A stretch of DNA of 64,000 nucleotides. It comes from Halobacteriales archaeon QH_7_65_31 (GTDB lineage Archaea > Halobacteriota > Halobacteria > Halobacteriales > Haloarculaceae). The translations under genes and the position numbers were made by a program. Shown piece after piece: positions 1-64,000 of this stretch; the first letter of the stretch is position 1, and every line of letters starts with the position of its first letter. The notes beneath the pieces were generated by a model, which was not told where the DNA came from, made no database searches, and saw only the letters and a list, made by a program, of their open reading frames with translations. The stretch covers positions 398,407 to 462,406 of the forward strand of contig PXQU01000016.1 of the NCBI GenBank assembly GCA_003021785.1, written 5' to 3'.

Positions 1-28
1 GTAGCGTCTGCGGATCGAACCTATCCAT
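1..28 (-). CDS. Start of a gene running off the left edge (candidate)
   Basis: On the minus strand an ATG at 28 opens a frame (M-D-R-F-D-P-Q-T-L) that stays open to the window edge. A TATA-like TTTAGTA at 51-57 lies about 26 nt upstream, the usual spacing for a leaderless haloarchaeal transcript. Only nine codons are visible, so no function can be given. It would be the gene downstream of tfb. Confidence 0.35.
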
Positions 29-70
29 ACTGTCGAGCGACACCGAACGGTACTAAACCCTCGTGTCTGC

Positions 71-1018
71 TCAGTGGATGTCGAGCGCTTCGATCTGCTC
101 TTGGTATCGGTTTCGGATGGTGACCTCGGTGACCTGTGCGACGTTGGCGACCTCGCGCTGAGTCTTCTTCTCGTTACAGAGCAGGGAGGCGGCGTAGATC
201 GCCGCCGCCGCGTACCCCGTCGGTGATTTTCCCGAGAGCATCCCCTGCTCCGCCGTCACCTCGATGATCTCGCGGGTCTTCTGTTCGACCTCCTCGCTGA
301 GTTCGAGTTCGGAACAGAAGCGGGGGACGTACTGCACCGGATCGACGGGTTCGAGTCCGAGCGAAAGCTCCTGTGCGATGTACCGATACGTTCGTCCGAT
401 CTCCTTCTGTTCGACGCGGGCGACCTCGCCGACCTCGTCGAGCGAGCGGGGAATTCCCTCCTGACGACACGCCGCGTACAGCGCGGAGGTGGCGACCCCT
501 TCGATAGAGCGCCCGCGGATGAGATCGTCGTCGAGCGCGCGCCGGTAGATGACGGATGCGACCTCGCGTACTGAGCGCGGCACACCGAGGGCGGAACTCA
601 TGCGGTCGATCTCGCTCAGTGCGAACTGGAGATTGCGTTCGCCGGCGTCCTTAGTACGGATGCGTTCTTGCCACTTGCGGAGCCGGTGCATCTGACTCCG
701 TTTTTCCGAGGAGATCGACCGCCCGTACGCGTCCTTGTCCTTCCAGTCGATCTGCGTAGTCAATCCCTTATCGTGCATCGTCTGGGTGGTTGGCGCACCC
801 ACGCGGGACTTCGACTGTCGTTCAGAGTGGTTGAACGCCCGCCACTCCGGCCCACGGTCGATATTCGACTCCTCGACGATGAGTCCGCAGTCGTCGCACA
901 TGAGCTCACCCTCCCCCGACTGGACCAGCGAGTCGGACTCACACTCGGGACACCCTACCGATTCCGCCTCCGACTCCGTCTCGGAGCTGCGTTCTCGCTG
1001 CCGTGTGGGACCTGCCAT
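71..1018 (-). CDS. tfb: Transcription initiation factor IIB (TFB)
   Basis: This 315-residue protein is archaeal TFB, which bridges TBP on the TATA box and RNA polymerase. An N-terminal zinc ribbon is visible (Cys23, Cys26, Cys41, Cys44), followed by the B-reader/linker stretch and two cyclin-like repeats (roughly residues 125-210 and 220-310). The length matches the family. Haloarchaea usually carry several TFB paralogues, so it could be a general or a specialised copy. The ATG at 1018 is supported by a TATA-like element about 30 nt upstream and hence a very short leader. The acidic N-terminal Ser/Glu run before the ribbon is typical of haloarchaeal versions. Confidence 0.97.
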
Positions 1019-1043
1019 TACACTTACCTTCGAAAATTACTCA

Positions 1044-1051
1044 CAATTAAG
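1044..1051 (-). promoter_or_regulatory. Probable TATA element of tfb
   Basis: On the minus strand this reads CTTAATTG and is centred about 30 nt before the tfb ATG, which predicts transcription starting within a few bases of the start codon. It sits in a short AT-rich patch that contrasts with the GC-rich surroundings. Confidence 0.5.
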
Positions 1052-1115
1052 CCTTGTGCCGGTGTAGAAAGTACGCACACCGGCGGATCGAGCGCGTTTG
1101 CGCCGCCGGCGTCGA

Positions 1116-1394
1116 TCACTGATCCCGCCGATCGACCCGTTCGACGCCGAAGCCGTCACGGACCGCATCGAGCGTCGCGCCGTCCGCGAGCACGAGGTGC
1201 GCGGTCGCATCGACGTAGAGATCGAACGCGTCCGGTCGCATCCCGTCGATGTCGATCGATTCGACGCGATCGACCGCGTCGGTCTGTTCGAGCAGCTGCT
1301 GTGCGCCGTCACCGAGGCCGCCCGCGTCACCGCGCGCGATGCGCAGCCGCAGATCGGTCTCGACTCCGGTCGTCGTCATCTGGATTGCCATCAT
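1116..1394 (-). CDS. Conserved small haloarchaeal protein upstream of tfb
   Basis: About 92 residues from the ATG at 1394 (a second ATG follows at 1391; the open frame extends further upstream to a GTG at 1490, but that part is Arg/Ala-rich and unlike the rest). The protein looks like a small alternating beta/alpha domain with an acidic surface, ending near V-E-R-V-D. I do not recognise a named domain. Its placement just upstream of tfb on the same strand, with a 97-bp gap, suggests co-transcription is possible but not required. Function unknown. Confidence 0.6.
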   Translation of the reverse strand: MMAIQMTTTGVETDLRLRIARGDAGGLGDGAQQLLEQTDAVDRVESIDIDGMRPDAFDLYVDATAHLVLADGATLDAVRDGFGVERVDRRDQ

Positions 1395-1574
1395 CCCCCC
1401 GGCGCGACTCGAACGCGCGTCCGCTCGGACACCTGTGGCTATCGAGGGTCGTCGCTGATCGGCGGGCGAACACGCGACGAGCCGCGCCACGAGCCGGTCA
1501 CGAGTCGCCGCTGTACGACGTGAGAGTCAGAGGAGTTCCCGACCCATCACGTCGCGTGACGGGCGACAGCCCGC

Positions 1575-1679
1575 CTACGCGGCGAGGGTCGGGACGGCGT
1601 CGAGGCCCATCCAGTTCCCCATGCCACAGACCACACTCACGGAGAGTGCGGACGCGTTGATGTGGAGAGAGCTGGACAT
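1575..1679 (-). CDS. Possible 34-residue small protein
   Basis: ATG at 1679, stop at 1575-1577. The frame encodes a short peptide with a hydrophobic Val/Cys/Gly/Met centre (S-V-V-C-G-M-G-N-W-M-G). A TATA-like GATAAAAGCTAATATC lies at 1722-1738 and a GAGG motif lies about 9 nt before the ATG, both in correct order. It occupies the otherwise gene-free stretch 1395-1826, in which I see nothing else convincing. Function unknown; it could be a chance frame. Confidence 0.35.
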   Translation of the reverse strand: MSSSLHINASALSVSVVCGMGNWMGLDAVPTLAA

Positions 1680-1826
1680 GGACGGAACCTCGTTCGTGTT
1701 CGCTTCGACTGTCAGGTGGTGGGATATTAGCTTTTATCGGGGGGCGTTACCACACGACACGTCGTCACGACGGCTCTGGCTCGCGAACGAGCGGGTTTCG
1801 GGCGACAGTCCGGGAGAGACCTCCGC

Positions 1827-2408
1827 CTACAAGCGAGCGATCGTCTCCCCCGCTCGCACCGAATCGTCGAGATCGACCGTCAGGTCATCGCGCGTCACCG
1901 CTGCGGGCATGAGCACGTCCGCGCGCGAGCCGAAGCTGATGTGTGCGATCCGGTCGCCGCGACCGACCGAATCGCCGTCGCCGACGTACGGGCGGATGCG
2001 ACGCGCGAACCAGCCGGCGATGAGGACGAGCGTCCAGTCCTCGCTCTCGATGCGGACGCGCTCGTTCCGATCGGACTCCTTCGAGAAGGCCGGCCTGTTC
2101 GCGCCGGGGACGTGCTCGATCCGCTCGACCCGACCGGGGAGCGGTGACCGGTTGACGTGGACCGACAGCGCCGACATGTAGATGCCGACGCGGAGCCGAT
2201 CCCCCTCCTCGCGGATGACGGAGACGGACCCCTCGGCGGGCGCGACGACCCCTTCACCGGCGGGCCGCGGCGGGTCGCGATGGAACCACAGTACCGCGAC
2301 GCCGAGGAGGACGACCGCGACGCCGAGCGGAGCGAACAGGAGCGTCAGCGGGACGGCAGCGACGAACGCCGGCGTCGCCAGCCGCCAGCTACCGGGTGCG
2401 ATCTGCAT
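1827..2408 (-). CDS. Archaetidylserine decarboxylase-type protein (phosphatidylserine decarboxylase family)
   Basis: About 193 residues of the PSD family, which decarboxylates the serine headgroup of membrane lipids to ethanolamine at the membrane. Visible hallmarks are two N-terminal hydrophobic segments, the F-H-R-D-P-P-R motif after them, a V-H-V-N-R motif in the middle, and F-G-S-R near residue 165, where the pro-enzyme is expected to self-cleave before the Ser to form the pyruvoyl group. I chose the ATG at 2408 because M-x-x-A-P-G-x-W is how short archaeal-type members begin; a TTG at 2423 and an ATG at 2417 are in frame. In haloarchaea the substrate is inferred to be archaetidylserine. 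Confidence 0.85.
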   Translation of the reverse strand: MQIAPGSWRLATPAFVAAVPLTLLFAPLGVAVVLLGVAVLWFHRDPPRPAGEGVVAPAEGSVSVIREEGDRLRVGIYMSALSVHVNRSPLPGRVERIEHVPGANRPAFSKESDRNERVRIESEDWTLVLIAGWFARRIRPYVGDGDSVGRGDRIAHISFGSRADVLMPAAVTRDDLTVDLDDSVRAGETIARL

Positions 2409-2549
2409 ACCAGTCATCGGCAAGGGAGCCGCAAACGCCTGTCGGTCCCAGCGACCGACGCTGTTGCGTGTAGCCGCCGATTCTGGTTGAACGCGTGTCA
2501 GCCGTCCGGGTGGGTATGGATCGATTTCACGCGTCGACTGTCCGGCGTT

Positions 2550-2816
2550 CTACCCCTCCGCGCCGTCGTCGTCGGCCACCGCCGTCCACGTCTCGACCGT
2601 CTCCGTCTCGGGGAGGGCATCGAGGAGCGGCTCGACCGCCGGTTCCGGCACAGTCGCCCTGACGCTCCCGAACCGCGTCACTGCTTCGACGGTCCCGTGT
2701 TCCGCGACGACCGCGCGAACCGGCTCGGCGTCGTCGGTCGGCCTGATCGTGAGCCGCGTCGTGACGCCGTCGGTCGGATCGTCGCGGGCCGTCCGAACGG
2801 CGGGTGAGAGGTACAC
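2550..2816 (-). CDS. Hypothetical 88-residue protein
   Basis: A GTG at 2816 starts a small protein (V-Y-L-S-P-A-V) ending in an acidic tail (D-D-D-G-A-E-G). The open frame continues upstream to 3419, but that part lies antisense to the P-loop kinase gene and is not believed. A TTTACT element lies about 25 nt before the GTG, consistent with a leaderless transcript. Residues 21-80 look like a small ferredoxin-like beta-alpha-beta domain (R-L-T-I-R-P...V-R-A-T-V). I do not recognise the family. It is divergent from the kinase gene at 2904. Confidence 0.55.
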   Translation of the reverse strand: MYLSPAVRTARDDPTDGVTTRLTIRPTDDAEPVRAVVAEHGTVEAVTRFGSVRATVPEPAVEPLLDALPETETVETWTAVADDDGAEG

Positions 2817-2903
2817 ATTCGGGGGTCGACGCGGCGCGAGTAAAGCCGTGTCGCCGTCACTCCAAACAGTTACTACGGACCCCCGGTGACTGGGACTGTG
2901 ACC

Positions 2904-3389
2904 GTGAACACGCTGGTCGCTGTCTCCGGAGTTCCCGGAACGGGGAAGACGACGGTCGCGGAGGCGCTCGCAGAGCGGCTCGACGCGACGGTGCTCCGAA
3001 CCGACGTCGTTCGCAAGGAGCTGTACGACGCGCCGGAGTACACCGAGGCGGAGACCGAAGCCGTCTACGAGACGGTGCTCGACCGCGCGGGCGAGCGTCT
3101 CGCAGATGAGAGCGTCGTCATCGACGCGACGTTCAGGACGCGCGCCGTTCGCGAGACGGCTCGCACCGTCGCCGAGCGTGCGGGCGCCGACTTTCGGCTC
3201 GTCGGCGTCGACTGCGACGACGCGGTCGTCCGCGAACGGATCCGTGACCGCACCGACGACGAGAGCGACGCCGATATCGAGGTGTACGAGCTGATCTGCG
3301 AGGAGTACGAGCCGCTCGACTCCCCGGATCTCGTCGTCGACAACTCCGGGACGCTGGCGGAGACGTTCACGCAGTTGGACGAGCTGTAG
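2904..3389 (+). CDS. P-loop (AAA_33-type) small-molecule kinase
   Basis: About 161 residues. The Walker A motif G-x-P-G-T-G-K-T-T is near the N-terminus, and V-V-I-D-A-T follows near residue 75-80, matching the gluconate/CMP-kinase-like AAA_33 group that phosphorylates small hydroxylated substrates or tRNA-linked groups. The substrate cannot be told. The GTG at 2904 puts the first beta strand right at the N-terminus; GTGs at 2898 and 2886 are also in frame. It is followed 58 bp later by the ABC1 kinase gene on the same strand. Confidence 0.8.
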   Translation: MNTLVAVSGVPGTGKTTVAEALAERLDATVLRTDVVRKELYDAPEYTEAETEAVYETVLDRAGERLADESVVIDATFRTRAVRETARTVAERAGADFRLVGVDCDDAVVRERIRDRTDDESDADIEVYELICEEYEPLDSPDLVVDNSGTLAETFTQLDEL

Positions 3390-3447
3390 CCGGGCGCGGA
3401 TCGGGACGGAGGGACACACATTTGCGGCGCGCGCTCGAAACGCGGCT

Positions 3448-5154
3448 GTGTCAGCGAGCGATCCCGTCGACGATCCGGAGCCGAACAGCCGTCGGACGCT
3501 CCGGCGGTTCGTCGCCGTCGTTCGGACGTTCCTTCCGCTCGCGTTCGCGCTCGCGCGTGACCGCCGCCGGTTCCTGCTGTTCGGTCGCCGTCGCGTGGTG
3601 ACCGCCGAGGATCAACAGCGCCGCGCGGCGTATCTGCTCGACGCACTTCTGGATCTCGGGCCGACGTTCGTAAAGGTGGGACAGATCCTCTCCACTCGCC
3701 CGGACGTGCTGCCGCCCGCGTACATCGAGGAGCTGTCGTCGCTTCAGGACGAAGTGCCACCGGAGCCGTGGGAGTCGATTCAGCCGGTGTTCGAGTCCGC
3801 GCTCGGTCCCGTCGAGGAGGCGTTCGACGAGTTCGACCGCGAGGCGATGAGCGGGGCCTCGCTCGGGCAGGTGTACACCGCTACGTACGAGGGGCAGCGA
3901 GTCGCCGTGAAGGTGCTCCGTCCGAACATCCGCGAACGGGTCGAGAGCGATCTCGTCGTCGTCGAGACGCTGCTGCCGCTTCTCCTCCGGTTCGCGCCGC
4001 CCGGACAGCAGTTCACGATGGAGAATCTGGCCGACGAGTTCGCGACCACGATTCGAGGCGAGATGAACTACGAGGCCGAAGCCGCCCGGCTGAGGGAGGT
4101 GCGCGAGAACTTCAGCGACGACGACGAGGTGACGATTCCGCCCGTCATCGAGGAGCGATCGAGCACGCGCGTCCTCACGATGGAGTACGTCGAGGGGACG
4201 AAGATCACCGACGTGTCGGAGCTGGCGTCTCGGGGGATCGACCCGACCGAGGTGGTCGAGCGACTCTCCCGCATCTACTTCCAGATGATCGTCAACGACG
4301 GCGTCTTTCACGCCGACCCCCACCCGGGGAACCTCTCCGTTCAGGACGACGGCGCGATCGTCTTCTACGATTTCGGCGTCGTCGGGCGGCTCTCGGAGTC
4401 GCGCCGCGAGCAGGTCCTCGACTTCTACGTCGGGCTGGCGACCGACGACATCGACCGCGTCATCGACGCGTTCATCGAGATGGGCGCGCTCGATCCCGAG
4501 GCCGATCGCCAGCTCATGCGCGAGGTGTTCGGACTCGTCGTCGAGCAGCTGGAGGGCCAGCCCTTCGAACAGGAGCAGATACAGCAGTATATCCGGGAGT
4601 TTCAGGCCGCGGTCGGCGATATCAGCGACTTCCCGTTCCGGCTCCCGCAGGACCTCGCGCTCATCGTCCGGGTCACGACGGTGCTGGAAGGGGTCACCCG
4701 GACGCTCGACGGGGAGTTCAACTTCATCGAGACGGTGACCGACCTCGTCCGGGAGACGGACAGCGGTGATCTCGCCGCGACGGATATCGCCCGCGACGAG
4801 ATCGAGACGCTCGTCGAAACGACCGTCGAGGCGTTCGTTCGCGTGCCGACGAAGGGAGAGGACGCGCTCTCGACCGTGATTCGGGGCGATACCGCACTCA
4901 CCTTCCTCTACCGTGAGGACCCGAGCGTCCTCCGGAAGCTGGTCGCCCGCATCGCGCTCGGTATCGGTATCGGTGTCGGTGGGCTGGTCACCAGTGGACT
5001 GGTCGCGTTCGGCGCGCCGGTCGCCGCCGCCGGGACGGGGATCGGGACGGGCGTGGCCGGAGTCGTCCTGTGGCGATCGTTCCGCACGCAGCGCAATCGG
5101 ACCGTCGTCGCCGGGGCGAAGGTCGCAGAACGCAGCGTCACCCGTAAGCGCTGA
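3448..5154 (+). CDS. ABC1/ADCK/UbiB family atypical protein kinase
   Basis: A 568-residue member of the UbiB/ADCK group, ancient kinase-like proteins linked to isoprenoid quinone biology. The diagnostic K-x-G-Q motif is at residues 76-79, the catalytic-loop-like H-A-D-P-H-P-G-N begins at 288, and the D-F-G metal-binding motif begins at 308. The C-terminal ~70 residues contain two Gly/Ala-rich membrane-spanning stretches, so the protein is probably membrane anchored. The start is a GTG about 25 nt after an AT-rich CACATTTG patch. Haloarchaea use menaquinone, so a role in menaquinone or other isoprenoid handling is inferred. It converges on gckA with no spacer. Confidence 0.9.
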   Translation: MSASDPVDDPEPNSRRTLRRFVAVVRTFLPLAFALARDRRRFLLFGRRRVVTAEDQQRRAAYLLDALLDLGPTFVKVGQILSTRPDVLPPAYIEELSSLQDEVPPEPWESIQPVFESALGPVEEAFDEFDREAMSGASLGQVYTATYEGQRVAVKVLRPNIRERVESDLVVVETLLPLLLRFAPPGQQFTMENLADEFATTIRGEMNYEAEAARLREVRENFSDDDEVTIPPVIEERSSTRVLTMEYVEGTKITDVSELASRGIDPTEVVERLSRIYFQMIVNDGVFHADPHPGNLSVQDDGAIVFYDFGVVGRLSESRREQVLDFYVGLATDDIDRVIDAFIEMGALDPEADRQLMREVFGLVVEQLEGQPFEQEQIQQYIREFQAAVGDISDFPFRLPQDLALIVRVTTVLEGVTRTLDGEFNFIETVTDLVRETDSGDLAATDIARDEIETLVETTVEAFVRVPTKGEDALSTVIRGDTALTFLYREDPSVLRKLVARIALGIGIGVGGLVTSGLVAFGAPVAAAGTGIGTGVAGVVLWRSFRTQRNRTVVAGAKVAERSVTRKR

Positions 5155-6462
5155 CTATCCGACGACGATCACGCGCAGGTCGTTGACGTTCGTTCCGGTC
5201 GCACCCGTCTCTATCGTCGCCCCGCGCTCGGCCAGATACGTCGCTGCGTCGTGAGAGTCCAGTGCGCGAGTGGCCGCCGAACGTTCGTTCCGTGGAACGG
5301 TCTCGGCGTCCACGCTCGCACCCGCAACCGCCGAATCGCCGTCGATACCGTCCGTGTCGATGGCCGCAACGACGACACCCGGCGCGTCGAGTTCGAGCGC
5401 AGCCGAGAGGGCGTACTCTGCGTTCGGCCCACCGTTTCCGGGCGTCTCATCTCGGACGGTAACGGTCGTCTCGCCGCCGCTGACGACGACGGCCGGTGGC
5501 TCGACGGGACTGCCCGTCGCGGCGATCTCCTCACCGACCGCGACCGCGCTCCGTGCGGTCTCTCGCGCTTCGCCGCGGATTCGCGTCGAGAGCAACAGCG
5601 GCTCGTAGCCCGCCTCGCGCGCCGTCGCGAGCGCCGCCCGTGCGGCGGTGTGGTTACTCGCCAGTAGCTGCTCGGTGACGTGCTCGAAGCCCGGCGCTCC
5701 AGCGTCGGGCGTCTCGGAAACCTCGCCAGCGTGTCCCGCCCGGAGACGGTCGATGACTGCCCTCGGCAGCGCGAGATCGTACCGATCGACGACCGAGAGC
5801 GCGTCCTCGTAGGTCGTCTCGTCGGGCGCGAACGGCCCGCTGCCGATGACGCCGGAGTCGTCCCCGACGACGTCGCTGAACAGCAGCGTCACCACCGTCG
5901 CCGGTGTGGCGACGTCGGCCAGTCGCCCGCCCTTGACCGTCGAGAGGTGTTTTCGGACGGTGTTCAGCTCGTCGATGCTCGCGCCGCTGGCGAGCAGCTC
6001 GTCGGTCGTCGCTCGCAGCTCCGCGAGCGAGACGCCGTCGGCCGGTGCAGGGAGCAGTGCGCTCGCGCCCCCGGTCACGACGGCGAGCACGAGCGTCCGG
6101 TCGTCTGCGCGCGAGAGCAGCTCACGGAGTCGCTCCGTTCCCGCGAGGGCCGCGTCGCTCGGGCGCGGATGGTCGCCTTCGACCTGCTCGATCCGCTCCG
6201 TCGCCGTTGGCTGATCCGTGACGACGATCCCGTCGTCGATACGCTCCACGAGCAGGGTTTCCAGTTCGGCCGCGACGGCTCCGGCGGCGTTCCCACCGCC
6301 GACGACGAGGAGATCGTCGTAGCTGTCGAGATCGTGCTCGGCTGTTCCGACGGTGAGCCGTGACCCGTCGAGAGCGAGCGTCTCACCGACGACCGTGCTC
6401 GGACGGGCGGCGTCGATACCCGCGCGGAGACACCGTCGTGCGAGTGCGTGCGGATCGGTCAT
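5155..6462 (-). CDS. gckA: Glycerate 2-kinase (MOFRL/GckA family)
   Basis: 435 residues, usual length for the GckA/MOFRL family that phosphorylates D-glycerate to 2-phosphoglycerate. The N-terminal domain carries the V-V-G-G-G-N-A phosphate-binding loop, G-D-H-P-x-P-S, and V-V-T-G-G-A-S-A-L; the C-terminal MOFRL domain shows V-V-S-G-G-E-T-T-V and D-T-D-G-I-D-G near the end. The ATG at 6462 is preferred; the open frame continues upstream to 6579 through the tRNA-Glu gene, which cannot be coding. The stop codon abuts that of the convergent ABC1 gene. Confidence 0.92.
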   Translation of the reverse strand: MTDPHALARRCLRAGIDAARPSTVVGETLALDGSRLTVGTAEHDLDSYDDLLVVGGGNAAGAVAAELETLLVERIDDGIVVTDQPTATERIEQVEGDHPRPSDAALAGTERLRELLSRADDRTLVLAVVTGGASALLPAPADGVSLAELRATTDELLASGASIDELNTVRKHLSTVKGGRLADVATPATVVTLLFSDVVGDDSGVIGSGPFAPDETTYEDALSVVDRYDLALPRAVIDRLRAGHAGEVSETPDAGAPGFEHVTEQLLASNHTAARAALATAREAGYEPLLLSTRIRGEARETARSAVAVGEEIAATGSPVEPPAVVVSGGETTVTVRDETPGNGGPNAEYALSAALELDAPGVVVAAIDTDGIDGDSAVAGASVDAETVPRNERSAATRALDSHDAATYLAERGATIETGATGTNVNDLRVIVVG

Positions 6463-6546
6463 ATCCGTAGCTCGAAGGGAAACACTGAGAAATCGACGGT
6501 TCACGCGACACGCTGGGCGGTTGCTCCTCGGGTGATCGCACCAGAA

Positions 6547-6621
6547 TGCTCCGGCAGGGATTCGAACCCTGGTCATCACCGTGAGAGGGTGATATGATTG
6601 GCCGGACTACACCACCAGAGC
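6547..6621 (-). tRNA. tRNA-Glu (CUC anticodon)
   Basis: A 75-nt cloverleaf on the minus strand. The acceptor stem GCTCTGG/CCGGAGC pairs with one G-T, the anticodon stem TCACC/GGTGA holds loop CTCTCAC with anticodon CTC, and the T arm has the standard GTTCGAATC core. The discriminator base is A and CCA is not encoded. There is no intron. An upstream TATA-like GTTATACG on the minus strand lies near 6659-6666. No integrase or repeat sits beside it. Confidence 0.95.
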
Positions 6622-6698
6622 ACGCCTCGTAGCGTACTATCGGGTAGCGTGGTGGCTCGTATAACGGTTGTGTTTCGGCCCTTCCGTGACTCGGTTTC

Positions 6699-7193
6699 TC
6701 ACTCGACGCGGCGACGGTAGGTGACGAACGCGAACGCCTCGCGCTCGTCGCGGTCCAGCTCCACCCACTCGTCGCCGAACGTCGGGAACTCCGTGTCTCC
6801 CTCGTAGCGCTCGTCGAGTTCGGTGAGAACCATCCGGTCGGCGCGGTCGATGAACGCCTCGTAGACGGTCGCGCCGCCGATGACGTACGCCTCGTCGTCG
6901 TGCTCGGCGGCGCGTGTAACTGCCTCGTCGATACCGCCGACGCGGACGGCTCCGTCGGGCAGATCGAGCGGGGAGCGCGACAGGACGATGTTGGTCCGGT
7001 CCGGGAGCGGGCCGTCAAGTCGCGCCGCGATGGAGTCGTACGTCTTCCGCCCCATGATGACCGGATGGCCCGTGGTGAGCGATTTGAAGTGAGCGAGGTC
7101 CTCGGGGTAGTGCCACGGCATCTCCCCCGCCCGTCCGATGACGCCGTTGGCAGCGACTGCGGCGACGATGACGAGATCGGTGTCAGAGTTCAT
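6699..7193 (-). CDS. folA: Dihydrofolate reductase
   Basis: 164 residues, standard DHFR length. It reduces dihydrofolate with NADPH, regenerating the cofactor oxidised by thymidylate synthase. Visible are the N-terminal A-A-V-A-x-N-G-V-I-G loop, M-P-W-H with the following catalytic acid (P-E-D-L), G-R-K-T-Y-D-S for NADPH binding, and V-I-G-G-A-T-V-Y near residue 108. It is acidic, as expected in a high-salt cytoplasm. It is the second gene of a thyA-folA operon: its ATG overlaps the thyA stop by 4 bp, so translation is probably coupled. Confidence 0.97.
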   Translation of the reverse strand: MNSDTDLVIVAAVAANGVIGRAGEMPWHYPEDLAHFKSLTTGHPVIMGRKTYDSIAARLDGPLPDRTNIVLSRSPLDLPDGAVRVGGIDEAVTRAAEHDDEAYVIGGATVYEAFIDRADRMVLTELDERYEGDTEFPTFGDEWVELDRDEREAFAFVTYRRRVE

Positions 7194-8200
7194 TCTGCGA
7201 CGGAGAAGGGGATGCCCGGTGCGGGGTCGTATCCCGACAGCTGGAAGTCCTCGAACGTGAGGTCATCGAGCGGCTCGTCGGCGACGGCTATCGACGGTCG
7301 CTCGCGCGGCTCCCGCGACAGCTGTGTGAGCAGACCGGGGACGTGATCGGTCCGCTCGTCCCCGTCGGACTCCGGGGGCGCGGTCGATTCGAGCCACTCG
7401 CGCACGTCGGCGTACCCCTCGCGCGTGTCCACCGCTGAGAGACGCGACTGAAGCGCCCCGAGGCTGTCGGCGTACCAGTCTGCCCGGTCGCCGGTTCCAC
7501 AGTAGACGTGTGCATCGACGACGGTGTGGCCGAATCGACCGACATCGAGATCGGTCCGGTTCGCGACGGCGTGAGTGAGTAGGGAGTACGCGGCGATGTT
7601 GAACGGGACGCCGAGCGCGATATCCCCCGAACGCTGGGTCAGATGGGTGTTGAGCCGACCGTTCTGCACGTTGAAGACGAAGGTGTAGTGACACGGCGGG
7701 AGCGTCGAGACGGCGGCGTTGCCGGGATGCCACGCGTTCACGACGATACGCCGGGAGTGAGGGTTCTCGTTCAGCTGTTCGACCGCGTACGCCAGCTGGT
7801 CGAACGTCCCGTCGTCGTTCTGCCACCGGTGCAGGTCGTCGCCGCCAGCCCACGACTCCCCCGGTAGCTGCTCCGGGTCGTCAGGCATCGGAAACCGCCG
7901 CCAGAACCGTCCGTAGGCGGTGTCGAGCCGCCCGTCGCCGTCGGCCCACGCGTCCCAGATACCGGTCTCCTCGCTGAGGTTCCGGATATGCTCCTCGCCG
8001 GAGAGATACCAAAGCAGCTCGTGGATGAGCGAGTTCCACCGAAATCCGGAGAGATCCTTCGTCGTGAGCAGCGGAAACCCCTGCCGGAGATCGACGGTGT
8101 AGTGGTGTGAGAAATCCGAGATTGTGTCGATACCGGTCCGATTTGGCTTGTGCGTGCCGGCGGTGAGCGTGTCCGCCACGAGGTCGAGATACTGACGCAT
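7190..8200 (-). CDS. thyA: Thymidylate synthase (ThyA type)
   Basis: 336 residues, longer than the ~264-residue bacterial enzyme. It converts dUMP and methylene-tetrahydrofolate to dTMP and dihydrofolate. The active-site cysteine is in L-P-P-C-H-Y, flanked by S-R-R-I-V-V-N-A-W and Q-R-S-G-D-I-A-L-G-V-P-F-N. The extra length is mostly an insertion of about 70 residues after D-A-H-V-Y-C-G-T-G, before the C-terminal segment L-D-D-L-T-F-E-D-F. It lies upstream of folA with a 4-bp overlap, and its start faces the GNAT gene across an 86-bp divergent promoter region. Confidence 0.95.
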   Translation of the reverse strand: MRQYLDLVADTLTAGTHKPNRTGIDTISDFSHHYTVDLRQGFPLLTTKDLSGFRWNSLIHELLWYLSGEEHIRNLSEETGIWDAWADGDGRLDTAYGRFWRRFPMPDDPEQLPGESWAGGDDLHRWQNDDGTFDQLAYAVEQLNENPHSRRIVVNAWHPGNAAVSTLPPCHYTFVFNVQNGRLNTHLTQRSGDIALGVPFNIAAYSLLTHAVANRTDLDVGRFGHTVVDAHVYCGTGDRADWYADSLGALQSRLSAVDTREGYADVREWLESTAPPESDGDERTDHVPGLLTQLSREPRERPSIAVADEPLDDLTFEDFQLSGYDPAPGIPFSVAE

Positions 8201-8286
8201 GATCGGAGTCTACGACGGAACTGGCATAGTTCATTTGCTTACCGCACTGGCGAGGAGTTTTGACCCCTGATCTCATAGCCGGTGGC

Positions 8287-8859
8287 ATGTACGTCAGGGA
8301 CGCGCGAAACCGCGACGAGGCGTGGCTCCTCGACCACATCGAGGCGATGGGACTCGACGACACGGCGTTCCGGTCGCGTGACTACGTCATCGCGGTCGAC
8401 GACGACACCGGGTCGAAGACCGGGTTCGGCCGCTTTCGCGTCCACCGAGACGACGACGTCTGCGAGCTGACCAGTATCGGCGTGCTCGACAGCTGGGAGG
8501 GGAACGGTGTCGGGGCGCACATCGTCGAGCGACTGCTTCGGAACGCGGGTATCGAGGGGTACGAGCGGATCTACGCGCTCTCGCCGGCTCACGAGTATCT
8601 CGCGCAGTTCGGCTTCGGCCCGGTCGAAGCCGAGGAGCTGCCGGCGGCGCTCCAGAAGCGACTCGACGCGAAGCGCGAGCGCCACGAGACGGTCGTTCCG
8701 ATGGTCATCGACAGCGACGGCTTCGGTATGCCCGATGCGCTGCGCGACCGGTTCAAGAACGCCGCGGAACACGCCGATGACGATCCCGAGCCGACGGAGT
8801 CTCCCGAAGACTTCGGCATCGACAGCGAGTCCGCGACGTACAAGTACGATACCGGCTGA
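8287..8859 (+). CDS. GNAT family N-acetyltransferase
   Basis: 190 residues from the ATG at 8287 (M-Y-V-R-D-A-R). The acetyl-CoA binding motif appears as V-L-D-S-W-E-G-N-G-V-G-A-H-I-V at about residues 72-86, followed by G-Y-E-R-I-Y-A-L-S. Residues 130-190 are a Glu/Asp-rich extension beyond the usual ~150-residue GNAT fold. The acceptor substrate is unknown. Its last codons (Y-D-T-G-stop) form the first copy of the tandem hairpin repeat that follows. Confidence 0.8.
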   Translation: MYVRDARNRDEAWLLDHIEAMGLDDTAFRSRDYVIAVDDDTGSKTGFGRFRVHRDDDVCELTSIGVLDSWEGNGVGAHIVERLLRNAGIEGYERIYALSPAHEYLAQFGFGPVEAEELPAALQKRLDAKRERHETVVPMVIDSDGFGMPDALRDRFKNAAEHADDDPEPTESPEDFGIDSESATYKYDTG

Positions 8860-8935
8860 CAGAAGCCGGATCGACAGGTACGACACCGGGTCATAAACCC
8901 GGATCGACAGGTACGACACCGGCTGACAGCTTCGG
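8845..8935 (+). repeat. Tandem ~33-bp repeat with hairpins, downstream of the GNAT gene
   Basis: Two full units (8845-8878, 34 bp; 8879-8911, 33 bp) and a partial third (8912-8935) share TACGAYACCGGS at the start, and the full units end in CCGGATCGACAGG. Units one and two each contain an inverted repeat: CCGGCT/AGCCGG in the first and CCGGGT/ACCCGG in the second, with different but self-complementary stems. The first unit includes the stop codon of the GNAT gene. There is no clear T-run, so it may be a processing site, an mRNA-stabilising structure or a weak terminator. Confidence 0.75.
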
Positions 8936-8979
8936 GCCGACCCACCAAGGGTTAAGCGACGGGAGGACAGAGCGGATGT

Positions 8980-10656
8980 ATGTTCGACGACGACGACCTC
9001 GCGACGATCCGCGAGGGGCAGACGGAGTGGCACGAGGAGACCTTCGATCCGACGGTCGAGCGGTTCGGCGAGCGCAAAGAGCAGTTCACGACCGACACCG
9101 GCGGGCGCGAGGTTGACCCGCTGTACACGCCCGCGGATATCGACGATCACGAGTACGAGTCCGACGTCGGCTACCCGGCCGAAGCGCCGTTCACGCGGGG
9201 CGTCTACTCGACGATGTACCGCGGTCGGCTGTGGACGATGCGACAGTACGCCGGGATGGGGACCGCCGAGGAGACCAACGAGCGGTTCCGCTATCTCATC
9301 GACGAAGGCTCGTCGGGGCTGTCGATGGCGTTCGATCTCCCGACGCAGATGGGGTACGACTCCGACGCCGAGATGGCACAGGGCGAAGTCGGCAAGTCGG
9401 GCGTCGCCATCGACTCGCTGGCCGACTTCGAGACCGTCTTCGACGGGATCTCGCTGGACGAGGTCTCGACGTCGATGACGATCAACGCGCCCGCCTCGAT
9501 TCTACTCGCGATGTACATCGCCGTCGGCGACAAGCAGGGCGTACCGAGAGAGGAGCTTCGGGGAACGATCCAGAACGACGTACTGAAGGAGTATATCGCA
9601 CGCAACACCTACATCTTCCCGCCGGAGCCGTCGATGCGGCTCATCACCGATATTTTCGAGTTCTCCGCCGCCGAGATTCCCAACTTCAACACCATCTCGA
9701 TCTCGGGCTACCACATCCGGGAGGCCGGCTCCACGGCCGCACAGGAGATCGCGTTCACCCTCGCTGACGGTATCGAGTACGTCGAGCGGGCCATCGACGC
9801 AGGACAGGATGTAGACGAGTTCGCTCCGCAGCTGAGCTTCTTCTTCGCCTCCTACAACAACATCTTGGAGGAGGTGGCGAAGTTCCGGGCCGCCCGCCGG
9901 ATGTGGTACAAGATCATGGACGAGCGGTTCGACGCCGAGAAGGACGGATCGAAACAGCTGAAGTTCCACACCCAGACCGCGGGATCGACGCTCACCGCCC
10001 AGCAGATCGAGAACAACGTCGTCCGCGTCGGCTATCAGGCGCTCGCGGCGGTGTTGGGCGGCACGCAGTCGCTTCACACCAACGGGAAAGACGAGGCGCT
10101 CTCGCTCCCGACGGAGCAGTCGGTTCGAACCGCGCTTCGGACTCAGCAGATTCTCGCGCACGAGTCGGGCGCGGCAGACACCATCGATCCGCTCGCCGGC
10201 TCCTACTACGTCGAGAGTCTGACCGACGAGATCGAGGCCGAGGCGTTCGACATCATCGACGAGGTGGACGAGCGCGGCGGGATGCAAGACGCCGTCGAGT
10301 CGGGCTGGGTGCAGGGGCAGATTCAGGACGTGGCCTTCGAGCGACAGCGCGAGATCGAGACCGGCGAGCGAACCATCGTCGGCGTCAACGCATATCAGGT
10401 CGACGAGGAGCCGGCGGAGGACATCGAGGAGGTGAGCGACGCGGAACAGCAAGGACAGATCGAGCGCGTCAAACAGCTCCGCGAGGACCGCGACAGCGAG
10501 ACCGTCGAGGAGGCCCTCGACGAGCTTCGTGCCGCGTGCGACTCCGACGAGAACGTGATGCCGTACATCGTCGACGCCGTGAAGGCGTACGCGACGACCG
10601 GCGAGATCGCGAACGCGATGCGTGACGTGTTCGGCGAACACCGCGTCAGCATCTGA
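8980..10656 (+). CDS. mcmA1: Methylmalonyl-CoA mutase large (catalytic) subunit
   Basis: 558 residues, the size of the split archaeal-type catalytic subunit without the C-terminal B12-binding domain, which is encoded elsewhere. It interconverts succinyl-CoA and methylmalonyl-CoA in propionate and branched-chain metabolism. Hallmarks include [30 protein letters not shown], the H-T-Q-T-A-G-S-T-L stretch, and G-G-T-Q-S-L-H-T-N. The related isobutyryl-CoA mutase subunit is an alternative, but the methylmalonyl-CoA epimerase directly downstream favours this assignment. Confidence 0.95.
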
Positions 10657-10711
10657 GCGCGCGCGTCTGACGGAGCGGAAACGTGTTAGTGGTCCCGGTC
10701 GTCCGATCCGT

Positions 10712-11098
10712 ATGCATCTCGATCACGCCGGTATCGCGACGACCGATCTGGAATCGCTCCTGTTCTGCTTCGAGGACCTGCTGAACGCCGAGATCGCCCA
10801 CGAGGAGCTACTCGACGGGATGCGAATCACCTTCCTCGACATCGGGGGTGACTACCTCGAACTCATCGAGCCGATCGGGGAGGACGGGACGATTGCGCGG
10901 TATCTCGACCAGAACAGTCCGGGAATTCACCACCTCGCCTTCGCTACGGACGATATCGACGCCGCGCTCGATCGCGCACGGGAGCAGGGTATCGAACTGA
11001 TCGACGAGGAGCCGCGATCGGGCGCGTGGGGACACGACGTGGCGTTCCTCCCTCCGAGTTCCACGGGGGGTATCCTCGTCGAGTTCGTCGAGCACTGA
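10712..11098 (+). CDS. mce: Methylmalonyl-CoA epimerase
   Basis: 128 residues of the glyoxalase/vicinal-oxygen-chelate fold. It interconverts the R and S forms of methylmalonyl-CoA. M-x-L-D-H-A-G-I-A supplies the first metal ligand, D-Y-L-E-L-I-E-P the acidic ligand, and G-I-H-H-L-A-F the second histidine site. The ATG at 10712 gives the family's usual N-terminus; the longer open frame from 10622 overlaps mcmA1. The mutase-epimerase order makes a functional pair, and a GTGTTAGT-like AT-rich patch lies ~28 nt upstream, so it may also have its own promoter. Confidence 0.93.
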   Translation: MHLDHAGIATTDLESLLFCFEDLLNAEIAHEELLDGMRITFLDIGGDYLELIEPIGEDGTIARYLDQNSPGIHHLAFATDDIDAALDRAREQGIELIDEEPRSGAWGHDVAFLPPSSTGGILVEFVEH

Positions 11099-11169
11099 CG
11101 ACGGGTGTGTGGTCGGATATATAGCGCTCCGTAACAAGCGGTTTAACGGAGCCGCGAGACCCCCCATCT

Positions 11170-13302
11170 GTGCAACGACGCACCTTCCTTCGGACGACAG
11201 TGGCGGTGACAGCAGCGGCGACGATACCGACGGCGGCGAACGCGGCGACGGAGACGATCGATCCGATCGTGTTCGACTCGACGGCGAGTCTGCTGGCGGC
11301 CGACGGCTCGCTGCTGACCGACGAGTCGCTCGTCCCGGTGTTCGCCGAACCGACTGCGTTCAACGTCGACGAGGACGACGACGGTGACGCGACCGACTAC
11401 GGAACGACGTCGATCCCGCTCGTCGCGAGCGACGACGGCGTCGTCGGCTTCGGCGCACCGATCGGACAGGACGACACGGACTTCGGCTACGGGAACGAGG
11501 AGTTCCTGCTCAACGTACTGGACGAGGAGACCGACGGCGAGACGGTGCTGTTCGACGAGGGACACGGCCAGTTCTACGATCTCGATTCGTTCTCGGCGTT
11601 CGCCGACTACGCCGAATCGAACGGCTACACCGTCGATGCGACCGACAGCCTCTCAGACGAGCTTTCGAGCGCCGACGCGGCGATCGTCACCTCGCCGTCT
11701 GACGGATTCACGGACGCGGAGCTATCGGCGGTCGAGTCGTTCGTCGGCGACGGCGGCGCGCTGTTGCTGTTCGACCAGTCCGACTTCGGTAACTTCGACG
11801 CGACGGCGAACCTGAACGAGGTCGCATCGGCCGCGGACGCGGGATTCAGCTTCAACGACGATCAGGTGCTCGACCCCGAGAGCAACGCCGGCCCGGAGTT
11901 CGCTCCGACGACGAGTCAGTTCGACGAGAACTTCGACTACTTCGACGAGCGCGAGGGGCTGGGTCTCGAACTCGACCCCGAACAGACGTACGAGGTCGAG
12001 ATCGACCGTGTCACCGACGGTGATACGGTCGACGTGCAGTTCCCGGAGGGACAGACGGAGTCCGTCCGACTGCTCGGGATCGACACGCCGGAGAAGCCGG
12101 CGAATCAGTTCGCCGAGCGACCCGAGGAGTGGCCCGGGATCGAGTCGCTCGAGTATCTCGGACAGCAGGGCGAGGAGGCGACTTCGTTCGCCGAGTCGTT
12201 CTTCGAGGACGCCACGACCGCGACGCTCGCGTTCGACGAGAACGAACCTGTCCGGGACGCGTTCGATCGCGTCCTCGGCTATCTCACCGTCGATGAGACG
12301 CAGTACAACCGCGAGGCGGTCGCGGCCGGTTTCGCTCGCGTCTACGACTCCGGATTCGGGCGTCACGACGAGTTCCTCGAACGCGATCGCGCGGCCCGCG
12401 ACGCCGGGCGGGGTGTGTGGGCAGCCAGCGATCCGGAGAACTCGGCAGAGATACGCAACGAACCGACCGAGTCGCTGTTTTTCCCGTCGGCCGTGCCGAT
12501 CGAGGCCGACGACGGAGAGACCGTGGTGAATGCCGAACAGGCGGCGGGCGGTCAGCCCCTCGTCGCGGTCGACGAACGCGCCCGGATCGGTCTCGTCGGC
12601 TCGCCGTTCATCGACGAGTCGTTCGAGTCGGCGGAGGGGTATCCGGTCAATACGTCCGACTACGGTAACTTCTCCGTGCTCGCGAGTCTCGCCGACAAGC
12701 TCTCGGCGCGCGACGGCACGGCGACCGGGCCGAACAAAGGGAAGGGACACGGCGATCGCGAGCCGTCGACCGAGCTACTCATCGACGGCGGACACGGTCA
12801 GCTCAACGGCCCCGGACTCTCCGCCGAGGACGCGGCGTACTTCGGGCGATTCGTCGAAGGTGTCGGTCTCGGATTCGAGGGGATCAACGACGTGACCGGT
12901 GGGTTCGGCGCGACGCTGCTCGACGAGACACGCGCGTTCATCGTCACCAGCCCCGAATCCGAGTTCACCGACGCAGAGATCGACGCGCTCCGGACGTTCC
13001 GTGACGACGGCGGTGCAGTGCTGTTGCTCGGCGGAGCACACGGGGACGCACGGCGTACGCGGCTGAACGATCTCGCTTCGGCGCTCGGAACGGACCTCCG
13101 CTTTGCCGACGGCGTCGTCACCGACGAGCAGCACAACGTCAACGACGATCCGACCGTGCCGACGACGACCGTCTTCTCCGGCGGAGAGCTGTTCGACGGC
13201 TACCAGTCCGAGGCGAAGTACAAACGCGGGAAGGGGAACAAGAAGAACGGGAGCAAGGGGAACGGAAACGGAAAGCGGAACGCGGAGGAGCGTCACCGCT
13301 GA
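11170..13302 (+). CDS. Secreted nuclease: SNase domain between two DUF4350-like domains
   Basis: 710 residues. A Tat-type signal (M-Q-R-R-T-F-L-R, then an Ala-rich core) ends near residue 26. A staphylococcal-nuclease domain spans about 273-420 and keeps the catalytic set: D-G-D-T, V-R-L-L-G-I-D-T-P-E and D-R-V-L-G-Y. Before it (about 125-245) and after it (about 535-680) are two related domains, each starting with a (D/E)GGHGQ- or DEGHGQ-type strand and containing A-(A/F)-I-V-T-S-P and G-G-A-(L/V)-L-L-(F/L), like the GATase-like DUF4350 fold. The tail is rich in Lys, Asn and Gly, unusual in an acidic haloarchaeal protein. It probably degrades extracellular DNA for nutrition. Confidence 0.85.
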   Translation: MQRRTFLRTTVAVTAAATIPTAANAATETIDPIVFDSTASLLAADGSLLTDESLVPVFAEPTAFNVDEDDDGDATDYGTTSIPLVASDDGVVGFGAPIGQDDTDFGYGNEEFLLNVLDEETDGETVLFDEGHGQFYDLDSFSAFADYAESNGYTVDATDSLSDELSSADAAIVTSPSDGFTDAELSAVESFVGDGGALLLFDQSDFGNFDATANLNEVASAADAGFSFNDDQVLDPESNAGPEFAPTTSQFDENFDYFDEREGLGLELDPEQTYEVEIDRVTDGDTVDVQFPEGQTESVRLLGIDTPEKPANQFAERPEEWPGIESLEYLGQQGEEATSFAESFFEDATTATLAFDENEPVRDAFDRVLGYLTVDETQYNREAVAAGFARVYDSGFGRHDEFLERDRAARDAGRGVWAASDPENSAEIRNEPTESLFFPSAVPIEADDGETVVNAEQAAGGQPLVAVDERARIGLVGSPFIDESFESAEGYPVNTSDYGNFSVLASLADKLSARDGTATGPNKGKGHGDREPSTELLIDGGHGQLNGPGLSAEDAAYFGRFVEGVGLGFEGINDVTGGFGATLLDETRAFIVTSPESEFTDAEIDALRTFRDDGGAVLLLGGAHGDARRTRLNDLASALGTDLRFADGVVTDEQHNVNDDPTVPTTTVFSGGELFDGYQSEAKYKRGKGNKKNGSKGNGNGKRNAEERHR

Positions 13303-13401
13303 AACCGGTACAGACGCGATAGCAAGCGCTGAGACGAACGGAGACGCTCTGGGTACGAAGGCCAGCGTACGCCGGGCGAGCGAAGCGAGCGCGGCGTTTC
13401 A

Positions 13402-13437
13402 CCGAGCCGACCGACGGGAGGCTCGGCTGCGGCTTTT
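13402..13437 (+). terminator. Terminator after the secreted nuclease
   Basis: Stem CCGAGCC/GGCTCGG with an 11-nt loop, followed by CTGCGGC and a TTTTT run at 13433-13437. It lies about 100 bp downstream of the nuclease stop on the plus strand. Confidence 0.6.
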
Positions 13438-13446
13438 TAGTGAAGG

Positions 13447-13492
13447 TTTTTCTCCTGAGTGATGCGCTCCGCGCACCACTCAGGAGAAAAAA
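13447..13492. terminator. Long near-perfect inverted repeat between convergent genes
   Basis: The left arm TTTTTCTCCTGAGTG pairs with CACTCAGGAGAAAAA over 15 bp; after one mismatch the inner TGCGC/GCGCA adds 5 bp around a 3-nt loop. A-runs and T-runs flank the stem on both strands, as expected of a bidirectional terminator. The minus-strand oxidoreductase stop codon begins 3 bp away. Confidence 0.75.
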
Positions 13493-13494
13493 GT

Positions 13495-14130
13495 TCAACC
13501 GAAGTTCTCGACCTTCGCGCCCTCGAAGCTTCCGCCGTGCTCCTCGACCGCCGTCTCGGCCAGTTCGAGGAAGTCGCTGAACCCGTACACGAACAGCTGC
13601 TGATCGGCGAGGACGTCACCGATGGCGTCCCGAAACGCGGGCTCGCCGTTCACGACGTGTACGTCACCCTCCTCGGCAAGCGCGTCAAGCCGGTCGGTGT
13701 GGACCGGCGCGTCGTCCAGATAGACGACGGTCACGTCGTTCCCGTCGCGGACGGCGGCCTCGGCGATCCCGACGGCGGGACCGACGCCCGGCCCGCCGGC
13801 GAGGACGAGCGAATCGGACTCCCCCTCGTAGAAGTCAGAGCCGAACGGGCCGGTGACGGTGACGGCACTGCCGGCGTCGAGCGAGCGGAGATACGCGGAG
13901 AACTCGCCGCCCTCGTCGGGATCGTAGCCGACGGTGAGTTCGAACGTCTCGTCGGTGTCGGGCGAGGAGATAGTGTAGAAGCGGGACTGCTCGTCGCCGT
14001 CGATGATGGTCGAGAGCTTGACGAACTGACCGGGGCGTCCTTCGATCTCGGCGGGCGTATCGAGTGCGATAGCGACAGTGTTCGGGCCGACGTCGCGGAC
14101 GGCACGGACGGTCGTCTCGGTGGGTTCCAT
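13495..14130 (-). CDS. FAD/NAD-binding ferredoxin-reductase-like oxidoreductase
   Basis: 211 residues of the ferredoxin-NADP reductase superfamily. The N-terminal beta-barrel shows P-G-Q-F-V-K-L and R-F-Y-T-I-S-S for FAD binding; the NAD(P) domain shows L-A-G-G-P-G-V-G-P and ends with F-V-Y-G-F. It is shorter than full FNRs (~250 residues) and has no visible Fe-S cluster motif. The ATG at 14130 is chosen because M-E-P-T-E-T-T-V-R-A-V begins the barrel; upstream residues of the open frame are Arg/Ser-rich and unlikely. Divergent from korA, which makes reduced ferredoxin; whether they exchange electrons is not known. Confidence 0.8.
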   Translation of the reverse strand: MEPTETTVRAVRDVGPNTVAIALDTPAEIEGRPGQFVKLSTIIDGDEQSRFYTISSPDTDETFELTVGYDPDEGGEFSAYLRSLDAGSAVTVTGPFGSDFYEGESDSLVLAGGPGVGPAVGIAEAAVRDGNDVTVVYLDDAPVHTDRLDALAEEGDVHVVNGEPAFRDAIGDVLADQQLFVYGFSDFLELAETAVEEHGGSFEGAKVENFG

Positions 14131-14341
14131 ACCGGACGAGAGCAGTGGCCGAGGAAAGGCGCTTTCGGTCAGCGACGAGCAGGGAGCGATGGACGTACGG
14201 ATGGTTCTCTTCGGCAGAACCGATAAAGTCCGCAGAAGAGCGCGAAATTGACGGTGTTCGCGGTTGTTCGGGTAGTTTTGTCCGGCAGCGAGGCGGGTAT
14301 TCAGAAGTCTTAACGTCGGGCAGAGTGAATCGAGACACAGC

Positions 14342-16111
14342 ATGACAGAGGACCTCAACTGGGCCGTCGGCGGAGAGGCCGGCGACGGGATCGACTCTAC
14401 CGGGAAGATCTTCGCTCAGGCGCTCTCGCGAGCGGGACGGCACGTCTTCACCTCGAAGGACTTCGCCTCCCGGATTCGCGGTGGCTACACGGCCTACAAG
14501 GTTCGCACGTCCGTCGACCGCGTCGAGAGCGTCGTCGACCGGCTCGACATTCTCATCGCGCTCACCGAGCGCACCGTCGACGAGAACATGGACGAACTGC
14601 ACGACGGCTCGGTTATCATCTACGACGGCGAACGCTCGATGATGTCCGACTTCGAGGCGCCCGACGAGATGATCGGACTCGACGTGCCGCTGAAGCGGCT
14701 CGCCGAGGAGGCCGGCGGTGCGATCATGCGCAACATCGTCGCGCTCGGTGCTGCGTGTGAGGTGGCCGATTTCCCGATTGAGAACCTCGACGAGTCGCTC
14801 GAAAAGCGGTTCGGAAACAAAGGCGAGTCAATCGTCGCCAACAACAAGGAAGCCGCACGGCTCGGTCAGGAGCACGTTCGATCCGAGTACGACCTCTCGA
14901 CCGACTACGCCCTGGAGACGACCGACAACGACTACGTGCTCCTCAACGGCGACGAGGCGATCGGCATGGGCGCAATCGCCGCCGGCTGTCGCTTCTACGC
15001 CGGCTATCCGATCACCCCCGCGACCGACGTGATGACGTACCTGAAGGGCCGGATCGAACGGTTCGGCGGCAACGTCGTTCAGGCGGAAGACGAGCTGTCA
15101 GCGGTCAACATGGCGCTCGGTGCTGCTCGCGCCGGCGCGCGATCGATGACCGCAACCTCCGGCCCGGGGATCGATCTGATGGCCGAGACGTTCGGGCTCG
15201 TCGCCACCTCGGAGACGCCGCTCGTCATCGCCGACGTGATGCGCTCTGGTCCCTCGACCGGGATGCCGACGAAACAGGAGCAGGGCGATCTGAACATGGC
15301 GCTGTACGGCGGTCACGGTGAGATTCCGCGGTTCGTCCTCGCGCCGTCCAGCATCTCGGAGTGTTTCTGGAAGACCGTCGAGGCGTTCAACCTCGCAGAG
15401 CAGTATCAGACGCCTGTCTACGTCCTCTCGGATCTCGCGATGGCCGTCACCGAGCAGACGTTCCCGCCCGAGGTCTTCGACATGGAGGAGGTCGAAATCG
15501 ACCGCGGGAAGGTCGTCGACGAGGCGTCGATTGAGGAGTGGCAGGACGAGGACGGCCACTTCAAGCCCCACGCGATCACCGACGACGGCATCTCACCGCG
15601 TGTCCTCCCCGGGACGGAGGACGGTGCACACATGAGCACGGGGCTCGAACACGACGAGCTTGGCCGTCGCACCGAGTCCACCGAGATGCGTATCGAGCAG
15701 GTGGACAAGCGGAACCGGAAGGTCGAGACCGCCCGGGAGCGCGAGACGCTCTCGCCGCGTTCGTTCGGCGACGAGGACAGCGACAATCTCGTCGTCTCGT
15801 GGGGGTCCAACGAGGGAGCACTGCGGGAGGCGATCGATCTCTTAGCACAGGACGGCGTCGACATTCGCGTCCTCTCCTTGCCGTATCTGTTCCCGCGGCC
15901 GGATCTCACCGAGACGTTCGAGGCGGCCGACGAGGTCGTCGTCGTGGAGTGTAACGCGACCGGACAGCTGGCCGACGTGCTCGAACACGACACGCTCCAG
16001 CGGGTGCAACGGGTGAACAAGTACAACGGCGTCCGTTTCAAGGCGGACGAGCTGGCCGACGATCTCAGGGAAGCGTTCGACGTCGCCGACGAGGCGGAGG
16101 TGCAAGCATGA
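14342..16111 (+). CDS. korA: 2-oxoacid:ferredoxin oxidoreductase, alpha subunit (probably 2-oxoglutarate, KorA)
   Basis: 589 residues with the gamma domain fused ahead of the alpha domain, as in haloarchaeal enzymes. The gamma part begins W-A-V-G-G-E-A-G-D-G-I; the alpha part begins near residue 200 (N-G-D-E-A-I-G-M-G-A) with Y-P-I-T-P-A-T-D. It oxidises a 2-oxoacid to its CoA ester while reducing ferredoxin, replacing a 2-oxoacid dehydrogenase in the citric acid cycle. Size (589 plus 288) fits Kor better than the larger pyruvate enzyme, but specificity is inferred. A CTTAAC element lies about 32 nt before the ATG. The stop overlaps the korB start. Confidence 0.9.
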   Translation: MTEDLNWAVGGEAGDGIDSTGKIFAQALSRAGRHVFTSKDFASRIRGGYTAYKVRTSVDRVESVVDRLDILIALTERTVDENMDELHDGSVIIYDGERSMMSDFEAPDEMIGLDVPLKRLAEEAGGAIMRNIVALGAACEVADFPIENLDESLEKRFGNKGESIVANNKEAARLGQEHVRSEYDLSTDYALETTDNDYVLLNGDEAIGMGAIAAGCRFYAGYPITPATDVMTYLKGRIERFGGNVVQAEDELSAVNMALGAARAGARSMTATSGPGIDLMAETFGLVATSETPLVIADVMRSGPSTGMPTKQEQGDLNMALYGGHGEIPRFVLAPSSISECFWKTVEAFNLAEQYQTPVYVLSDLAMAVTEQTFPPEVFDMEEVEIDRGKVVDEASIEEWQDEDGHFKPHAITDDGISPRVLPGTEDGAHMSTGLEHDELGRRTESTEMRIEQVDKRNRKVETARERETLSPRSFGDEDSDNLVVSWGSNEGALREAIDLLAQDGVDIRVLSLPYLFPRPDLTETFEAADEVVVVECNATGQLADVLEHDTLQRVQRVNKYNGVRFKADELADDLREAFDVADEAEVQA

Positions 16112-16974
16112 GCTCAGACAACGTCAGATTCGTCGATTTCAAGTCCGACAAGCAACCGACGTGGTGTCCCGGCTGCGGTGACTTCGGGACGATGAACGGG
16201 ATGATGAAGGCGCTGGCCAACACGGGTAGCTCCCCCGACGACACCTTCGTCGTCGCCGGGATCGGCTGTTCCGGCAAGATCGGGACGTATATGCACTCGT
16301 ACGCGCTCCACGGCGTTCACGGGCGCGCGCTCCCGGTCGGCACGGGCGTCAAGATGGCCAACCCCGATCTCGAAGTGATGGTCGCCGGCGGTGACGGTGA
16401 CGGCTACTCGATCGGCGCCGGCCACTTCGTCCACGCCGTCCGACGGAACGTCGATATGACGTACGTCGTGATGGACAACCGCATCTACGGGCTGACGAAG
16501 GGGCAGTTCTCACCTACTTCGCGGGAGGACTTCGAAACCTCGACCTCACCGGACGGGACCCACCAGCAGCCGATCAATCCGCTCGCGCTAGCGATGGCCG
16601 CCGGCGGGAGCTTCATCGCGCAGTCCTTCTCGTCGGACGCACAGCGACACGCCGAGATCGTTCAGGAGGCCGTCGAACACGACGGCTTCGGCTTCGTGAA
16701 CGTGTTCTCGCCGTGTGTCACGTTCAACGACGTGGACACGTACGACTACTTCCGCGACGCGCTTCAGGACGTCGGCGACTCCGATCACGACCCGACCGAC
16801 TACGACGCCGCCAAGGAGAAGATCCTCGATCGCGACACCGAGTATCAGGGCGTCCTCTATCGGGACGAGTCCTCGACGCCGTACAACGAGCTTGAGGGCG
16901 CGACCGAGAACATGGCCGACATCGACGACTCCCCGCCGGAGGAGGCGATGGATCTGGTCCGGGAGTTCTACTGA
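16108..16974 (+). CDS. korB: 2-oxoacid:ferredoxin oxidoreductase, beta subunit (probably KorB)
   Basis: 288 residues. This is the thiamine diphosphate and [4Fe-4S] subunit: W-C-P-G-C-G-D near residue 17 and I-G-C-S-G-K and S-P-C-V-T-F supply the cluster cysteines, and G-G-D-G-D-G-Y-S with N-N-like R-I-Y-G-L-T forms the ThDP/Mg site. The ATG overlaps the korA stop by 4 bp (ATGA), so synthesis is coupled to give the heterodimer. Length is normal for the family. Confidence 0.92.
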   Translation: MSSDNVRFVDFKSDKQPTWCPGCGDFGTMNGMMKALANTGSSPDDTFVVAGIGCSGKIGTYMHSYALHGVHGRALPVGTGVKMANPDLEVMVAGGDGDGYSIGAGHFVHAVRRNVDMTYVVMDNRIYGLTKGQFSPTSREDFETSTSPDGTHQQPINPLALAMAAGGSFIAQSFSSDAQRHAEIVQEAVEHDGFGFVNVFSPCVTFNDVDTYDYFRDALQDVGDSDHDPTDYDAAKEKILDRDTEYQGVLYRDESSTPYNELEGATENMADIDDSPPEEAMDLVREFY

Positions 16975-17056
16975 GGAGTCGTCGGCCCCCACCCACCGAC
17001 CGGAGACCCCGCGTCGAAACCACTGATTTTTCACGAACGGCCCGTTACGAAGTTCC

Positions 17057-18421
17057 ATGTCAGCGGAATCTTACGATGTGGTCGTCGTCGGTGGGGGGAC
17101 GGCGGGCGCGTTCGCAGCCGCAACGGTCGCGCGTGAGGGACTCGATGCCGTCGTTCTCGAGCGGAAATCTCCGGACGATGCCGGTGCTATCGCCTGCGGT
17201 GATGCGATCAAGGGCGCATCCACGTTCCCCGACGTCATCGATCTCGACTATCTCCGCGAGGAGTCGTTCTCCAACGAGAAGATCACGCGAGCGAGATTCC
17301 TCAACCCGCAGGGAGATGACCTCGATGTCGATCTCGACTCGGGGGCGGTGCTCGATCGGAAGCGGTTCGGCGAGGTGCTGCTCGAAGAGGCCGACCGCGC
17401 GGGCGCGGCCATCCACTACGACACCGTCGTCACTGACGTGCGACAGAACGGCGCAGTCCACGGCGTGACCGCCGTCAAGCGGGGAACGCCGAAGAAGTAC
17501 GACGCCGACATCGTCATCGACGCCGCGGGCGCGCTCTCCGTGTTACAGGACAAGGCCAGTCTCGGCGAGGCGACCTTCGACACGAACGTCAACTATCAGC
17601 AGTTCTGCTCGGCGTACCGGGAGATCATCGAGACGAACGATCCCGTCGACTACGAGGACGCCATCGTGTTCAAGCCGACCGCGGAGCTCGGCTATCTGTG
17701 GTACTTCCCCCGGTCTGCCCGCGAGATCAACGTCGGTGTCGGCTTCCAGATGAACAAGTCACCGATGAAGCTGGTGAGCACGCTGCGCGAGGACGTGCGC
17801 CAGCGATCCGAGTTCGACGGGGCGACCGTGCGCGGGAAGCTCGGGGCCGCCCTCCCGACGCGACGGCCCTACGACTCCGGGACTGCGCCGGGCTACATCG
17901 CCGTCGGTGACGCAGCCGCTCACGTGAACCCGTGTACCGGCGGCGGGATCCCCGGTGCTGCGAAGGCCGGCCACTGGGCCGCCGAGGCCGCCATCGAGGC
18001 CATCGGCGAGGAGACGACCGACGAGGAGGCGGCGCTGTGGGAGTACAACCACAAGGTGCAGACGGACTTCGGCGGGCGGTTCGCCGCCATGGACCTGTAC
18101 AATATCTGGGGCGGCGAGTACAACGTCGATCAGATCGTCAACATTATCTCGTCGCTGCCGGGCCAACAGCTGGTCGAGGCCATCGGCTCGAAGGGGACGA
18201 CCTCGATGAGCTTCGGACTGAAGCTGAAGACCGTCCTCAACACGTTCGGCCACTGGGGAACGCTGCTCGAACTCCGCAAGGTGAACCAGATCGCTGCCGA
18301 TCTGCGTGCGGTGTACAAATCGTATCCGACGACCCCCGGCGAGTTCGACGACTGGCAGGCCCGGCGCAACGCCGTCATGGACGAGTTCCACGAACTGACG
18401 GGCGCGGCGCGGAAGTACTGA
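17057..18421 (+). CDS. Geranylgeranyl reductase family flavoprotein (copy 1)
   Basis: 454 residues. The FAD-binding V-V-V-G-G-G-T-A-G is at the N-terminus, I-A-C-G-D-A-I-K-G carries the conserved Cys-Gly pair, Y-L-W-Y-F-P is the family's Y-x-W-x-F-P substrate motif, and I-A-V-G-D-A-A-A-H-V-N-P is the second FAD motif. Members saturate isoprenoid chains of archaeal lipids or menaquinone, usually with reduced ferredoxin as donor. It follows korB by 82 bp; korAB produces reduced ferredoxin. A paralogue at 46286 is closely similar throughout, so the two probably act on different isoprenoids. Confidence 0.88.
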   Translation: MSAESYDVVVVGGGTAGAFAAATVAREGLDAVVLERKSPDDAGAIACGDAIKGASTFPDVIDLDYLREESFSNEKITRARFLNPQGDDLDVDLDSGAVLDRKRFGEVLLEEADRAGAAIHYDTVVTDVRQNGAVHGVTAVKRGTPKKYDADIVIDAAGALSVLQDKASLGEATFDTNVNYQQFCSAYREIIETNDPVDYEDAIVFKPTAELGYLWYFPRSAREINVGVGFQMNKSPMKLVSTLREDVRQRSEFDGATVRGKLGAALPTRRPYDSGTAPGYIAVGDAAAHVNPCTGGGIPGAAKAGHWAAEAAIEAIGEETTDEEAALWEYNHKVQTDFGGRFAAMDLYNIWGGEYNVDQIVNIISSLPGQQLVEAIGSKGTTSMSFGLKLKTVLNTFGHWGTLLELRKVNQIAADLRAVYKSYPTTPGEFDDWQARRNAVMDEFHELTGAARKY

Positions 18422-18478
18422 GCCGTCTCGGGTTCTGCGACCGCAAACGACTTTCCTCCCACCGGCGTCAGGTCGAGT

Positions 18479-19306
18479 ATGGTACATCCGACCGCCGTCG
18501 AGACGCGCGATGAGATGTCAGTTCTCGGACTCGGAACGTGGGAGAACGACGACCGACAGCAGGTCGCCGACTCCGTCGAGACCGCGATCGAGATGGGGTA
18601 TCGACACATCGACACCGCACAGATATACGGAAACGAGGCGGGCGTCGGCGACGGTATCGCCGCTGCCGACGTTCCTCGTGAGGATATCTTTCTCGCCTCG
18701 AAGGTGTGGATCGACCAGCTCGCACACGAGAACGTGATTGCCTCGACGAAGGAGAGCTTAGAGAAGCTCGGGACGGAGTACGCCGATCTGATGTACGTCC
18801 ACTGGCCGGCCGGCGACTACGACGCCGAGGAGACGCTGTCGGCGTTCGCCGAGCTGAAGCGGGACGGGTTCATCGAGCGCATCGGCGTCTCGAACTTCGA
18901 GCCGGAGCATCTCGACGCCGCGCGTGACGTGCTCGGTGACGACGTGTTCGCCAATCAGGTGGAGATCCATCCGCGACTCCAGCAGTCGGCGCTTCGTGAG
19001 TACTGTGAGGACGCCGATATCGAGCTCGTCGCGTACTCGCCGTTGGCTCGCGGCGGCGTCTTCGATATGCCGACACTGTCGGAGATCGCGGCGAAACACG
19101 GCGTGAGCGAACCGCAGGTGAGTCTTGCGTGGCTGCGCGCGAAGGGCGTCACGACGATCCCGAAAGCGACCAGCGAAGCGCACATCCGCGACAACTGGGG
19201 CAGTCTCGATCTCGAACTCGACGACGAGGACATCGAGGCGATCGACGGGATCGAGCAGACCGACCGGCGCGTGAATCCGGATTTCGGCCCCGATAGCTGG
19301 GCGTAA
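18479..19306 (+). CDS. Aldo/keto reductase
   Basis: 275 residues, standard for the NADPH-dependent AKR family. The tetrad is visible: Asp and Tyr in H-I-D-T-A-Q-I-Y, Lys in L-A-S-K-V-W, and His in Y-V-H-W-P. Later I-G-V-S-N-F and P-K-A-T-S mark the cofactor site. It resembles the 2,5-diketo-gluconate reductase-like group. The physiological carbonyl substrate cannot be told. The start ATG at 18479 is 57 bp after the GGR stop, and an AC-GACTTTCC patch lies upstream. Confidence 0.9.
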   Translation: MVHPTAVETRDEMSVLGLGTWENDDRQQVADSVETAIEMGYRHIDTAQIYGNEAGVGDGIAAADVPREDIFLASKVWIDQLAHENVIASTKESLEKLGTEYADLMYVHWPAGDYDAEETLSAFAELKRDGFIERIGVSNFEPEHLDAARDVLGDDVFANQVEIHPRLQQSALREYCEDADIELVAYSPLARGGVFDMPTLSEIAAKHGVSEPQVSLAWLRAKGVTTIPKATSEAHIRDNWGSLDLELDDEDIEAIDGIEQTDRRVNPDFGPDSWA

Positions 19307-19349
19307 CCCCTTTCGCCACGTTCAAGATTCGACCTCTCGAACGAGGGGT

Positions 19350-20510
19350 ATGACACGCTCTGTCTGGCTGAAGGCCGACGACAGCGTCGGCGACTGGGAC
19401 GCGCGCCGCGAGCGCATCACCGCCGGGCTGGAAGCCGGCGTCGACGTCGTCCTCGTGGACGCGGCCGACGTCGATCGCGTTCGCGAGCTCGGACAGGTGA
19501 CCGTCGCCGCCTTCGTCGGAGACGACGTGCACGTGATGGACAGCGACGACGACTACGGCGAACCCGACATCCGCGTCGTCGGCAAGGGCGGCGAGGGCGA
19601 CGGGACGGTCGATCTGCCCTCGGACTTCTCCGGGAGCGCCGATCTGACGACGCTCCGGCGCGACAGCGCCGACGCCGCGTACGTCCGGATTCTGAATCAG
19701 GAGTACGAGACGTTCACACAGGAGACCGCGACCGAGGCCGACCACACTATCGTTATCGGCGAGGACTGGCAGATCATCCCGCTGGAGAATCTTATCGCTC
19801 GCGTCGGTGACGAGACGGAGCTTATCACCGGCGTCCAGACCGTCGAGGAGGCCCGTACCGCCTTCGAGACCCTCGAACTCGGCGCAGATGCCGTCCTGCT
19901 CGACAGCGACGACGCCGGGACGATCCGCGACGTGGTGGCCGTCCGCGACGAGTCGGAACGCGAACAGCTCGATCTCGAACGCGCGACCGTCACCGCCGTC
20001 GAGGAGATCGGTAGCGCCGACCGCGTCTGCGTGGACACTGGTTCGATGTTAGACCACGACGAGGGGATGTTGGTCGGCTCGATGTCGCGCGGTCTCTTCT
20101 TCGTCCACGGCGAGACCGCCGAGTCGCCGTACGTCGCCTCGCGCCCGTTCCGCGTGAACGCGGGCGCGGTCCACGCGTACGCTCGCACGCCCGGCGGCGA
20201 CACGAAGTACCTCTCGGAGCTCGGCTCCGGTGACGAGATACAGATCGCCTCGACGGACGGGTCCACGCGAGAGGCGGTCGTCGGTCGCGTGAAGATCGAG
20301 AAGCGACCGATGTTCCGGGTCGAGACCGAGACCGAGAGCGGCGACCGCATCGAGACGCTGCTCCAGAACGCGGAGACGATCAAGGTCGCCACCGACTCCG
20401 GACGCAAGCCGGTCACCGAACTCGACACCGGCGACGAGCTACTCGTCTACTCCGAGGACACCGCCCGTCACTTCGGCGAGGAGATCGACGAGAGCATCAT
20501 CGAGAAGTAG
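19350..20510 (+). CDS. 3-dehydroquinate synthase II (archaeal type)
   Basis: 386 residues. This enzyme makes 3-dehydroquinate from 2-amino-3,7-dideoxy-D-threo-hept-6-ulosonate by NAD-dependent oxidative deamination and cyclisation. It replaces AroB in archaea that start the shikimate pathway from aspartate semialdehyde. The N-terminal M-T-R-S-V-W-L-K-A-D and central D-T-G-S-M-L-D-H-D-E-G-M-L-V-G-S stretch are characteristic, as is F-R-V-N-A-G-A-V-H-A-Y. The partner enzyme that makes its substrate is at 22042 and dehydroquinate dehydratase is convergent and adjacent. Confidence 0.95.
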   Translation: MTRSVWLKADDSVGDWDARRERITAGLEAGVDVVLVDAADVDRVRELGQVTVAAFVGDDVHVMDSDDDYGEPDIRVVGKGGEGDGTVDLPSDFSGSADLTTLRRDSADAAYVRILNQEYETFTQETATEADHTIVIGEDWQIIPLENLIARVGDETELITGVQTVEEARTAFETLELGADAVLLDSDDAGTIRDVVAVRDESEREQLDLERATVTAVEEIGSADRVCVDTGSMLDHDEGMLVGSMSRGLFFVHGETAESPYVASRPFRVNAGAVHAYARTPGGDTKYLSELGSGDEIQIASTDGSTREAVVGRVKIEKRPMFRVETETESGDRIETLLQNAETIKVATDSGRKPVTELDTGDELLVYSEDTARHFGEEIDESIIEK

Positions 20511-20519
20511 CTGCGGCGC

Positions 20520-21206
20520 TCACCGCTCCGCGAGCGATTCGACCAGCCCGGCCAGCGTTTCGAGATCGTACTGGCCGGGGGCGGTCGCATCTGCCGGATC
20601 GACCGGTGCGTAGCCGAGCTTCGAGCCGTAGCCCGGGGCGACGGCGCGGGTGTGTGCGCCGACCTCGCCCATCGCCATCGTCGCGACGGTCGCTCCTTCC
20701 TGTGTCATCGCGTGCGTGACTGACAGCAGTCGAAGCGTCTCCTCGCGCGTCTCGGCCGTGACGGCGAGCTTTCCGACGTCACCGGCAGCGGCCGCACGCG
20801 CTAACAGCCGAGCTAACTGCTCACTCTCGGGGGTCCCATCGAAGTCGTGAACGCTCGCGACGACGGCAGTGTCGTTGCCGTGGACGTGATCGAGGGTCGG
20901 CTGTGCGCCGTCCTCGATAGCCGCGACCTCTACGTCGATGGCAACAACGGCGTCGTGGTCGCTTGCAGCTTCGAGTACATCGAGTCGCCCTTCGTCGCTC
21001 GCCTCACCACCTTCCCACGTCGGGCGGTTCGTGCAGAGCAGGGGCAGCTCGCCGTCGTAGCCGGTGAGCTGGTCGAGCGGCTCGTCCGCGAGGTCCATCC
21101 GGAACTCGACGAGATCGGCGTGTTCGCGGGCGGCGGGCTCGTCACTCAGCGTTGCTGTCGGTGCGGCGAGCCGGAACGTCTCGAAATCGAGCGCGTAGCC
21201 GGTCAT
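20520..21206 (-). CDS. aroD: 3-dehydroquinate dehydratase, type I
   Basis: 228 residues of the TIM-barrel class I enzyme, which forms a Schiff base with 3-dehydroquinate and dehydrates it to 3-dehydroshikimate. The segment D-L-V-E-F-R-M-D near residue 30 and A-S-V-H-D-F with the catalytic His are visible; the Schiff-base Lys is in G-K-L-A-V-T. It ends 9 bp from the convergent dehydroquinate synthase II stop. The convergent pairing of consecutive pathway steps is a recognisable haloarchaeal arrangement. Confidence 0.93.
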   Translation of the reverse strand: MTGYALDFETFRLAAPTATLSDEPAAREHADLVEFRMDLADEPLDQLTGYDGELPLLCTNRPTWEGGEASDEGRLDVLEAASDHDAVVAIDVEVAAIEDGAQPTLDHVHGNDTAVVASVHDFDGTPESEQLARLLARAAAAGDVGKLAVTAETREETLRLLSVTHAMTQEGATVATMAMGEVGAHTRAVAPGYGSKLGYAPVDPADATAPGQYDLETLAGLVESLAER

Positions 21207-21326
21207 ACCCGACTCTCGGCTGGAGGCATCAAAACCTCAGCGACACGATGCAGACCGGGTCGCCCGTCGCGTGACTCGGTGGTTTCGCCCGACGGCCGAA
21301 CGGCTTTTCACCGGGTAGCTGTCACC

Positions 21327-22028
21327 ATGGGTATGAATTCCGCACCTCCGTCGGTATCGACGGTCTGTTTCGATCTCGACGACACGCTCATCGAGTACCG
21401 TCAGGACGGCGAGGAGACGCTCCGAACGGCGTTCCGCCGAGCCGGCGTCGGGCCGTTCTGCACCACCGACGAGCTGTGGGCGCTCGCGTCGGAGGTCCCT
21501 AACGGTGACGACGACCACCAGTTCCTGACGTATCTGTTCCGGGCGGCCGCGGACCGCCACGACGGCCCGACCGAGTCCGCCGAGACGCTCGCACGGACCT
21601 ACGAGGCGGCGACCGACCACACCGACGTTCAGTTCCGCCCGGGGGCCGAGACGGCGCTCGATGCGGCCCGGTCGCTCGGCCCGATCGGTCTCATCACGAA
21701 CGGCGGTCCGGAGACACAGCGTCAGAAGCTCCGAACGCTCGGGCTGGAGTCGACGTTCGCGACGACCGTCTACGCCGGCGCGGAGACGCCGCCGAAGCCG
21801 GCACGAGAGCCGTTCGACCGCGCGCTCACCGAGCTGAACGCCGATCCGACGGAGACGCTGTACGTCGGCAACTCACTCCGTCACGACGTGGCGGGAGCGA
21901 ACGGAGCCGGGCTCCGAACCGCGTGGATCCCGCGCGAGGACGACCGCGGCCGCGCGACCGAGACGCACGCTCCCGATCACACGTTCGAGTCGCTGTCGGA
22001 ACTGACGACCGTGTTGGATCACGAATAA
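21327..22028 (+). CDS. HAD superfamily hydrolase
   Basis: 233 residues. Motif I is C-F-D-L-D-D-T-L (nucleophile and acid/base Asp), motif II is G-L-I-T-N-G-G, motif III Lys is in P-P-K-P-A-R-E-P-F, and motif IV is Y-V-G-N-S-L-R-H-D-V-A-G-A. This is a phosphoglycolate-phosphatase-like haloacid dehalogenase fold with an alpha-helical cap. Substrate unknown. ATGs at 21327 and 21333 are both possible; CTTTTCA at 21303-21309 is ~27 nt before the second and favours a leaderless start there. The upstream open frame to 20847 is antisense to aroD and is not coding. Confidence 0.88.
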   Translation: MGMNSAPPSVSTVCFDLDDTLIEYRQDGEETLRTAFRRAGVGPFCTTDELWALASEVPNGDDDHQFLTYLFRAAADRHDGPTESAETLARTYEAATDHTDVQFRPGAETALDAARSLGPIGLITNGGPETQRQKLRTLGLESTFATTVYAGAETPPKPAREPFDRALTELNADPTETLYVGNSLRHDVAGANGAGLRTAWIPREDDRGRATETHAPDHTFESLSELTTVLDHE

Positions 22029-22041
22029 GCGAGCCCGGCGG

Positions 22042-22827
22042 TCAGTCGAGCCCGGCGCGGTCGAGCGCCGCGTCGGTGCTCGCGTCGTCGTGGACGACGG
22101 CACTGACGGCGGTGGCAATCGCCTCGGGATCGTCGTGTTGGAAGACGGAGCGACCCATCGAGACGCCGGCTCCGCCGGCGTCCATCGTCCCGCGAACCGC
22201 CTCGATAGTCTCCCGGTTCGTCCCCTTCGAGCCGCCGGCGATGACGACCGGCAAGCGAGTCGATTCGACGACGTGCTCGAAGCTCTCGGCGTCACCGGAG
22301 TAGCCCGTCTTGACGACGTCAGCACCGAGCTCCTCGGCGAACCGGACGGCGTGCCCGAGCGACTCCGGGTCCGTGCTGTCGATTCCCTTTCCCCGGGCGT
22401 ACGCCATCGCGAGAACCGGAATTCCGAGCCGTGCGGCCTCGTCGGTCACCCGCGCGAGGTCCTCCAGCTGTTTCGGCTCGTGGGTCGAGCCGACGTTGAT
22501 ATGCAGCGAGACGGCGTCGGCTCCGGCACGGACCGCCTCCTCGACAGTGCCGCTCATCCGTTTGTCGTCCTCGTCGGGACCGATCGTGGTCGAGGCGTTC
22601 AGATGGACGATATACCCCTGTTCGTTCTTGTTGGGATGGACGCGGGGCGCGATGCCCTTCTGCGTGAGAACGGCGTCTGCACCCCCCCGAGTGACGCCGT
22701 CGATCGTCGATTCGATGTCCTTCAGCCCGCTCACGGCGCCCATCGTGATGCCGTGGTCCATCGGGACGACGAAGTAGTTCCCATCCGTACTGATCCGGTC
22801 GAGTCGTGCGTCGAGTCCTGTGTGCAT
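22042..22827 (-). CDS. 2-amino-3,7-dideoxy-D-threo-hept-6-ulosonate (ADH) synthase
   Basis: 261 residues of the DhnA/class I aldolase-like family. It condenses a 6-deoxy-5-ketofructose phosphate with aspartate semialdehyde, the first step of the archaeal shikimate route. Y-F-V-V-P-M-D-H-G-I-T and the Schiff-base Lys in D-V-V-K-T-G-Y-S-G are visible, as is V-V-I-A-G-G-S-K. It is the last gene of the trpC-trpB-trpA operon, starting 1 bp after trpA. A plain class I fructose-bisphosphate aldolase is the alternative, but the dehydroquinate synthase II gene nearby favours this one. Confidence 0.9.
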   Translation of the reverse strand: MHTGLDARLDRISTDGNYFVVPMDHGITMGAVSGLKDIESTIDGVTRGGADAVLTQKGIAPRVHPNKNEQGYIVHLNASTTIGPDEDDKRMSGTVEEAVRAGADAVSLHINVGSTHEPKQLEDLARVTDEAARLGIPVLAMAYARGKGIDSTDPESLGHAVRFAEELGADVVKTGYSGDAESFEHVVESTRLPVVIAGGSKGTNRETIEAVRGTMDAGGAGVSMGRSVFQHDDPEAIATAVSAVVHDDASTDAALDRAGLD

Positions 22828-22828
22828 C

Positions 22829-23650
22829 TCAGTGCTGTTGTGCGCCCTCCAGCGCGCCCGCAGTTAGTTCTTTACAGAGCGATTCCAGCTCGGCCGCGGT
22901 CTCCTCCACGGGCGCGTCGGACTCGTAGCCGTCGGCGATGATATCGACCAGTGCGCTGCCGACGATGATCCCGTCGGCGCCGCCTGCGACGATGTCGCGG
23001 GCGTGTTCACCAGCCTTGATACCGAAGCCGACCGACTTCGGAATATCGTACTCCGCGAGCCGGTCGAGACTCGCTGTGGTCTGTGTGCTCACGTCCTCGC
23101 GTGCGCCCGTGACCCCGAGCCGCGCCTGCACGTACAGATACCCCGACGACAGCGAGACGAGCCGATCGAGCCGGTCGTCGTCCGTCGTCGGCGCGACGAT
23201 GAAGACGAGATCGAGCCCGTGTTCGTCACACGCCTCGCGCAGTGGGTCGGCCTCCTCGGCGGGGAGGTCCGGCACGACGAAGCCGTCGATACCGGTCGCC
23301 GCTGCCTGCTCGACGAACGGCTCCGGCCCCGGCTCGTTACCGTACTGGTAGATGAGATTGTAGTAAGTCATACAGACGAGCGGCACGTCTACGTCGAGTT
23401 CGGTGACGAACTCGAAGTAGCGGTCGACGGTCATCCCGCTCTGGAGCGAGCGAACGATCGCGCCCTGTATGGTCGATCCCTCGGCGATCGGCTCCGAGAA
23501 CGGCAGTCCGAGCTCGATGACGTCAGCTCCGCCACGAGCGAGGGCCTCGACGTATTCGAGCGAGGCGTCGTAGTCCGGGTCGCCGGCGGCGAGATACGGG
23601 ATGAACGCAGGACCGTCCGTGAAGGCGGCGTCGATGGCCGGATTACTCAT
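22829..23650 (-). CDS. trpA: Tryptophan synthase alpha chain
   Basis: 273 residues, standard. It cleaves indole-3-glycerol phosphate to indole, which passes through the tunnel to TrpB. The catalytic Glu is in [11 protein letters not shown] and the Asp lies in G-F-V-V-P-D-L-P; the phosphate loop is G-F-G-I-K and I-I-V-G-S-A-L-V. The start overlaps the trpB 3' end by 8 bp, indicating coupled translation. Confidence 0.97.
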
Positions 23651-24917
23651 CGAACACCCCCATCGACGGTGCGTTCGGGAGATCGCGCTGCTCCGTCTCT
23701 TCGAGCGCGGCCTGCAGGTCCTTGTCGCCGCGACCGGAGACGTTCACGACGACGAACTCGCCCAGCTCGGCGTCCGTTTCGAGGAACGCGAGCGCATGGG
23801 CGGTCTCCAGTGCGGGGATAATTCCTTCCTCCTGTGAGAGGCGGTGGAACGCCTCCAGTGCGGCGTCGTCGTCGACGTTCACCGGTGTCACGCGGTCGTC
23901 ATCGACGAGTTTCGCGAGCTCTGGACCGACGCCAGCGTAGTCGAGTCCGGAGGAGACGGAGTGTGACTCCATGATCTGCCCGTCGGTGTCCTGCAGCAGC
24001 TTGGTGCGTGCGCCGTGGAGGACGCCTTCACTCCCCGTCGAGAGCGACGCGGAGTTGGGTGCGACGCCTCGCTTCTCGTCCACGTCGAGCGATGAGCCGC
24101 CGGCCTCGACGGCGAACAGCGACACGTCGGCGTCGGCGGCCGTGTTCGAGTCCTCGGCGGTCGAGAAGGGCGAGTCGGTGACGAAGTCCGCGAAGATACC
24201 CATCGTGTTCGAGCCGCCGCCGGCACAGGCGACGACCGAATCCGGGAGCCGACCGTACTGCTCGCGGGCCTGTCGGCGCGTCTCCTCGCTGATGATCCGG
24301 TGGAAGTCCCGCACCATCGCCGGGAACGGGGCCGGACCGACGATAGAACCGATCACGTAGTGGGTGTTCTCGACGGTCGTGGCCCAGTCGCGCATCGTCT
24401 CCGAGATGGCCTCCTTCAGCGTGCCGCGACCGATATCGACGGGGTTCAGCTCCGCGCCGTTGAGACGCATCCGGAAGACGTTGGGCCGCTGGCGGTTCAC
24501 GTCTCGGCGACCCATATATATCTCACACGGCATATCGAGGTGGGCGGCGGCCATCGCCGTCGCCGTGCCGTGTTGGCCCGCCCCGGTCTCGGCGATGATC
24601 CGCTCTTTGCCCATGTACTTCGCGAGCAGTCCCTGCCCGAGCGCGTTGTTCAGCTTGTGCGCGCCACCGTGGAGCAGGTCTTCGCGCTTGAGGTAGATGT
24701 CGCGGTCGTACCGCTCCGAGAGGTTGTCCGCGCGCTGGAGCGGTATCGGTCGGCCGCCGAACTCGCGGATCCGCTCGCGGAACTCGTCCATGAAGCCGTC
24801 CTCGTTCCCGAGGACGTACCGCTCGTAGGCGTCGGTCAGCTCCTCGATCGCGGGCATCAGCGCCTCGGGGACGTACTGGCCGCCGTAGTCGCCGAAGGTG
24901 GTATCAGTCTCTGACAT
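23643..24917 (-). CDS. trpB: Tryptophan synthase beta chain
   Basis: 424 residues, TrpB1 type. It condenses indole with serine using PLP. The PLP lysine is in H-G-G-A-H-K-L-N-N, the substrate loop in [10 protein letters not shown], and the cofactor phosphate loop in A-C-A-G-G-G-S-N. Compared with bacterial enzymes the C-terminal half has a longer acidic stretch around S-T-A-E-D-S-N-T. It overlaps trpC (14 bp) and trpA (8 bp). Confidence 0.97.
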
Positions 24918-25662
24918 GTGTGAGTCGGTGTGTGTTCTGCTCGACGTTCCCCGCCATGATCGCAGAGCCGACGAGCAGAGCGTCGGCCCCGGCCGTGCGC
25001 ATCCGTCGCACGTCGTCTACCGTACGTATGCCGCTCTCCGCTATCAGGGTGACGCTCTCCGGGGCTGTACTCGCCACCTCCTCGAAGGTGGTGAGATCGA
25101 CGCTCAGCTCCGCGAGGTCGCGGTTGTTGACGCCGACGAACGCCGCGTCGGCGGCGACGGCCCGTTCGATCTCCTCGCGGGTGTGCGTCTCGACGAGCAC
25201 CTGAAAGCCGCGCTCGTTGGCCGCGTCGGTGAGCCGTTCGAGGTCATCGCCGAGAAACCGCGCGATGAGGAGTATCACGTCGGCTTCGACCACGTCGAGT
25301 GCCGCCTCGTTGAGGACGAAATCCTTCCGGAGAACGGGCACGTCGACGGCGGCTCGGACGCGTTCGAGCGTCTCGATCGAGCCGCCGAAGTGGTCCGGCT
25401 CGGTCAGCACCGAGAGCGCCGCCGCCCCGCCGGCGACCATCTGCTCTGCAAGCGCAACGGGGTCCTCGTGGTGCTCGCCGTCGGTGGTCGGGCTGGTGGG
25501 CTTGATCTCCGCGATGAGCGGGATCCGTCCGTCGGCCTCGGCGGCCGCGAACGCGTCCGCCAGCGAGCGGGGATCGACGGAGACGCGAGTCTCACCGCCG
25601 CTCCGATCGCGCGCCGCATCGAGGATAGAACGGACCTGTGGGGCCATCTCGTCTGCGTTCAT
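24904..25662 (-). CDS. trpC: Indole-3-glycerol phosphate synthase
   Basis: 252 residues of the TIM-barrel TrpC family. It cyclises carboxyphenylaminodeoxyribulose phosphate to indole-3-glycerol phosphate. I-A-E-I-K-P-T-S-P carries the first catalytic Lys, V-L-R-K-D-F-V the second, and V-G-V-N-N-R-D-L and I-A-E-S-G-I are present. It is the first gene of the trp operon here; TrpD, E, F and G are not in the window. Its start faces the S10-like gene across a 95-bp divergent promoter region, where no leader peptide or attenuator is apparent. Confidence 0.96.
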
Positions 25663-25757
25663 ACATGTACATCAGTGGTGGTATCTGTGCAAAAGGGTTG
25701 TGCCATCGCCGTGCGGACGAACGGCGCGTTTTTCACCGTGCCGACGAACCAGAGGGT

Positions 25758-26081
25758 ATGCCATTCGTGACGAAGCTCTCCTTCGAGAGCGGGGACCGCG
25801 AGGTGCTCGACCGCGTGGTCAACGACATCAAGGAACGAGCGGCTCGGAAAGGCGTCCAGCTGAAAGGCCCACATCCGCACCCGGCGACGGAGGTGTCTGC
25901 GCCGCAGTACAAACGGCTCCAGCCCGGCGAGTCCTTCGAGGCGTGGAGCTTCAGCGTCTACACCCGCGATATCGAGATTCACGATCACGACCAGTTCGCA
26001 CGCGAGGTCGCCGGTGACGACTATCCCGAGAGCATCCACATCGAGGCCGACGTCGAACAGCGGACGGGCGTCGGAGCCTGA
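25758..26081 (+). CDS. Ribosomal protein S10-like (uS10/mL48 family) paralogue
   Basis: 107 residues with the uS10 pattern: a ferredoxin-like fold with V-T-K-L-S-F, a helix containing V-N-D-I-K-E-R-A, the exposed loop after V-Q-L-K-G-P-H-P-H-P, and S-F-S-V-Y-T-R. It differs clearly from the canonical haloarchaeal S10 (it lacks the P-L-P-T-K loop), so it is probably an additional paralogue rather than rpsJ. It stands alone, upstream of an M20 peptidase, not in a ribosomal or EF-1A operon. Role unknown. ATG at 25758. Confidence 0.75.
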   Translation: MPFVTKLSFESGDREVLDRVVNDIKERAARKGVQLKGPHPHPATEVSAPQYKRLQPGESFEAWSFSVYTRDIEIHDHDQFAREVAGDDYPESIHIEADVEQRTGVGA

Positions 26082-26118
26082 CAGCGAGATTTTTCACGGT
26101 CGGGTGTCCAGAAGGGGT

Positions 26119-27387
26119 ATGAGTCTGACAGAGCGCGACCCGCTCGTCGAGCTCCGGCGTGACCTGCATCGGTATCCAGAGCCCGCGTGGCGAGAGTTCC
26201 ACACCACCTCCCGTATCGTCGACGAGATCGAACGGATCGGCGTCGACGAGCTGCATCTCGGGCGGGACGCCCTCGCCAGCGAGGAGCGGATGGCGGTTCC
26301 CGACGCCGAGGAGCTCGCCTCGTGGGCAGACCGCGCCCGCGAAAACGGTGCGCGGGAGGATGTACTGACCGCGGCCGAGGGCGGCCATACCGGCGCGGTC
26401 GCCGTTCTGGAGAACGGAGACGGCCCAACCGTCGCGCTCCGGGTCGATATCGACGCGCTTCCGCAGCCGGAGTCAGACAGTCCCGAGCATCTCCCGGCCG
26501 CGGAGGGGTTCCGCTCCGAGGTCGATGGACACATGCACGCCTGCGGTCACGACGCCCACGCGACCATCGGACTCGGCGTTCTCGAACGCGTCAAGCAGTC
26601 GGCCTTTTCCGGCACGCTCAAGCTGTTCTTCCAGCCGGCGGAGGAGGTCGTCGGCGGGGGGAAGGCGATGGCCGAGTCCGGCCATCTCGACGACGTCGAC
26701 CATCTGCTCGCGCTGCACGTCGGGCTCGATTACCCGACCGGCGAGATCGTCGCGGGGATCGATGGCTTTCTCGCTGTCGCCCAGCTTCACGCGGAGTTCA
26801 CCGGTCACCCGGGCCACGCTGGTGCGAAGCCCGAGGAAGGGCAAAACGCCGTACAGGCGATGGCCGCAGCCGTTCAGGGGCTGTACGGGATTCCGCGCCA
26901 CTCAGACGGAGCGACCCGCGTGAACGCCGGGCGCGTGGAGGGAGGGACGGCCTCGAACATCATCCCCGAGTCCGCGACGATGGAGATCGAGGTGCGCGGC
27001 GAGACGACCGAGCTGAAGGAGTACGTTCACGAGCGCGCCATAGACGCGTTGGAGGGGGCCGCACGGTCGTACGGCTGTGCAGTCGATGTCGATGTCGTCG
27101 GTGACGCGCCGAGCGCGACCAGCGACGAATCGCTCGTCGAGCTCGTCGCGAACGCCGCCGACTCCGTCGACTCCGTCGAGTCGCTCGTCCGTCGCGGCGA
27201 CATCGGCGGCAGCGAGGACGCGACGTATCTGATGGAACACGTACAGGAGAACGGCGGTGACGCGTGTTACGTCGGCGTCGGGACCTCACATCCCGGAGGC
27301 CACCACACCGCGACCTTCGACGTGGAAGAGGAGACGATCCCCATCGGCGTCGAGACGATCGCCGACGCCATCGGGCGGCTGGGCTGA
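26119..27387 (+). CDS. M20 family amidohydrolase/peptidase (AbgA-like)
   Basis: 422 residues. The metal-binding residues are seen in H-A-C-G-H-D-A-H and F-F-Q-P-A-E-E, with a further histidine in L-A-L-H-V-G and the C-terminal H-P-G-G-H-H-T. The catalytic domain is interrupted by a lid/dimerisation domain around residues 215-330 (G-H-P-G-H-A-G). It resembles aminobenzoyl-glutamate or N-acyl amino acid amidohydrolases (M20D). The exact substrate is unknown. The N-terminal part near residues 40-80 looks longer than usual. Start ATG 26119 follows a GAAGGGG patch; 37 bp after the S10-like gene. Confidence 0.88.
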   Translation: MSLTERDPLVELRRDLHRYPEPAWREFHTTSRIVDEIERIGVDELHLGRDALASEERMAVPDAEELASWADRARENGAREDVLTAAEGGHTGAVAVLENGDGPTVALRVDIDALPQPESDSPEHLPAAEGFRSEVDGHMHACGHDAHATIGLGVLERVKQSAFSGTLKLFFQPAEEVVGGGKAMAESGHLDDVDHLLALHVGLDYPTGEIVAGIDGFLAVAQLHAEFTGHPGHAGAKPEEGQNAVQAMAAAVQGLYGIPRHSDGATRVNAGRVEGGTASNIIPESATMEIEVRGETTELKEYVHERAIDALEGAARSYGCAVDVDVVGDAPSATSDESLVELVANAADSVDSVESLVRRGDIGGSEDATYLMEHVQENGGDACYVGVGTSHPGGHHTATFDVEEETIPIGVETIADAIGRLG

Positions 27388-27427
27388 CGGTCGCAACGTT
27401 GACGGTCGCCGGGGGAAAGGAGGGAGT

Positions 27428-28180
27428 ATGGCAGCCGGACAGTCCCGCACGCGTGACGGACTCCTCCACGGACTGAAGATCGATCTCGTCGCGCTTCACG
27501 AGTCGTGGATGCAGCTGGTGTTCCCGCGACAGCGCGGCCGAGAGCACTCCGTCCTCGGCAAGTGGGAGCCGACGACGACCAGCGACCGGCTCAAGTACCA
27601 GCTGTGGGCGGTCGCCGGTCTCCCGCTCGTCGCCGCTATCTACCCGTTCGTGCTCGTCGGACTCGCCGTCAGATTCTACGCGAGCCGGCTCGATAGCGGC
27701 GTCGCACGGGTCGGCGGCGCGGGAATACTGCTTACGACCATTATCGTGTGGGGCGGACTGACAGTCGCAGCGCGCGTCCAGTTCGGCGCGAGCACGGAGG
27801 GGTTTTACGCCGTCGCCGCCGCGTCCGTCACCGCCATCGTCGCGAGTCTGCTCGCGCTCAGCTTCCGCCGGCTCGGTGGGAGGGTCGTGACCATCGTGTG
27901 TAGCTACCCGTTCGCGACCACGGCCCTGTTTCTCCCGCCGGTCGTCGCGGCGCTGTACTCACCGGTCATCGCGGATACCATCTTCCCCCGGAGCTTCGAT
28001 CTCGCGGTCTACTTCCTCGACAACGTCGCGCCGGCTGCACTGGCCGAGACGCTCCGTTCGTCGTACGATCTCGAAGGACTCGCGTACGTCATCATGTGGT
28101 TCGGGCTGGCCGTTCCGCTCGGCTGGCTGCTCGGTGTCGTCGTCACGCTGGCGAACGTCGTCCGACCGACCGAGGAGTGA
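27428..28180 (+). CDS. Conserved haloarchaeal multi-pass membrane protein
   Basis: 250 residues. An N-terminal cytoplasmic segment (H-E-S-W-M-Q-L-V-F-P-R-Q-R-G) precedes about six hydrophobic helices between residue 60 and the end. No transport or enzymatic motif is recognised. A good Shine-Dalgarno-like GGAGGGAG lies directly before the ATG at 27428, unlike most neighbours, which fits an internal operon position after the M20 gene (40-bp gap). Function unknown. Confidence 0.75.
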   Translation: MAAGQSRTRDGLLHGLKIDLVALHESWMQLVFPRQRGREHSVLGKWEPTTTSDRLKYQLWAVAGLPLVAAIYPFVLVGLAVRFYASRLDSGVARVGGAGILLTTIIVWGGLTVAARVQFGASTEGFYAVAAASVTAIVASLLALSFRRLGGRVVTIVCSYPFATTALFLPPVVAALYSPVIADTIFPRSFDLAVYFLDNVAPAALAETLRSSYDLEGLAYVIMWFGLAVPLGWLLGVVVTLANVVRPTEE

Positions 28181-28223
28181 CCGATTCCCAAACGGTTTCT
28201 ATCGTCCGACCCCACCGTCGCGT

Positions 28224-28421
28224 ATGGAGTTCAACGAGACGACGACGGGAGGACTGTTCGTCGGGCTGGTGGCCGTCGCGCTCATCGCACTGATTCTCGC
28301 CCCGATCCCGATGGATACCTCGACCATCCTGATGATGGTCGGGCCGTCGATGCTGGTGTTCGGAGCGATCTGTCTCGGGCTGGGCGTGAAGCTGGGCGAG
28401 CAGCGTGCGAGTGGACTCTGA
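28224..28421 (+). CDS. Small two-helix membrane protein (DUF7333-like)
   Basis: 65 residues: a short polar N-terminus (M-E-F-N-E-T-T-T), two membrane helices separated by P-I-P-M-D-T-S-T, and a short K-L-G-E-Q-R-A tail. The pattern is shared by small haloarchaeal proteins I would place in DUF7333, with moderate certainty. The ATG at 28224 lies ~27 nt after GGTTTCTATCG, suggesting a leaderless transcript. Downstream, 28422-28646 has no gene; a TTTAAGTA at about 28501-28508 could be a promoter, with no clear product. Confidence 0.7.
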   Translation: MEFNETTTGGLFVGLVAVALIALILAPIPMDTSTILMMVGPSMLVFGAICLGLGVKLGEQRASGL

Positions 28422-28611
28422 GGGGTTCATGAACCGGTCAGGACGGGGAACGAGAGCGTGTCGTAGCTACACACCCCAACGTATCGCCGACAGACGACAG
28501 TTTAAGTAACCTCGGAACCCGCCGTTTCCCAGCTAACGATAGAAGTAGTGGTGCTGTGCGTGTTTGGTAGGAATCCGAGTGTGAGCCGATTCTTCCCGGT
28601 GTGATACGAGC

Positions 28612-28622
28612 GTAATATTTAA
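28612..28622 (+). promoter_or_regulatory. TATA element of the nucleotidyltransferase/HEPN operon
   Basis: TAATATTTAAT, the most AT-rich box in the neighbourhood, is centred 30 nt before the ATG at 28647. This predicts a leaderless or nearly leaderless mRNA for the two-gene toxin-antitoxin-like operon. Confidence 0.6.
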
Positions 28623-28646
28623 TGCTTTTGAACTGTCCTATTGTTC

Positions 28647-29336
28647 ATGAACAGCCAGACGGTTCAGTCATTGGGAGAGTGTGATGGGACACACATCTGT
28701 ATCCCCATCCCGGTCGGTGACCGCGACGCGTTTACCCACGACGCCACGGCCGACATCCTACAGATACTCACCGATAATCCCGAGAAGGCGTTCTCGAATC
28801 GGGAGCTCCATCGTCTTACCGGGAAGGGGATGGGGAACGTCAACGGTGCGGTAGTATCACTTGAGGAGCTCGGTGTCGTCTCCGTTACTCGCGACGGTCG
28901 GGGAAATTGTGTGCAGATCGATCCAGGGAAACTCGTCCACAGCGACGACCGTATCAGCTCGATACCGCAACCCGAGTACCACGCACCAGTGCGAGCGGTT
29001 CGTGACCGTCTCGTTAACCGGATCGACGACGACGCAGGCGTCGTACTGTTCGGGAGTGTCGCTCGCGGTGACGCAGACCGAGCGAGCGACATCGACGTGT
29101 TCGTGACTGTTGAGGACGGTCGAATGGACGCACAACGTGAAGCGCATGGCATCGAAGACGACATCGCATCTGAGCAGTTCGGTGGTGATCGGTACGAAGC
29201 CCACATCATCGTCGAAACCCGGGACGCTGCAGCGACGCATGACCGGATTCAGGATATTCTCACTGAGGGGATCACAGTACACGACACGCCTGTCTTGGAG
29301 GACGTGAAACGGGAGGTGTTCGCTGGTGGGGATTGA
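28647..29336 (+). CDS. wHTH-MNT nucleotidyltransferase (antitoxin-like)
   Basis: 229 residues. Residues ~30-85 form a winged helix (N-R-E-L-H-R-L-T-G-K-G...L-E-E-L-G-V-V-S-V-T), and ~110-200 form a minimal nucleotidyltransferase with the signature G-S-V-A-R-G...S-D-I-D-V-F-V. In MntA-HepT systems the MNT partner modifies and silences the HEPN RNase; the extra wHTH suggests it may also autoregulate. ATG at 28647 is preferred over TTG at 28641. It overlaps the HEPN gene by 11 bp. The base composition is visibly less GC-rich than flanking genes, hinting at horizontal transfer. Confidence 0.82.
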   Translation: MNSQTVQSLGECDGTHICIPIPVGDRDAFTHDATADILQILTDNPEKAFSNRELHRLTGKGMGNVNGAVVSLEELGVVSVTRDGRGNCVQIDPGKLVHSDDRISSIPQPEYHAPVRAVRDRLVNRIDDDAGVVLFGSVARGDADRASDIDVFVTVEDGRMDAQREAHGIEDDIASEQFGGDRYEAHIIVETRDAAATHDRIQDILTEGITVHDTPVLEDVKREVFAGGD

Positions 29337-29841
29337 TGACGTGGTCGATGCGGTTGAGACCGTCGAATCACTGTTAGCGGACGGTGAAACTGGACCGGTA
29401 CAGGACTCCCTATCGTGGCAACACGCAGATGCTGACGTGCAACTCGGGAAGGCGTGTGCGATGCTCGGGACATGCCGGCAGCTACGACGAGGAACGAATA
29501 ACTACGTTAGCACCGTGGAGCTATCGTTCAATGCGATCGAACGGTCGTTTCAGTTCTACTTGGTGAATCAAACTGCAGCGAAGTCATCTGATTTCAGATC
29601 ACACGAGCAAGTATTCGAAGATATCGAAGGACGTGGCGTGTTCTCTGATACGGAGATTCCGGGTCGTATCGACTCCTTCCGTTCGGAACACCGGGCTCAG
29701 ATTTACTACGACATCGACCGACCAGGTCGTGACTTGGCGGCTGGGATGCACGAGTTGGCTGAGGTGGTCCATGCGTACGTCGTAAAGTTCGCTGACGCTC
29801 ATTCGCGGTGCAACTGTGATGAGTGGACTCCCAACGAGTAG
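29326..29841 (+). CDS. HEPN-like protein partner of the MNT gene (toxin-like)
   Basis: 171 residues, largely helical, starting with GTG inside the end of the MNT gene. The C-terminal half has D-S-F-R-S-E-H-R-A-Q-I-Y-Y-D, resembling the R-T-x-x-Y-Y form of HEPN proteins that sit beside nucleotidyltransferases. The classical R-x4-6-H catalytic pair of RNase HEPN domains is not clearly present, so nuclease activity is uncertain. The overlap and order (MNT then HEPN) support a TA-like pair. A C-N-C near the end is unusual. Lower-GC codon use, like its partner. Confidence 0.72.
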   Translation: MGIDDVVDAVETVESLLADGETGPVQDSLSWQHADADVQLGKACAMLGTCRQLRRGTNNYVSTVELSFNAIERSFQFYLVNQTAAKSSDFRSHEQVFEDIEGRGVFSDTEIPGRIDSFRSEHRAQIYYDIDRPGRDLAAGMHELAEVVHAYVVKFADAHSRCNCDEWTPNE

Positions 29842-29934
29842 TGCCTACCTCTCGACACGCACATCAAGAATCGTCTGAAACACTACGAACGGTGGGAGCA
29901 CGAATGGGCTAACGGCCGTTCTATGCCACGGTCG

Positions 29935-30906
29935 TCACATGTAGCCGAGATCGCGCAGTCGGCCCATCAGGTCCTCTTTGTCTTGGGCGCGTCCCGCGCG
30001 CTCGGTCGTGTTCGCCATATCCTGCAGCCACGCCGGCTCCTCGGCGGATTTGTCCGTCGAGATCTCCGAGCCGAGCGAGCGGAAGCCGGCGAAGTACTTC
30101 GGCGACACCGGGATATCCGCGTGTGTCAGCTCGTTCGGCAGGTCGTCGTAGCTCTGTGGCACGTAGCCGTCGTCCGGATACGCTTCGACCGTCTCGGGGA
30201 CGACGAAGTACCAGAACGCCTCCCACACGTCGGCTTCCGCGAACTGTAAGATCGGCTGGACGCGGTCGTGTGGCGGGTAGATGTCGGGATCGTGTCGCGG
30301 CGAGACGAACGTCTCGTCGGCGCGGGCGTCCTGTTCGTCCCAGCGGATACCGGAGACGATACCGTCGATCCCCTCGGATTCGAGCGTGTCGTTGAGCGCG
30401 ACCGTCTTGAGGAGGTGGTTGCCGACGTAGGTGTCGAGCAGGAACGGGAACGTCTCCTCCTCGTACTCGAGGATGTTCCGGATGTGGTGTCGGTTGTGCT
30501 CGGAGAGATCCGCGACCGGAATATCGTCACCGGGCGTGAGCCCGTGCTCGTCGACGTAGCCGCCGATATCGTCGTTGCGAGCGTACAGCAGCTCGATATC
30601 CCACCGGTCTGCCCACCGCTCGGCGAACTCGATAAGCTCGTCGAAGTGCTGGAAGTGGTCGATGAACACCGCGGGCGGCATCTCGATGTCGTCGTACCGC
30701 TCGACGACCTCCTTGACGAAGTAGAGCGTGAGCGTGGAGTCTTTCCCGCCGGTCCACATCACGGCCGGGTTCTCGTACTCGCGCAGGCCGGTCTCGACGA
30801 CTTCGAGCGCCTTCTGGAGCTTCTCCTCGATGCTCGGATACGCCTCTGGTGACTCACCGTCGCCGTCGGTGTAATCGACGTTCAGGTACGCTGGGAAATC
30901 TGCCAT
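29935..30906 (-). CDS. CysD-like PP-loop protein (PAPS reductase / ATP sulfurylase small-subunit family)
   Basis: 323 residues. The PP-loop W-T-G-G-K-D-S-T at about 51-58 binds ATP; I-D-H-F-Q-H, G-I-R-W-D-E-Q and the C-terminal E-R-A-G-R-A-Q-D-K-E...L-G-Y-M resemble CysD, the small subunit of heterodimeric ATP sulfurylase. No CysN GTPase or sulfate-reduction gene is nearby. It could adenylylate another substrate or act in sulfur transfer. It is divergent from the DNA methyltransferase gene, with 134 bp between starts. Confidence 0.8.
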   Translation of the reverse strand: MADFPAYLNVDYTDGDGESPEAYPSIEEKLQKALEVVETGLREYENPAVMWTGGKDSTLTLYFVKEVVERYDDIEMPPAVFIDHFQHFDELIEFAERWADRWDIELLYARNDDIGGYVDEHGLTPGDDIPVADLSEHNRHHIRNILEYEEETFPFLLDTYVGNHLLKTVALNDTLESEGIDGIVSGIRWDEQDARADETFVSPRHDPDIYPPHDRVQPILQFAEADVWEAFWYFVVPETVEAYPDDGYVPQSYDDLPNELTHADIPVSPKYFAGFRSLGSEISTDKSAEEPAWLQDMANTTERAGRAQDKEDLMGRLRDLGYM

Positions 30907-31040
30907 GCTGGTAATTACATCTCATTAGACGTAGAAACCTCTTTCGGGTCGTGACGCCGCGTGCGGCCCTACGCGAGAGGGGGCACAGAACCGCGTGTAT
31001 AGGAAGGATATTATGTATTCGGGAGGCATTCACGGTAGTA

Positions 31041-32870
31041 ATGGCGTACAAAGCGGAGATAGACGACGGAGACGGGCTTGCGCTAACGAACGCGGCCGAG
31101 CCCACCGACGTCTCTGAGCCGTCGCTGGAGGCACACGACGCGTATCTGCTCCATCTCCCTCGCTTGGAGCCGGCCGAAACGCCGCCGTACCAGAACCGGG
31201 CGGATCTCGTCGCATCGTTCGGCGGCCAGCTATCACGCATCGAGACGGTCATCGACACGGCCCCGGCCGAATCCGTGTTCGCCGTCCTCTCGCAGACGGA
31301 GCTGTTACCGTATCTCACGAAGTCGCTCGATACGGTGAACTTCCAGCGGAGCATCGCTGTCCGGCTAGACGAGCCGGACGGAACGGGGTCCGGTCTCGAC
31401 GACGAGTTTCTGAGCCTCTCGATCTTCACCAAGGGGTACGATGCGCTCAGCATCTCGAAGGTCCGCACTGCGTACCGGTACTGCCCGGCCTGTGAGAAGA
31501 CGACCAAGGATTACGGCGGGAAGAAACACCTGTACGACTCGTTCGGAACGCTACAGCGGGACGTGTGGAAACACCCGGATATCTGTCTCCCGACGCAGGA
31601 GCCCTTCTGTGAGGAGCTGATCGAACGAGTCCGTGACACGCTATCGAGCGGTCGACACGACGCGCTGCTCGCCGTCGATCGCCGCGTTTTCTCAGATATC
31701 ACACCGACGACCGTCGAACCGATACCGGCGTTCGGTGAGCTGACCCCCACGAGCGAGTCGCCCGACCGTATCGCGGTCGGGGAGGACACGCTCCACAACG
31801 GCGACGCGCTCGATCTCCTCTCCAAGACGCCCGACGACGCTGTGGATCTCGTCTTCCTCGACCCGCCGTACAACATCGGTAAGGAGTACGACGGGTACGA
31901 CGACGAGCGGGGCGTCGACGAGTACTACCAGTGGTGTGAGGAGTGGCTACAGGAGGTGGTTCGCGTGTTGCGGCCGGGAGGCGTGGCCGTGGTACTGAAC
32001 CTCCCCGAATCGATCCACCACCACTACCGCTATCTCGGACAGGAACTCGAGCTCACTAACTGGATCTGTTGGGACTCCATGTCACGTCCACCCGCCGGGA
32101 ACATCATGCCGACGAACTACCCGGTTCTCGTCTTCTCCAACGGGGAGCCGAGCACGCTCAACTATCGGTCGCTGGAGCTCCGAGACGAATCGGAGCTCCT
32201 CGCCCCGAGCTCCGAGTTCGAGTACGAGACGATCTACCCGTTAGACGATCGCTACTGCAAGCGAAAGAGCTGTAGAAACCAGCGAACGGAACGCGGTGTC
32301 ATCGACCGGAAGGAGCTCACCACGCTCTGGACCGACGTGTTCAGGCTGAAACACAACAGCAAGCGAGAGGATCACCCCACGATGCTCCCTCCGAAGCTCG
32401 TCCGCCGACTGGTGTGGCTCTTCACCGAGCCGGGAGACACCGTGCTCGACCCGTTCAACGGTGTCGGGACGACGACGCTGACCGCAGCACAGCTGGGACG
32501 ACACTACACCGGCTTCGAGCTCTCGGAGAAGTATCTGGAGATCGCACGTCGGAAACACGACCAGCTCGACAGCGGGCTCGACCCGTTCGACAAGCAGTCC
32601 GAGAGCATATCGCCGCCGTCCTCTGACACGACGGAGTACAAGGTCCCGAAACGCGAGCTACAGCTCGAGGTGAAACGGATCGCCGAGCGTCTCAACCACG
32701 TTCCGGACAAAGAGGAGGTGGACGAGCTCGGACGGTACTCGATCCAGTACTACGAGGAGTACTTCGACGGGTGGGCAGACGCAACGAAGGCCGCCCGGAC
32801 GACGGGGATGAGCGAGGAACGAGACGACGACAGCGACTCGCAGTCCACGCTGTACAACTACACGGAGTAG
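31041..32870 (+). CDS. DNA adenine methyltransferase of a restriction-modification system (beta order)
   Basis: 609 residues. The catalytic motif L-D-P-P-Y-N (about residues 273-278) comes before the AdoMet motif L-D-P-F-N-G-V-G-T-T (about 469-478), the beta-class order; D-P-P-Y favours N6-adenine methylation. The region between is the likely target-recognition part. A long N-terminal region includes a C-P-A-C knuckle near residue 148. The C-terminus (~536-590) has L-x-x-E-V-K-R-I-A-E-R-L-N-H-V-P...Y-S-I-Q-Y-Y, like the homing-endonuclease-associated repeat (HNR), a DNA-binding helix bundle. It ends 1 bp from the convergent endonuclease gene. Confidence 0.88.
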   Translation: MAYKAEIDDGDGLALTNAAEPTDVSEPSLEAHDAYLLHLPRLEPAETPPYQNRADLVASFGGQLSRIETVIDTAPAESVFAVLSQTELLPYLTKSLDTVNFQRSIAVRLDEPDGTGSGLDDEFLSLSIFTKGYDALSISKVRTAYRYCPACEKTTKDYGGKKHLYDSFGTLQRDVWKHPDICLPTQEPFCEELIERVRDTLSSGRHDALLAVDRRVFSDITPTTVEPIPAFGELTPTSESPDRIAVGEDTLHNGDALDLLSKTPDDAVDLVFLDPPYNIGKEYDGYDDERGVDEYYQWCEEWLQEVVRVLRPGGVAVVLNLPESIHHHYRYLGQELELTNWICWDSMSRPPAGNIMPTNYPVLVFSNGEPSTLNYRSLELRDESELLAPSSEFEYETIYPLDDRYCKRKSCRNQRTERGVIDRKELTTLWTDVFRLKHNSKREDHPTMLPPKLVRRLVWLFTEPGDTVLDPFNGVGTTTLTAAQLGRHYTGFELSEKYLEIARRKHDQLDSGLDPFDKQSESISPPSSDTTEYKVPKRELQLEVKRIAERLNHVPDKEEVDELGRYSIQYYEEYFDGWADATKAARTTGMSEERDDDSDSQSTLYNYTE

Positions 32871-32871
32871 C

Positions 32872-33831
32872 TCACAGCAGATACCGTTCCAGTTCGTCCA
32901 GCTCGCCGAGGCTGACCGCGAGATGTGAGAACTCCACCATCTGTCGGAGCGCGTTCGACCGTTCGAAGTAGCCCGCACCGTCGACGACGTGAATCAGCTC
33001 GCAGTCGCGGTGCTCGAACAGGGGAAACAGCTCTCGGGACTGGCGCGCTTTCCGTTCGAGCGTGCTGTTCGTGGTCTCTTGGAACGCGACCTCGATGGCT
33101 ACGTACCGGTCGTCGTCGACTAAGACGAAGTCGAACTCCTGATCTTCGTCCTCCTCCGGCATGTCGGGGACCCGGTTATCTGACGTGTACGACAGGTCCG
33201 ACTGCGCGGTCACCGTATCGAGGGTCTGTCGTACGAGCCGTTCCGGGGCTCTCCCCTTTTTCACACGCACGCGGCCTTTGGTCTGATCGCTGAACAGGAC
33301 GTACAGGTCAGCGAAGTAGTCGGCGATCGCCGTCTCGTCTCCACAGATCTCACCGAGCCGACAGCGCCTGAACGTGACGTACTCGGAGAGCAGCGGCATG
33401 CAGCTACCGAAACACAGGACCGTGAAGATGTCCTCGAACCCCTCGTCCGTGAACGAGTCGAACGAGCGGTTCGCGACCGAGAAATCCGGATCGGCCAGCC
33501 GCTGTATCCGGTACTCGCGAGTAGTCGAGGCCGCATCGATCTCGACCGTATCGACATCGTCGTGCGAGAGGAAAAACGCGAGCCGATCGAGCGTCTCCTT
33601 GCCGATATCGGTCGTCAGCATACAGTGCTGTAACAGCAGCGGGTTGCGCAGATCGGCCCTCAACAGATCGGAAACGATCTCGTCTGCGTCGCTTGCTCTC
33701 AGTATCGCGGTGAACTGATCTTTCGTCTCGAGTACCCGCTCCGTTTCGTCGCCGTAGAGATCATCAGGGAGCAGGTCAGTGGTCCAGAACCACATCCCGT
33801 TGTCGAGCAGTCGGCGATAGTCGTCTGACAT
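32872..33831 (-). CDS. Type II restriction endonuclease (PD-(D/E)XK-like)
   Basis: 319 residues. The candidate active site is F-D-F-V-L (Asp234) followed by A-I-E-V-A-F-Q (Glu247, Gln251) and T-T-N-S-T-L-E-R-K, a variant PD-(D/E)XK core seen in some type II enzymes. The N-terminal L-E-T-K-D-Q-F and L-R-N-P-L-L-L-Q-H are also family-like. It is tail-to-tail with the methyltransferase and preceded by a wHTH gene 42 bp upstream on the same strand. Recognition sequence unknown. An alternative is a nuclease of a different defence module, but the methyltransferase partner makes R-M the best call. Confidence 0.8.
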   Translation of the reverse strand: MSDDYRRLLDNGMWFWTTDLLPDDLYGDETERVLETKDQFTAILRASDADEIVSDLLRADLRNPLLLQHCMLTTDIGKETLDRLAFFLSHDDVDTVEIDAASTTREYRIQRLADPDFSVANRSFDSFTDEGFEDIFTVLCFGSCMPLLSEYVTFRRCRLGEICGDETAIADYFADLYVLFSDQTKGRVRVKKGRAPERLVRQTLDTVTAQSDLSYTSDNRVPDMPEEDEDQEFDFVLVDDDRYVAIEVAFQETTNSTLERKARQSRELFPLFEHRDCELIHVVDGAGYFERSNALRQMVEFSHLAVSLGELDELERYLL

Positions 33832-33873
33832 CCACTACCGTCGCACCTGAACGGTGTTAGTCCCCGTATCAGA

Positions 33874-34113
33874 TTAACCCGATATGCTGTGAAGCACCTC
33901 AACGAGCTTCTCACCGGCCTCGGTTAGCTCGTACGTTCGCCGGTCGGGTCCGGTCTCCGATCGAAGGATCCCGTACTCCTCTAAGTCGTTCAGATGCTCG
34001 TACACCGCGGGCAGCGATATGTCGAGCGTCTCAGCGATTCCGTAGCCGTACGGTTCGTCCGTGGCTGCTACGTGCAGGAGAATCTCGGTCTTCGACTCCC
34101 CGAGTAATGACAT
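33874..34113 (-). CDS. Winged-helix regulator, candidate controller of the restriction gene
   Basis: 79 residues of the PadR/ArsR-like fold: E-I-L-L-H-V-A, the recognition helix region I-S-L-P-A-V-Y-E-H-L-N-D-L-E, and the wing R-R-T-Y-E-L-T-E-A-G. It is a single domain without effector part. Its place directly upstream of the endonuclease in the same direction is where control proteins of R-M systems sit, though those are usually Xre-type, so this is an inference. A TATA-rich stretch (34130-34165) lies upstream. Confidence 0.8.
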   Translation of the reverse strand: MSLLGESKTEILLHVAATDEPYGYGIAETLDISLPAVYEHLNDLEEYGILRSETGPDRRTYELTEAGEKLVEVLHSISG

Positions 34114-34224
34114 CGACTACACGGTGGGTGCATAATCTATTTACAGTAGTATAAGAAATATCCGAGTGTGTGCCGGGATGTGGCACACAGAACGGAGACG
34201 GATCCCCCGGAGCTTACGGTCGGG

Positions 34225-34866
34225 TTAGCTGATGAACTTATTGTCCCGCCACTGCACCGTGTTTTCGGCCTCGCGCTCGCGGGGGTCTTCGACGATCTCG
34301 ATGGTCGCGGCGCGGTCCTCGCCCTCGACGATGCGGTGGGCTTCGAGCGTGTCGTCGACGGCAGCGATGGCCGTCAGCTCGCCGTGTTCGGCGTAGCGCG
34401 CGAGATCACACAACACCTGAAACATCGGATACTGGAGTGCGGTGTTCTGGAGGACGGTCTCGCGATCGCCTTTGAAGCAGGCGTACTCGCGGAGCTTGGA
34501 GTTGATCTCGGGCTCCTCCTCCTCTTCGGCCTGTGCGAGCGATCCCCACGAGGGGCTGTCACCGCTGCTGCTACTGCTTCCGCTACCGAAGCCTTGCTGT
34601 GTCTCCTCGGGCGGCTCCTCGACCCACTCGCCGTCTTCGTTCTCGTAGACGCGGTTCTCCGCGACGCTGGCCTTCAGCTGGGCGGTCGGCGTGTATTTGG
34701 AGATATTGTCCTCGGCGGAGAGCGCCTTGAGAATGAGGGTGTTGTTGCGGCGAGTGATCTCGATGTCCTCGATCTCGACCGGAAACTCGATCTCGTCGAA
34801 GAACTCGTGAACGTCATCGAGCGGCAGTTCGAGCGTCGAGTGAAGTCGGAATACGCGGCTACTCAT
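34225..34866 (-). CDS. Conserved haloarchaeal protein (DUF7110-like)
   Basis: 213 residues. A beta-rich N-terminal domain (S-S-R-V-F-R-L-H-S-T-L-E-L-P) and a C-terminal domain with A-C-F-K-G-D-R-E-T-V-L-Q-N-T-A-L flank a Gly/Ser run and a Glu run (about residues 92-118) that look like a flexible linker. It is conserved in haloarchaea; I would assign DUF7110, function unknown. The start codon is preceded by GGGAG and overlaps the stop of a 16-codon ORF. Confidence 0.75.
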   Translation of the reverse strand: MSSRVFRLHSTLELPLDDVHEFFDEIEFPVEIEDIEITRRNNTLILKALSAEDNISKYTPTAQLKASVAENRVYENEDGEWVEEPPEETQQGFGSGSSSSSGDSPSWGSLAQAEEEEEPEINSKLREYACFKGDRETVLQNTALQYPMFQVLCDLARYAEHGELTAIAAVDDTLEAHRIVEGEDRAATIEIVEDPREREAENTVQWRDNKFIS

Positions 34867-34913
34867 CGTTGAATCTCCCGATACATCGGTGGTGTGGATT
34901 CCTGCTCCGTCAT
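34863..34913 (-). CDS. 16-codon leader ORF coupled to the DUF7110-like gene
   Basis: The frame M-T-E-Q-E-S-T-P-P-M-Y-R-E-I-Q-R ends in a TGA that shares bases with the ATG of the main gene (ATGA). The GGGAG that could serve the main start lies inside this frame. TATA-like elements lie at about 34928-34937 and 34939-34946; the second is ~30 nt upstream, placing the mRNA 5' end near this ATG. Likely role: translational coupling. Confidence 0.5.
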   Translation of the reverse strand: MTEQESTPPMYREIQR

Positions 34914-34938
34914 AATGGGTTCTACCCCGTTATATGGA

Positions 34939-34946
34939 CCATATAC
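34939..34946 (-). promoter_or_regulatory. Probable TATA element for the leader ORF/DUF7110-like operon
   Basis: The minus strand reads GTATATGG here, within a very AT-rich block (34928-34955) containing a second TATA-like box. Spacing of about 30 nt to the ATG at 34913 predicts a nearly leaderless transcript. The rest of the 34914-35112 interval shows no gene. Confidence 0.45.
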
Positions 34947-35112
34947 ATATAATCTCTCGGCTTGTAAATCTTTCTGACAGTACACCCACCGCCGTCCGGT
35001 GTGATACGCTCAGTCCGCCGAAACCGACCGGTTCACAGCTAACAGATTCGATAGATAGGTAGTTACTGACTGCTCACATCGAAGTTATGGTTCTCCCGAC
35101 CGTACCGGTTAC

Positions 35113-36174
35113 ATGGCTGATCCACAGGAGTACGAGGTTACGGTCGTCGGGGGCGGTCCCGCCGGACTCACGACCGCGCTCTACACGACCCGACTGGGTC
35201 ACGAGACGGTGATGATAAACCGCGGGGGCGGTCGGGCCGCAATGATGCTTGACACGCACAACGTCATCGGCGTCCGCGAAGACGTGAGCGGTAACGAGTT
35301 CCTCCAGACCGCGCGCGAACAGATCGAATCGTACGGCGCCGACTATCATCAGGACTTCGTGAACGACATCGAGCGGCGCGAAGACGGTCGGTTCGACGTG
35401 ACCGCCGGTAATACCTCGGTTGTCACCGAGCACGTCGTGCTCGCGACCGGGTTCTCCGACGTGCGCCCAGACCCACCGCTTCCGCGGACGGGTCGTGGAC
35501 TTCACTGGTGTCTTCACTGTGACGCGTACATGTTCGTCGACCAGCCGGTCTTCGTGATGGGGGCCGGGGACGCCGCGGCGACGGTCGCGATGATCATGCT
35601 GAACTTCACCGACGAGGTCGATCTGCTCACTCGCGGGGACGAGCCGGAGTGGAGCGACGAAACCGCCAGCCAGCTGGCCGCACATCCCGTCGACGTGGTG
35701 CATGAGGAGATCGAGTCGATGGAGAAAGGAGACGACGGCTGGCTCGAATCGTTCACCTTCGCCGACGGCACGACCCGTGAGTACCGCGGCGGGTTCCCGA
35801 TGTACGGCAGCGACTACAACACCGCGCTCGCAGAGAAGCTCGGAGCCGATCTCAACGACGATGGGACGATCGCCGTCGACGACCACGGACAGACCAGCGC
35901 CGAAGGCGTCTTCGCCGTCGGTGACATCACGCCCGGCCACAACCAGATCCCGACTGCGATGGGCGAGGGCGCGCGCTGTGGTATCCAGAACCACTACGAT
36001 CTCCGGACGTTCCCGATGTCGACCGACGAGATCGAGGCGCGGGGCGGCGAGATCGAGGAGTCGACCACACCGGGGATCTCCGAGGAGCTCCGCGCTCGTG
36101 CACGCGAGCACAACGCCGACGCCGCGGCCCCTCCTGTCGAGATCGACGACACCGCCGAGCCGGCCGACGACTGA
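35113..36174 (+). CDS. Thioredoxin reductase-like FAD-dependent oxidoreductase
   Basis: 353 residues. FAD motif V-V-G-G-G-P-A-G-L at the N-terminus, a second dinucleotide motif V-M-G-A-G-D-A-A-A, and V-G-D-I-T-P-G-H-N at the C-terminal FAD site follow the TrxR plan. The redox pair is Cys133-Leu-His-Cys136 rather than the usual C-A-T-C, and the protein ends with an acidic ~45-residue extension. It may reduce thioredoxin-like partners or another disulphide. AT-rich 35040-35060 probably holds the promoter. Confidence 0.85.
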   Translation: MADPQEYEVTVVGGGPAGLTTALYTTRLGHETVMINRGGGRAAMMLDTHNVIGVREDVSGNEFLQTAREQIESYGADYHQDFVNDIERREDGRFDVTAGNTSVVTEHVVLATGFSDVRPDPPLPRTGRGLHWCLHCDAYMFVDQPVFVMGAGDAAATVAMIMLNFTDEVDLLTRGDEPEWSDETASQLAAHPVDVVHEEIESMEKGDDGWLESFTFADGTTREYRGGFPMYGSDYNTALAEKLGADLNDDGTIAVDDHGQTSAEGVFAVGDITPGHNQIPTAMGEGARCGIQNHYDLRTFPMSTDEIEARGGEIEESTTPGISEELRARAREHNADAAAPPVEIDDTAEPADD

Positions 36175-36354
36175 CGCCTGTATTTTTATCTGATGCCGTG
36201 ACCAGCCGGGGTGTGCTCTGACCGATCGCGTGGAGCGTCTAACGGTCGCGAGACCAGCGGTCCCGCCGGGGGCCGAGTGTGACACGCGCTTCACGTCCGG
36301 CGTCACCTGCTCGCCCGGCACAACTGCTTAGTCCCGGCTCTGCGAGTAGCTGTC

Positions 36355-37797
36355 ATGAACGCTCGAAGCGCAGTCGAACTCGCCGAGGAAATAAAGTCCG
36401 GTGAACGGTCCCCAGTCTCGCTGGTAGACGAAGTTCTCGCCCGTATTGGGGAGCGCAACGAGCGAACGAACGCGTACGTCACGGTGATCGAGAAATCGGC
36501 ACGAGAAGCCGCACTGCGCGCCGAGGCAGCTGTCGAGAGCGGTGAGACTCTCGGCCCGCTACACGGCGTGCCGCTGGCGCTGAAGGATCTCTACGCTCAC
36601 AAGGAAGGTGTCCGAACGACGTTCGGCGCGACGCCGTTCGCTGACCACACCGCCGACGCGGACGCGATCATCACCGAACGGCTCGAAGCCGCAGGTGCGA
36701 TCGTCGTCGGGAAGACCAACACGCCGGAGTTCGGTCACAAGCCGCGGACGGACAACGAGCTGGTCGGCCCGACCGGAACTCCGTTCGCGCCCGACCGAAT
36801 CGCCGGCGGCTCGTCCGGCGGATCGGCGGCCGCGCTCGCCGACGGACTGGCGGCCATCGCGACCGGATCAGACGTCGGGGGCTCGCTCCGCGTCCCGGCG
36901 TCCTGCTGTCACGTCGCCAGCCTAAAGCCGTCGTTCGGACTCGTCCCTGACGCCAGCGGCACGGACACCTTCTCGTCGCACACCCCGACGGGGGTGGTCG
37001 GCCCGATGGCTCGCACGGTCGAGGATCTCGCGGTCATGCTCGACGTGTTGGTCGGGCAAGACGACCGCGACCCGTTTTCAGTGCCTGCGCCGAACGTCGA
37101 CTACAGTGAAGCGCTCGACACACCGGCCCGGGAGCTATCGGTAGCGCACTCGCCTGACCTCGACATGTTCACGATCGAGGAGTCCGTGACTGACGCCGTC
37201 GAGGACGCTGTCGACGCACTCGCGGACGCCGGCGCGACCGTTGACGAGGTCACAGTGGACGGTCCCGAGAAGGGAGAGCTGAACCACGCGTTCTCGCTAC
37301 AGGCGACGGCGAAGTTCGCGACCGTCGCCCGAAACGTCGAAGCGGAGTTCGGCGTCGATCTGATGGCCGACGACTGCGAGGTGTCGGACTCGCTGCAGGC
37401 GACGATCGCGATGGGGCAGGGTCACGAGGCCGTCGAGCACAACGCCCAGAACGCCGTCCGAACGGCGATGTACGAGGCGATCGAGGCGGCGATCGGTGAC
37501 CACGACGCGCTCGTCTGCCCGACCCTCGCCGTCCCGCCGTTCCCGCTCGCGGAGCCCGATCCGACCGAGATCGCCGGCGAGCCGGCCAACGGAACGCTCA
37601 CCGATTGGTCGCTACCATGGGTGTTCAACGTCACCGGCCATCCGGTCGTCTCCGTGCCGGCGGGGCTGACGGACGACGGGCTTCCAGTCGGGATGCAGAT
37701 CGTCGGAAACCGGTACACCGAACAGAGACTGTTAGCCGTCGCAGGAGCGTTCGAGCGTGTGAATCCGTGGATCGACACGTATCCGGACGGAGGTTAA
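36355..37797 (+). CDS. Amidase (amidase signature family)
   Basis: 480 residues with the Ser-cisSer-Lys triad of the family: Lys in L-A-L-K-D-L, and G-G-S-S-G-G-S-A-A-A carrying the two serines, plus D-V-G-G-S-L-R-V-P. It hydrolyses a carboxylic amide; it resembles GatA but stands alone, without gatB or gatC, so a general amidase is more likely. A TTAGTCC element lies ~25 nt before the ATG. The stop overlaps the stop of the convergent DUF5305 gene. The 36175-36354 upstream interval holds a T-rich TATTTTTAT after the previous gene, probably its terminator. Confidence 0.9.
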   Translation: MNARSAVELAEEIKSGERSPVSLVDEVLARIGERNERTNAYVTVIEKSAREAALRAEAAVESGETLGPLHGVPLALKDLYAHKEGVRTTFGATPFADHTADADAIITERLEAAGAIVVGKTNTPEFGHKPRTDNELVGPTGTPFAPDRIAGGSSGGSAAALADGLAAIATGSDVGGSLRVPASCCHVASLKPSFGLVPDASGTDTFSSHTPTGVVGPMARTVEDLAVMLDVLVGQDDRDPFSVPAPNVDYSEALDTPARELSVAHSPDLDMFTIEESVTDAVEDAVDALADAGATVDEVTVDGPEKGELNHAFSLQATAKFATVARNVEAEFGVDLMADDCEVSDSLQATIAMGQGHEAVEHNAQNAVRTAMYEAIEAAIGDHDALVCPTLAVPPFPLAEPDPTEIAGEPANGTLTDWSLPWVFNVTGHPVVSVPAGLTDDGLPVGMQIVGNRYTEQRLLAVAGAFERVNPWIDTYPDGG

Positions 37798-38903
37798 TCG
37801 ATACGACGGATTGCCGGTTCGGGCGGTTCATCGTCGATTTCCCCGTCAGCGGTGGGCGGGTCATAGCGGTAGGTTCGACGCGGCGTCTCCACGAGGAGCT
37901 GCCCCGTCGCTGCGTTCTCGATGACGCGACCGTCCGTATCGATGGCCACGTCGACCAGCCCTTCGAGCTCATCGACGACGACGTGTTCGCCGGGCGTATC
38001 ACCGACGCCCGCCGGGAGGGTTCCGGTCGTGATCCAGTCGTCGTACTCGTCACGGGCGGCCCGGTATGCGAGCAGGTCGCGCTCGTGCGAGGAGAGCGAG
38101 AGCTTCCCACGGACGCGAGCGAACGCGAGGGCGCTGACGCCGATGAGACCGGCAGCGAGCAGCAGCGGGCCGCCGATCGCTCGCAGCGGTCCCGGCGGAT
38201 CTTCGATCTCGACCGTCTCTTCGATCGTCGGCGCGGTCGTCGTCGTGTTCGGCGTGAGTGAGTAGGTTCCGCTGCCGGTCGAGATTGCAAGCCGATCGGT
38301 CGTCGTCTGCTCGACCCTCGAACCGGCGATCGTCCCGTCGAAGCGGCTCTGAACTCTGACGAAGGTCTGTACCTCGCCCGCCGTGCCACCGAGCGACTCC
38401 GTGATAGCCGCCGTTCGGTCGGTGAGCCGCGTGACGTTCACACGGTAATCGACGGTGGCCGTCTCTCCCGGCGAAAGGCCCGTCGTCGATCCGGCGTCGA
38501 GCGGTCGACGCTGTGTCCACAGGACCTCGCTCGACTCCGTCGCGACGCCGCGAACAACGAGGGTAGCCGACAGGTCGACGTCGAGTCGTCCCGACGCGGC
38601 CCGGTAGCCGAAGCTGTAGTTCCCGTCCGCGACCGGTGCAATGCGGGTGTAATACCGCGATCGATCGCTGAGTCGCGTTCCGAGCGGGAACACCTCGTTC
38701 TCGCGGGCGACGGTCGCCCCGTGAGCGAACGCCGATTCCGTCTCGTACAGCGTCGTTTCGCTGCTCTCGGTCGTCGTCCGGTCACCGGTGTATGCGCCGT
38801 AGGTGACGACTACACCCGCCCCCGTCACGAGCAGCACGGCGAGTGCGATGACCGCGAGATTATCGGCGACGAGCCGACGGAGGCGGAGGGTGGTATCGGT
38901 CAC
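37794..38903 (-). CDS. DUF5305 membrane protein of the secretion cluster
   Basis: 369 residues from a GTG that overlaps the signal peptidase stop (GTGA). One N-terminal membrane helix (about 10-30) anchors a large external beta-rich domain (Y-E-T-E-S-A-F...V-L-W-T-Q-R-R), followed by a second helix (about residue 235-260, G-G-P-L-L-L-A-A-G-L) and a cytoplasmic C-terminal domain (D-E-Y-D-D-W-I-T). DUF5305 proteins commonly sit beside archaeal signal peptidases. Role unknown; plausibly an accessory or assembly factor for the exported DUF1102 proteins. Confidence 0.8.
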   Translation of the reverse strand: MTDTTLRLRRLVADNLAVIALAVLLVTGAGVVVTYGAYTGDRTTTESSETTLYETESAFAHGATVARENEVFPLGTRLSDRSRYYTRIAPVADGNYSFGYRAASGRLDVDLSATLVVRGVATESSEVLWTQRRPLDAGSTTGLSPGETATVDYRVNVTRLTDRTAAITESLGGTAGEVQTFVRVQSRFDGTIAGSRVEQTTTDRLAISTGSGTYSLTPNTTTTAPTIEETVEIEDPPGPLRAIGGPLLLAAGLIGVSALAFARVRGKLSLSSHERDLLAYRAARDEYDDWITTGTLPAGVGDTPGEHVVVDELEGLVDVAIDTDGRVIENAATGQLLVETPRRTYRYDPPTADGEIDDEPPEPAIRRID

Positions 38904-40039
38904 AGTATCCCTCCGAGGAGGCCCGAGCCGGCTCCCTCGCGCCGCCGACTCCGGACCCGATCGGTCCCGAGCAGTCCGATGCCGAGCGCGTAGAAGCTCC
39001 CGCCGAGCAGCCCATCGACTGCCAGTATCGGTAGCCACGGGTGAACGCCGTGTAGCGCCCGGATGTGTGCGCGTGGGAGCAACGCGAGATAGCGATGCTG
39101 AACGACGACCTGACGGTAGTACCCCGTCTCTGGTGGTGCAGAGAGCGTCACCGTCGCGTTGACGACGCTCCGTGGCCCGACGTACGTCTCGGCGGGCGTG
39201 ATACGTGCGTCCGAATCGGTGGTTTCGAGGAACGTGACCACCGGTACGACGCCCGCGTTCGCGACCGGATACGTGGTCGTCTCGCTTGTCCCCGTCTCGA
39301 TGACGCGCGGGCCCGGAGCGTCGCTCTCGGCGCTCACGATACCGTACTCCTGTGCACCGCCGGGCACTACCATCGCGGCGGTCGCCGAGCCGACGACGAC
39401 CAGTGCGAGCAGCCCGACGACGAGCCGAGGGTCGAATCCGTCGCTTCGCTCGCGCGAGCGATCCCGGTCCCGATCGGTTCCGGTGTCACGGAACGTCTCG
39501 ATCAGATACCAGACGGTCGACAGCGCGAAGACGAGATACGCCAGCCCGCTGGTCCCGAGCAGCGATCGCGTCCCAAACGCGGCCGCCAACCGCCGCTGGG
39601 TCCCGCGCAGTACGTTTCGTGACCCCTCGACTGCCGCGCCGACCGCGGGTATCGAGAGCACTTGGCCGCCGGGCTGCCACGCGACGGCGACGATCTGGGT
39701 TCGCTTTACCGGTGGCTCGCTGCCGTCTTGATCGGTGAAGGGATTCGCGTCACCTCTGGTGACGTACCCTCGTTCCGTCTCGTCGACGACACGGTGGGTC
39801 GTCAGGCCCCCACCGCTCAGCTCCTTAGCGCGGAACGTCACCACGTCCCCCGTCTCGATCTGCCCGGCGACCCCGGACGGGACTGCAACGAAGCCGTCAC
39901 CCGGGTCGAGCGTCGGGACCATACTACCGGTCGTCACGTAGCTGAGTGCGACCGGCTGGCCGAGTATCCCCCCGGCGACCGTCGCCGCGACGAGCCCCAC
40001 CACGAGCAGCTCTCCGCCCCTGATGAGTTCCCGTTTCAT
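38900..40039 (-). CDS. Archaeal type I signal peptidase (S26, SipW-like) with extra C-terminal domain
   Basis: 379 residues. After one N-terminal helix, the catalytic Ser39 is in T-T-G-S-M-V-P-T-L and His82 in T-T-H-R-V-V, the Ser-His form (not Ser-Lys) typical of archaeal and SipW/ER-type enzymes. R-G-D-A-N follows. Beyond the protease domain there are about three more helices and an external beta domain (~230-325), so it is about twice the size of a minimal SPase. It lies in an operon with rhomboid, DUF5305 and a surface protein, beside two more DUF1102 genes, its likely substrates. Confidence 0.88.
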   Translation of the reverse strand: MKRELIRGGELLVVGLVAATVAGGILGQPVALSYVTTGSMVPTLDPGDGFVAVPSGVAGQIETGDVVTFRAKELSGGGLTTHRVVDETERGYVTRGDANPFTDQDGSEPPVKRTQIVAVAWQPGGQVLSIPAVGAAVEGSRNVLRGTQRRLAAAFGTRSLLGTSGLAYLVFALSTVWYLIETFRDTGTDRDRDRSRERSDGFDPRLVVGLLALVVVGSATAAMVVPGGAQEYGIVSAESDAPGPRVIETGTSETTTYPVANAGVVPVVTFLETTDSDARITPAETYVGPRSVVNATVTLSAPPETGYYRQVVVQHRYLALLPRAHIRALHGVHPWLPILAVDGLLGGSFYALGIGLLGTDRVRSRRREGAGSGLLGGIL

Positions 40040-40070
40040 CGTGTTTCGTCTACACGATCACGCGTGGCTG

Positions 40071-40919
40071 TCATATATCTACTCCCACCGGCGAGGAATG
40101 TTCGGTCACGGTGACAGTCACGTACGCCGGGACGTACCCGAGTGCGAACCCGAGCAGATGAACGTAGCTGTTAGTGACGCCGGTGCTGGGAGCCGATCCG
40201 CCGAAGGCGATCAGTGGAACGACCACGAGCAGCAGGCTGCCGACCGTCGCCAGCTCGAAATCGCCGGCTCGGTCGGCCGCCCGCTGCATACCGCTTCGTC
40301 CCGGCAGTCGAAGTTGCCCGAGCACTCGCCCCGAGTAGAGCATCGCGGCCAGCGCGGCCGTCACCCCGATCCCGACCGTCCGGGGATCTGTCGGGTCCGC
40401 GACGAGCGCGATGGCCGCGAGCGCGATGAAAAACAGCGCGGGCGACTCCGACGTGTCGAGGTCGTCGTCCAGCCGAACCGAGGCGAACGCCGACAGCGAC
40501 AGCGGGAGCAGTCCGAACAGCGCCATCGCGATGCCCGAGAAGCCGAACTCGACGGCGTTGCGCGCCAGCGCCAGATTCAGTGCAGACAACACGAACGGGA
40601 ACGCAAGCAGATACGCCGTGAACGCCACCGTGAACAGTCGCTCGCGCTCCCCGAGCGCGCTCGTGAGATACACCACCGGCGCGACGATGAGATACACGGC
40701 GAGATTCACACCGAGGTGCGTCGCGTTCAGATGGACGAAATGCGCCGTGTACGCCGATACCAGCGTCGGGTCCGCGTGCGAGAAACCGAGCGACTGTCGT
40801 GTCGCCGCCGGTAACGTGAACACCGCTACCAGCGCGATCGGGACTGCGAGCAACGCCGGAATCGCTGTCGGAGAGACGGCCCGCCTGACGGCCTGCCCGA
40901 ACGGCTCCCGCTCCGTCAC
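40071..40919 (-). CDS. Rhomboid family intramembrane serine protease
   Basis: 282 residues with six or more membrane helices. The rhomboid pattern is visible: H-L-N-A-T-H-L-G-V-N-L in the loop/helix 2 region, the nucleophile Ser128 in G-F-S-G, and the partner His254 in S-Y-V-H-L-L-G. It cleaves proteins within or near the membrane. It starts inside the end of the upstream surface-protein gene (4-bp overlap) and is 31 bp from the signal peptidase, so it belongs to the operon. Possible substrates are the anchored surface protein or the membrane-tethered regulator at 44363. Confidence 0.88.
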   Translation of the reverse strand: MTEREPFGQAVRRAVSPTAIPALLAVPIALVAVFTLPAATRQSLGFSHADPTLVSAYTAHFVHLNATHLGVNLAVYLIVAPVVYLTSALGERERLFTVAFTAYLLAFPFVLSALNLALARNAVEFGFSGIAMALFGLLPLSLSAFASVRLDDDLDTSESPALFFIALAAIALVADPTDPRTVGIGVTAALAAMLYSGRVLGQLRLPGRSGMQRAADRAGDFELATVGSLLLVVVPLIAFGGSAPSTGVTNSYVHLLGFALGYVPAYVTVTVTEHSSPVGVDI

Positions 40920-41707
40920 GTGTCGCCACCGAACCGAAGTCTAATCATCGCCACGACCACCACTCCCGCCCCGATCACGAGCAACGCGAGCGAGATCGGA
41001 TCGATACCGAACCCGCCCAGCGACTGCGTCGGCTGCGGCGTTCCGGCGGTCGCGGCGGGTGTTTTAGCTTCGGCTCCGTCTGTCCCGACGCCGTCGTCTG
41101 CGACGGTCGTCTGGACTTCGGGCGTGGACGGCGTCGCGGTGGCCGTCGGGGTATCCGTCGGTGCAGACGTCGGCGTTGCAGTCGGCGTGTCCGTCGGTTC
41201 GGGGGTATCGTCGTCGTCCGATGTCACGACCGGCTCCGCGTGGAGCGTGAGCGTCGTCGCCCCGACCTCGCCGTTGCGCGCGTCGATGCGAACACCGACG
41301 GTGACGGACTCCCCCGGCTCGATGACGATCGCGTTCACCTCTCCCGTCACGGACGCGTCGGTGTCGTCCTCGCGGTAGAACGTGATAGCGGCGCTATCGA
41401 CGGTGAGCCACACGCGCCCGAGGTCGGCGTCCGTGTTGGAGATCGTGAAGACGCGGTCGACCGAGGTGACGGTCTCCGCGGGAACGCCTTCGGTCTCGTT
41501 GCGGAGCTTCGGATTCATCGGGCCGAAGCCGATCGCCAACTCGTCATCGTCGTCGTAGTAGGCGTAGTCGCCGTTTGGTCCGTCAGTCGGCGCGAGAACG
41601 AGATCGCCGTTGATCGTGTCAGTGCCGAACGGCGCAGCTGCTGACGGGAGCACCGTCGCCGCGACGGCGCAGGCGAGTACGAGCGTGAGTACAGATTTAC
41701 GATTCAT
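40916..41707 (-). CDS. Secreted, membrane-anchored surface protein (DUF1102-like) with Thr-Pro stalk
   Basis: 263 residues. A signal peptide (M-N-R-K-S-V-L-T then a hydrophobic Ala-rich core) ends around A-A-A-P-F. The mature domain (about 27-160) is beta-rich and includes V-F-T-I-S-N-T and E-P-G-E-S-V-T-V-G-V, the end-motif shared with the DUF1102 proteins nearby. Residues ~165-205 are T-P-T repeats, likely an O-glycosylated stalk, followed by a C-terminal membrane helix and a short basic end (M-I-R-L-R-F-G). It is the first gene of the four-gene operon and could be the cell-side anchor of a fibre. Confidence 0.78.
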   Translation of the reverse strand: MNRKSVLTLVLACAVAATVLPSAAAPFGTDTINGDLVLAPTDGPNGDYAYYDDDDELAIGFGPMNPKLRNETEGVPAETVTSVDRVFTISNTDADLGRVWLTVDSAAITFYREDDTDASVTGEVNAIVIEPGESVTVGVRIDARNGEVGATTLTLHAEPVVTSDDDDTPEPTDTPTATPTSAPTDTPTATATPSTPEVQTTVADDGVGTDGAEAKTPAATAGTPQPTQSLGGFGIDPISLALLVIGAGVVVVAMIRLRFGGDT

Positions 41708-41787
41708 ACACCGGCCGTCATCAGCGATACGCCGTCGTCCGCGAGACAGACGATCTTAGACCCGTTACTCGTATAAAATAAGGGTCG

Positions 41788-42432
41788 TCAGGCCGGATCC
41801 GCGCTCGCAGTGATCAGAAGCGTGTTCACGTCCGGGAAGCTTTCGTCGCCGTCAGTGTAGATAGCGAACTCGACGAACACTTCCTCGCCCGAACCAAGCT
41901 CGATAATGTCGTCTCTGTCGGGATCATTGTCACCCTCGGGCGGGCCACCGCCATCCTGGTACGGCCTGACTTTTGTACCGAATGCGACACCGATCCGATC
42001 ATCTATGTCGTCCTTACCCTCTTTGAGCAGGAAATCTTCGAAGCCGTTACCGCCAGCCTTGCCTGACTTTCCGAAGTTGTAGCTCAGCCCGCCATCGTCA
42101 ACCTCATCGAGACCGACCTCTACACGCTGGGTCCCCTGATTTCTCACTTTGAACACGTCTTCGAAGGTCATGAGGGAGTCTGATGCGACCCCATCACCCA
42201 TGGCATCCGAGTCACCGGTGAACTCAACCACCAGTTCGCCGCCACTGGTGCTTGTGTAGGCACTGTTCGCGTTGTCACCCTGATCGAGTGCGAGAAACGC
42301 GCTCGCGTCGTCCGCGATCGCGACATCCACACTTCGACCGGCTCTCGCGCTTGAGAACGCACCGGTTCCTGTTGCAGCAGCCGCGCCGGCTGCGAGCGAT
42401 CCTGCGCCGATGAGGAATTTGCGTCGTTCCAT
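41788..42432 (-). CDS. DUF1102 secreted protein (TasA/camelysin-like), copy A
   Basis: 214 residues. The N-terminus has M-E-R-R-K-F-L-I-G and an Ala/Gly-rich core ending G-T-G-A-F, followed by S-S-A-R-A-G-R-S-V-D-V. A hydrophobic signal ending in x-A-F before a beta-strand is how SipW-processed TasA/camelysin precursors look; the twin Arg also allows Tat export. The rest is a beta-sandwich-like acidic domain ending G-S-G-E-E-V-F-V-E-F. An in-frame ATG at 42489 exists, but copy B lacks a start there, so 42432 is preferred. The first 27 codons are nearly identical to copy B. Confidence 0.8.
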   Translation of the reverse strand: MERRKFLIGAGSLAAGAAAATGTGAFSSARAGRSVDVAIADDASAFLALDQGDNANSAYTSTSGGELVVEFTGDSDAMGDGVASDSLMTFEDVFKVRNQGTQRVEVGLDEVDDGGLSYNFGKSGKAGGNGFEDFLLKEGKDDIDDRIGVAFGTKVRPYQDGGGPPEGDNDPDRDDIIELGSGEEVFVEFAIYTDGDESFPDVNTLLITASADPA

Positions 42433-42617
42433 TGTCGTAGTCCTCGCACGGTCGTCCCCCGCTGGATCGTCCGTGCTTACTCCACACATATACCCAAGGG
42501 AGTATTGTATCAAGCCGCTTGACTGATCGACAGGCCGTAACAGAATCTCTACAGAGAGTGCGATACACGCCGGTATAACACCGTTTGAATCTCGCAAACG
42601 ACCCCTGAAACGGAGGG
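42353..42617 (-). repeat. Duplicated promoter-leader-signal segment, copy A
   Basis: About 265 bp from the signal-peptide codons of copy A through its leader and promoter closely matches 43941-44204. Best conserved are the signal region and first leader bases, then CAGAGAGTGCGATAC, TATAACACCG and CCTGAAACGG. A TATA-like GTTATACC (minus strand, 42572-42579) predicts a leader of about 115 nt, long for a haloarchaeon. Confidence 0.8.
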
Positions 42618-42810
42618 TGTCTCTGAACGCATACCGTCGCAAAGGCGATCACGATGGGGTATCCACAGAAGCGAGTCGCGTTTCGAGCACCGGTGAGCAC
42701 CGATACTCTACAGAGAGGGGTGCTGATGGTATGCTCGTACTGGGTTAAATCACCACACGGCAGAGGTATGTTCGGTGAAACGCGATAGATCACAGGAGAG
42801 CGAGTTGACA

Positions 42811-42992
42811 TCCTCGCCGACGTGCATCTGGGGGTCGTCGAGGGAACGACGTTCAGCCGAGGACGTATCAGTTCGAACCCTCGCCGCGCTGTTCGTAGCC
42901 GTCGGCGTACACCCGTGACCGCTGGTGATGTTGCCGATGTCGCGTTCGCCGCACCTGTCAGGGGTGTCGATGTCGTCCCCGGAACGCGACAT
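42811..42992 (-). mobile_element. Possible decayed right end of an IS1341-type (IS200/IS605 family) element
   Basis: The minus-strand frame ends G-E-D-V-N-S-L, encoded by GGCGAGGATGTCAACTCG; GGGGAGGATGTCAAC is a common right-end sequence of haloarchaeal IS1341-type elements and gives their TnpB a G-E-D-V-N tail. The preceding codons (S-A-A-R-V-R-T-D-T-S-S-A-E-R-R) also resemble TnpB tails, but no zinc finger or catalytic core is present, so at most a remnant. The rest of the gene-free stretch 42618-43300 shows nothing else I can support. Confidence 0.3.
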
Positions 42993-43300
42993 CTGCGCTC
43001 TTACCGATGAGCCATGCGCGCCCGAAACCGGCGTCCGCGTCCGAGTCGTGAACCTCTACCATCGTGGCGAGCAGCACACCCTCGGGTCCGGCGTTTCGAT
43101 TCGCTGCTTCGAAGCCGGACACAATCTGGCATCTCCTGCTCGAAGCGATCGCCGTTCGGACCGGTGGTCAGCTGAAGCGTGCGGTCGCTGGTTATAGGCA
43201 AAGTAGCGACAGCTGATGGGAGTATCGAACTGCGAATAATGTACGAAGGGTCGGGAGCGATGCGTCGTTTCGGCGAAGCCGTACGCGGTTTCCGACCTGC

Positions 43301-44020
43301 TTACAGGTTCTGGCTGGTGGTCATCTTCCCCTCGTCTCTTGCCTTCTGAGCGAGAGCGGCACTGGCCTTGACCTCCATGTCGTACGTCACGTTCCCCGTC
43401 GCGTCTTCGCCCGTCTTGACGTACGCACCGAAATCGAACTGGTCGCCGGGCTTCAGCAGGTAGACTGCCGGGCCGACAGTCACGTTCGTGTTGGACTTGA
43501 ACACCTGTTCGGCGAAGTCACCAGCGCTCCCTCCGATGCCAGTCAGACTGGTGTACAGCGTGCCGTCCGGAAGCTCACCGAGCTTCTCATCTTGCGTGCC
43601 GTACGGCATTCCGCTCACCTGTGGGTCGAAATAGACGCTCTCTGATCCTTCCTCGTATGCGCCCTGCGCTATCAGATCACTGTTATCGACGTAGACGAGC
43701 GCCTCCTGCGTCCCGAGATTTTTGATCGAGAAGATGTCGAAGATCCGCGTCGTCGCTCCCTGATTGACGCCAGTTCCGGACGGGGAATTGTCGGACCCGT
43801 CGAGATCGACCGTCATCTGTGCGTTGGACCCATCGGCGTACTCGCTGTTCCGGTTCTCCGCCGAGTCCTTCTTCAACGCGAGGTATGCGTCCGAGTCGCC
43901 GGACACCGTGACCGAAGCAGTTCGCTGTGCGCTCACGTCCGTGAACGCACCGGTCCCTGTTGCAGCAGCCGCGCCGGCTGCGAGCGATCCTGCGCCGATG
44001 AGGAATTTGCGTCGTTCCAT
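43301..44020 (-). CDS. DUF1102 secreted protein (TasA/camelysin-like), copy B
   Basis: 239 residues. Same signal as copy A (M-E-R-R-K-F-L-I-G...T-G-A-F), then T-D-V-S-A-Q-R-T-A-S-V-T-V and D-S-D-A-Y-L-A-L, the pattern expected right after SipW-type cleavage. The mature part diverges from copy A apart from the layout: I-F-S-I-K-N-L-G-T-Q mid-protein matches F-K-V-R-N-Q-G-T-Q in copy A, and a K-P-G-D-Q-F-D-F-G strand near the end matches the G-S-G-E-E-V-F strand. Likely a structural fibre or surface subunit. It has its own duplicated promoter. Confidence 0.8.
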   Translation of the reverse strand: MERRKFLIGAGSLAAGAAAATGTGAFTDVSAQRTASVTVSGDSDAYLALKKDSAENRNSEYADGSNAQMTVDLDGSDNSPSGTGVNQGATTRIFDIFSIKNLGTQEALVYVDNSDLIAQGAYEEGSESVYFDPQVSGMPYGTQDEKLGELPDGTLYTSLTGIGGSAGDFAEQVFKSNTNVTVGPAVYLLKPGDQFDFGAYVKTGEDATGNVTYDMEVKASAALAQKARDEGKMTTSQNL

Positions 44021-44204
44021 TGTCGTAGTCTCCGCACGGTCGTTCCCCGCTGGGTCGTCCGTGCTTACCCGACACGTACACCCGTGGGGGTATTGTATCG
44101 AGCCGCCTGACACGTAGACACCGCTCTTCGAATATTGACAGAGAGTGCGATACGCGGTCGTATAACACCGATTGAAGCTCGCAAACGGTCCCTGAAACGG
44201 GGCG
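43941..44204 (-). repeat. Duplicated promoter-leader-signal segment, copy B
   Basis: Partner of 42353-42617. The promoter element reads GTTATAC on the minus strand (about 44160-44166) and the leader runs about 120 nt to the ATG at 44020. The remainder of the interval to the plus-strand ORF at 44298 contains a plus-strand TATA-like ACTATTATATC (44236-44246). Confidence 0.8.
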
Positions 44205-44297
44205 ATATATTTCCGAAATCATATACTTGGGAGAACTATTATATCAATAGCACCACAGTATGAGTACGGGGTCGTAGACTCTGAGAGGAGATCCAGT

Positions 44298-44366
44298 ATG
44301 CAACTACGAAAGACACCGCGCTTGCACCGTGTCAGACAGACGCACGACGGAGGGACGGTTCGATGA
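44298..44366 (+). CDS. 22-codon leader ORF coupled to the DUF7344 regulator
   Basis: M-Q-L-R-K-T-P-R-L-H-R-V-R-Q-T-H-D-G-G-T then V-R and TGA; the TGA shares bases with the regulator's ATG (ATGA). It is strongly basic, unlike haloarchaeal proteins in general. It has its own Shine-Dalgarno-like GAGAGGAG 8 nt before the ATG. A plus-strand TATA-like box at 44236-44246 predicts a transcript start near 44268. Confidence 0.45.
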   Translation: MQLRKTPRLHRVRQTHDGGTVR

Positions 44367-44953
44367 GCCTCGCTGAGCCGAGCGGGGACAGCGAGGCGCC
44401 ACAGACCGATGATGTGACGCTCTCGACCGATGAAGCGTTCGAACTACTGAGTAACCGCCGCCGTCGGTACACGATCCACTATCTGAAAGGAGAGGAGGGC
44501 GACACGGAGCTCGGAACGCTCTCGCGGCAGGTGGCGGCGTGGGAGAACAGTACGACCCCGGTGGAGGTGACTGCCGCCCAGCGGAAGCGCGTCTACACGT
44601 CGCTCCAGCAGTTCCACCTGCCGAAGCTCGACGAGAAAGGTGTCGTCGCCTACGACGAGCGCGGGAGCGAGGTGGCGCTCACCCCGGCCGCTGAGGATCT
44701 GGACGTGTATCTGGAGGTCGTGGAGGGACGCGACATCCCGTGGAGCGAGTACTATCTCGGACTCGCGGCAGTCCAGACCGCGCTGCTCGCGGCCGTCGGC
44801 GTGAACGCGTGGCCGTTCGTGCTCCTCCCCGACATCGCGTGGGGGGTGTTCGCCGTCACGACGTTCGCGGTTTCGGCGGCGATCCACACGTACTACAACC
44901 GATCGATGATGCTCGGCGCTGACGATGCGCCGCCGAGCGCCGACGAAACGTGA
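44363..44953 (+). CDS. DUF7344 winged-helix protein with two C-terminal membrane helices
   Basis: 196 residues. Residues ~20-110 are a winged helix of the haloarchaeal DUF7344 type (E-L-L-S-N-R-R-R-R-Y-T-I-H-Y-L, A-A-W-E-N, R-K-R-V-Y-T-S-L-Q-Q-F-H-L-P-K-L-D). Two membrane helices follow (about 130-175), then a short acidic tail, making a membrane-tethered regulator. It is divergent from copy B and 3 bp upstream of another DUF1102-like gene, so it is the natural candidate to control the surface cluster. Confidence 0.8.
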   Translation: MSLAEPSGDSEAPQTDDVTLSTDEAFELLSNRRRRYTIHYLKGEEGDTELGTLSRQVAAWENSTTPVEVTAAQRKRVYTSLQQFHLPKLDEKGVVAYDERGSEVALTPAAEDLDVYLEVVEGRDIPWSEYYLGLAAVQTALLAAVGVNAWPFVLLPDIAWGVFAVTTFAVSAAIHTYYNRSMMLGADDAPPSADET

Positions 44954-44956
44954 GCC

Positions 44957-45853
44957 ATGCGACGGAGCATCCTCCTCGTGGTGGCGGCGCTGGCCGCGGT
45001 GACGATCGCGACCGGGAGTTTCGCGTACACGGGCGTCGACGCCGGTCGCGGTGTGAACGTTGCGGTCGCGAGCGACGAGAACGCGTATCTCGGACTCACA
45101 GAACCGACCGCCGAGTGTCGCGTGCTTCCTGAGGAGGCCGCTGAGACGGCTAAATCGAACACCGAGAGCTGTGATGATGCCGAGGTACTGCGCGTGACGA
45201 ACCGGTTCGCGTCGGAGATGACCGTCGCCGGCGTATCGGTCGATGGACCAGACGCCGATCGGGTCGATCTCTCACAGACGGGACTCACCGAGGGGGACAC
45301 GATCGGTATCGGTAGCGAGGGAACGCTTCGCGTCGACGGGAGCGAGGCGTGCACTCCGGACCGGGGAGCGAGTGAGACGGTCGAGCTGTCGATCACGCTC
45401 TCCGTCCGGACCGACGACGGCACGGCGGCAAAGCGGTTCGACAAGAGCGTCAACTTAGCGTGTTCACGCTCTGGCGAACCGTCTGAGACGGGTGACGACG
45501 GAGATTCACCGGTAGCGTTCAACGGCTGTGGCAGCGTCGATCTCGCTGACGACGCCGATGTGGCCGTCGAGACGCAGGTCTACTACAAGTCGAACGGGAA
45601 CGACGCCGGCTACCACACCGAACGGAAGAGCGGAAAACTCGTTGGCGTCGTGTTGGAGGACGGTCGCGCGTTCACGAACGGGAACTACGATTTCGACTCG
45701 GACGACTGTGGAAGCCAATCCGACCGCGGTGAGGGGGTTCCGACCGACTCCCCGCCGTGGGATGGTCGGCTCAGTGGTGAGGGGTCTACCGGCTCCGAGC
45801 CGTCGGGCGACAGTGAATCCGGCACGGACGGTGACGACAGCGGAGCGGAGTGA
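44957..45853 (+). CDS. Secreted DUF1102-like protein, copy C, with Cys-rich middle
   Basis: 298 residues. Signal: M-R-R-S-I-L-L-V-V then a hydrophobic core ending T-G-S-F-A-Y, followed by G-R-G-V-N-V-A-V-A and N-A-Y-L-G-L, aligning with copies A and B right after their signals. Unlike them it has six or more cysteines between residues ~55 and 255 (for example A-E-C-R, E-S-C-D-D, E-A-C-T, L-A-C-S, N-G-C-G, D-D-C-G), suggesting extracellular disulphides, and it ends in a Ser/Gly/Asp-rich low-complexity tail. Transcribed with the regulator (3-bp gap). Confidence 0.75.
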   Translation: MRRSILLVVAALAAVTIATGSFAYTGVDAGRGVNVAVASDENAYLGLTEPTAECRVLPEEAAETAKSNTESCDDAEVLRVTNRFASEMTVAGVSVDGPDADRVDLSQTGLTEGDTIGIGSEGTLRVDGSEACTPDRGASETVELSITLSVRTDDGTAAKRFDKSVNLACSRSGEPSETGDDGDSPVAFNGCGSVDLADDADVAVETQVYYKSNGNDAGYHTERKSGKLVGVVLEDGRAFTNGNYDFDSDDCGSQSDRGEGVPTDSPPWDGRLSGEGSTGSEPSGDSESGTDGDDSGAE

Positions 45854-45859
45854 GCCGAT

Positions 45860-46192
45860 TCAGTCGTCACCGAACGCGGAGCCGGCCGCGGCGGCGTCGT
45901 TCTCGATGCTCGGCGGGTAGACGCCGCGTTCGAGCTTCAGATCCGACTTCGGGCGGGCCATACAGGTGAGCGCGTACTCCTCTGCCTCCTCGGGGGTGAA
46001 GCCGCGTTTCTCGACGATGCTCTGCTCGACCTCGCCTTCGATTATCTTGGCCGTGCAGGCCAGACACATCCCGACGCGACAGGAGTACTCCTGTGCGATC
46101 CCCTCTTCGAGACAGCGCGAGAGGATGGTCTCCTTCTCCGAGCACGTGATCGTCTCGTCTGTGCCGACGAACTCGACGATGTAATCGGTCAT
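45860..46192 (-). CDS. Plant-type [2Fe-2S] ferredoxin
   Basis: 110 residues. Cluster ligands are Cys38, Cys43, Cys46 and Cys77 (S-C-R-V-G-M-C-L-A-C and L-T-C-M). It lacks the ~30-residue N-terminal acidic insertion of the major haloarchaeal ferredoxin, so it is a second type. It transfers one electron at a time. It is divergent from a geranylgeranyl reductase (93 bp between starts), a family that takes electrons from ferredoxin, so it may be its donor. Confidence 0.92.
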   Translation of the reverse strand: MTDYIVEFVGTDETITCSEKETILSRCLEEGIAQEYSCRVGMCLACTAKIIEGEVEQSIVEKRGFTPEEAEEYALTCMARPKSDLKLERGVYPPSIENDAAAAGSAFGDD

Positions 46193-46285
46193 AGATCCGG
46201 TAGGACGAGCGACCTCAAAACTCTTTACCGATCCGTCTCGGATCGGCTGAAAAGGGTTTTAGCCGTCCGGCCGCCAATACGGATA

Positions 46286-47656
46286 ATGAAGACGCACACC
46301 GTCGATGTCGCGATCGTCGGTGCGGGCACGAGCGGCTGTTATGCCGCGACGACGCTCGCGCGCGCCGGCTACGATACCGTCATCGTCGAGCGGAAAACCG
46401 AGGAGGAGGCCGGCCACATCGCCTGTGGCGACGCGCTCAAAGGAGCGAACAAGTTCCCCGACGCGATCCCGAAGTCCGAGCTGGAGCCCGCATTCACCAA
46501 CACCGACGTCGATCACGGCCGGTTCGAAGCGCCGAGCCAAGATGTCGAACTCGACATCCCGGTTCCCGGTGAGCTCGCGGTTATCGACCGCTACACGTAC
46601 GGTCGCATTCTCATCGACTCCGCGGCCGACGCCGGTGTCGAGTTCCACTACGACACCGTCGTTCAGGACGTGACACAGGCGGACGGCCGCGTTACCGGCT
46701 TCACCGGTCGCCGGGAGGGGGAGCCCGTCGGCTACGAGGCCGAGATAGTCATCGACGGCGCGGGCGCGCTCTCGATCCTTCAGGACAAGGCCGACTTCTC
46801 CGCGGCGACGTTCGACACGAACGTCCGCTACTCGCAGTTCTCGTCGGCGTACCGCGAGGTGCTCGAAGTCGAGGAGCCGGTCGAGTGGGACGACGCGCTC
46901 GTTCTCAAGCCGACCAAACGCTCTGCCGGCTATCTCTGGTACTTCCCGCGAACGCCGACCGAGATCAACGTCGGGCTCGGCTTCCAGATGAGCGAGGAGC
47001 CGATGAAGCTCGTCGACGATCTGCGCGAGGACATCAGCGAACGCCCGGAGTTCGAGAACGCGACCGTCAAGGACAAGCTCGGCGCGGCGCTTCCGACGCG
47101 TCGGACCTACGACTCCGCGACCGCACCCGGCTACATCGCAGCCGGTGACTCTGCGGCGCACGTGAACCCCATCTCCGGTGGCGGCATCGCGGGCGCGGCC
47201 TACGCCGGCAAGTACGCGGCCGAGCAGGCGATGCACGCCATCGAGCACGACGCCGTCGGCGACGAAGACGAGCTGTGGGCGTACAACACGAAGGTGATGG
47301 AGCACTTCGGCGCGCGATACGCCGCCCTCGACGTGTACAACATCTTCGCGATGTCGTACGGGATCGACGATCTGACCGCGCTGGCCGGCGTGCTCCCGGG
47401 CCAGCAGATCGCGAACGCGCTCTACTCCGGCTCGTCGGGCATGTCGATTCCACTCGCGCTCAAGACGGCGTGGAAGGCACGCGGCCATCTCGACACCGTC
47501 TACGATCTCTACCAGACGAAGGGGCTCGCCGACCGCCTGCTCGATCATTACGGTTCGTACCCCGACTCGCCGGCCGGCATCGAACCGTGGCGCGCGGAGC
47601 GTGACGCGATCATGGACGACGTGTACGAGAAGACCGGCGCGACGGCGAAGTACTGA
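46286..47656 (+). CDS. Geranylgeranyl reductase family flavoprotein (copy 2)
   Basis: 456 residues, closely similar in sequence and layout to copy 1 at 17057. FAD motif V-G-A-G-T-S-G, H-I-A-C-G-D-A-L-K-G, the Y-L-W-Y-F-P substrate motif and I-A-A-G-D-S-A-A-H-V-N-P are all present, as is the shared C-terminal half (Y-N-I-F-A-M-S-Y-G). Expected role: hydrogenating double bonds of archaeal lipid precursors or the menaquinone side chain. Which paralogue makes archaeol cannot be decided from sequence. Confidence 0.88.
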   Translation: MKTHTVDVAIVGAGTSGCYAATTLARAGYDTVIVERKTEEEAGHIACGDALKGANKFPDAIPKSELEPAFTNTDVDHGRFEAPSQDVELDIPVPGELAVIDRYTYGRILIDSAADAGVEFHYDTVVQDVTQADGRVTGFTGRREGEPVGYEAEIVIDGAGALSILQDKADFSAATFDTNVRYSQFSSAYREVLEVEEPVEWDDALVLKPTKRSAGYLWYFPRTPTEINVGLGFQMSEEPMKLVDDLREDISERPEFENATVKDKLGAALPTRRTYDSATAPGYIAAGDSAAHVNPISGGGIAGAAYAGKYAAEQAMHAIEHDAVGDEDELWAYNTKVMEHFGARYAALDVYNIFAMSYGIDDLTALAGVLPGQQIANALYSGSSGMSIPLALKTAWKARGHLDTVYDLYQTKGLADRLLDHYGSYPDSPAGIEPWRAERDAIMDDVYEKTGATAKY

Positions 47657-47700
47657 CGCCGATACAAACTGTTTTCGCGATACCCGCCGTCGTCCCGGTC

Positions 47701-48369
47701 GTGACCGACGTTGCCGTCTCGCTGGGCGCAGGGGTGGTGTTCGGTCTCGCGCTCGCAGCGCCGCCCGGACCGATGAACGCCGTTATCGCCGAGGAGGCGG
47801 TCATCCGCGGTCGGTTCGCCGGTGCGCGTGCGGGACTCGGCGCGGCGACGGCGGATTTCGTCTTCTTCCTGCTCGCGCTCTTGGGTATCGTCACGTTCAT
47901 CCAGCAGTTCGAACTGCTCCGGGCCGCGATGGTAGTCGCCGGCGGCTGTATCATGCTGTACTACGCCTACGGCGCGGTCGAGGACGTGCAGGAGACGTAC
48001 ACGGCCGACGCCGGGACGGAGCCGGGGAAGGGGTTCAGGAAGGCGTTCGTCCTCGCGTTGACGAACCCGTACCAGATCGTGTTCTGGCTCACCGTCGGCG
48101 TCGGTCTGCTCGAACCCGGTCGGATCGACGTGCTCGCAGAGGTGTCGTCGTCACTGGCCGGTCGCCTCGTTATCGAGACCGGATCGCCCGCGCTGCTCGT
48201 CGGGCTGTTCGTCGGGATCGCGCTCTGGGTGCTCGGGTTCCCGTCGGCGCTCGCGGCCGCACGCGACCGCATCGACAGCCTCGCGCCGATCGTCGCGTAT
48301 CTCTCGGCGGCAGTGCTCGCCGGCTTCGGCTGCTACTTCCTCTACGACGGAGCGGTGACGCTGGTTTAA
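47701..48369 (+). CDS. LysE/RhtB family amino-acid exporter
   Basis: 222 residues, GTG start, with about six membrane helices. The family motif near the N-terminus appears as A-A-P-P-G-P-M-N-A-V-I, and F-R-K-A-F-V-L-A-L-T-N-P-Y-Q is the second conserved stretch. Members export basic or other amino acids or small metabolites by proton exchange; substrate unknown here. The stop overlaps that of the convergent HD gene. Confidence 0.88.
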   Translation: MTDVAVSLGAGVVFGLALAAPPGPMNAVIAEEAVIRGRFAGARAGLGAATADFVFFLLALLGIVTFIQQFELLRAAMVVAGGCIMLYYAYGAVEDVQETYTADAGTEPGKGFRKAFVLALTNPYQIVFWLTVGVGLLEPGRIDVLAEVSSSLAGRLVIETGSPALLVGLFVGIALWVLGFPSALAAARDRIDSLAPIVAYLSAAVLAGFGCYFLYDGAVTLV

Positions 48370-49061
48370 CCGTCGATCGGCGGCTCGATCTGTTCCATCT
48401 CCGCGATCTCGGCTTCGAGCCACTCCTTGAACCACCGGACGCGCTTGAGCCGCTGGTGGGCGATCGACTCGGCGGTGTCGGAGACGACGCGTGAAACGGC
48501 GTCCTCCCCGCGTTCGAGCACGCGCCCGACCATCTCGTTCGCGTCCATGTGCGTCCGGGCCTCGTAGCCCATCCGCAGCAGCATCAACATCGCCCCGTTC
48601 GCGCCGACCTTGTCCAGCAGGTCGGCCTCCATCAGACAGCGGGCTTCGAGCGGGACGTCGCTCAACTCGCCTTGGAACGAGTGATCCCGCACCGCGGCAC
48701 ACACCTGATCGACGAACGAGTTGGGGTAGTCGCCGTGTGTGTCGAGATACTGGCGAGCGATGTCCGCGCCGACATCGGCGTGCATGTCCTGATCGGCTTC
48801 GAGCTTGGCGACGTCGTGGAAGATCGCCGCGACCCGAGTCACGTCCTCGTTCGCGCCCTCTTCGCGGGCGATATGGCCGGCGAGCTTCGTCACGTTGCGG
48901 ATGTGATTGAACCGGTACTCGGCGGAGTGCCACGGATACCAGCGCATCCGACCGCCCTCCTCCTCGGTCTCGACCGACGCCGCGAGGTAGTCGTGAACGA
49001 ACCCGGCCATCTCGGCGAACTCCTCGTCCGTGACCGGATTCTCCTGAATCTCAACACCCAT
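48366..49061 (-). CDS. HD domain phosphohydrolase
   Basis: 231 residues from the ATG at 49061 (GTG at 49070 is in frame). The metal-binding pattern is H-I-R-N-V near residue 50, A-A-I-F-H-D-V-A-K for the HD pair, and a later A-D-L-L-D-K-V. Substrates of the family include nucleotides and phosphodiesters; none can be named. An N-terminal Y-P-W-H-S-A-E segment precedes the domain. Confidence 0.85.
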   Translation of the reverse strand: MGVEIQENPVTDEEFAEMAGFVHDYLAASVETEEEGGRMRWYPWHSAEYRFNHIRNVTKLAGHIAREEGANEDVTRVAAIFHDVAKLEADQDMHADVGADIARQYLDTHGDYPNSFVDQVCAAVRDHSFQGELSDVPLEARCLMEADLLDKVGANGAMLMLLRMGYEARTHMDANEMVGRVLERGEDAVSRVVSDTAESIAHQRLKRVRWFKEWLEAEIAEMEQIEPPIDG

Positions 49062-49178
49062 CACCGTCACCTCGGACGCGTCGAGTAGAGCGAATCATAA
49101 TCATCTTACCCACACAAGGCGACTCCGTCTATTCAGCGTTACGACAGGCTTGATAGCCGTCGCGATCTGTGATCGGAT

Positions 49179-49895
49179 ATGACCGACCCGCTGTATCTCG
49201 ATGATTCGGGCGTTCGCCGGTTCGAGGCGACCGTCGAGCGCGCACTCGACGACAGAGTCGTCCTCGACGAGACGCACTTCTACCCGGAAGGCGGCGGCCA
49301 GCCGGCCGACCGGGGAACCCTCGCCACCGACGACCGAGAGTGGACCGTCACCGACGTACAGAAGCAGGACACCATCTATCATCACGTCACCGGTAAACCG
49401 CCAGCGAAGGGAGCCACCGTTCGGGGCACGATCGACGCCGCGCGTCGTGACGTGCTCTCCCGGTATCACACCGCACAGCATCTCCTGTCGGCGATCCTTC
49501 TCCGCGAGTACGACGCGCCGACGCGCGGTAACCAGATTTACACCGACTACGCCCGGCTCGATGCCGCGTACGATCGGTTCGGTGAGACCGATCTCGACGA
49601 GATCGAACGCCAGATGAACGAGTGTATCGACGCCGATACGCCCGTCCAGTGGTACACGCTGGACCGCGAGACGGCCGAGGCGACCCTCGATCCGGAACGC
49701 ACCCGGATCGAACTCCTCCCGGAGTCGATCTCCGAGCTTCGGATCGTCGAAATCGACGGTGAGGACGGCGTCTTCGACCGGACTGCGTGTGCCGGGACCC
49801 ACGTCGAACGGACGGAAGCGATCGGGACGGTGACGATCACCGAGCGAGAGAGCGTCGGCAGCGGCGAGGAACGGATCCGCTTCGAGCTGGAGTAG
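49179..49895 (+). CDS. alaX: Alanyl-tRNA editing protein AlaX
   Basis: 238 residues, homologous to the editing and C-terminal part of alanyl-tRNA synthetase. The zinc ligands are in H-T-A-Q-H (near residue 97) and C-A-G-T-H (near residue 204). It hydrolyses Ser- or Gly-mischarged tRNA-Ala. The N-terminal E-T-H-F-Y-P-E-G-G-G-Q-P-A-D-R-G is the usual domain before the catalytic part (AlaX-M type). Its stop codon lies inside the 3' end of the opposite-strand tRNA-Gln gene. Confidence 0.95.
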   Translation: MTDPLYLDDSGVRRFEATVERALDDRVVLDETHFYPEGGGQPADRGTLATDDREWTVTDVQKQDTIYHHVTGKPPAKGATVRGTIDAARRDVLSRYHTAQHLLSAILLREYDAPTRGNQIYTDYARLDAAYDRFGETDLDEIERQMNECIDADTPVQWYTLDRETAEATLDPERTRIELLPESISELRIVEIDGEDGVFDRTACAGTHVERTEAIGTVTITERESVGSGEERIRFELE

Positions 49896-49965
49896 TCCCG
49901 GGCAGATTCGAACTGCCGTCAACGGCTCCAAAGGCCGCTATGATTGGCCACTACACCACGGGACT
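49893..49965 (-). tRNA. tRNA-Gln (UUG anticodon)
   Basis: A 73-nt cloverleaf on the minus strand: acceptor AGTCCCG/CGGGACT, anticodon loop CTTTGGA with anticodon TTG, T arm GGCAGTTCGAATCTGCC, discriminator A, no encoded CCA, no intron. The acceptor stem begins with A-T, usual for tRNA-Gln of archaea. Its 3' terminal three bases overlap the alaX stop codon on the other strand. Confidence 0.94.
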
Positions 49966-50007
49966 CCACTCTGCGGTAACAGCGGCGGCTACAAGTGAGT
50001 TGCCTTC

Positions 50008-50454
50008 TCAGTCGGCCGCTTCCGACTCCGGAAGGTCAGACCGGAGTAGTGAGCACATATCGGTTTCGGCGTCGAAGCAGTCGGGACACTGCTGTGCGCG
50101 GTCGATGATCGTGTCGAGCCGATCGGCGACGGTGTCGTCGATGACCGACTCCAGCTGTTCGGCCTCACCTCGGAACGACTCCTCCTCGACTTCGAGCACC
50201 TCGACCAGAAACCGCTCGATGATACAGTAAGTTTCGAGCGCCTCCCGCGCCCGGACGATCCCCTCGTCGGTGAGCGAGACGCCCTTGTACTTCTCGTGAT
50301 CCGCGAGCCCGCGGTCCTGAAGCTTGCCGATCATCTCGTTCGCGCTGGCCGGCGACACGTCGACGGTGTCGGCGATCGCCCCCGTCGACGCCGGCTCGTC
50401 GGTTCCTTCCTGAATCAGATACACCGCCTTCAGATACTGTCGCTGTGTGTTCAT
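50008..50454 (-). CDS. DtxR/MntR-family metal-dependent regulator
   Basis: 148 residues. The winged helix (S-T-G-A-I-A-D-T-V-D-V-S-P-A-S-A-N-E-M-I) and dimerisation/metal region (E-R-F-L-V-E-V-L) are present; the C-terminal SH3-like domain is absent. A Cys-rich C-terminus (Q-C-P-D-C-F...D-M-C) may bind metal. It probably senses Fe or Mn. It is the second gene of an operon with a ferritin-like protein (4-bp overlap), which supports an iron role. Confidence 0.9.
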   Translation of the reverse strand: MNTQRQYLKAVYLIQEGTDEPASTGAIADTVDVSPASANEMIGKLQDRGLADHEKYKGVSLTDEGIVRAREALETYCIIERFLVEVLEVEEESFRGEAEQLESVIDDTVADRLDTIIDRAQQCPDCFDAETDMCSLLRSDLPESEAAD

Positions 50455-50930
50455 CGTGTCTCCATCAGTTGGGTCACGTCTTCGACGCCTGTTTTCTCGT
50501 CTGCGCGAATCTCTCGGAGCGTGTCCAGTAGCTCGCTCCTCGGAAGCCCGAACTCGACGTTCGACCCCTCGATCGCCTCGATGAGATCGTCGTAGAACTT
50601 GTAGGCGGTCTCCTCGTTCGCGAGCTGATCGTACAACACGCCGTCGGTGTCGGTGTCCGACTCGTACCGAGCAGCCACCAGCTGCTCGATCTCCTCGTAC
50701 GCCACCGGATCGGCGTCCAGCGTGTCGATGAGTGCTTCGAGCTGGCCGCGATGGCGCGCCGATTCGGTCGCCGCGTGTTCGAGCAGCGTCTCGACGTCGT
50801 CCCGCTCCTCGTCGGCCAGCGTCTCGTAATGCTTGCCGGCGCGTGCCTCGATGACCTCTTCGAGCACCATCCCGATCTGGAGGAGCCGCGCGAGCTGGTG
50901 GTCGTTCGCGACCGGATATGAGAGACTCAC
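50451..50930 (-). CDS. Ferritin-like / rubrerythrin-type helical protein
   Basis: 159 residues, all helical with four long helices. Candidate di-iron ligands are E-E-V-I-E...H-Y-E-T and T-E-S-A-R-H-R-G in helices one and two, and E-E-T-A-Y-K-F-Y-D-D in a later helix. No rubredoxin domain. It could store iron or remove peroxide. A GTG start overlaps the stop of a 17-codon ORF; the DtxR regulator follows with a 4-bp overlap. Confidence 0.75.
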   Translation of the reverse strand: MSLSYPVANDHQLARLLQIGMVLEEVIEARAGKHYETLADEERDDVETLLEHAATESARHRGQLEALIDTLDADPVAYEEIEQLVAARYESDTDTDGVLYDQLANEETAYKFYDDLIEAIEGSNVEFGLPRSELLDTLREIRADEKTGVEDVTQLMETR

Positions 50931-50980
50931 TGCCGCTCCCCCCGGCGGTCGGCCACCGGCAACGGCGATACGCCGTACAT
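50927..50980 (-). CDS. 17-codon leader ORF coupled to the ferritin-like gene
   Basis: M-Y-G-V-S-P-L-P-V-A-D-R-R-G-E-R-Q then TGA, which overlaps the GTG of the ferritin-like gene (GTGA). A TATA-like CTTATTATG (51002-51010) is centred 26 nt before the ATG, so the mRNA should begin at this codon. Confidence 0.5.
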   Translation of the reverse strand: MYGVSPLPVADRRGERQ

Positions 50981-51001
50981 ACTATCAGGTGAGGGAGGAG
51001 T

Positions 51002-51010
51002 CATAATAAG
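51002..51010 (-). promoter_or_regulatory. Probable TATA element of the ferritin-like/DtxR operon
   Basis: Minus strand CTTATTATG, 26 nt before the ATG of the leader ORF at 50980. No clear metal-box palindrome is seen around it. Confidence 0.5.
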
Positions 51011-51056
51011 CTCTTGCACGCGTCACGGCCGGTGAACGCGACCGTCGCGCGACGGC

Positions 51057-52274
51057 TCAGTCGCGCGAGTCGAGCCGGTCGCGGACGAGTCGCTCGAAGT
51101 CGTCGCGCAGCTCGTCGACCGCGATCTCTTCGAGGACGGGCACGTAAAAGCCCTCGACGAGCATGTTCTTCGCGGTGCGCTCAGGTATGGCACGCGAACC
51201 CATGTAGAACATATCGGACTCGTCGACCTGTCCGACCGTCGCTGAGTGAGACGCCTCGGTGTCGTGGTTGTTGATGATGAGCTTCGGGGAGGCGTCGGCC
51301 TCGCTCTCGTCGCTCAACATCAGCGTGTTCTCGCGCTGGTACGAAGACGTGTTCCAAGCGTCGCGACCGACATCCTGAACGCCCTCGTAGACCGAGCGCG
51401 ACTCGTCGTCGATGACGCCACGCGTCACGAGATCGGCGGTCGTGTTCTCGTTGCGATGCCAGACGCGGGCGTCGATGTCGAAGTGCTGGTCCTCGTGACC
51501 GTAGAACGCCCCGACGATCTTCGTCTCCGAGCCGTCGCCTCTCAGGTGCGTCTCGACGCTCGACTTCGAGAGCCGCGAGCCGGCGTTACAGTCGATGAAG
51601 TCCACCTGTCCGTAGGTGTCGGCGACGCCCTCCTTCAGCTGGTAGTTGTACGTCGTCTGGTCGAGATTCTGAAGCGAGCCGTACTGGACGTACGCGTTCT
51701 CGCCCGCCGCGACCTCGACGAGACCGCTGTAGTACCGGTCACCGTCGACATCCTCGCCCGTCTCCTGTCGCTCTAAGAGCCTCACCGACGACGACTCCTC
51801 CGCGACGACGAGCGTGTAGTTGAACAGCGACCGCGAGTTCATCGTCGTGCGGACCTTCACGTCCTCCGCGTCGACTCGCTCCGGAACGTACACGACGGTC
51901 CCCGTCGAGAACAGCGCGGTCGAGAGCGCCGTCAGGTAGTTCGTCTGCGGGTCGATCACCGAGCCGAACCGCTCTCTGATCAGCGCCTCGTGTTCGTCGA
52001 CCGCCTCGGTAAACGAGAGCACCTCGACGCCGTCGGGGCCGACCTGATCCTTCTCCTCGGCCGCACCGAGCGGATCGACCAGCGAATCGTAGTCGAGATC
52101 CGCGAGATCGGTCCACAGTCGTCCGGGCGTCTGGATCACGTCCGGGAAGTCGAGATCCTCCAGCGCGTCGAGCGCATCGAGCCGCGTCTCCAGCAGCCAC
52201 TCCGGCTCGCCCAGCTCCTCGGAGAGCTGGCGAACCGTCGACTCGTCGACGGAAGCGTGTACCTGCGTGCTCAT
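51057..52274 (-). CDS. sufD: Fe-S cluster assembly protein SufD
   Basis: 405 residues of the SufB/D beta-helix family. It partners SufB on the SufBC2D scaffold. It has the typical D-A-R-V-W-H-R-N-E-N-T strand and C-terminal S-D-M-F-Y-M-G-S-R-A-I-P. The ATG overlaps the sufB stop (ATGA). The acidic N-terminal helical domain L-S-E-E-L-G-E-P-E-W-L-L-E-T-R matches the one in SufB, showing their common origin. Confidence 0.94.
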   Translation of the reverse strand: MSTQVHASVDESTVRQLSEELGEPEWLLETRLDALDALEDLDFPDVIQTPGRLWTDLADLDYDSLVDPLGAAEEKDQVGPDGVEVLSFTEAVDEHEALIRERFGSVIDPQTNYLTALSTALFSTGTVVYVPERVDAEDVKVRTTMNSRSLFNYTLVVAEESSSVRLLERQETGEDVDGDRYYSGLVEVAAGENAYVQYGSLQNLDQTTYNYQLKEGVADTYGQVDFIDCNAGSRLSKSSVETHLRGDGSETKIVGAFYGHEDQHFDIDARVWHRNENTTADLVTRGVIDDESRSVYEGVQDVGRDAWNTSSYQRENTLMLSDESEADASPKLIINNHDTEASHSATVGQVDESDMFYMGSRAIPERTAKNMLVEGFYVPVLEEIAVDELRDDFERLVRDRLDSRD

Positions 52275-53701
52275 CCGAGCGATCCCTCCATCTCCAGTTC
52301 GATGAGTCGGTTCAGCTCGACGGCGTACTCGATCGGTAGCTCCTCCGTGATCGGCTCGATGAAGCCGGCGACGATCATCTGCTTGGCGTCGTCGTCGTCC
52401 AGCCCGCGCGACTGGAGGTAGAACACGTCCTCGTCGCCGATCTTGCCGACGGTCGCCTCGTGGGCCACGTCCACCTTCGACTCCTGTATCTCCATATACG
52501 GCATCGTGTCGGAGGTAGACTCGTTGTCGAACATCAGCGCGTCACACTCGACCGAGGTGGAGGAGTTCTCCGCCCCGTCCGCGATGTGGACGAGTCCGCG
52601 GTAGTTCGTCCGACCGCCGTCCTTCGAGATGGACTTGGACTCGATGGTCGACTTCGTGTTCGGCGCGTTGTGGTACACCTTCGCGCCGGTGTCGATGTTC
52701 TGATTCTCACCCGCGAAGGCGATGGTGATGTGGTTGTCGGTCGCGCCCGGTCCCTTCAGCACCGAGGAGGGGTACAGCATCGTCGCCTTCGACCCCATGG
52801 AGCCGGAGACCCACTCCATCGTGCCGTCCTTCTCGACGATGGCGCGCTTGGTGTTGAGGTTGTAGGTGTTCTTCGACCAGTTCTGCACCGTCGAGTACTG
52901 GACGTGTGCCCCCTCACCGACGAACACCTCGACGCCGCCCGAGTGGAGATTGAACTCGGAGTACTTCGGAGCCGAACAGCCCTCGATGTAGTGGACCTCG
53001 GAGTTCTCCTCGGCGACGATGAGCGTGTGCTCGAACTGCCCCATCCCGTCGCTGTTCATCCGGAAGTACGCCTGCACCGGCATCTGGACCGTCACGTTCT
53101 CCGGGACGTAGACGAACGAGCCGCCCGACCAGATCGCACCGTGGAGCGCGGCGAACTTGTTGTCGCTGGCGGGAACGTTCTTCGTCATGAAGTGTTCCTT
53201 GAGGATCTCTTCGTGCTCCTGGACCGCCTGGTCCATGTCACAGAAGATGACGCCCTTCTCCTCCCACTGCTCCTGCATATTCTGGTAGACGATCTCCGAC
53301 TCGTACTGCGCGCCGACGCCCGAGAGGGCGTTCTTCTCGGCCTCCGGGATGCCGAGCTTGTCGAAGGTGTCCTGAATCTCGTCCGGGAGGTCCTCCCAGT
53401 TCTCCGCGCCGCCGCGGGTCTCGATGTCCGGTCGGATGTACGGGACGATCTCGTCCACGTCGACCTCCGAGAGGTCGGGCGCGCCCGGCCAGTCGTCCGG
53501 CATGGGCATCTGTCGGAACTGCTTGAGCGCGCGAAGCCGGCGCTCCAGCATCCACTCCGGCTCGTCTTTGTCCTCCGAGATGACGCGAATCGTCTCCTCG
53601 GTCAGCCCCTTCTCCGCCTCGAACGCCGACGACTCCTCCTTCTTGAACTCGAAGCGGGCCTCGGTCTCGGTCTCCTTGAGATGGTCTTGATCTGAACTCA
53701 T
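52271..53701 (-). CDS. sufB: Fe-S cluster assembly protein SufB
   Basis: 476 residues, standard. SufB is the main scaffold subunit that assembles Fe-S clusters. Visible hallmarks are E-D-K-D-E-P-E-W-M-L-E-R-R-L, Y-V-P-E-N-V-T-V, I-E-G-C-S-A-P-K-Y with a conserved Cys, and A-T-V-G-K-I-G-D-E-D-V-F-Y-L near the end. It is the second gene of sufC-sufB-sufD, 32 bp after sufC. Confidence 0.97.
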   Translation of the reverse strand: MSSDQDHLKETETEARFEFKKEESSAFEAEKGLTEETIRVISEDKDEPEWMLERRLRALKQFRQMPMPDDWPGAPDLSEVDVDEIVPYIRPDIETRGGAENWEDLPDEIQDTFDKLGIPEAEKNALSGVGAQYESEIVYQNMQEQWEEKGVIFCDMDQAVQEHEEILKEHFMTKNVPASDNKFAALHGAIWSGGSFVYVPENVTVQMPVQAYFRMNSDGMGQFEHTLIVAEENSEVHYIEGCSAPKYSEFNLHSGGVEVFVGEGAHVQYSTVQNWSKNTYNLNTKRAIVEKDGTMEWVSGSMGSKATMLYPSSVLKGPGATDNHITIAFAGENQNIDTGAKVYHNAPNTKSTIESKSISKDGGRTNYRGLVHIADGAENSSTSVECDALMFDNESTSDTMPYMEIQESKVDVAHEATVGKIGDEDVFYLQSRGLDDDDAKQMIVAGFIEPITEELPIEYAVELNRLIELEMEGSLG

Positions 53702-53733
53702 GATGTTGTGTTAGTGTTGGTTGCGTTTGTCTG

Positions 53734-54651
53734 TTAGGCCGTCTCGTACACGTCCTCTCGGACCCAGTCGTACCCCTTCTCCTCCAGCTGCTTCGCGAGG
53801 TCGGCGTCGCCCTCCTTCACGATCTCGCCGTCGAGCATGATGTGAACGTAGTCCGGCTCGACGTAGTCGAGAATGCGCTGGTAGTGGGTAATCTGCAGCA
53901 CGCCCGTGCCGACCTCCTCGCGCAGGGCGTTGATCCCGTTCGCCACGTCCTGCAGGCGGTCGATATCCAGCCCCGAGTCGATCTCGTCGAGCACGGCGAC
54001 GGACGGTTCGAGAATTGCGGCCTGAAGCACCTCGTTCTGCTTCTTCTCGCCGCCGGAGAAGCCGGCGTTGAGATACCGCTGTGCGAACTTCTCGTCCATG
54101 TCGAGCAGCTCCATCTTCTCCTGAAGGAGCTGCTGGAACTCGGCGACACCGACCTCCCCCTCGTCCACGTCGCCCTCCATCGGCGACGTGTCGTAGCCGG
54201 CGTCGTCTTCTTCTTCGGCGTCCGCTTCGCCCTCGTCGTCCTCGAACAGCTCCTCACGCTCTTCGAGCTTGGCGTTGAGCGCCGTCCGGAGGAAGTTCAC
54301 CATCGTCACGCCCTCGATCTCGGCGGGATACTGGAAGGCGAGGAAGATACCGAGCGCCGCGCGCTCGTTCGGTTCGAGATCGAGCAGATCCCACGTCAGG
54401 TCGTCGTCGATCTCGACGCCGTCGGTCTCGAACTCGTCCTTGTCGAGGTGAAGCAGCACCTCGCCGTCGGTGACCTCGTACGACGGGTGACCGGCGATGA
54501 TCTTCGCCGTGGTGGACTTTCCGGAGCCGTTCGGTCCCATGAGCGCGTGGATCTCGCCCGACGATACTTCCAAGTCGACGCCGCGGAGGATGGTCTCGCC
54601 ACCGTCCTCGGCTACCTCTGCGTGAAGGTTGTTGAGTTCGAGTGTTGCCAT
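53734..54651 (-). CDS. sufC: Fe-S cluster assembly ATPase SufC
   Basis: 305 residues, longer than the ~250 usual because of an acidic insertion (about residues 130-165, Glu/Asp-rich) typical of haloarchaeal SufC. Walker [13 protein letters not shown] signature F-S-G-G-E-K-K, and Walker B V-A-V-L-D-E-I-D are intact. It powers the SufBCD scaffold. The ATG at 54651 gives the normal N-terminus (M-A-T-L-E-L-N-N-L); upstream codons overlap polB. TATA-like CATTAACC lies near 54687-54694. Confidence 0.96.
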
Positions 54652-54711
54652 TGATAGAACAGTAGTAACGAGGGGCGAGACGCGGTTAATGTTTACGGGT
54701 CTTCCCGACGA

Positions 54712-54729
54712 CTTTTCGAGTTCGAAAAG
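54712..54729. promoter_or_regulatory. 18-bp palindrome upstream of sufC
   Basis: CTTTTCGA-GT-TCGAAAAG: two perfect 8-bp half sites around a 2-bp centre. It lies upstream of the sufC TATA-like element and 26 bp downstream of the polB stop. It could be an operator for a dimeric Fe-S or redox regulator, or part of a polB terminator. Confidence 0.5.
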
Positions 54730-54754
54730 CTGAGTTTGCGGTTCTAAAATATCA

Positions 54755-57700
54755 TCACATGAAGCTGCCGAGTCCAGTTTGCTCTTGACCATCTCGAACC
54801 TCCTCCCACGAAACGTCGAGCGCCTCTAACACCCGCTCGATCGGGCCGCGAAGCGTCTTCTCTAACATCTTGTCCCAGTCCACCTCGAACTCCTCCGGGA
54901 CCTCGTCGGCGTACTCGAAACAGATCACGTCCGGATCGCGCTTGAACTCCCCGTACAACGGGTCGCGTTGTGGATCCAGTCCGAGCTCTTCCTCTGCGTA
55001 CGTCCAGAAGTCCGGATGCACCTTCTCCAGATACAGGCGTTTCGGCTTCGATCCGCGCTGGAAGTTCGTCCCGAGCAGGAGATTCGCGTACTTCGCGCCG
55101 CGCACCTGCGCGGTGTCCGTATCGTACGAGTCGAGCTTCTTTCCGATCCCACCCGGGATACCGATGTCGTCGAGCGGTCGCTCGCCCGTCTGGAACGCCT
55201 CGATCGTGTCGTGAACGTACTCCTTGACCCCTGCCACGTCGCCCTCGGTGACGATCATATCTAGGACGCGCTTTTGTACCTCCTTCGTGACCGGCGCGAT
55301 GTCCGATCGCTTGTACTCGAACCCGGTGATGTCGATGTCGTCGACGTCTTTTCCTTCCTTCCAGATGATGTTCCCGGCGTAGCGTTTCTTCGTGCCGGCC
55401 TGGAAGAAGCGCCGATACAGCTTCTCGAACTCGATCTGGAAGCGGTGGCTCTCGGCGTTTAGCTCCGTGCGGGCGAACTCGTCGTACGAGGCGTTGATGT
55501 GCTCCTCGATCTCGAAGGAGGTGTCGACGGCCTGCTCCTTCGGGTACTCTTCTCCCAACTCTAACATGACAGAGTCCGTGTTGTGGAGGACGATGCCACC
55601 GACTCCATCCACGAAGTTCTCGTTATCGGCGACGCTCAGGTCGTAGACGTACCCGTCGTGCTCGGTCTCAGTCACGACTGGATCGCGACCAGACCGGTAG
55701 TAGTCGCACGTGCGAATCGTGTACGACTGCTTACTGTCGCGGTACTTCAGTGAGTGTTTCTCGCCGCGCTGGGTGAGCAGCGTCGAGAGGCCCGCCGCGA
55801 GCTCCCGACTCGTCGTTTCGAAATCGAAGTTCCGCTCGGCGTACTCCGTCGAGTATCGCGGGAACTCCCGGGACCCGTCACCCTCGATGAGTACATCGAG
55901 AAACAGCGACTGGCGTTCCCGCGGAAGGTGATACACGAACGAGGGAATTCGTTTTTTGCGAGAGGTCTGACCGGCGAACTCACGGAAGAACACGGCCGTG
56001 AGTTCGTTCATCATCTGTAGCTTCTGGGTCGCATCGTCGTAGCTGACTTCCCGTGTCCCGTCTGCGGTTTCGTATTCGACCGTTCGCTCGGGCCTCGTAT
56101 CACTCGCGGTGATGCTTGCCGTTGCATACTCGAACAGCCGGTCGTAGTCGGTCCGTAACCTGTCGAGCCAGTCGCGGCGCGACTCGGCGATGCTCGCACC
56201 GAACTTCGACTCCGTCGTCTCGATAGTCGACGCGCTCCCTTCCGTGACGTACGCGGCCAGTAGCCGGAGTAGAGCGGCCCCGTCCTCGCTGTCGATGTCG
56301 ATGTATCGTTTGACCTTGACAGTCGAATCGAGTTCGCCGTGATGTTCGTGTCCGAACCAGACGTGGTCCTCGTCCGCACACACGCGCTTCGTCTTCTCGG
56401 TTGCGTGTTCGCTACCCACCATTCGACCGTCTTCGTACGTCCGGGTGTATCCCTTCAGTACGTCGAACACGTCGATCCGTTCGATCGACTTTACGTCTGG
56501 CAGGTCGGGAACTCGAAGCGGCTCGGAGACGTCTTCTGGCTCGGTCTCGACGAGGGTCGCTCCGTCTTCGACGACGTACGAGTGGTCACGAGTCGTCGTC
56601 GACTCTCCGAACTTGTGTTGGAGTGTTACGACTTCTTTGTCCGTTCGGTGGCGGACGATCTCTTCGATGGGTTTCCACTCGGACTCGCCGTCCGCACTCA
56701 CTGAGAGGGCGTCCCACCCGTCGAGTTCGCCGCGCTCTTTTCCAGCGCCGACTGCTCGCTCCGCTCCGCCGTCGGCTGTGATCAGGATTTCACCGTCCGC
56801 TCTCGGCGTCGAACGCTCGAATAGCGCCTCGATCGGGATGATCCGGACGGTTCCCCGCGGATCTCTAACGACGACCGGTCGGTCACCTGTGACACTGTCA
56901 CCGTATGCCACCTCGTGACCGATCTCGTTGGCCGACTGCTCGGTGAACTCTATGACCCGACGCCCTGTCGCTGTTACTGCGGCTCCCATCTCCTTATCGT
57001 ACAGCCGGAATCGGTCCCATCCCAAAACGCCGTAGAGAGACTGACCGACGAACTGGAACGTCCCGTTTCGCCCGGCGAGTAGCGTATGATTATCCGCGAC
57101 GGTGACACAGTACGCACCGTCGGTCGCCGTGCTCCGATCGCCAGAACGGTGCATTCGGACGCTGTTCTTCCCGCCCTCCGTACAGTAAATTCGCCAGGAA
57201 CCGCTGTTGTGGCCGTAGTTAACGGTGAGACCGAGATGCGTGCAGAGCCGGAGCACGTCGTCCCGGAGTTCCTCACTTGAGGTGGTGTATCGCCAGCTGT
57301 TCGGCTGTCGATCCCCGTCGCCGGCGACGAGCGTGTCGAGGAACTGCTGTTTCTGCTCGCGACAGAGTCCGAAGACGAACTCGGGAATCTGTTTCTCGAA
57401 GCTGTCTCCGCCGGCGACGGTCTCCAGCCACCGACCGAGTAGCCGCGAGGTGAACTGATACCCGTTCTGGTCGACGTAGTAGTCGAGACCGAGCCGATCG
57501 AGCAGCTCACCGATACGCGTGTGATCGTCGTGGTCGGTCTCGATTGCGGCTCCACCGTCGGTGAGTGCGTCCTGTGCGAGGCTCACCGTCGTTGCCGAGC
57601 CACGGAGCTGCTCGCCGAACTGCTTCTCCTCGGACGTGTACACTGATCCCTCGGTGATATACCACGCAAGCAGATCGAGGAAGTCGTCGCCGTCGTAAAA

Positions 57701-60073
57701 CCGGGGAATCCACTTCCGACCCCGCTCGGCGTGGACGTAGAACGCAGAGCAGTGCGCATCGAGATACTCGCGGTGCTGCTCGTACTCCTCGGCGGAGAAC
57801 ACGTAACCGGTCTCGTCGATCTCGTCTTTCAGGATCTTGTCCGGGTAGTAGCCCACCTCGCTCGCGAGCGTGTGACCGTGAACGTCGTTATCCACCCACA
57901 CCTCGTACTCACCGTCGAGTCGTTCGGTCAGATCGACGGTTTCGAGCCTGTCACCGTCTGGTCCTGCCCAGTCGTGTGGAAGCTCGTAATGTGAACTGTC
58001 GTTCAGGTCGCCAGCCTCAACGAACTGGAACTCGTCCCACGACGCGCCGTTCTTGTCGTCCTTCCGAACGAGCATCCGGTGGTTCGGCGTGACGCTGAAG
58101 TCGATCTTGTTCGTCTCGATATCGACCATCTCGCCGCGGTAGTCAGGGTACTCGTGTGTGTCGGTGACCGGCTTCACCTCCATCCCCATCGTCTCGGGGT
58201 CGAGCGAGTACACCTCATCGCCCACGTCCAGGTCTCTGATATTTCGAATCCCGCCCGGCGTGAGCACGTCTGTATCTGCCGAAAAGCAGTTCATGATGAC
58301 CTTGACAGCTGCCTGCTGGCTGTCGTAGCGCTCGTACTCCGTCTCGTCGGGATCGTGTCGGTCGCGGGCCGCCTTCTTGTTCTCGCGTTCCGTCAGCAGC
58401 TCGTCGACCATCTCCCGGATGATGCCGTCCGGCTCCTTCCGGAAGTGGGTCCCATTGGGAGCCCGATACGTCTCTCCGTCGTACTCGTCGAGATCGACCT
58501 TCGTCTCGGGGCTCGCGTTCGTGGTAACCATGCACATGGGGTAGAGACTTTTCAAATCAAGAACAGTTACGTTCTCTCGAATCCCTGAGACCGGATCGAA
58601 GACGGCCCCGCCTTCGTAGTCCTCTGACGCGACGGTTCCCTTCGACGGGAGCGCGTAGTCGCCGTGGACCTTATGCAGGATATACAGGTCGACCGCGTCG
58701 CCGGGCGTCGTCGCGTCTTCGAGCTTACAGCCGACGAACGTCGCGACCTCGCTCCAGAAGGAGATGAGATCGACCTTCCGGTCGATTTCGACACACAGCT
58801 CTACGTCGCGGAGATTGTACTCGAGCAGCTGGGCGGGGTCCTGTTCCCAGAGATCGCCGATATCCCCGGTGTAGCGTTCCTTCCCGACGCCGAGTTCCTG
58901 TTCGGCAACGGCGTCCAGCCGGTAGGAGTCGAGCTCGGAGTACTGCCGGCGTTCGTAGGCGTACAGCAGATCGAAGACGACTCGTCCCTTGATGTTCGGC
59001 CCGCCCCAGCCGGAGTCCCACACCTCGTCGACGCGGGAGAGTCGGTCGGATTCGAGTCCGAGCTCCGCCAGTCTGGCGACGTAGTACGGGGCGTCGAAGT
59101 CGTCGAAGTTCCACCCCGTCAGCACGTCAGGGTCCGTCTCGTCGAGGTAATCGAGGTAGTCCTCGTGCATCGCCGTCTCGGTGTCGAACACCCGGAGATC
59201 GATGTCGCTCTCGCCGTCGAAAAAGTCGAAGGTGAGCTCCTCGGGCGCTGGCACTTCGGCATCGGGGGCGTCGTAGAGCCAGACGACGTACTCACCGCGG
59301 TAGGAGTCGTGGCTCGTCATACAGATGATCTTCTCCTCGCCGTCTTCCGGGAACCCCGAGCGGTCGTCCACCTCGATATCGAAGGTGTGAACGCGGGGAT
59401 CGACGCTCAGGTCGATCGGCTCGATCTGCTCGTGGTGGATCTTGATGCTCCCGTCTTCGGCACGCTGCTCGGGCACGCGGATCCCGGCGGTGATGTCTTT
59501 GTCGATGAGGAGCCGGTTCGGAAAGAGGATATCCGCCTCGTAGTGGTCGAACCGGTCGCGCAGCTGTCCGACGTCACGGGGGGTCTGCCCGAACACCTTG
59601 ACCAGATCGTCACCGCGGATCGACTGGTAGATGACGACCTCGTCGGCCTCCGGCTCATCGAGCGTCGGGTCGCGCTGGCCTTTCGTCTCGACGCCGGCGA
59701 TCCGCTCCTCCATCAGGCGATCGTCCTCGAAATCTGCCTCGCGGAGCTGGCGGTCCTGATCGGGGCTCTCGTGGTCCAGCTCGTCGACTGGGGTGTAGAA
59801 GTACGGCTGGAAGTCGAAGATCCGGATGTGCTCCCTCTCCTCGTCCGCCGTTCGTCCGAAGACGTGGAGTACGGGGTACTCCTCGTCGCCGTACCCCTCG
59901 ACGGTGTAATCGACCTGTGTGACGCTCACCTCGACGACGCCGTCGGCGTCGGGAAACTGATACTCCGAGAGATCGATCAGCTCGCCGACCTCGTCGCCCT
60001 CGGTGACGTGGCGGGCCTCCTCGACCTCCTCGCCGCCACCGAAGTCTGCGAGGGTCGTGCCGGTAGAACTCAT
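54755..60073 (-). CDS. polB: B-family replicative DNA polymerase with two inteins
   Basis: 1772-residue precursor; removing both inteins leaves about 917 residues, normal for haloarchaeal PolB. Exonuclease motifs are [14 protein letters not shown] and Y-N-L-R-D-V; polymerase motifs are D-L-K-S-L-Y-P (A), K-V-I-M-N/S-L-Y-G (B, split by intein 1) and Y-G-D/T-D-S (C, split by intein 2). The C-terminus G-L-G-S-F-M resembles a PCNA-binding peptide. ATG at 60073 ([11 protein letters not shown]) is chosen; the upstream open frame to 60271 is not coding-like and overlaps the divergent gene. It is the probable main replicase or one of two with PolD. Confidence 0.97.
55580..56896 (-). other. Intein 2 in PolB motif C (439 residues), with DOD endonuclease
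   Basis: Inserted between Y-G-D and T-D-S of the catalytic motif. It begins with Ser ([10 protein letters not shown]), has block B T-R-D-H-S, and ends with canonical L-H-N before Thr. Endonuclease motifs are L-L-A-A-Y-V-T-E-G and [11 protein letters not shown]. Only 48 extein residues separate it from intein 1. Confidence 0.94.
57041..58288 (-). other. Intein 1 in PolB motif B (416 residues), with DOD endonuclease
   Basis: It begins with Cys ([13 protein letters not shown]) directly after K-V-I-M-N and ends at F-V-G-Q before Ser of S-L-Y-G. Splicing block B has T-P-N-H. LAGLIDADG-type motifs appear as L-L-A-W-Y-I-T-E-G and [11 protein letters not shown], both keeping acidic residues, so the endonuclease may be active. 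The intein terminates in Gly-Gln rather than the canonical His-Asn. Confidence 0.93.
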
Positions 60074-60209
60074 TGTGAGCGGTTGCCGCTCCGCCCAACT
60101 AAAGACATCGGTGGACGACCGGCTGTTGCCCACAGCCGTGACGGTATCGCAGTGTCGACGGAGCCGTCGGGCCGGAAAGCATATACCGTGTGATTGAGTA
60201 CCACGGACG

Positions 60210-60377
60210 ATGACCGAACTCCCGACCACGACGGACGCGACGGAACCGGTCCCGGAACCGACGAATCTCACCGTCGAGGCGTACGAGACCGACGACGGGA
60301 CCGTCTTCTACGACGCCGCCGAGCCGGCGGCGTGGCTGCAGACCGACACCGTGCTCGAACTCGAAGCGATGCTCTGA
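60210..60377 (+). CDS. Small haloarchaeal protein (DUF7331-like)
   Basis: 55 residues: a Thr/Pro/Glu-rich start, then V-E-A-Y-E-T-D-D-G-T-V-F-Y-D-A and A-A-W-L-Q-T-D-T. This V-E-x-Y-E-T-D-D-G pattern is common in very short haloarchaeal proteins that I would call DUF7331. Function unknown. Divergent from polB. A plus-strand AT-rich GCATATACC lies ~30 nt before the ATG. Confidence 0.65.
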   Translation: MTELPTTTDATEPVPEPTNLTVEAYETDDGTVFYDAAEPAAWLQTDTVLELEAML

Positions 60378-60412
60378 GTAGGTTTTTCGCCCTTCGGCCC
60401 GACGACCAGATA

Positions 60413-60766
60413 GTGAGCGACAAGCGACGCGCGGTCAAGCGACGGCTGAACGACGCCGGAGAGAGTGAGTCCGATCCGTGGCCGGACGAGCCGGACGAGT
60501 TCGACCCCGACTCGCTCACGCCGGACACGCCGATTGCTGGAAACAGCGGAGCCGCCGATACGGAGACTGACATCGACGGCGAGCTACTGCGCGGCTTCTA
60601 CGCCGCCGTCGTGCTCGCGAACGTCGGCCTGTTCGGTCTCTCGCTCGGTGCGATGGTCGCGTACTTCCGCGGGCAGCTTCTCCTCGGCGGGGTCGCGATG
60701 CTCGTCGGCACGAGCGCACTCTTTCGAACCTACCAGCTGGTCGATAAACACGGAGGGAGCGAATGA
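60413..60766 (+). CDS. Small membrane protein (DUF7322-like)
   Basis: 117 residues from a GTG. A charged N-terminal half (K-R-R-A-V-K-R-R-L then an Asp/Glu/Pro-rich stretch) is followed by two membrane helices (about 62-85 and 90-105) and a short polar end. GGTTTTTCG about 30 nt upstream could be the promoter. The open frame continues upstream, but that part is Arg-rich and overlaps the preceding gene out of frame. Function unknown; it overlaps the next gene by 4 bp. Confidence 0.7.
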   Translation: MSDKRRAVKRRLNDAGESESDPWPDEPDEFDPDSLTPDTPIAGNSGAADTETDIDGELLRGFYAAVVLANVGLFGLSLGAMVAYFRGQLLLGGVAMLVGTSALFRTYQLVDKHGGSE

Positions 60767-61176
60767 GAGCCGTCGAACACGACGGGACGCGGTATCTCCT
60801 CGTCACGAAGTCGGGCGACTCCTCTCGCGTCCGCGATCCGGCGACAGGCGAGGAGAGATATCTCCCGACAGACGAGCTGCGTATGCTCGATGCCGACCCG
60901 CTCGAAGCCGTCGCAGACGCGATTTCCGATCCCGTCAGACGGCTCGTCCGCGCGGCCCGCGACGACCGAACGCTCGGGCTCGCCCTCGAACTGCGTTCGA
61001 AGCCGCGGTCGGCCCGCGAGCTAATGAACAGCTACGGGCTCTGTGAGTCGGACGCGCTTGGACTCCTCACGGAGCTTCGAGTCGCGGGACTGGTCGCAGA
61101 GACGACCGTCGGTGGCAAACGCGGCTACGAGCTTACCGACGCGGGCGAACGGGCGGTCGAGACGCTACTCAGTTGA
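60763..61176 (+). CDS. Winged-helix protein (DUF7346-like)
   Basis: 137 residues. An N-terminal beta region (Y-L-L-V-T-K-S...[12 protein letters not shown]) is followed by a winged helix ([29 protein letters not shown]). It is conserved in haloarchaea near rad50/mre11; I would call it DUF7346. Probably DNA binding; target unknown. It starts within the end of the membrane-protein gene and its end overlaps rad50 (convergent) by 8 bp. Confidence 0.75.
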
Positions 61177-63859
61177 ACGCGGAGAGTGCGCTTGCATCGA
61201 CGGCGTCCCGTCCCTCGACGGTCGAGCGGTTCGTCGTCGAGTCCTTCTCGACCGTGAGAAGCTCGTCCGCCGCTGTGACGAGTTCGTCGTCGTGGCTCAC
61301 GACGAGGATCTGGGCGACGCCCAGCTCGGTCATCGACTCGATGAGATCGACGAGCCGGGAGACGTGTCCGGAGTCGAGGAACACCGTCGGCTCGTCGAGG
61401 ATGAGCGGCGGGAGCGGCGCGGTCCCGTCGATCCCCTCGGCCAGCAGCCGGTAGATGGCACACCGGAGCGAGAGATTGAACACGGCGCGCTCACCGCCGG
61501 ACAGCTGTTCGGGATCGAGCGGATCGCCGTCCTTCTGATACACCGTCAGCTCGTACTCGCCGTCGAGCTCGATGTGCGAGTAGGCGTCGTTCCCGTACAC
61601 CAGCTCGAACGTCTCGTTCACCATCCGTTCGAGCTTCTGGAGATTCTGCCGGCGAAGCTCTGCTCGCAGGTCGGTGTAGGTGGTCTGGAGTCGCTCCGTC
61701 TCTGCGTACAGCTCGTCCAGCTGGGCGACCGTCTCGGCCAGCTCGTCGCGACGCTCGCGCAGCGATTCCAACTCTTCGATGCTCGTCTTGAGCCGGCCGA
61801 TCTGCTCCTGTAGCTCGCCGCGTCGGGTTTCGAGCTCGTCGAGCTGTGGCTCCACCTCGTCGAGATACTCCTCGGCCTCTCGCTTCCGACTTTTCGCATT
61901 CTCGATGGCGGCCTCGTCGACCTGTGATTCGAGTTCGTCGCGGCGCTCGCGCTTCTCCGTGAGTCGCTCGTTCCGGAGCTCGTTCTGGTCGGCGAGGCTC
62001 TGCCGGCGTTCACGGAGCGTCTCCAGCTCGTCGGTCAGCGATTCGGTATCGTCGCGAATCTCGGCTAACGACTCCACGCGGTCGATCTGCTCCTTGAGCG
62101 TGGCGATCTCGCGGTTGAGCTCACCCATCCGCTCGCGTGCGGCGGCGGCCTGCTCGTCTGCCTCGTTCGCCGTCTCGCGTCTCGTCTCCGCCTGCGTCTC
62201 CAGCTCCGTCGCCTCCTCGCGTAGCTCCTCGATACGCTCCGCCGTCTCGTCGACGCCGCGCTCGCGCTCCTCGACGAGCGTTTCGAGCTGATCGCGTTCC
62301 TCGCGCAGTCGGTCGAGTTCGGCGGCGGCGTCGGCCAGCGACTCCGCTCGATCCAGCTCGGCTTCGCGCTCGTCGCGCCGGTCGCGGAGCTGTTCGAGCT
62401 TCGTCTCCAGCCGCGCGACCGCCTCGCGGTCCTCGTCCACCGTCTCGACGTGGGGTGCACCGTCGACCGACTGTCCGCACTCGGGACACTTGCCGGCGTC
62501 GAGTAGCTCCTCGGTCTCGGAGAGGGTCTCGCGTGCGCTCTGGAGCCTCGTCTCCGCCGCCGTGACCTCCTCGCGACACGCGGTCAGCTCCTCGGCGGCC
62601 GACTCGCGGTGACGCTCGGTGTCGTCGGGACCGACGGGGGCGTCATCGAAGACGGCTTCCGTCTCCGCGATTCGCTCGTCGAGCGTCTCGATCTGTTCGC
62701 GCGTCTCTGCGACCTCCTCGCGCGTCGATTCCAGCTCGGTTTCCAGCTCGGCGGCCGTCTCGCGCCGATCTGCTGTCTCGGATGCAAGCTCGTCGGCCCG
62801 CTCGCGCGCGGTTTCGGCCTGACTGTCGTACCGCTGGATTTCGAGCCGCTGGTCGTTGATCCGGTCGTCCAGCGTCTCCCGTTCCTCGCGCAGCTCGTCG
62901 AGCCGGGATGAGAGCGTCTCCCCGTCGATGTCGTCGGGCGATCCGTCGATGTCGGTCTCGGCGAGCAGCTCGGCGGCGGCGTCGCGTCGCTCCTCCCGGC
63001 GCTCGCGCGTCTCCGTCAACTGATCGCCGAGATCGCTGCGTTCGCGTTCAGCCTCGCGTATCTCTTTCGTCAGCGTCTCGATCTCGCGCTCGATCTCGGC
63101 TAACTCCTCGCGGCGCTGTTCGTACTCGTCGAGGATCTCCTGTGCGTCGTCGCGCGTCGTTTCGGCGCGGTCGCGGTTCTGCTCGTAGCGTTCGATCTGC
63201 TCGTGTACCTCGGCGAGATCGCCCTTCAGCGCGTTCAGCTGCTCGTGATACCCCTCTGCGTCTCGCTGTTCGATCTGTTCGTCGAGCTGCTTGAGCGCGC
63301 CGCGCTTGTCGTCGCGGACGCGGCCGATCCCGACGCGTGCGTCGGACGCTCGCTCCCGGTACGCCTCCAGCTTCCCCAACTGCAGGAGATCGTCGATCAT
63401 ATCCTGTCGCTGGCTCGGCGAGGCGTTGATGAGCTTGTTCACCTCTCCCTGCTGGACGTACGCGCAGTTGACGAACGCCGAGGCGTCCATCCGGAGCAGG
63501 TCGGTGACGGTGCTGCGAACGTCGCGTGCCCCTTCGATGGTCTCGTCCTCGCCCTCCAGGAGACAGGTCGTCGTCTGGACGCTGTCGCCCCGTCGCTTGA
63601 GCTCGCGTTCGATGCGGTAGCGGCCGCCGTCGTGGGCGAACCAGAGTTCGACGGACGCTTCCTCCGCGCCGATAGAGACCAGCTCGTCGAGCGTCTGGTC
63701 GAGTGCCCGGGCGCCGTAGAGGGCGAAGAAACACGCCTCAAGCAGGGAGGACTTCCCCGAGCCGTTCAGTCCGTGGATGACGGTCACGCCGGAGGAGAGA
63801 TCGACGTCGGTGTCGGCGTAACATTTGAAATTCGAGAGCCGCAGTCGCTCGAATCTCAC
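61169..63859 (-). CDS. rad50: Rad50 double-strand-break repair ATPase
   Basis: 896 residues, full-length archaeal Rad50. The N-lobe starts R-L-S-N-F-K-C-Y with Walker [10 protein letters not shown]; two long coiled coils surround the zinc hook C-P-E-C at about residues 458-461; the C-lobe has L-S-G-G-E-R and Walker B L-I-L-D-E-P-T. It works with Mre11 in end processing. GTG start overlaps the mre11 stop by 4 bp. Coiled-coil segments are extremely Glu/Arg-rich, which explains the many spurious antisense frames. Confidence 0.97.
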
Positions 63860-64000
63860 TGGAACTCACCCATCGAGGCCTGTCCGTCGGTTTCGGCACG
63901 CTCCGGCGCTGTCGGCTCGTTTGCCGACTCGTCTATTTCGTCTGTCTCTCCCGGCTCGTTCGATTCACCCGACTCGCCCGATTCACCCGACTCGTCTGGC
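63856..64000 (-). CDS. mre11: Mre11 nuclease, C-terminal end (partial)
   Basis: Only the last 47 codons are in the window: a Ser/Gly/Glu acidic tail (repeats of G-E-S) ending [10 protein letters not shown]. No catalytic motif is visible; the identification rests on the 4-bp overlap with rad50 and on the acidic tail with an S-M-x-E-F end, known from haloarchaeal Mre11. Confidence 0.8.

Follow-up and report, generated by a model that had tools for sequence, protein, structure and literature searches.

The window analyzed here is a 64,000-nucleotide stretch of DNA from Halobacteriales archaeon QH_7_65_31. Translation and coordinate mapping showed that one polB reading frame on its minus strand (54755..60073) encodes a precursor of 1,772 amino acids, from an ATG at 60073 (MSSTGTT) to a stop at 54755; all features given below lie on the same strand. 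Pfam searches matched family B polymerase and exonuclease domains, together with Intein_splicing, Hint, and LAGLIDADG_3, and in the combined Pfam and NCBIfam map the polymerase domains flank the inteins on both sides while the intein and LAGLIDADG domains lie inside. The interval 55580 to 58288 comprises two inteins and the linker between them. The N-extein (58289..60073; 595 amino acids) ends in KVIMN, the linker (56897..57040; SLYG...AYGD) is exactly 48 codons long, and the C-extein (54755..55579; 274 amino acids) begins with TDSV. Without both inteins, PolB is a 917-amino-acid family B DNA polymerase, and joining the flanks across each intein site gives sequence that matches the uninterrupted PolB of relatives (L125 and L126). 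The GC content of the inteins (0.607 and 0.606) is close to that of the exteins (0.618). The initial annotation had placed two inteins in the catalytic motifs of polB, 48 extein residues apart and each with paired LAGLIDADG motifs; its coordinates hold to the base, and the acidic residues of the motifs are intact in each intein. The position of both inteins in catalytic motifs implies an inactive precursor, which is a common pattern for inteins.

Intein 1 (57041..58288; 416 amino acids) occupies the site KxxxN/SLYG, known as polB-b, and runs from Cys1 to Gly415-Gln416, with Ser at +1 (junctions KVIMN/C and FVGQ/SLYG). Its block B (58070..58096) carries the Thr and His of a TxxH motif, reading TPNH, that is invariant in the family alignment. 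The two LAGLIDADG motifs, located by the same alignment and by motif reading at 57647..57679 and 57311..57340, retain an acidic residue each (WYITEG and AGDGD). Block F (YCVTVADNH; 57071..57115) has Cys at F:4 and His at F:13, and the C-terminal block (57041..57070) holds the Gly-Gln terminus. Domain models matched TIGR01445, the intein N terminus, in intein 1. The best solved-structure match of its AlphaFold model (mean pLDDT, 79.8) was PI-PkoII, an archaeal intein endonuclease, with an E value of 3.6e-18; the model also matched VMA inteins, and its endonuclease part matched I-DmoI. Shifting the boundaries to reach a canonical His-Asn end was ruled out, the junctions being fixed by the empty-site comparison. 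Translation and junctions thus agree with the earlier reading of a Gly-Gln end without a penultimate His, and the C-terminal step, as had also been claimed, would have to use Gln or something other than Asn.

As to splicing class, a Cys or Ser nucleophile at position 1 is present as Cys1, so intein 1 belongs to neither class 2 nor class 3, and both mechanisms were ruled out. Cys1 occurs in 130 of 130 family members, although the search pattern demanded it for most of those rows and left it free only for the tblastn matches. The block B Thr and His expected of class 1 are there, as is a +1 residue of the Cys/Ser/Thr set, with Ser codons at that position in all 130 members. The typical C-terminal Asn is replaced by Gln416, as it is by Gln in 117 of the 130, and the penultimate His by Gly415, with His absent from every member. 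Gln, Asp, and Glu at the C terminus are treated as variants of the typical Asn, and the penultimate His is replaced in about 5% of functional inteins (PMC4031507); Gln416 is accordingly a variant residue and no bar to class 1 as described there. Intein 1 shares its junctions with the polB-b allele and is nested in the tree among the long-form members, the letter b for KxxxN/SxYG being deduced from site order, with pol-c being YGD/TDS (PMC549080).

Intein 2 (55580..56896; 439 amino acids) lies at YGD/TDS, the polB-c site, and extends from Ser1 to His-Asn with Thr at +1 (junctions YGD/S and VLHN/TDS). Its block B reads TTRDH. Motif reading placed a conserved block at 56573..56602 and the LAGLIDADG motifs at 56237..56272 and 55874..55903, again with an acidic residue retained in both (AYVTEG and EGDGS). 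Both inteins therefore carry the two motifs with acidic residues that define a LAGLIDADG homing endonuclease, and for intein 1 the fold was matched as well. Block F and the C-terminal block of intein 2 (55580..55651) contain Asp at F:4, Glu at F:13, and the canonical His-Asn. The intein C-terminus model TIGR01443 was matched in intein 2 and was not reported for intein 1. With the YGD/TDS site, Ser1, His-Asn, and Thr+1 all present, intein 2 is by its sequence an ordinary member of polB-c.

Relatives were surveyed in 392 haloarchaeal species, drawn evenly, plus named GTDB genomes; more than 100 of the 392 have a full-length relative of intein 1 at its insertion site. The endings of 130 distinct inteins at site b were Gly-Gln in 116, Gly-Asn in 9, Ser-Asn in 4, and Ser-Gln in 1, with a penultimate His in none; here and in the other intein counts, each unit is a distinct sequence and need not be an independent event. 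At a third PolB site, site a (DLK/SLYP), whose inteins share 33 to 36% identity with intein 1 in the rows aligned, all 31 distinct inteins end in Gly-Gln. At YGD/TDS, 43 of 43 distinct inteins, gathered without demanding any particular ending, terminate in His-Asn. The initial annotation had regarded the Gly-Gln end as a rare class and had proposed comparison with orthologs at the same site as a check. The comparison showed that the terminus is inherited, and no ortholog among the 130 ends in His-Asn, which disposes of the refuting case of His-Asn orthologs named in that annotation; the supposed rarity gives way to what is the rule at sites a and b.

A tree was built without the trait columns and with the site-a inteins as outgroup. 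That outgroup and the early site-b branches all end in Gly-Gln, which makes Gly-Gln ancestral on the tree, and there are just three switches at the last residue, all of them between Gln and Asn. Related MCM and NAD synthase inteins (L214-L218, L221), outside the haloarchaea but in the same phylum, end in Cys-Gly-Asn. The simplest history, as these sequences suggest it, would be that the penultimate His was lost early and widely, that Gln became the state of the haloarchaeal PolB lineage, and that Asn was regained a few times. The Gly at G:6 is encoded by GGC (41), GGG (37), GGT (33), and GGA (14), and the Gln at G:7 by CAG (78) and CAA (39). The use of all four Gly codons and both Gln codons with the residues held constant points to purifying selection, beyond recent copying. 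Gly-Gln is thus almost certainly a working terminus, shared by inheritance and no accident of one genome. From the genetic code, a change between Gln and Asn needs two base changes by way of Lys or His codons, which helps to explain the persistence of Gln. Eight distinct members with a Gln end have Asn in place of the block F His. We considered whether a terminal Asn goes together with absence of this His and did not retain the claim: the His is absent in 11 of 13 Asn-ended and 8 of 117 Gln-ended members, yet the tree gives only three independent comparisons, and a sign test was not significant.

We consider it very likely that two independent mobile inteins, living as homing parasites and each with its own LAGLIDADG endonuclease, occupy polB-b and polB-c of the single PolB found in this genome, and that intein 1 follows the class 1 pathway with Gln cyclization and intein 2 the standard one. 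The boundaries, residues, inheritance, purifying selection, and intact endonuclease motifs are read from the sequence; splicing, the chemistry of the Gln step, and cutting by both endonucleases are what we infer. Intein 1 would belong to a lineage of haloarchaeal PolB inteins at DLK/SLYP and KxxxN/SLYG with an inherited Gly-Gln C terminus. Its splicing would begin with an acyl shift at Cys1, aided by the block B Thr and His, followed by transfer to Ser+1. Gln416 would then cyclize to an aminoglutarimide, where Asn gives a succinimide, resolving the branch, and an O-N shift would complete the reaction. The block F His, the candidate helper, probably aids the Gln step in this intein 1, but eight Gln-ended members lack it. 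The wider relatives and 13 family members that end in Asn indicate that Gln is replaceable. Gln-ended inteins that splice include those of Pyrococcus abyssi PolII, M. marisnigri PolII, and the Chilo iridescent virus (CIV) ribonucleotide reductase (RNR) (PMC4031507). Intein 2 would follow the standard Ser1, His-Asn, and Thr+1 pathway, and the patchy occupancy of both sites is consistent with homing.

The branch in intein 1 might instead be resolved without Gln cyclization, for example by attack of water or with the help of another residue, in which case the conserved Gln would be structural. Other mechanisms are considered possible for atypical termini (PMC4031507), and in some members that end in Gln, neither helper histidine is present. 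If the Gln were structural, however, one would not expect it to change solely to Asn, the other cyclizing residue, about three times and at a cost of two base changes each, and we regard this explanation as unlikely. That intein 1 is a dead insertion, with PolB lost or supplied by another gene, is extremely improbable. The lack of a TIGR01443 report for intein 1 would fit such a state, and with the assembly at 90.6% completeness, a second polB may have escaped it. Against it stand a reading frame open over 1,772 codons, the presence of all other splice residues, and a terminus common to more than 100 species; moreover, only one PolB was found, so a nonsplicing intein would leave no intact PolB.

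The initial annotation had further suggested that the need for both excisions offers a control point. On such an account, Gly-Gln would make splicing slow or salt dependent, and the purifying selection on Gly-Gln, together with the slowing of the last step by the native Gln relative to Asn in P. abyssi PolII (PMC4031507), could be read in its favor. The CIV RNR intein, by contrast, splices better with Gln than with Asn (as cited in PMC4031507), and the two-step path to Asn gives another reason for Gln to persist. The sites are empty in most species, site b in about 270 of 392. Removal of the Haloferax volcanii polB intein left the growth rate unchanged (PMC3024317), and a polB-c intein reportedly costs about 7% in fitness (Naor et al., as quoted in PMC10643990), a burden more in keeping with a parasite than with a switch. 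Nothing observed in this analysis supports regulation, and a control point on PolB appears quite improbable. A wider version, in which Gly-Gln is a maintained adaptation, with a slower or salt-tuned last step kept for timing polymerase maturation or protecting the intein from loss, and in which the members that have lost the block F His indicate an undescribed branch resolution, is also one that we doubt. Parasitic inteins with Gln cyclization in intein 1 remain the reading that we prefer.

Relatives of intein 1 also occur on their own. In 16 of 392 haloarchaeal genomes, we observed a free-standing gene of about 400 to 460 codons that is homologous to the whole of intein 1 and has no exteins. 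In ten of these inspected closely, Gly stands in place of Cys1, block B has lost its Thr, and the C terminus reads [FY]QWxGVSxx, with Val replacing Gln; the block F His is missing where that block was read, and all ten keep both LAGLIDADG motifs intact. These genes are, to judge by such residues, splicing-dead descendants of the intein 1 family whose endonuclease motifs are intact. They form one clade (support, 100/100), which groups as sister (99/98) to a Gly-Gln intein interrupting PolB on a 136-kb contig. This contig carries baseplate, RtcB, ribonucleotide reductase, and Cdc6-like genes and is, by this gene content, a tailed virus. Its PolB shares 33 to 34% identity with the PolB proteins of Halogranum tailed virus 1 and Haloarcula tailed virus 2, in which the same intein site is empty. 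A TrwB/VirD4-like gene, an NrS-1 polymerase-like gene, or both are found close to seven of the ten genes inspected, which makes the free-standing genes look carried by integrated mobile elements. It is possible, and offered as a lead only, that the free-standing relative is a putative endonuclease used by one mobile element against viral polB. A search with the closest viral-type intein against viral contigs and plasmids returned no match, and the matches of intein 1 in phage records, which included methylase and terminase genes, were weak.

Both intein alleles and multi-intein polB genes are already published. The haloarchaeal polB-b allele has 38 described halobacterial members (PMC4071816), and intein 1 is another instance of it, sharing the insertion motif, full-length homology (about 63 to 82% identity among long forms), the Gly-Gln end, and the LAGLIDADG endonuclease, with no essential difference. 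In the PMC papers searched, we found no mention of Gly-Gln in haloarchaeal PolB inteins, or of its being allele-wide in polB-b, a silence that proves little since most subscription journals lie outside that set. Intein 2 resembles the Hfx. volcanii polB intein (PMC3024317; named polB-c in PMC10643990) in the YGD/TDS site, Ser1, His-Asn, Thr+1, the LAGLIDADG endonuclease, and length (439 versus 437 amino acids), but homing has been demonstrated for the Hfx. volcanii copy only. The P. abyssi and Pyrococcus horikoshii PolII mini-inteins (PMC8175363, PMC8229266) likewise end in Gln, which is cyclized in step 3, as it would be in intein 1. Unlike intein 1, they retain a penultimate His, carry Cys at +1, are without an endonuclease, and reside in DNA polymerase II. 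The CIV RNR intein, as described via PMC4031507, shares a native C-terminal Gln with which it splices and differs in its host protein. The MCM and NAD synthase inteins are like intein 1 in their penultimate Gly, lack of His, and detectable homology, and unlike it in the Asn end and the Cys before Gly. Viewed beside these cases, the Gly-Gln end is no oddity: sites a and b of PolB together supply more than 140 distinct inteins that have it, a large natural series. Within the series, Asn has arisen naturally about three times and the block F His has been lost about eight times; such variants would allow the chemistry of Gln-ended splicing without a penultimate His to be tested.

Several intein sites are known in haloarchaeal polB, three of them filled in Haloquadratum walsbyi (PMC3024317, PMC10643990). 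Among the 392 species, polB-b was occupied in 122 and polB-c in 59; the two were filled together in 31, where 18 would be expected (Fisher p = 2e-4, ignoring shared descent). Two more double-intein genomes (G075 and G200), read directly, show the Gly-Gln end at site b. In the published case of MCM, neighboring inteins reportedly interfere with each other's homing. The polB inteins lying side by side are a counterpart to that case, and in polB the co-occurrence is above expectation.

Proteins related to the Gly-Gln PolB inteins also occurred as free-standing genes in 16 of the 392 genomes drawn evenly across the haloarchaeal class, where they form one clade. The ten loci read closely (L224 to L233), for example a minus-strand gene at L228:4989-6215 and a plus-strand gene at L233:4860-6164, are best described from their sequences as descendants of the Gly-Gln PolB intein family, predicted to be dead for splicing and intact as endonucleases. 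Genes resembling TrwB and the NrS-1 polymerase often lie near them, and the sister of the clade is an intein within the PolB of a tailed virus. The free-standing proteins are possibly element-borne putative endonucleases that target viral polB.

The tailed-virus PolB is encoded on a 136-kb contig (L112, L235 to L237) in an assembly of the window's genus, and its Gly-Gln intein (L112, G229:C3:42271-43452) shows 47% identity to intein 1. Such an intein would offer a possible route for exchange between virus and host. In two haloviruses the PolB intein site is empty, and polB is adjoined by a LAGLIDADG endonuclease gene in HGTV-1 (L240) and by a T5orf172-domain gene in HATV-2 (L241).

At site b (KxxxN|SLYG), short forms of 353 to 364 amino acids have lost part of the insert (L116 to L124, L154 to L157, L159, and L163) and end in GN or SN; those of Haloquadratum have lost the LAGLIDADG acidic residues as well. 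Together they appear to be a decay series. Outside the haloarchaea, MCM and NAD synthase inteins end in Cys-Gly-Asn (L214 to L218 and L221), and therefore, judged by sequence, lack of a His at the penultimate position characterizes a wide lineage of inteins.

Directly downstream of polB in the window, on the same strand, are three genes resembling a SufB/SufD/SufC iron-sulfur assembly cluster (putative; 51057-54792, minus strand). The window's genome (G000) has at least eight intein-like regions, including those on contigs C1 (91-92 and 179-182 kb), C5 (24 kb), and C7 (74 kb). Its topoisomerase VI subunit B intein (C15, about 24-28 kb; L133, L246) has a Lys-Asn terminus, also without the penultimate His. 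One MCM-like gene of this genome holds two intein-like regions, the arrangement studied in PMC10643990.
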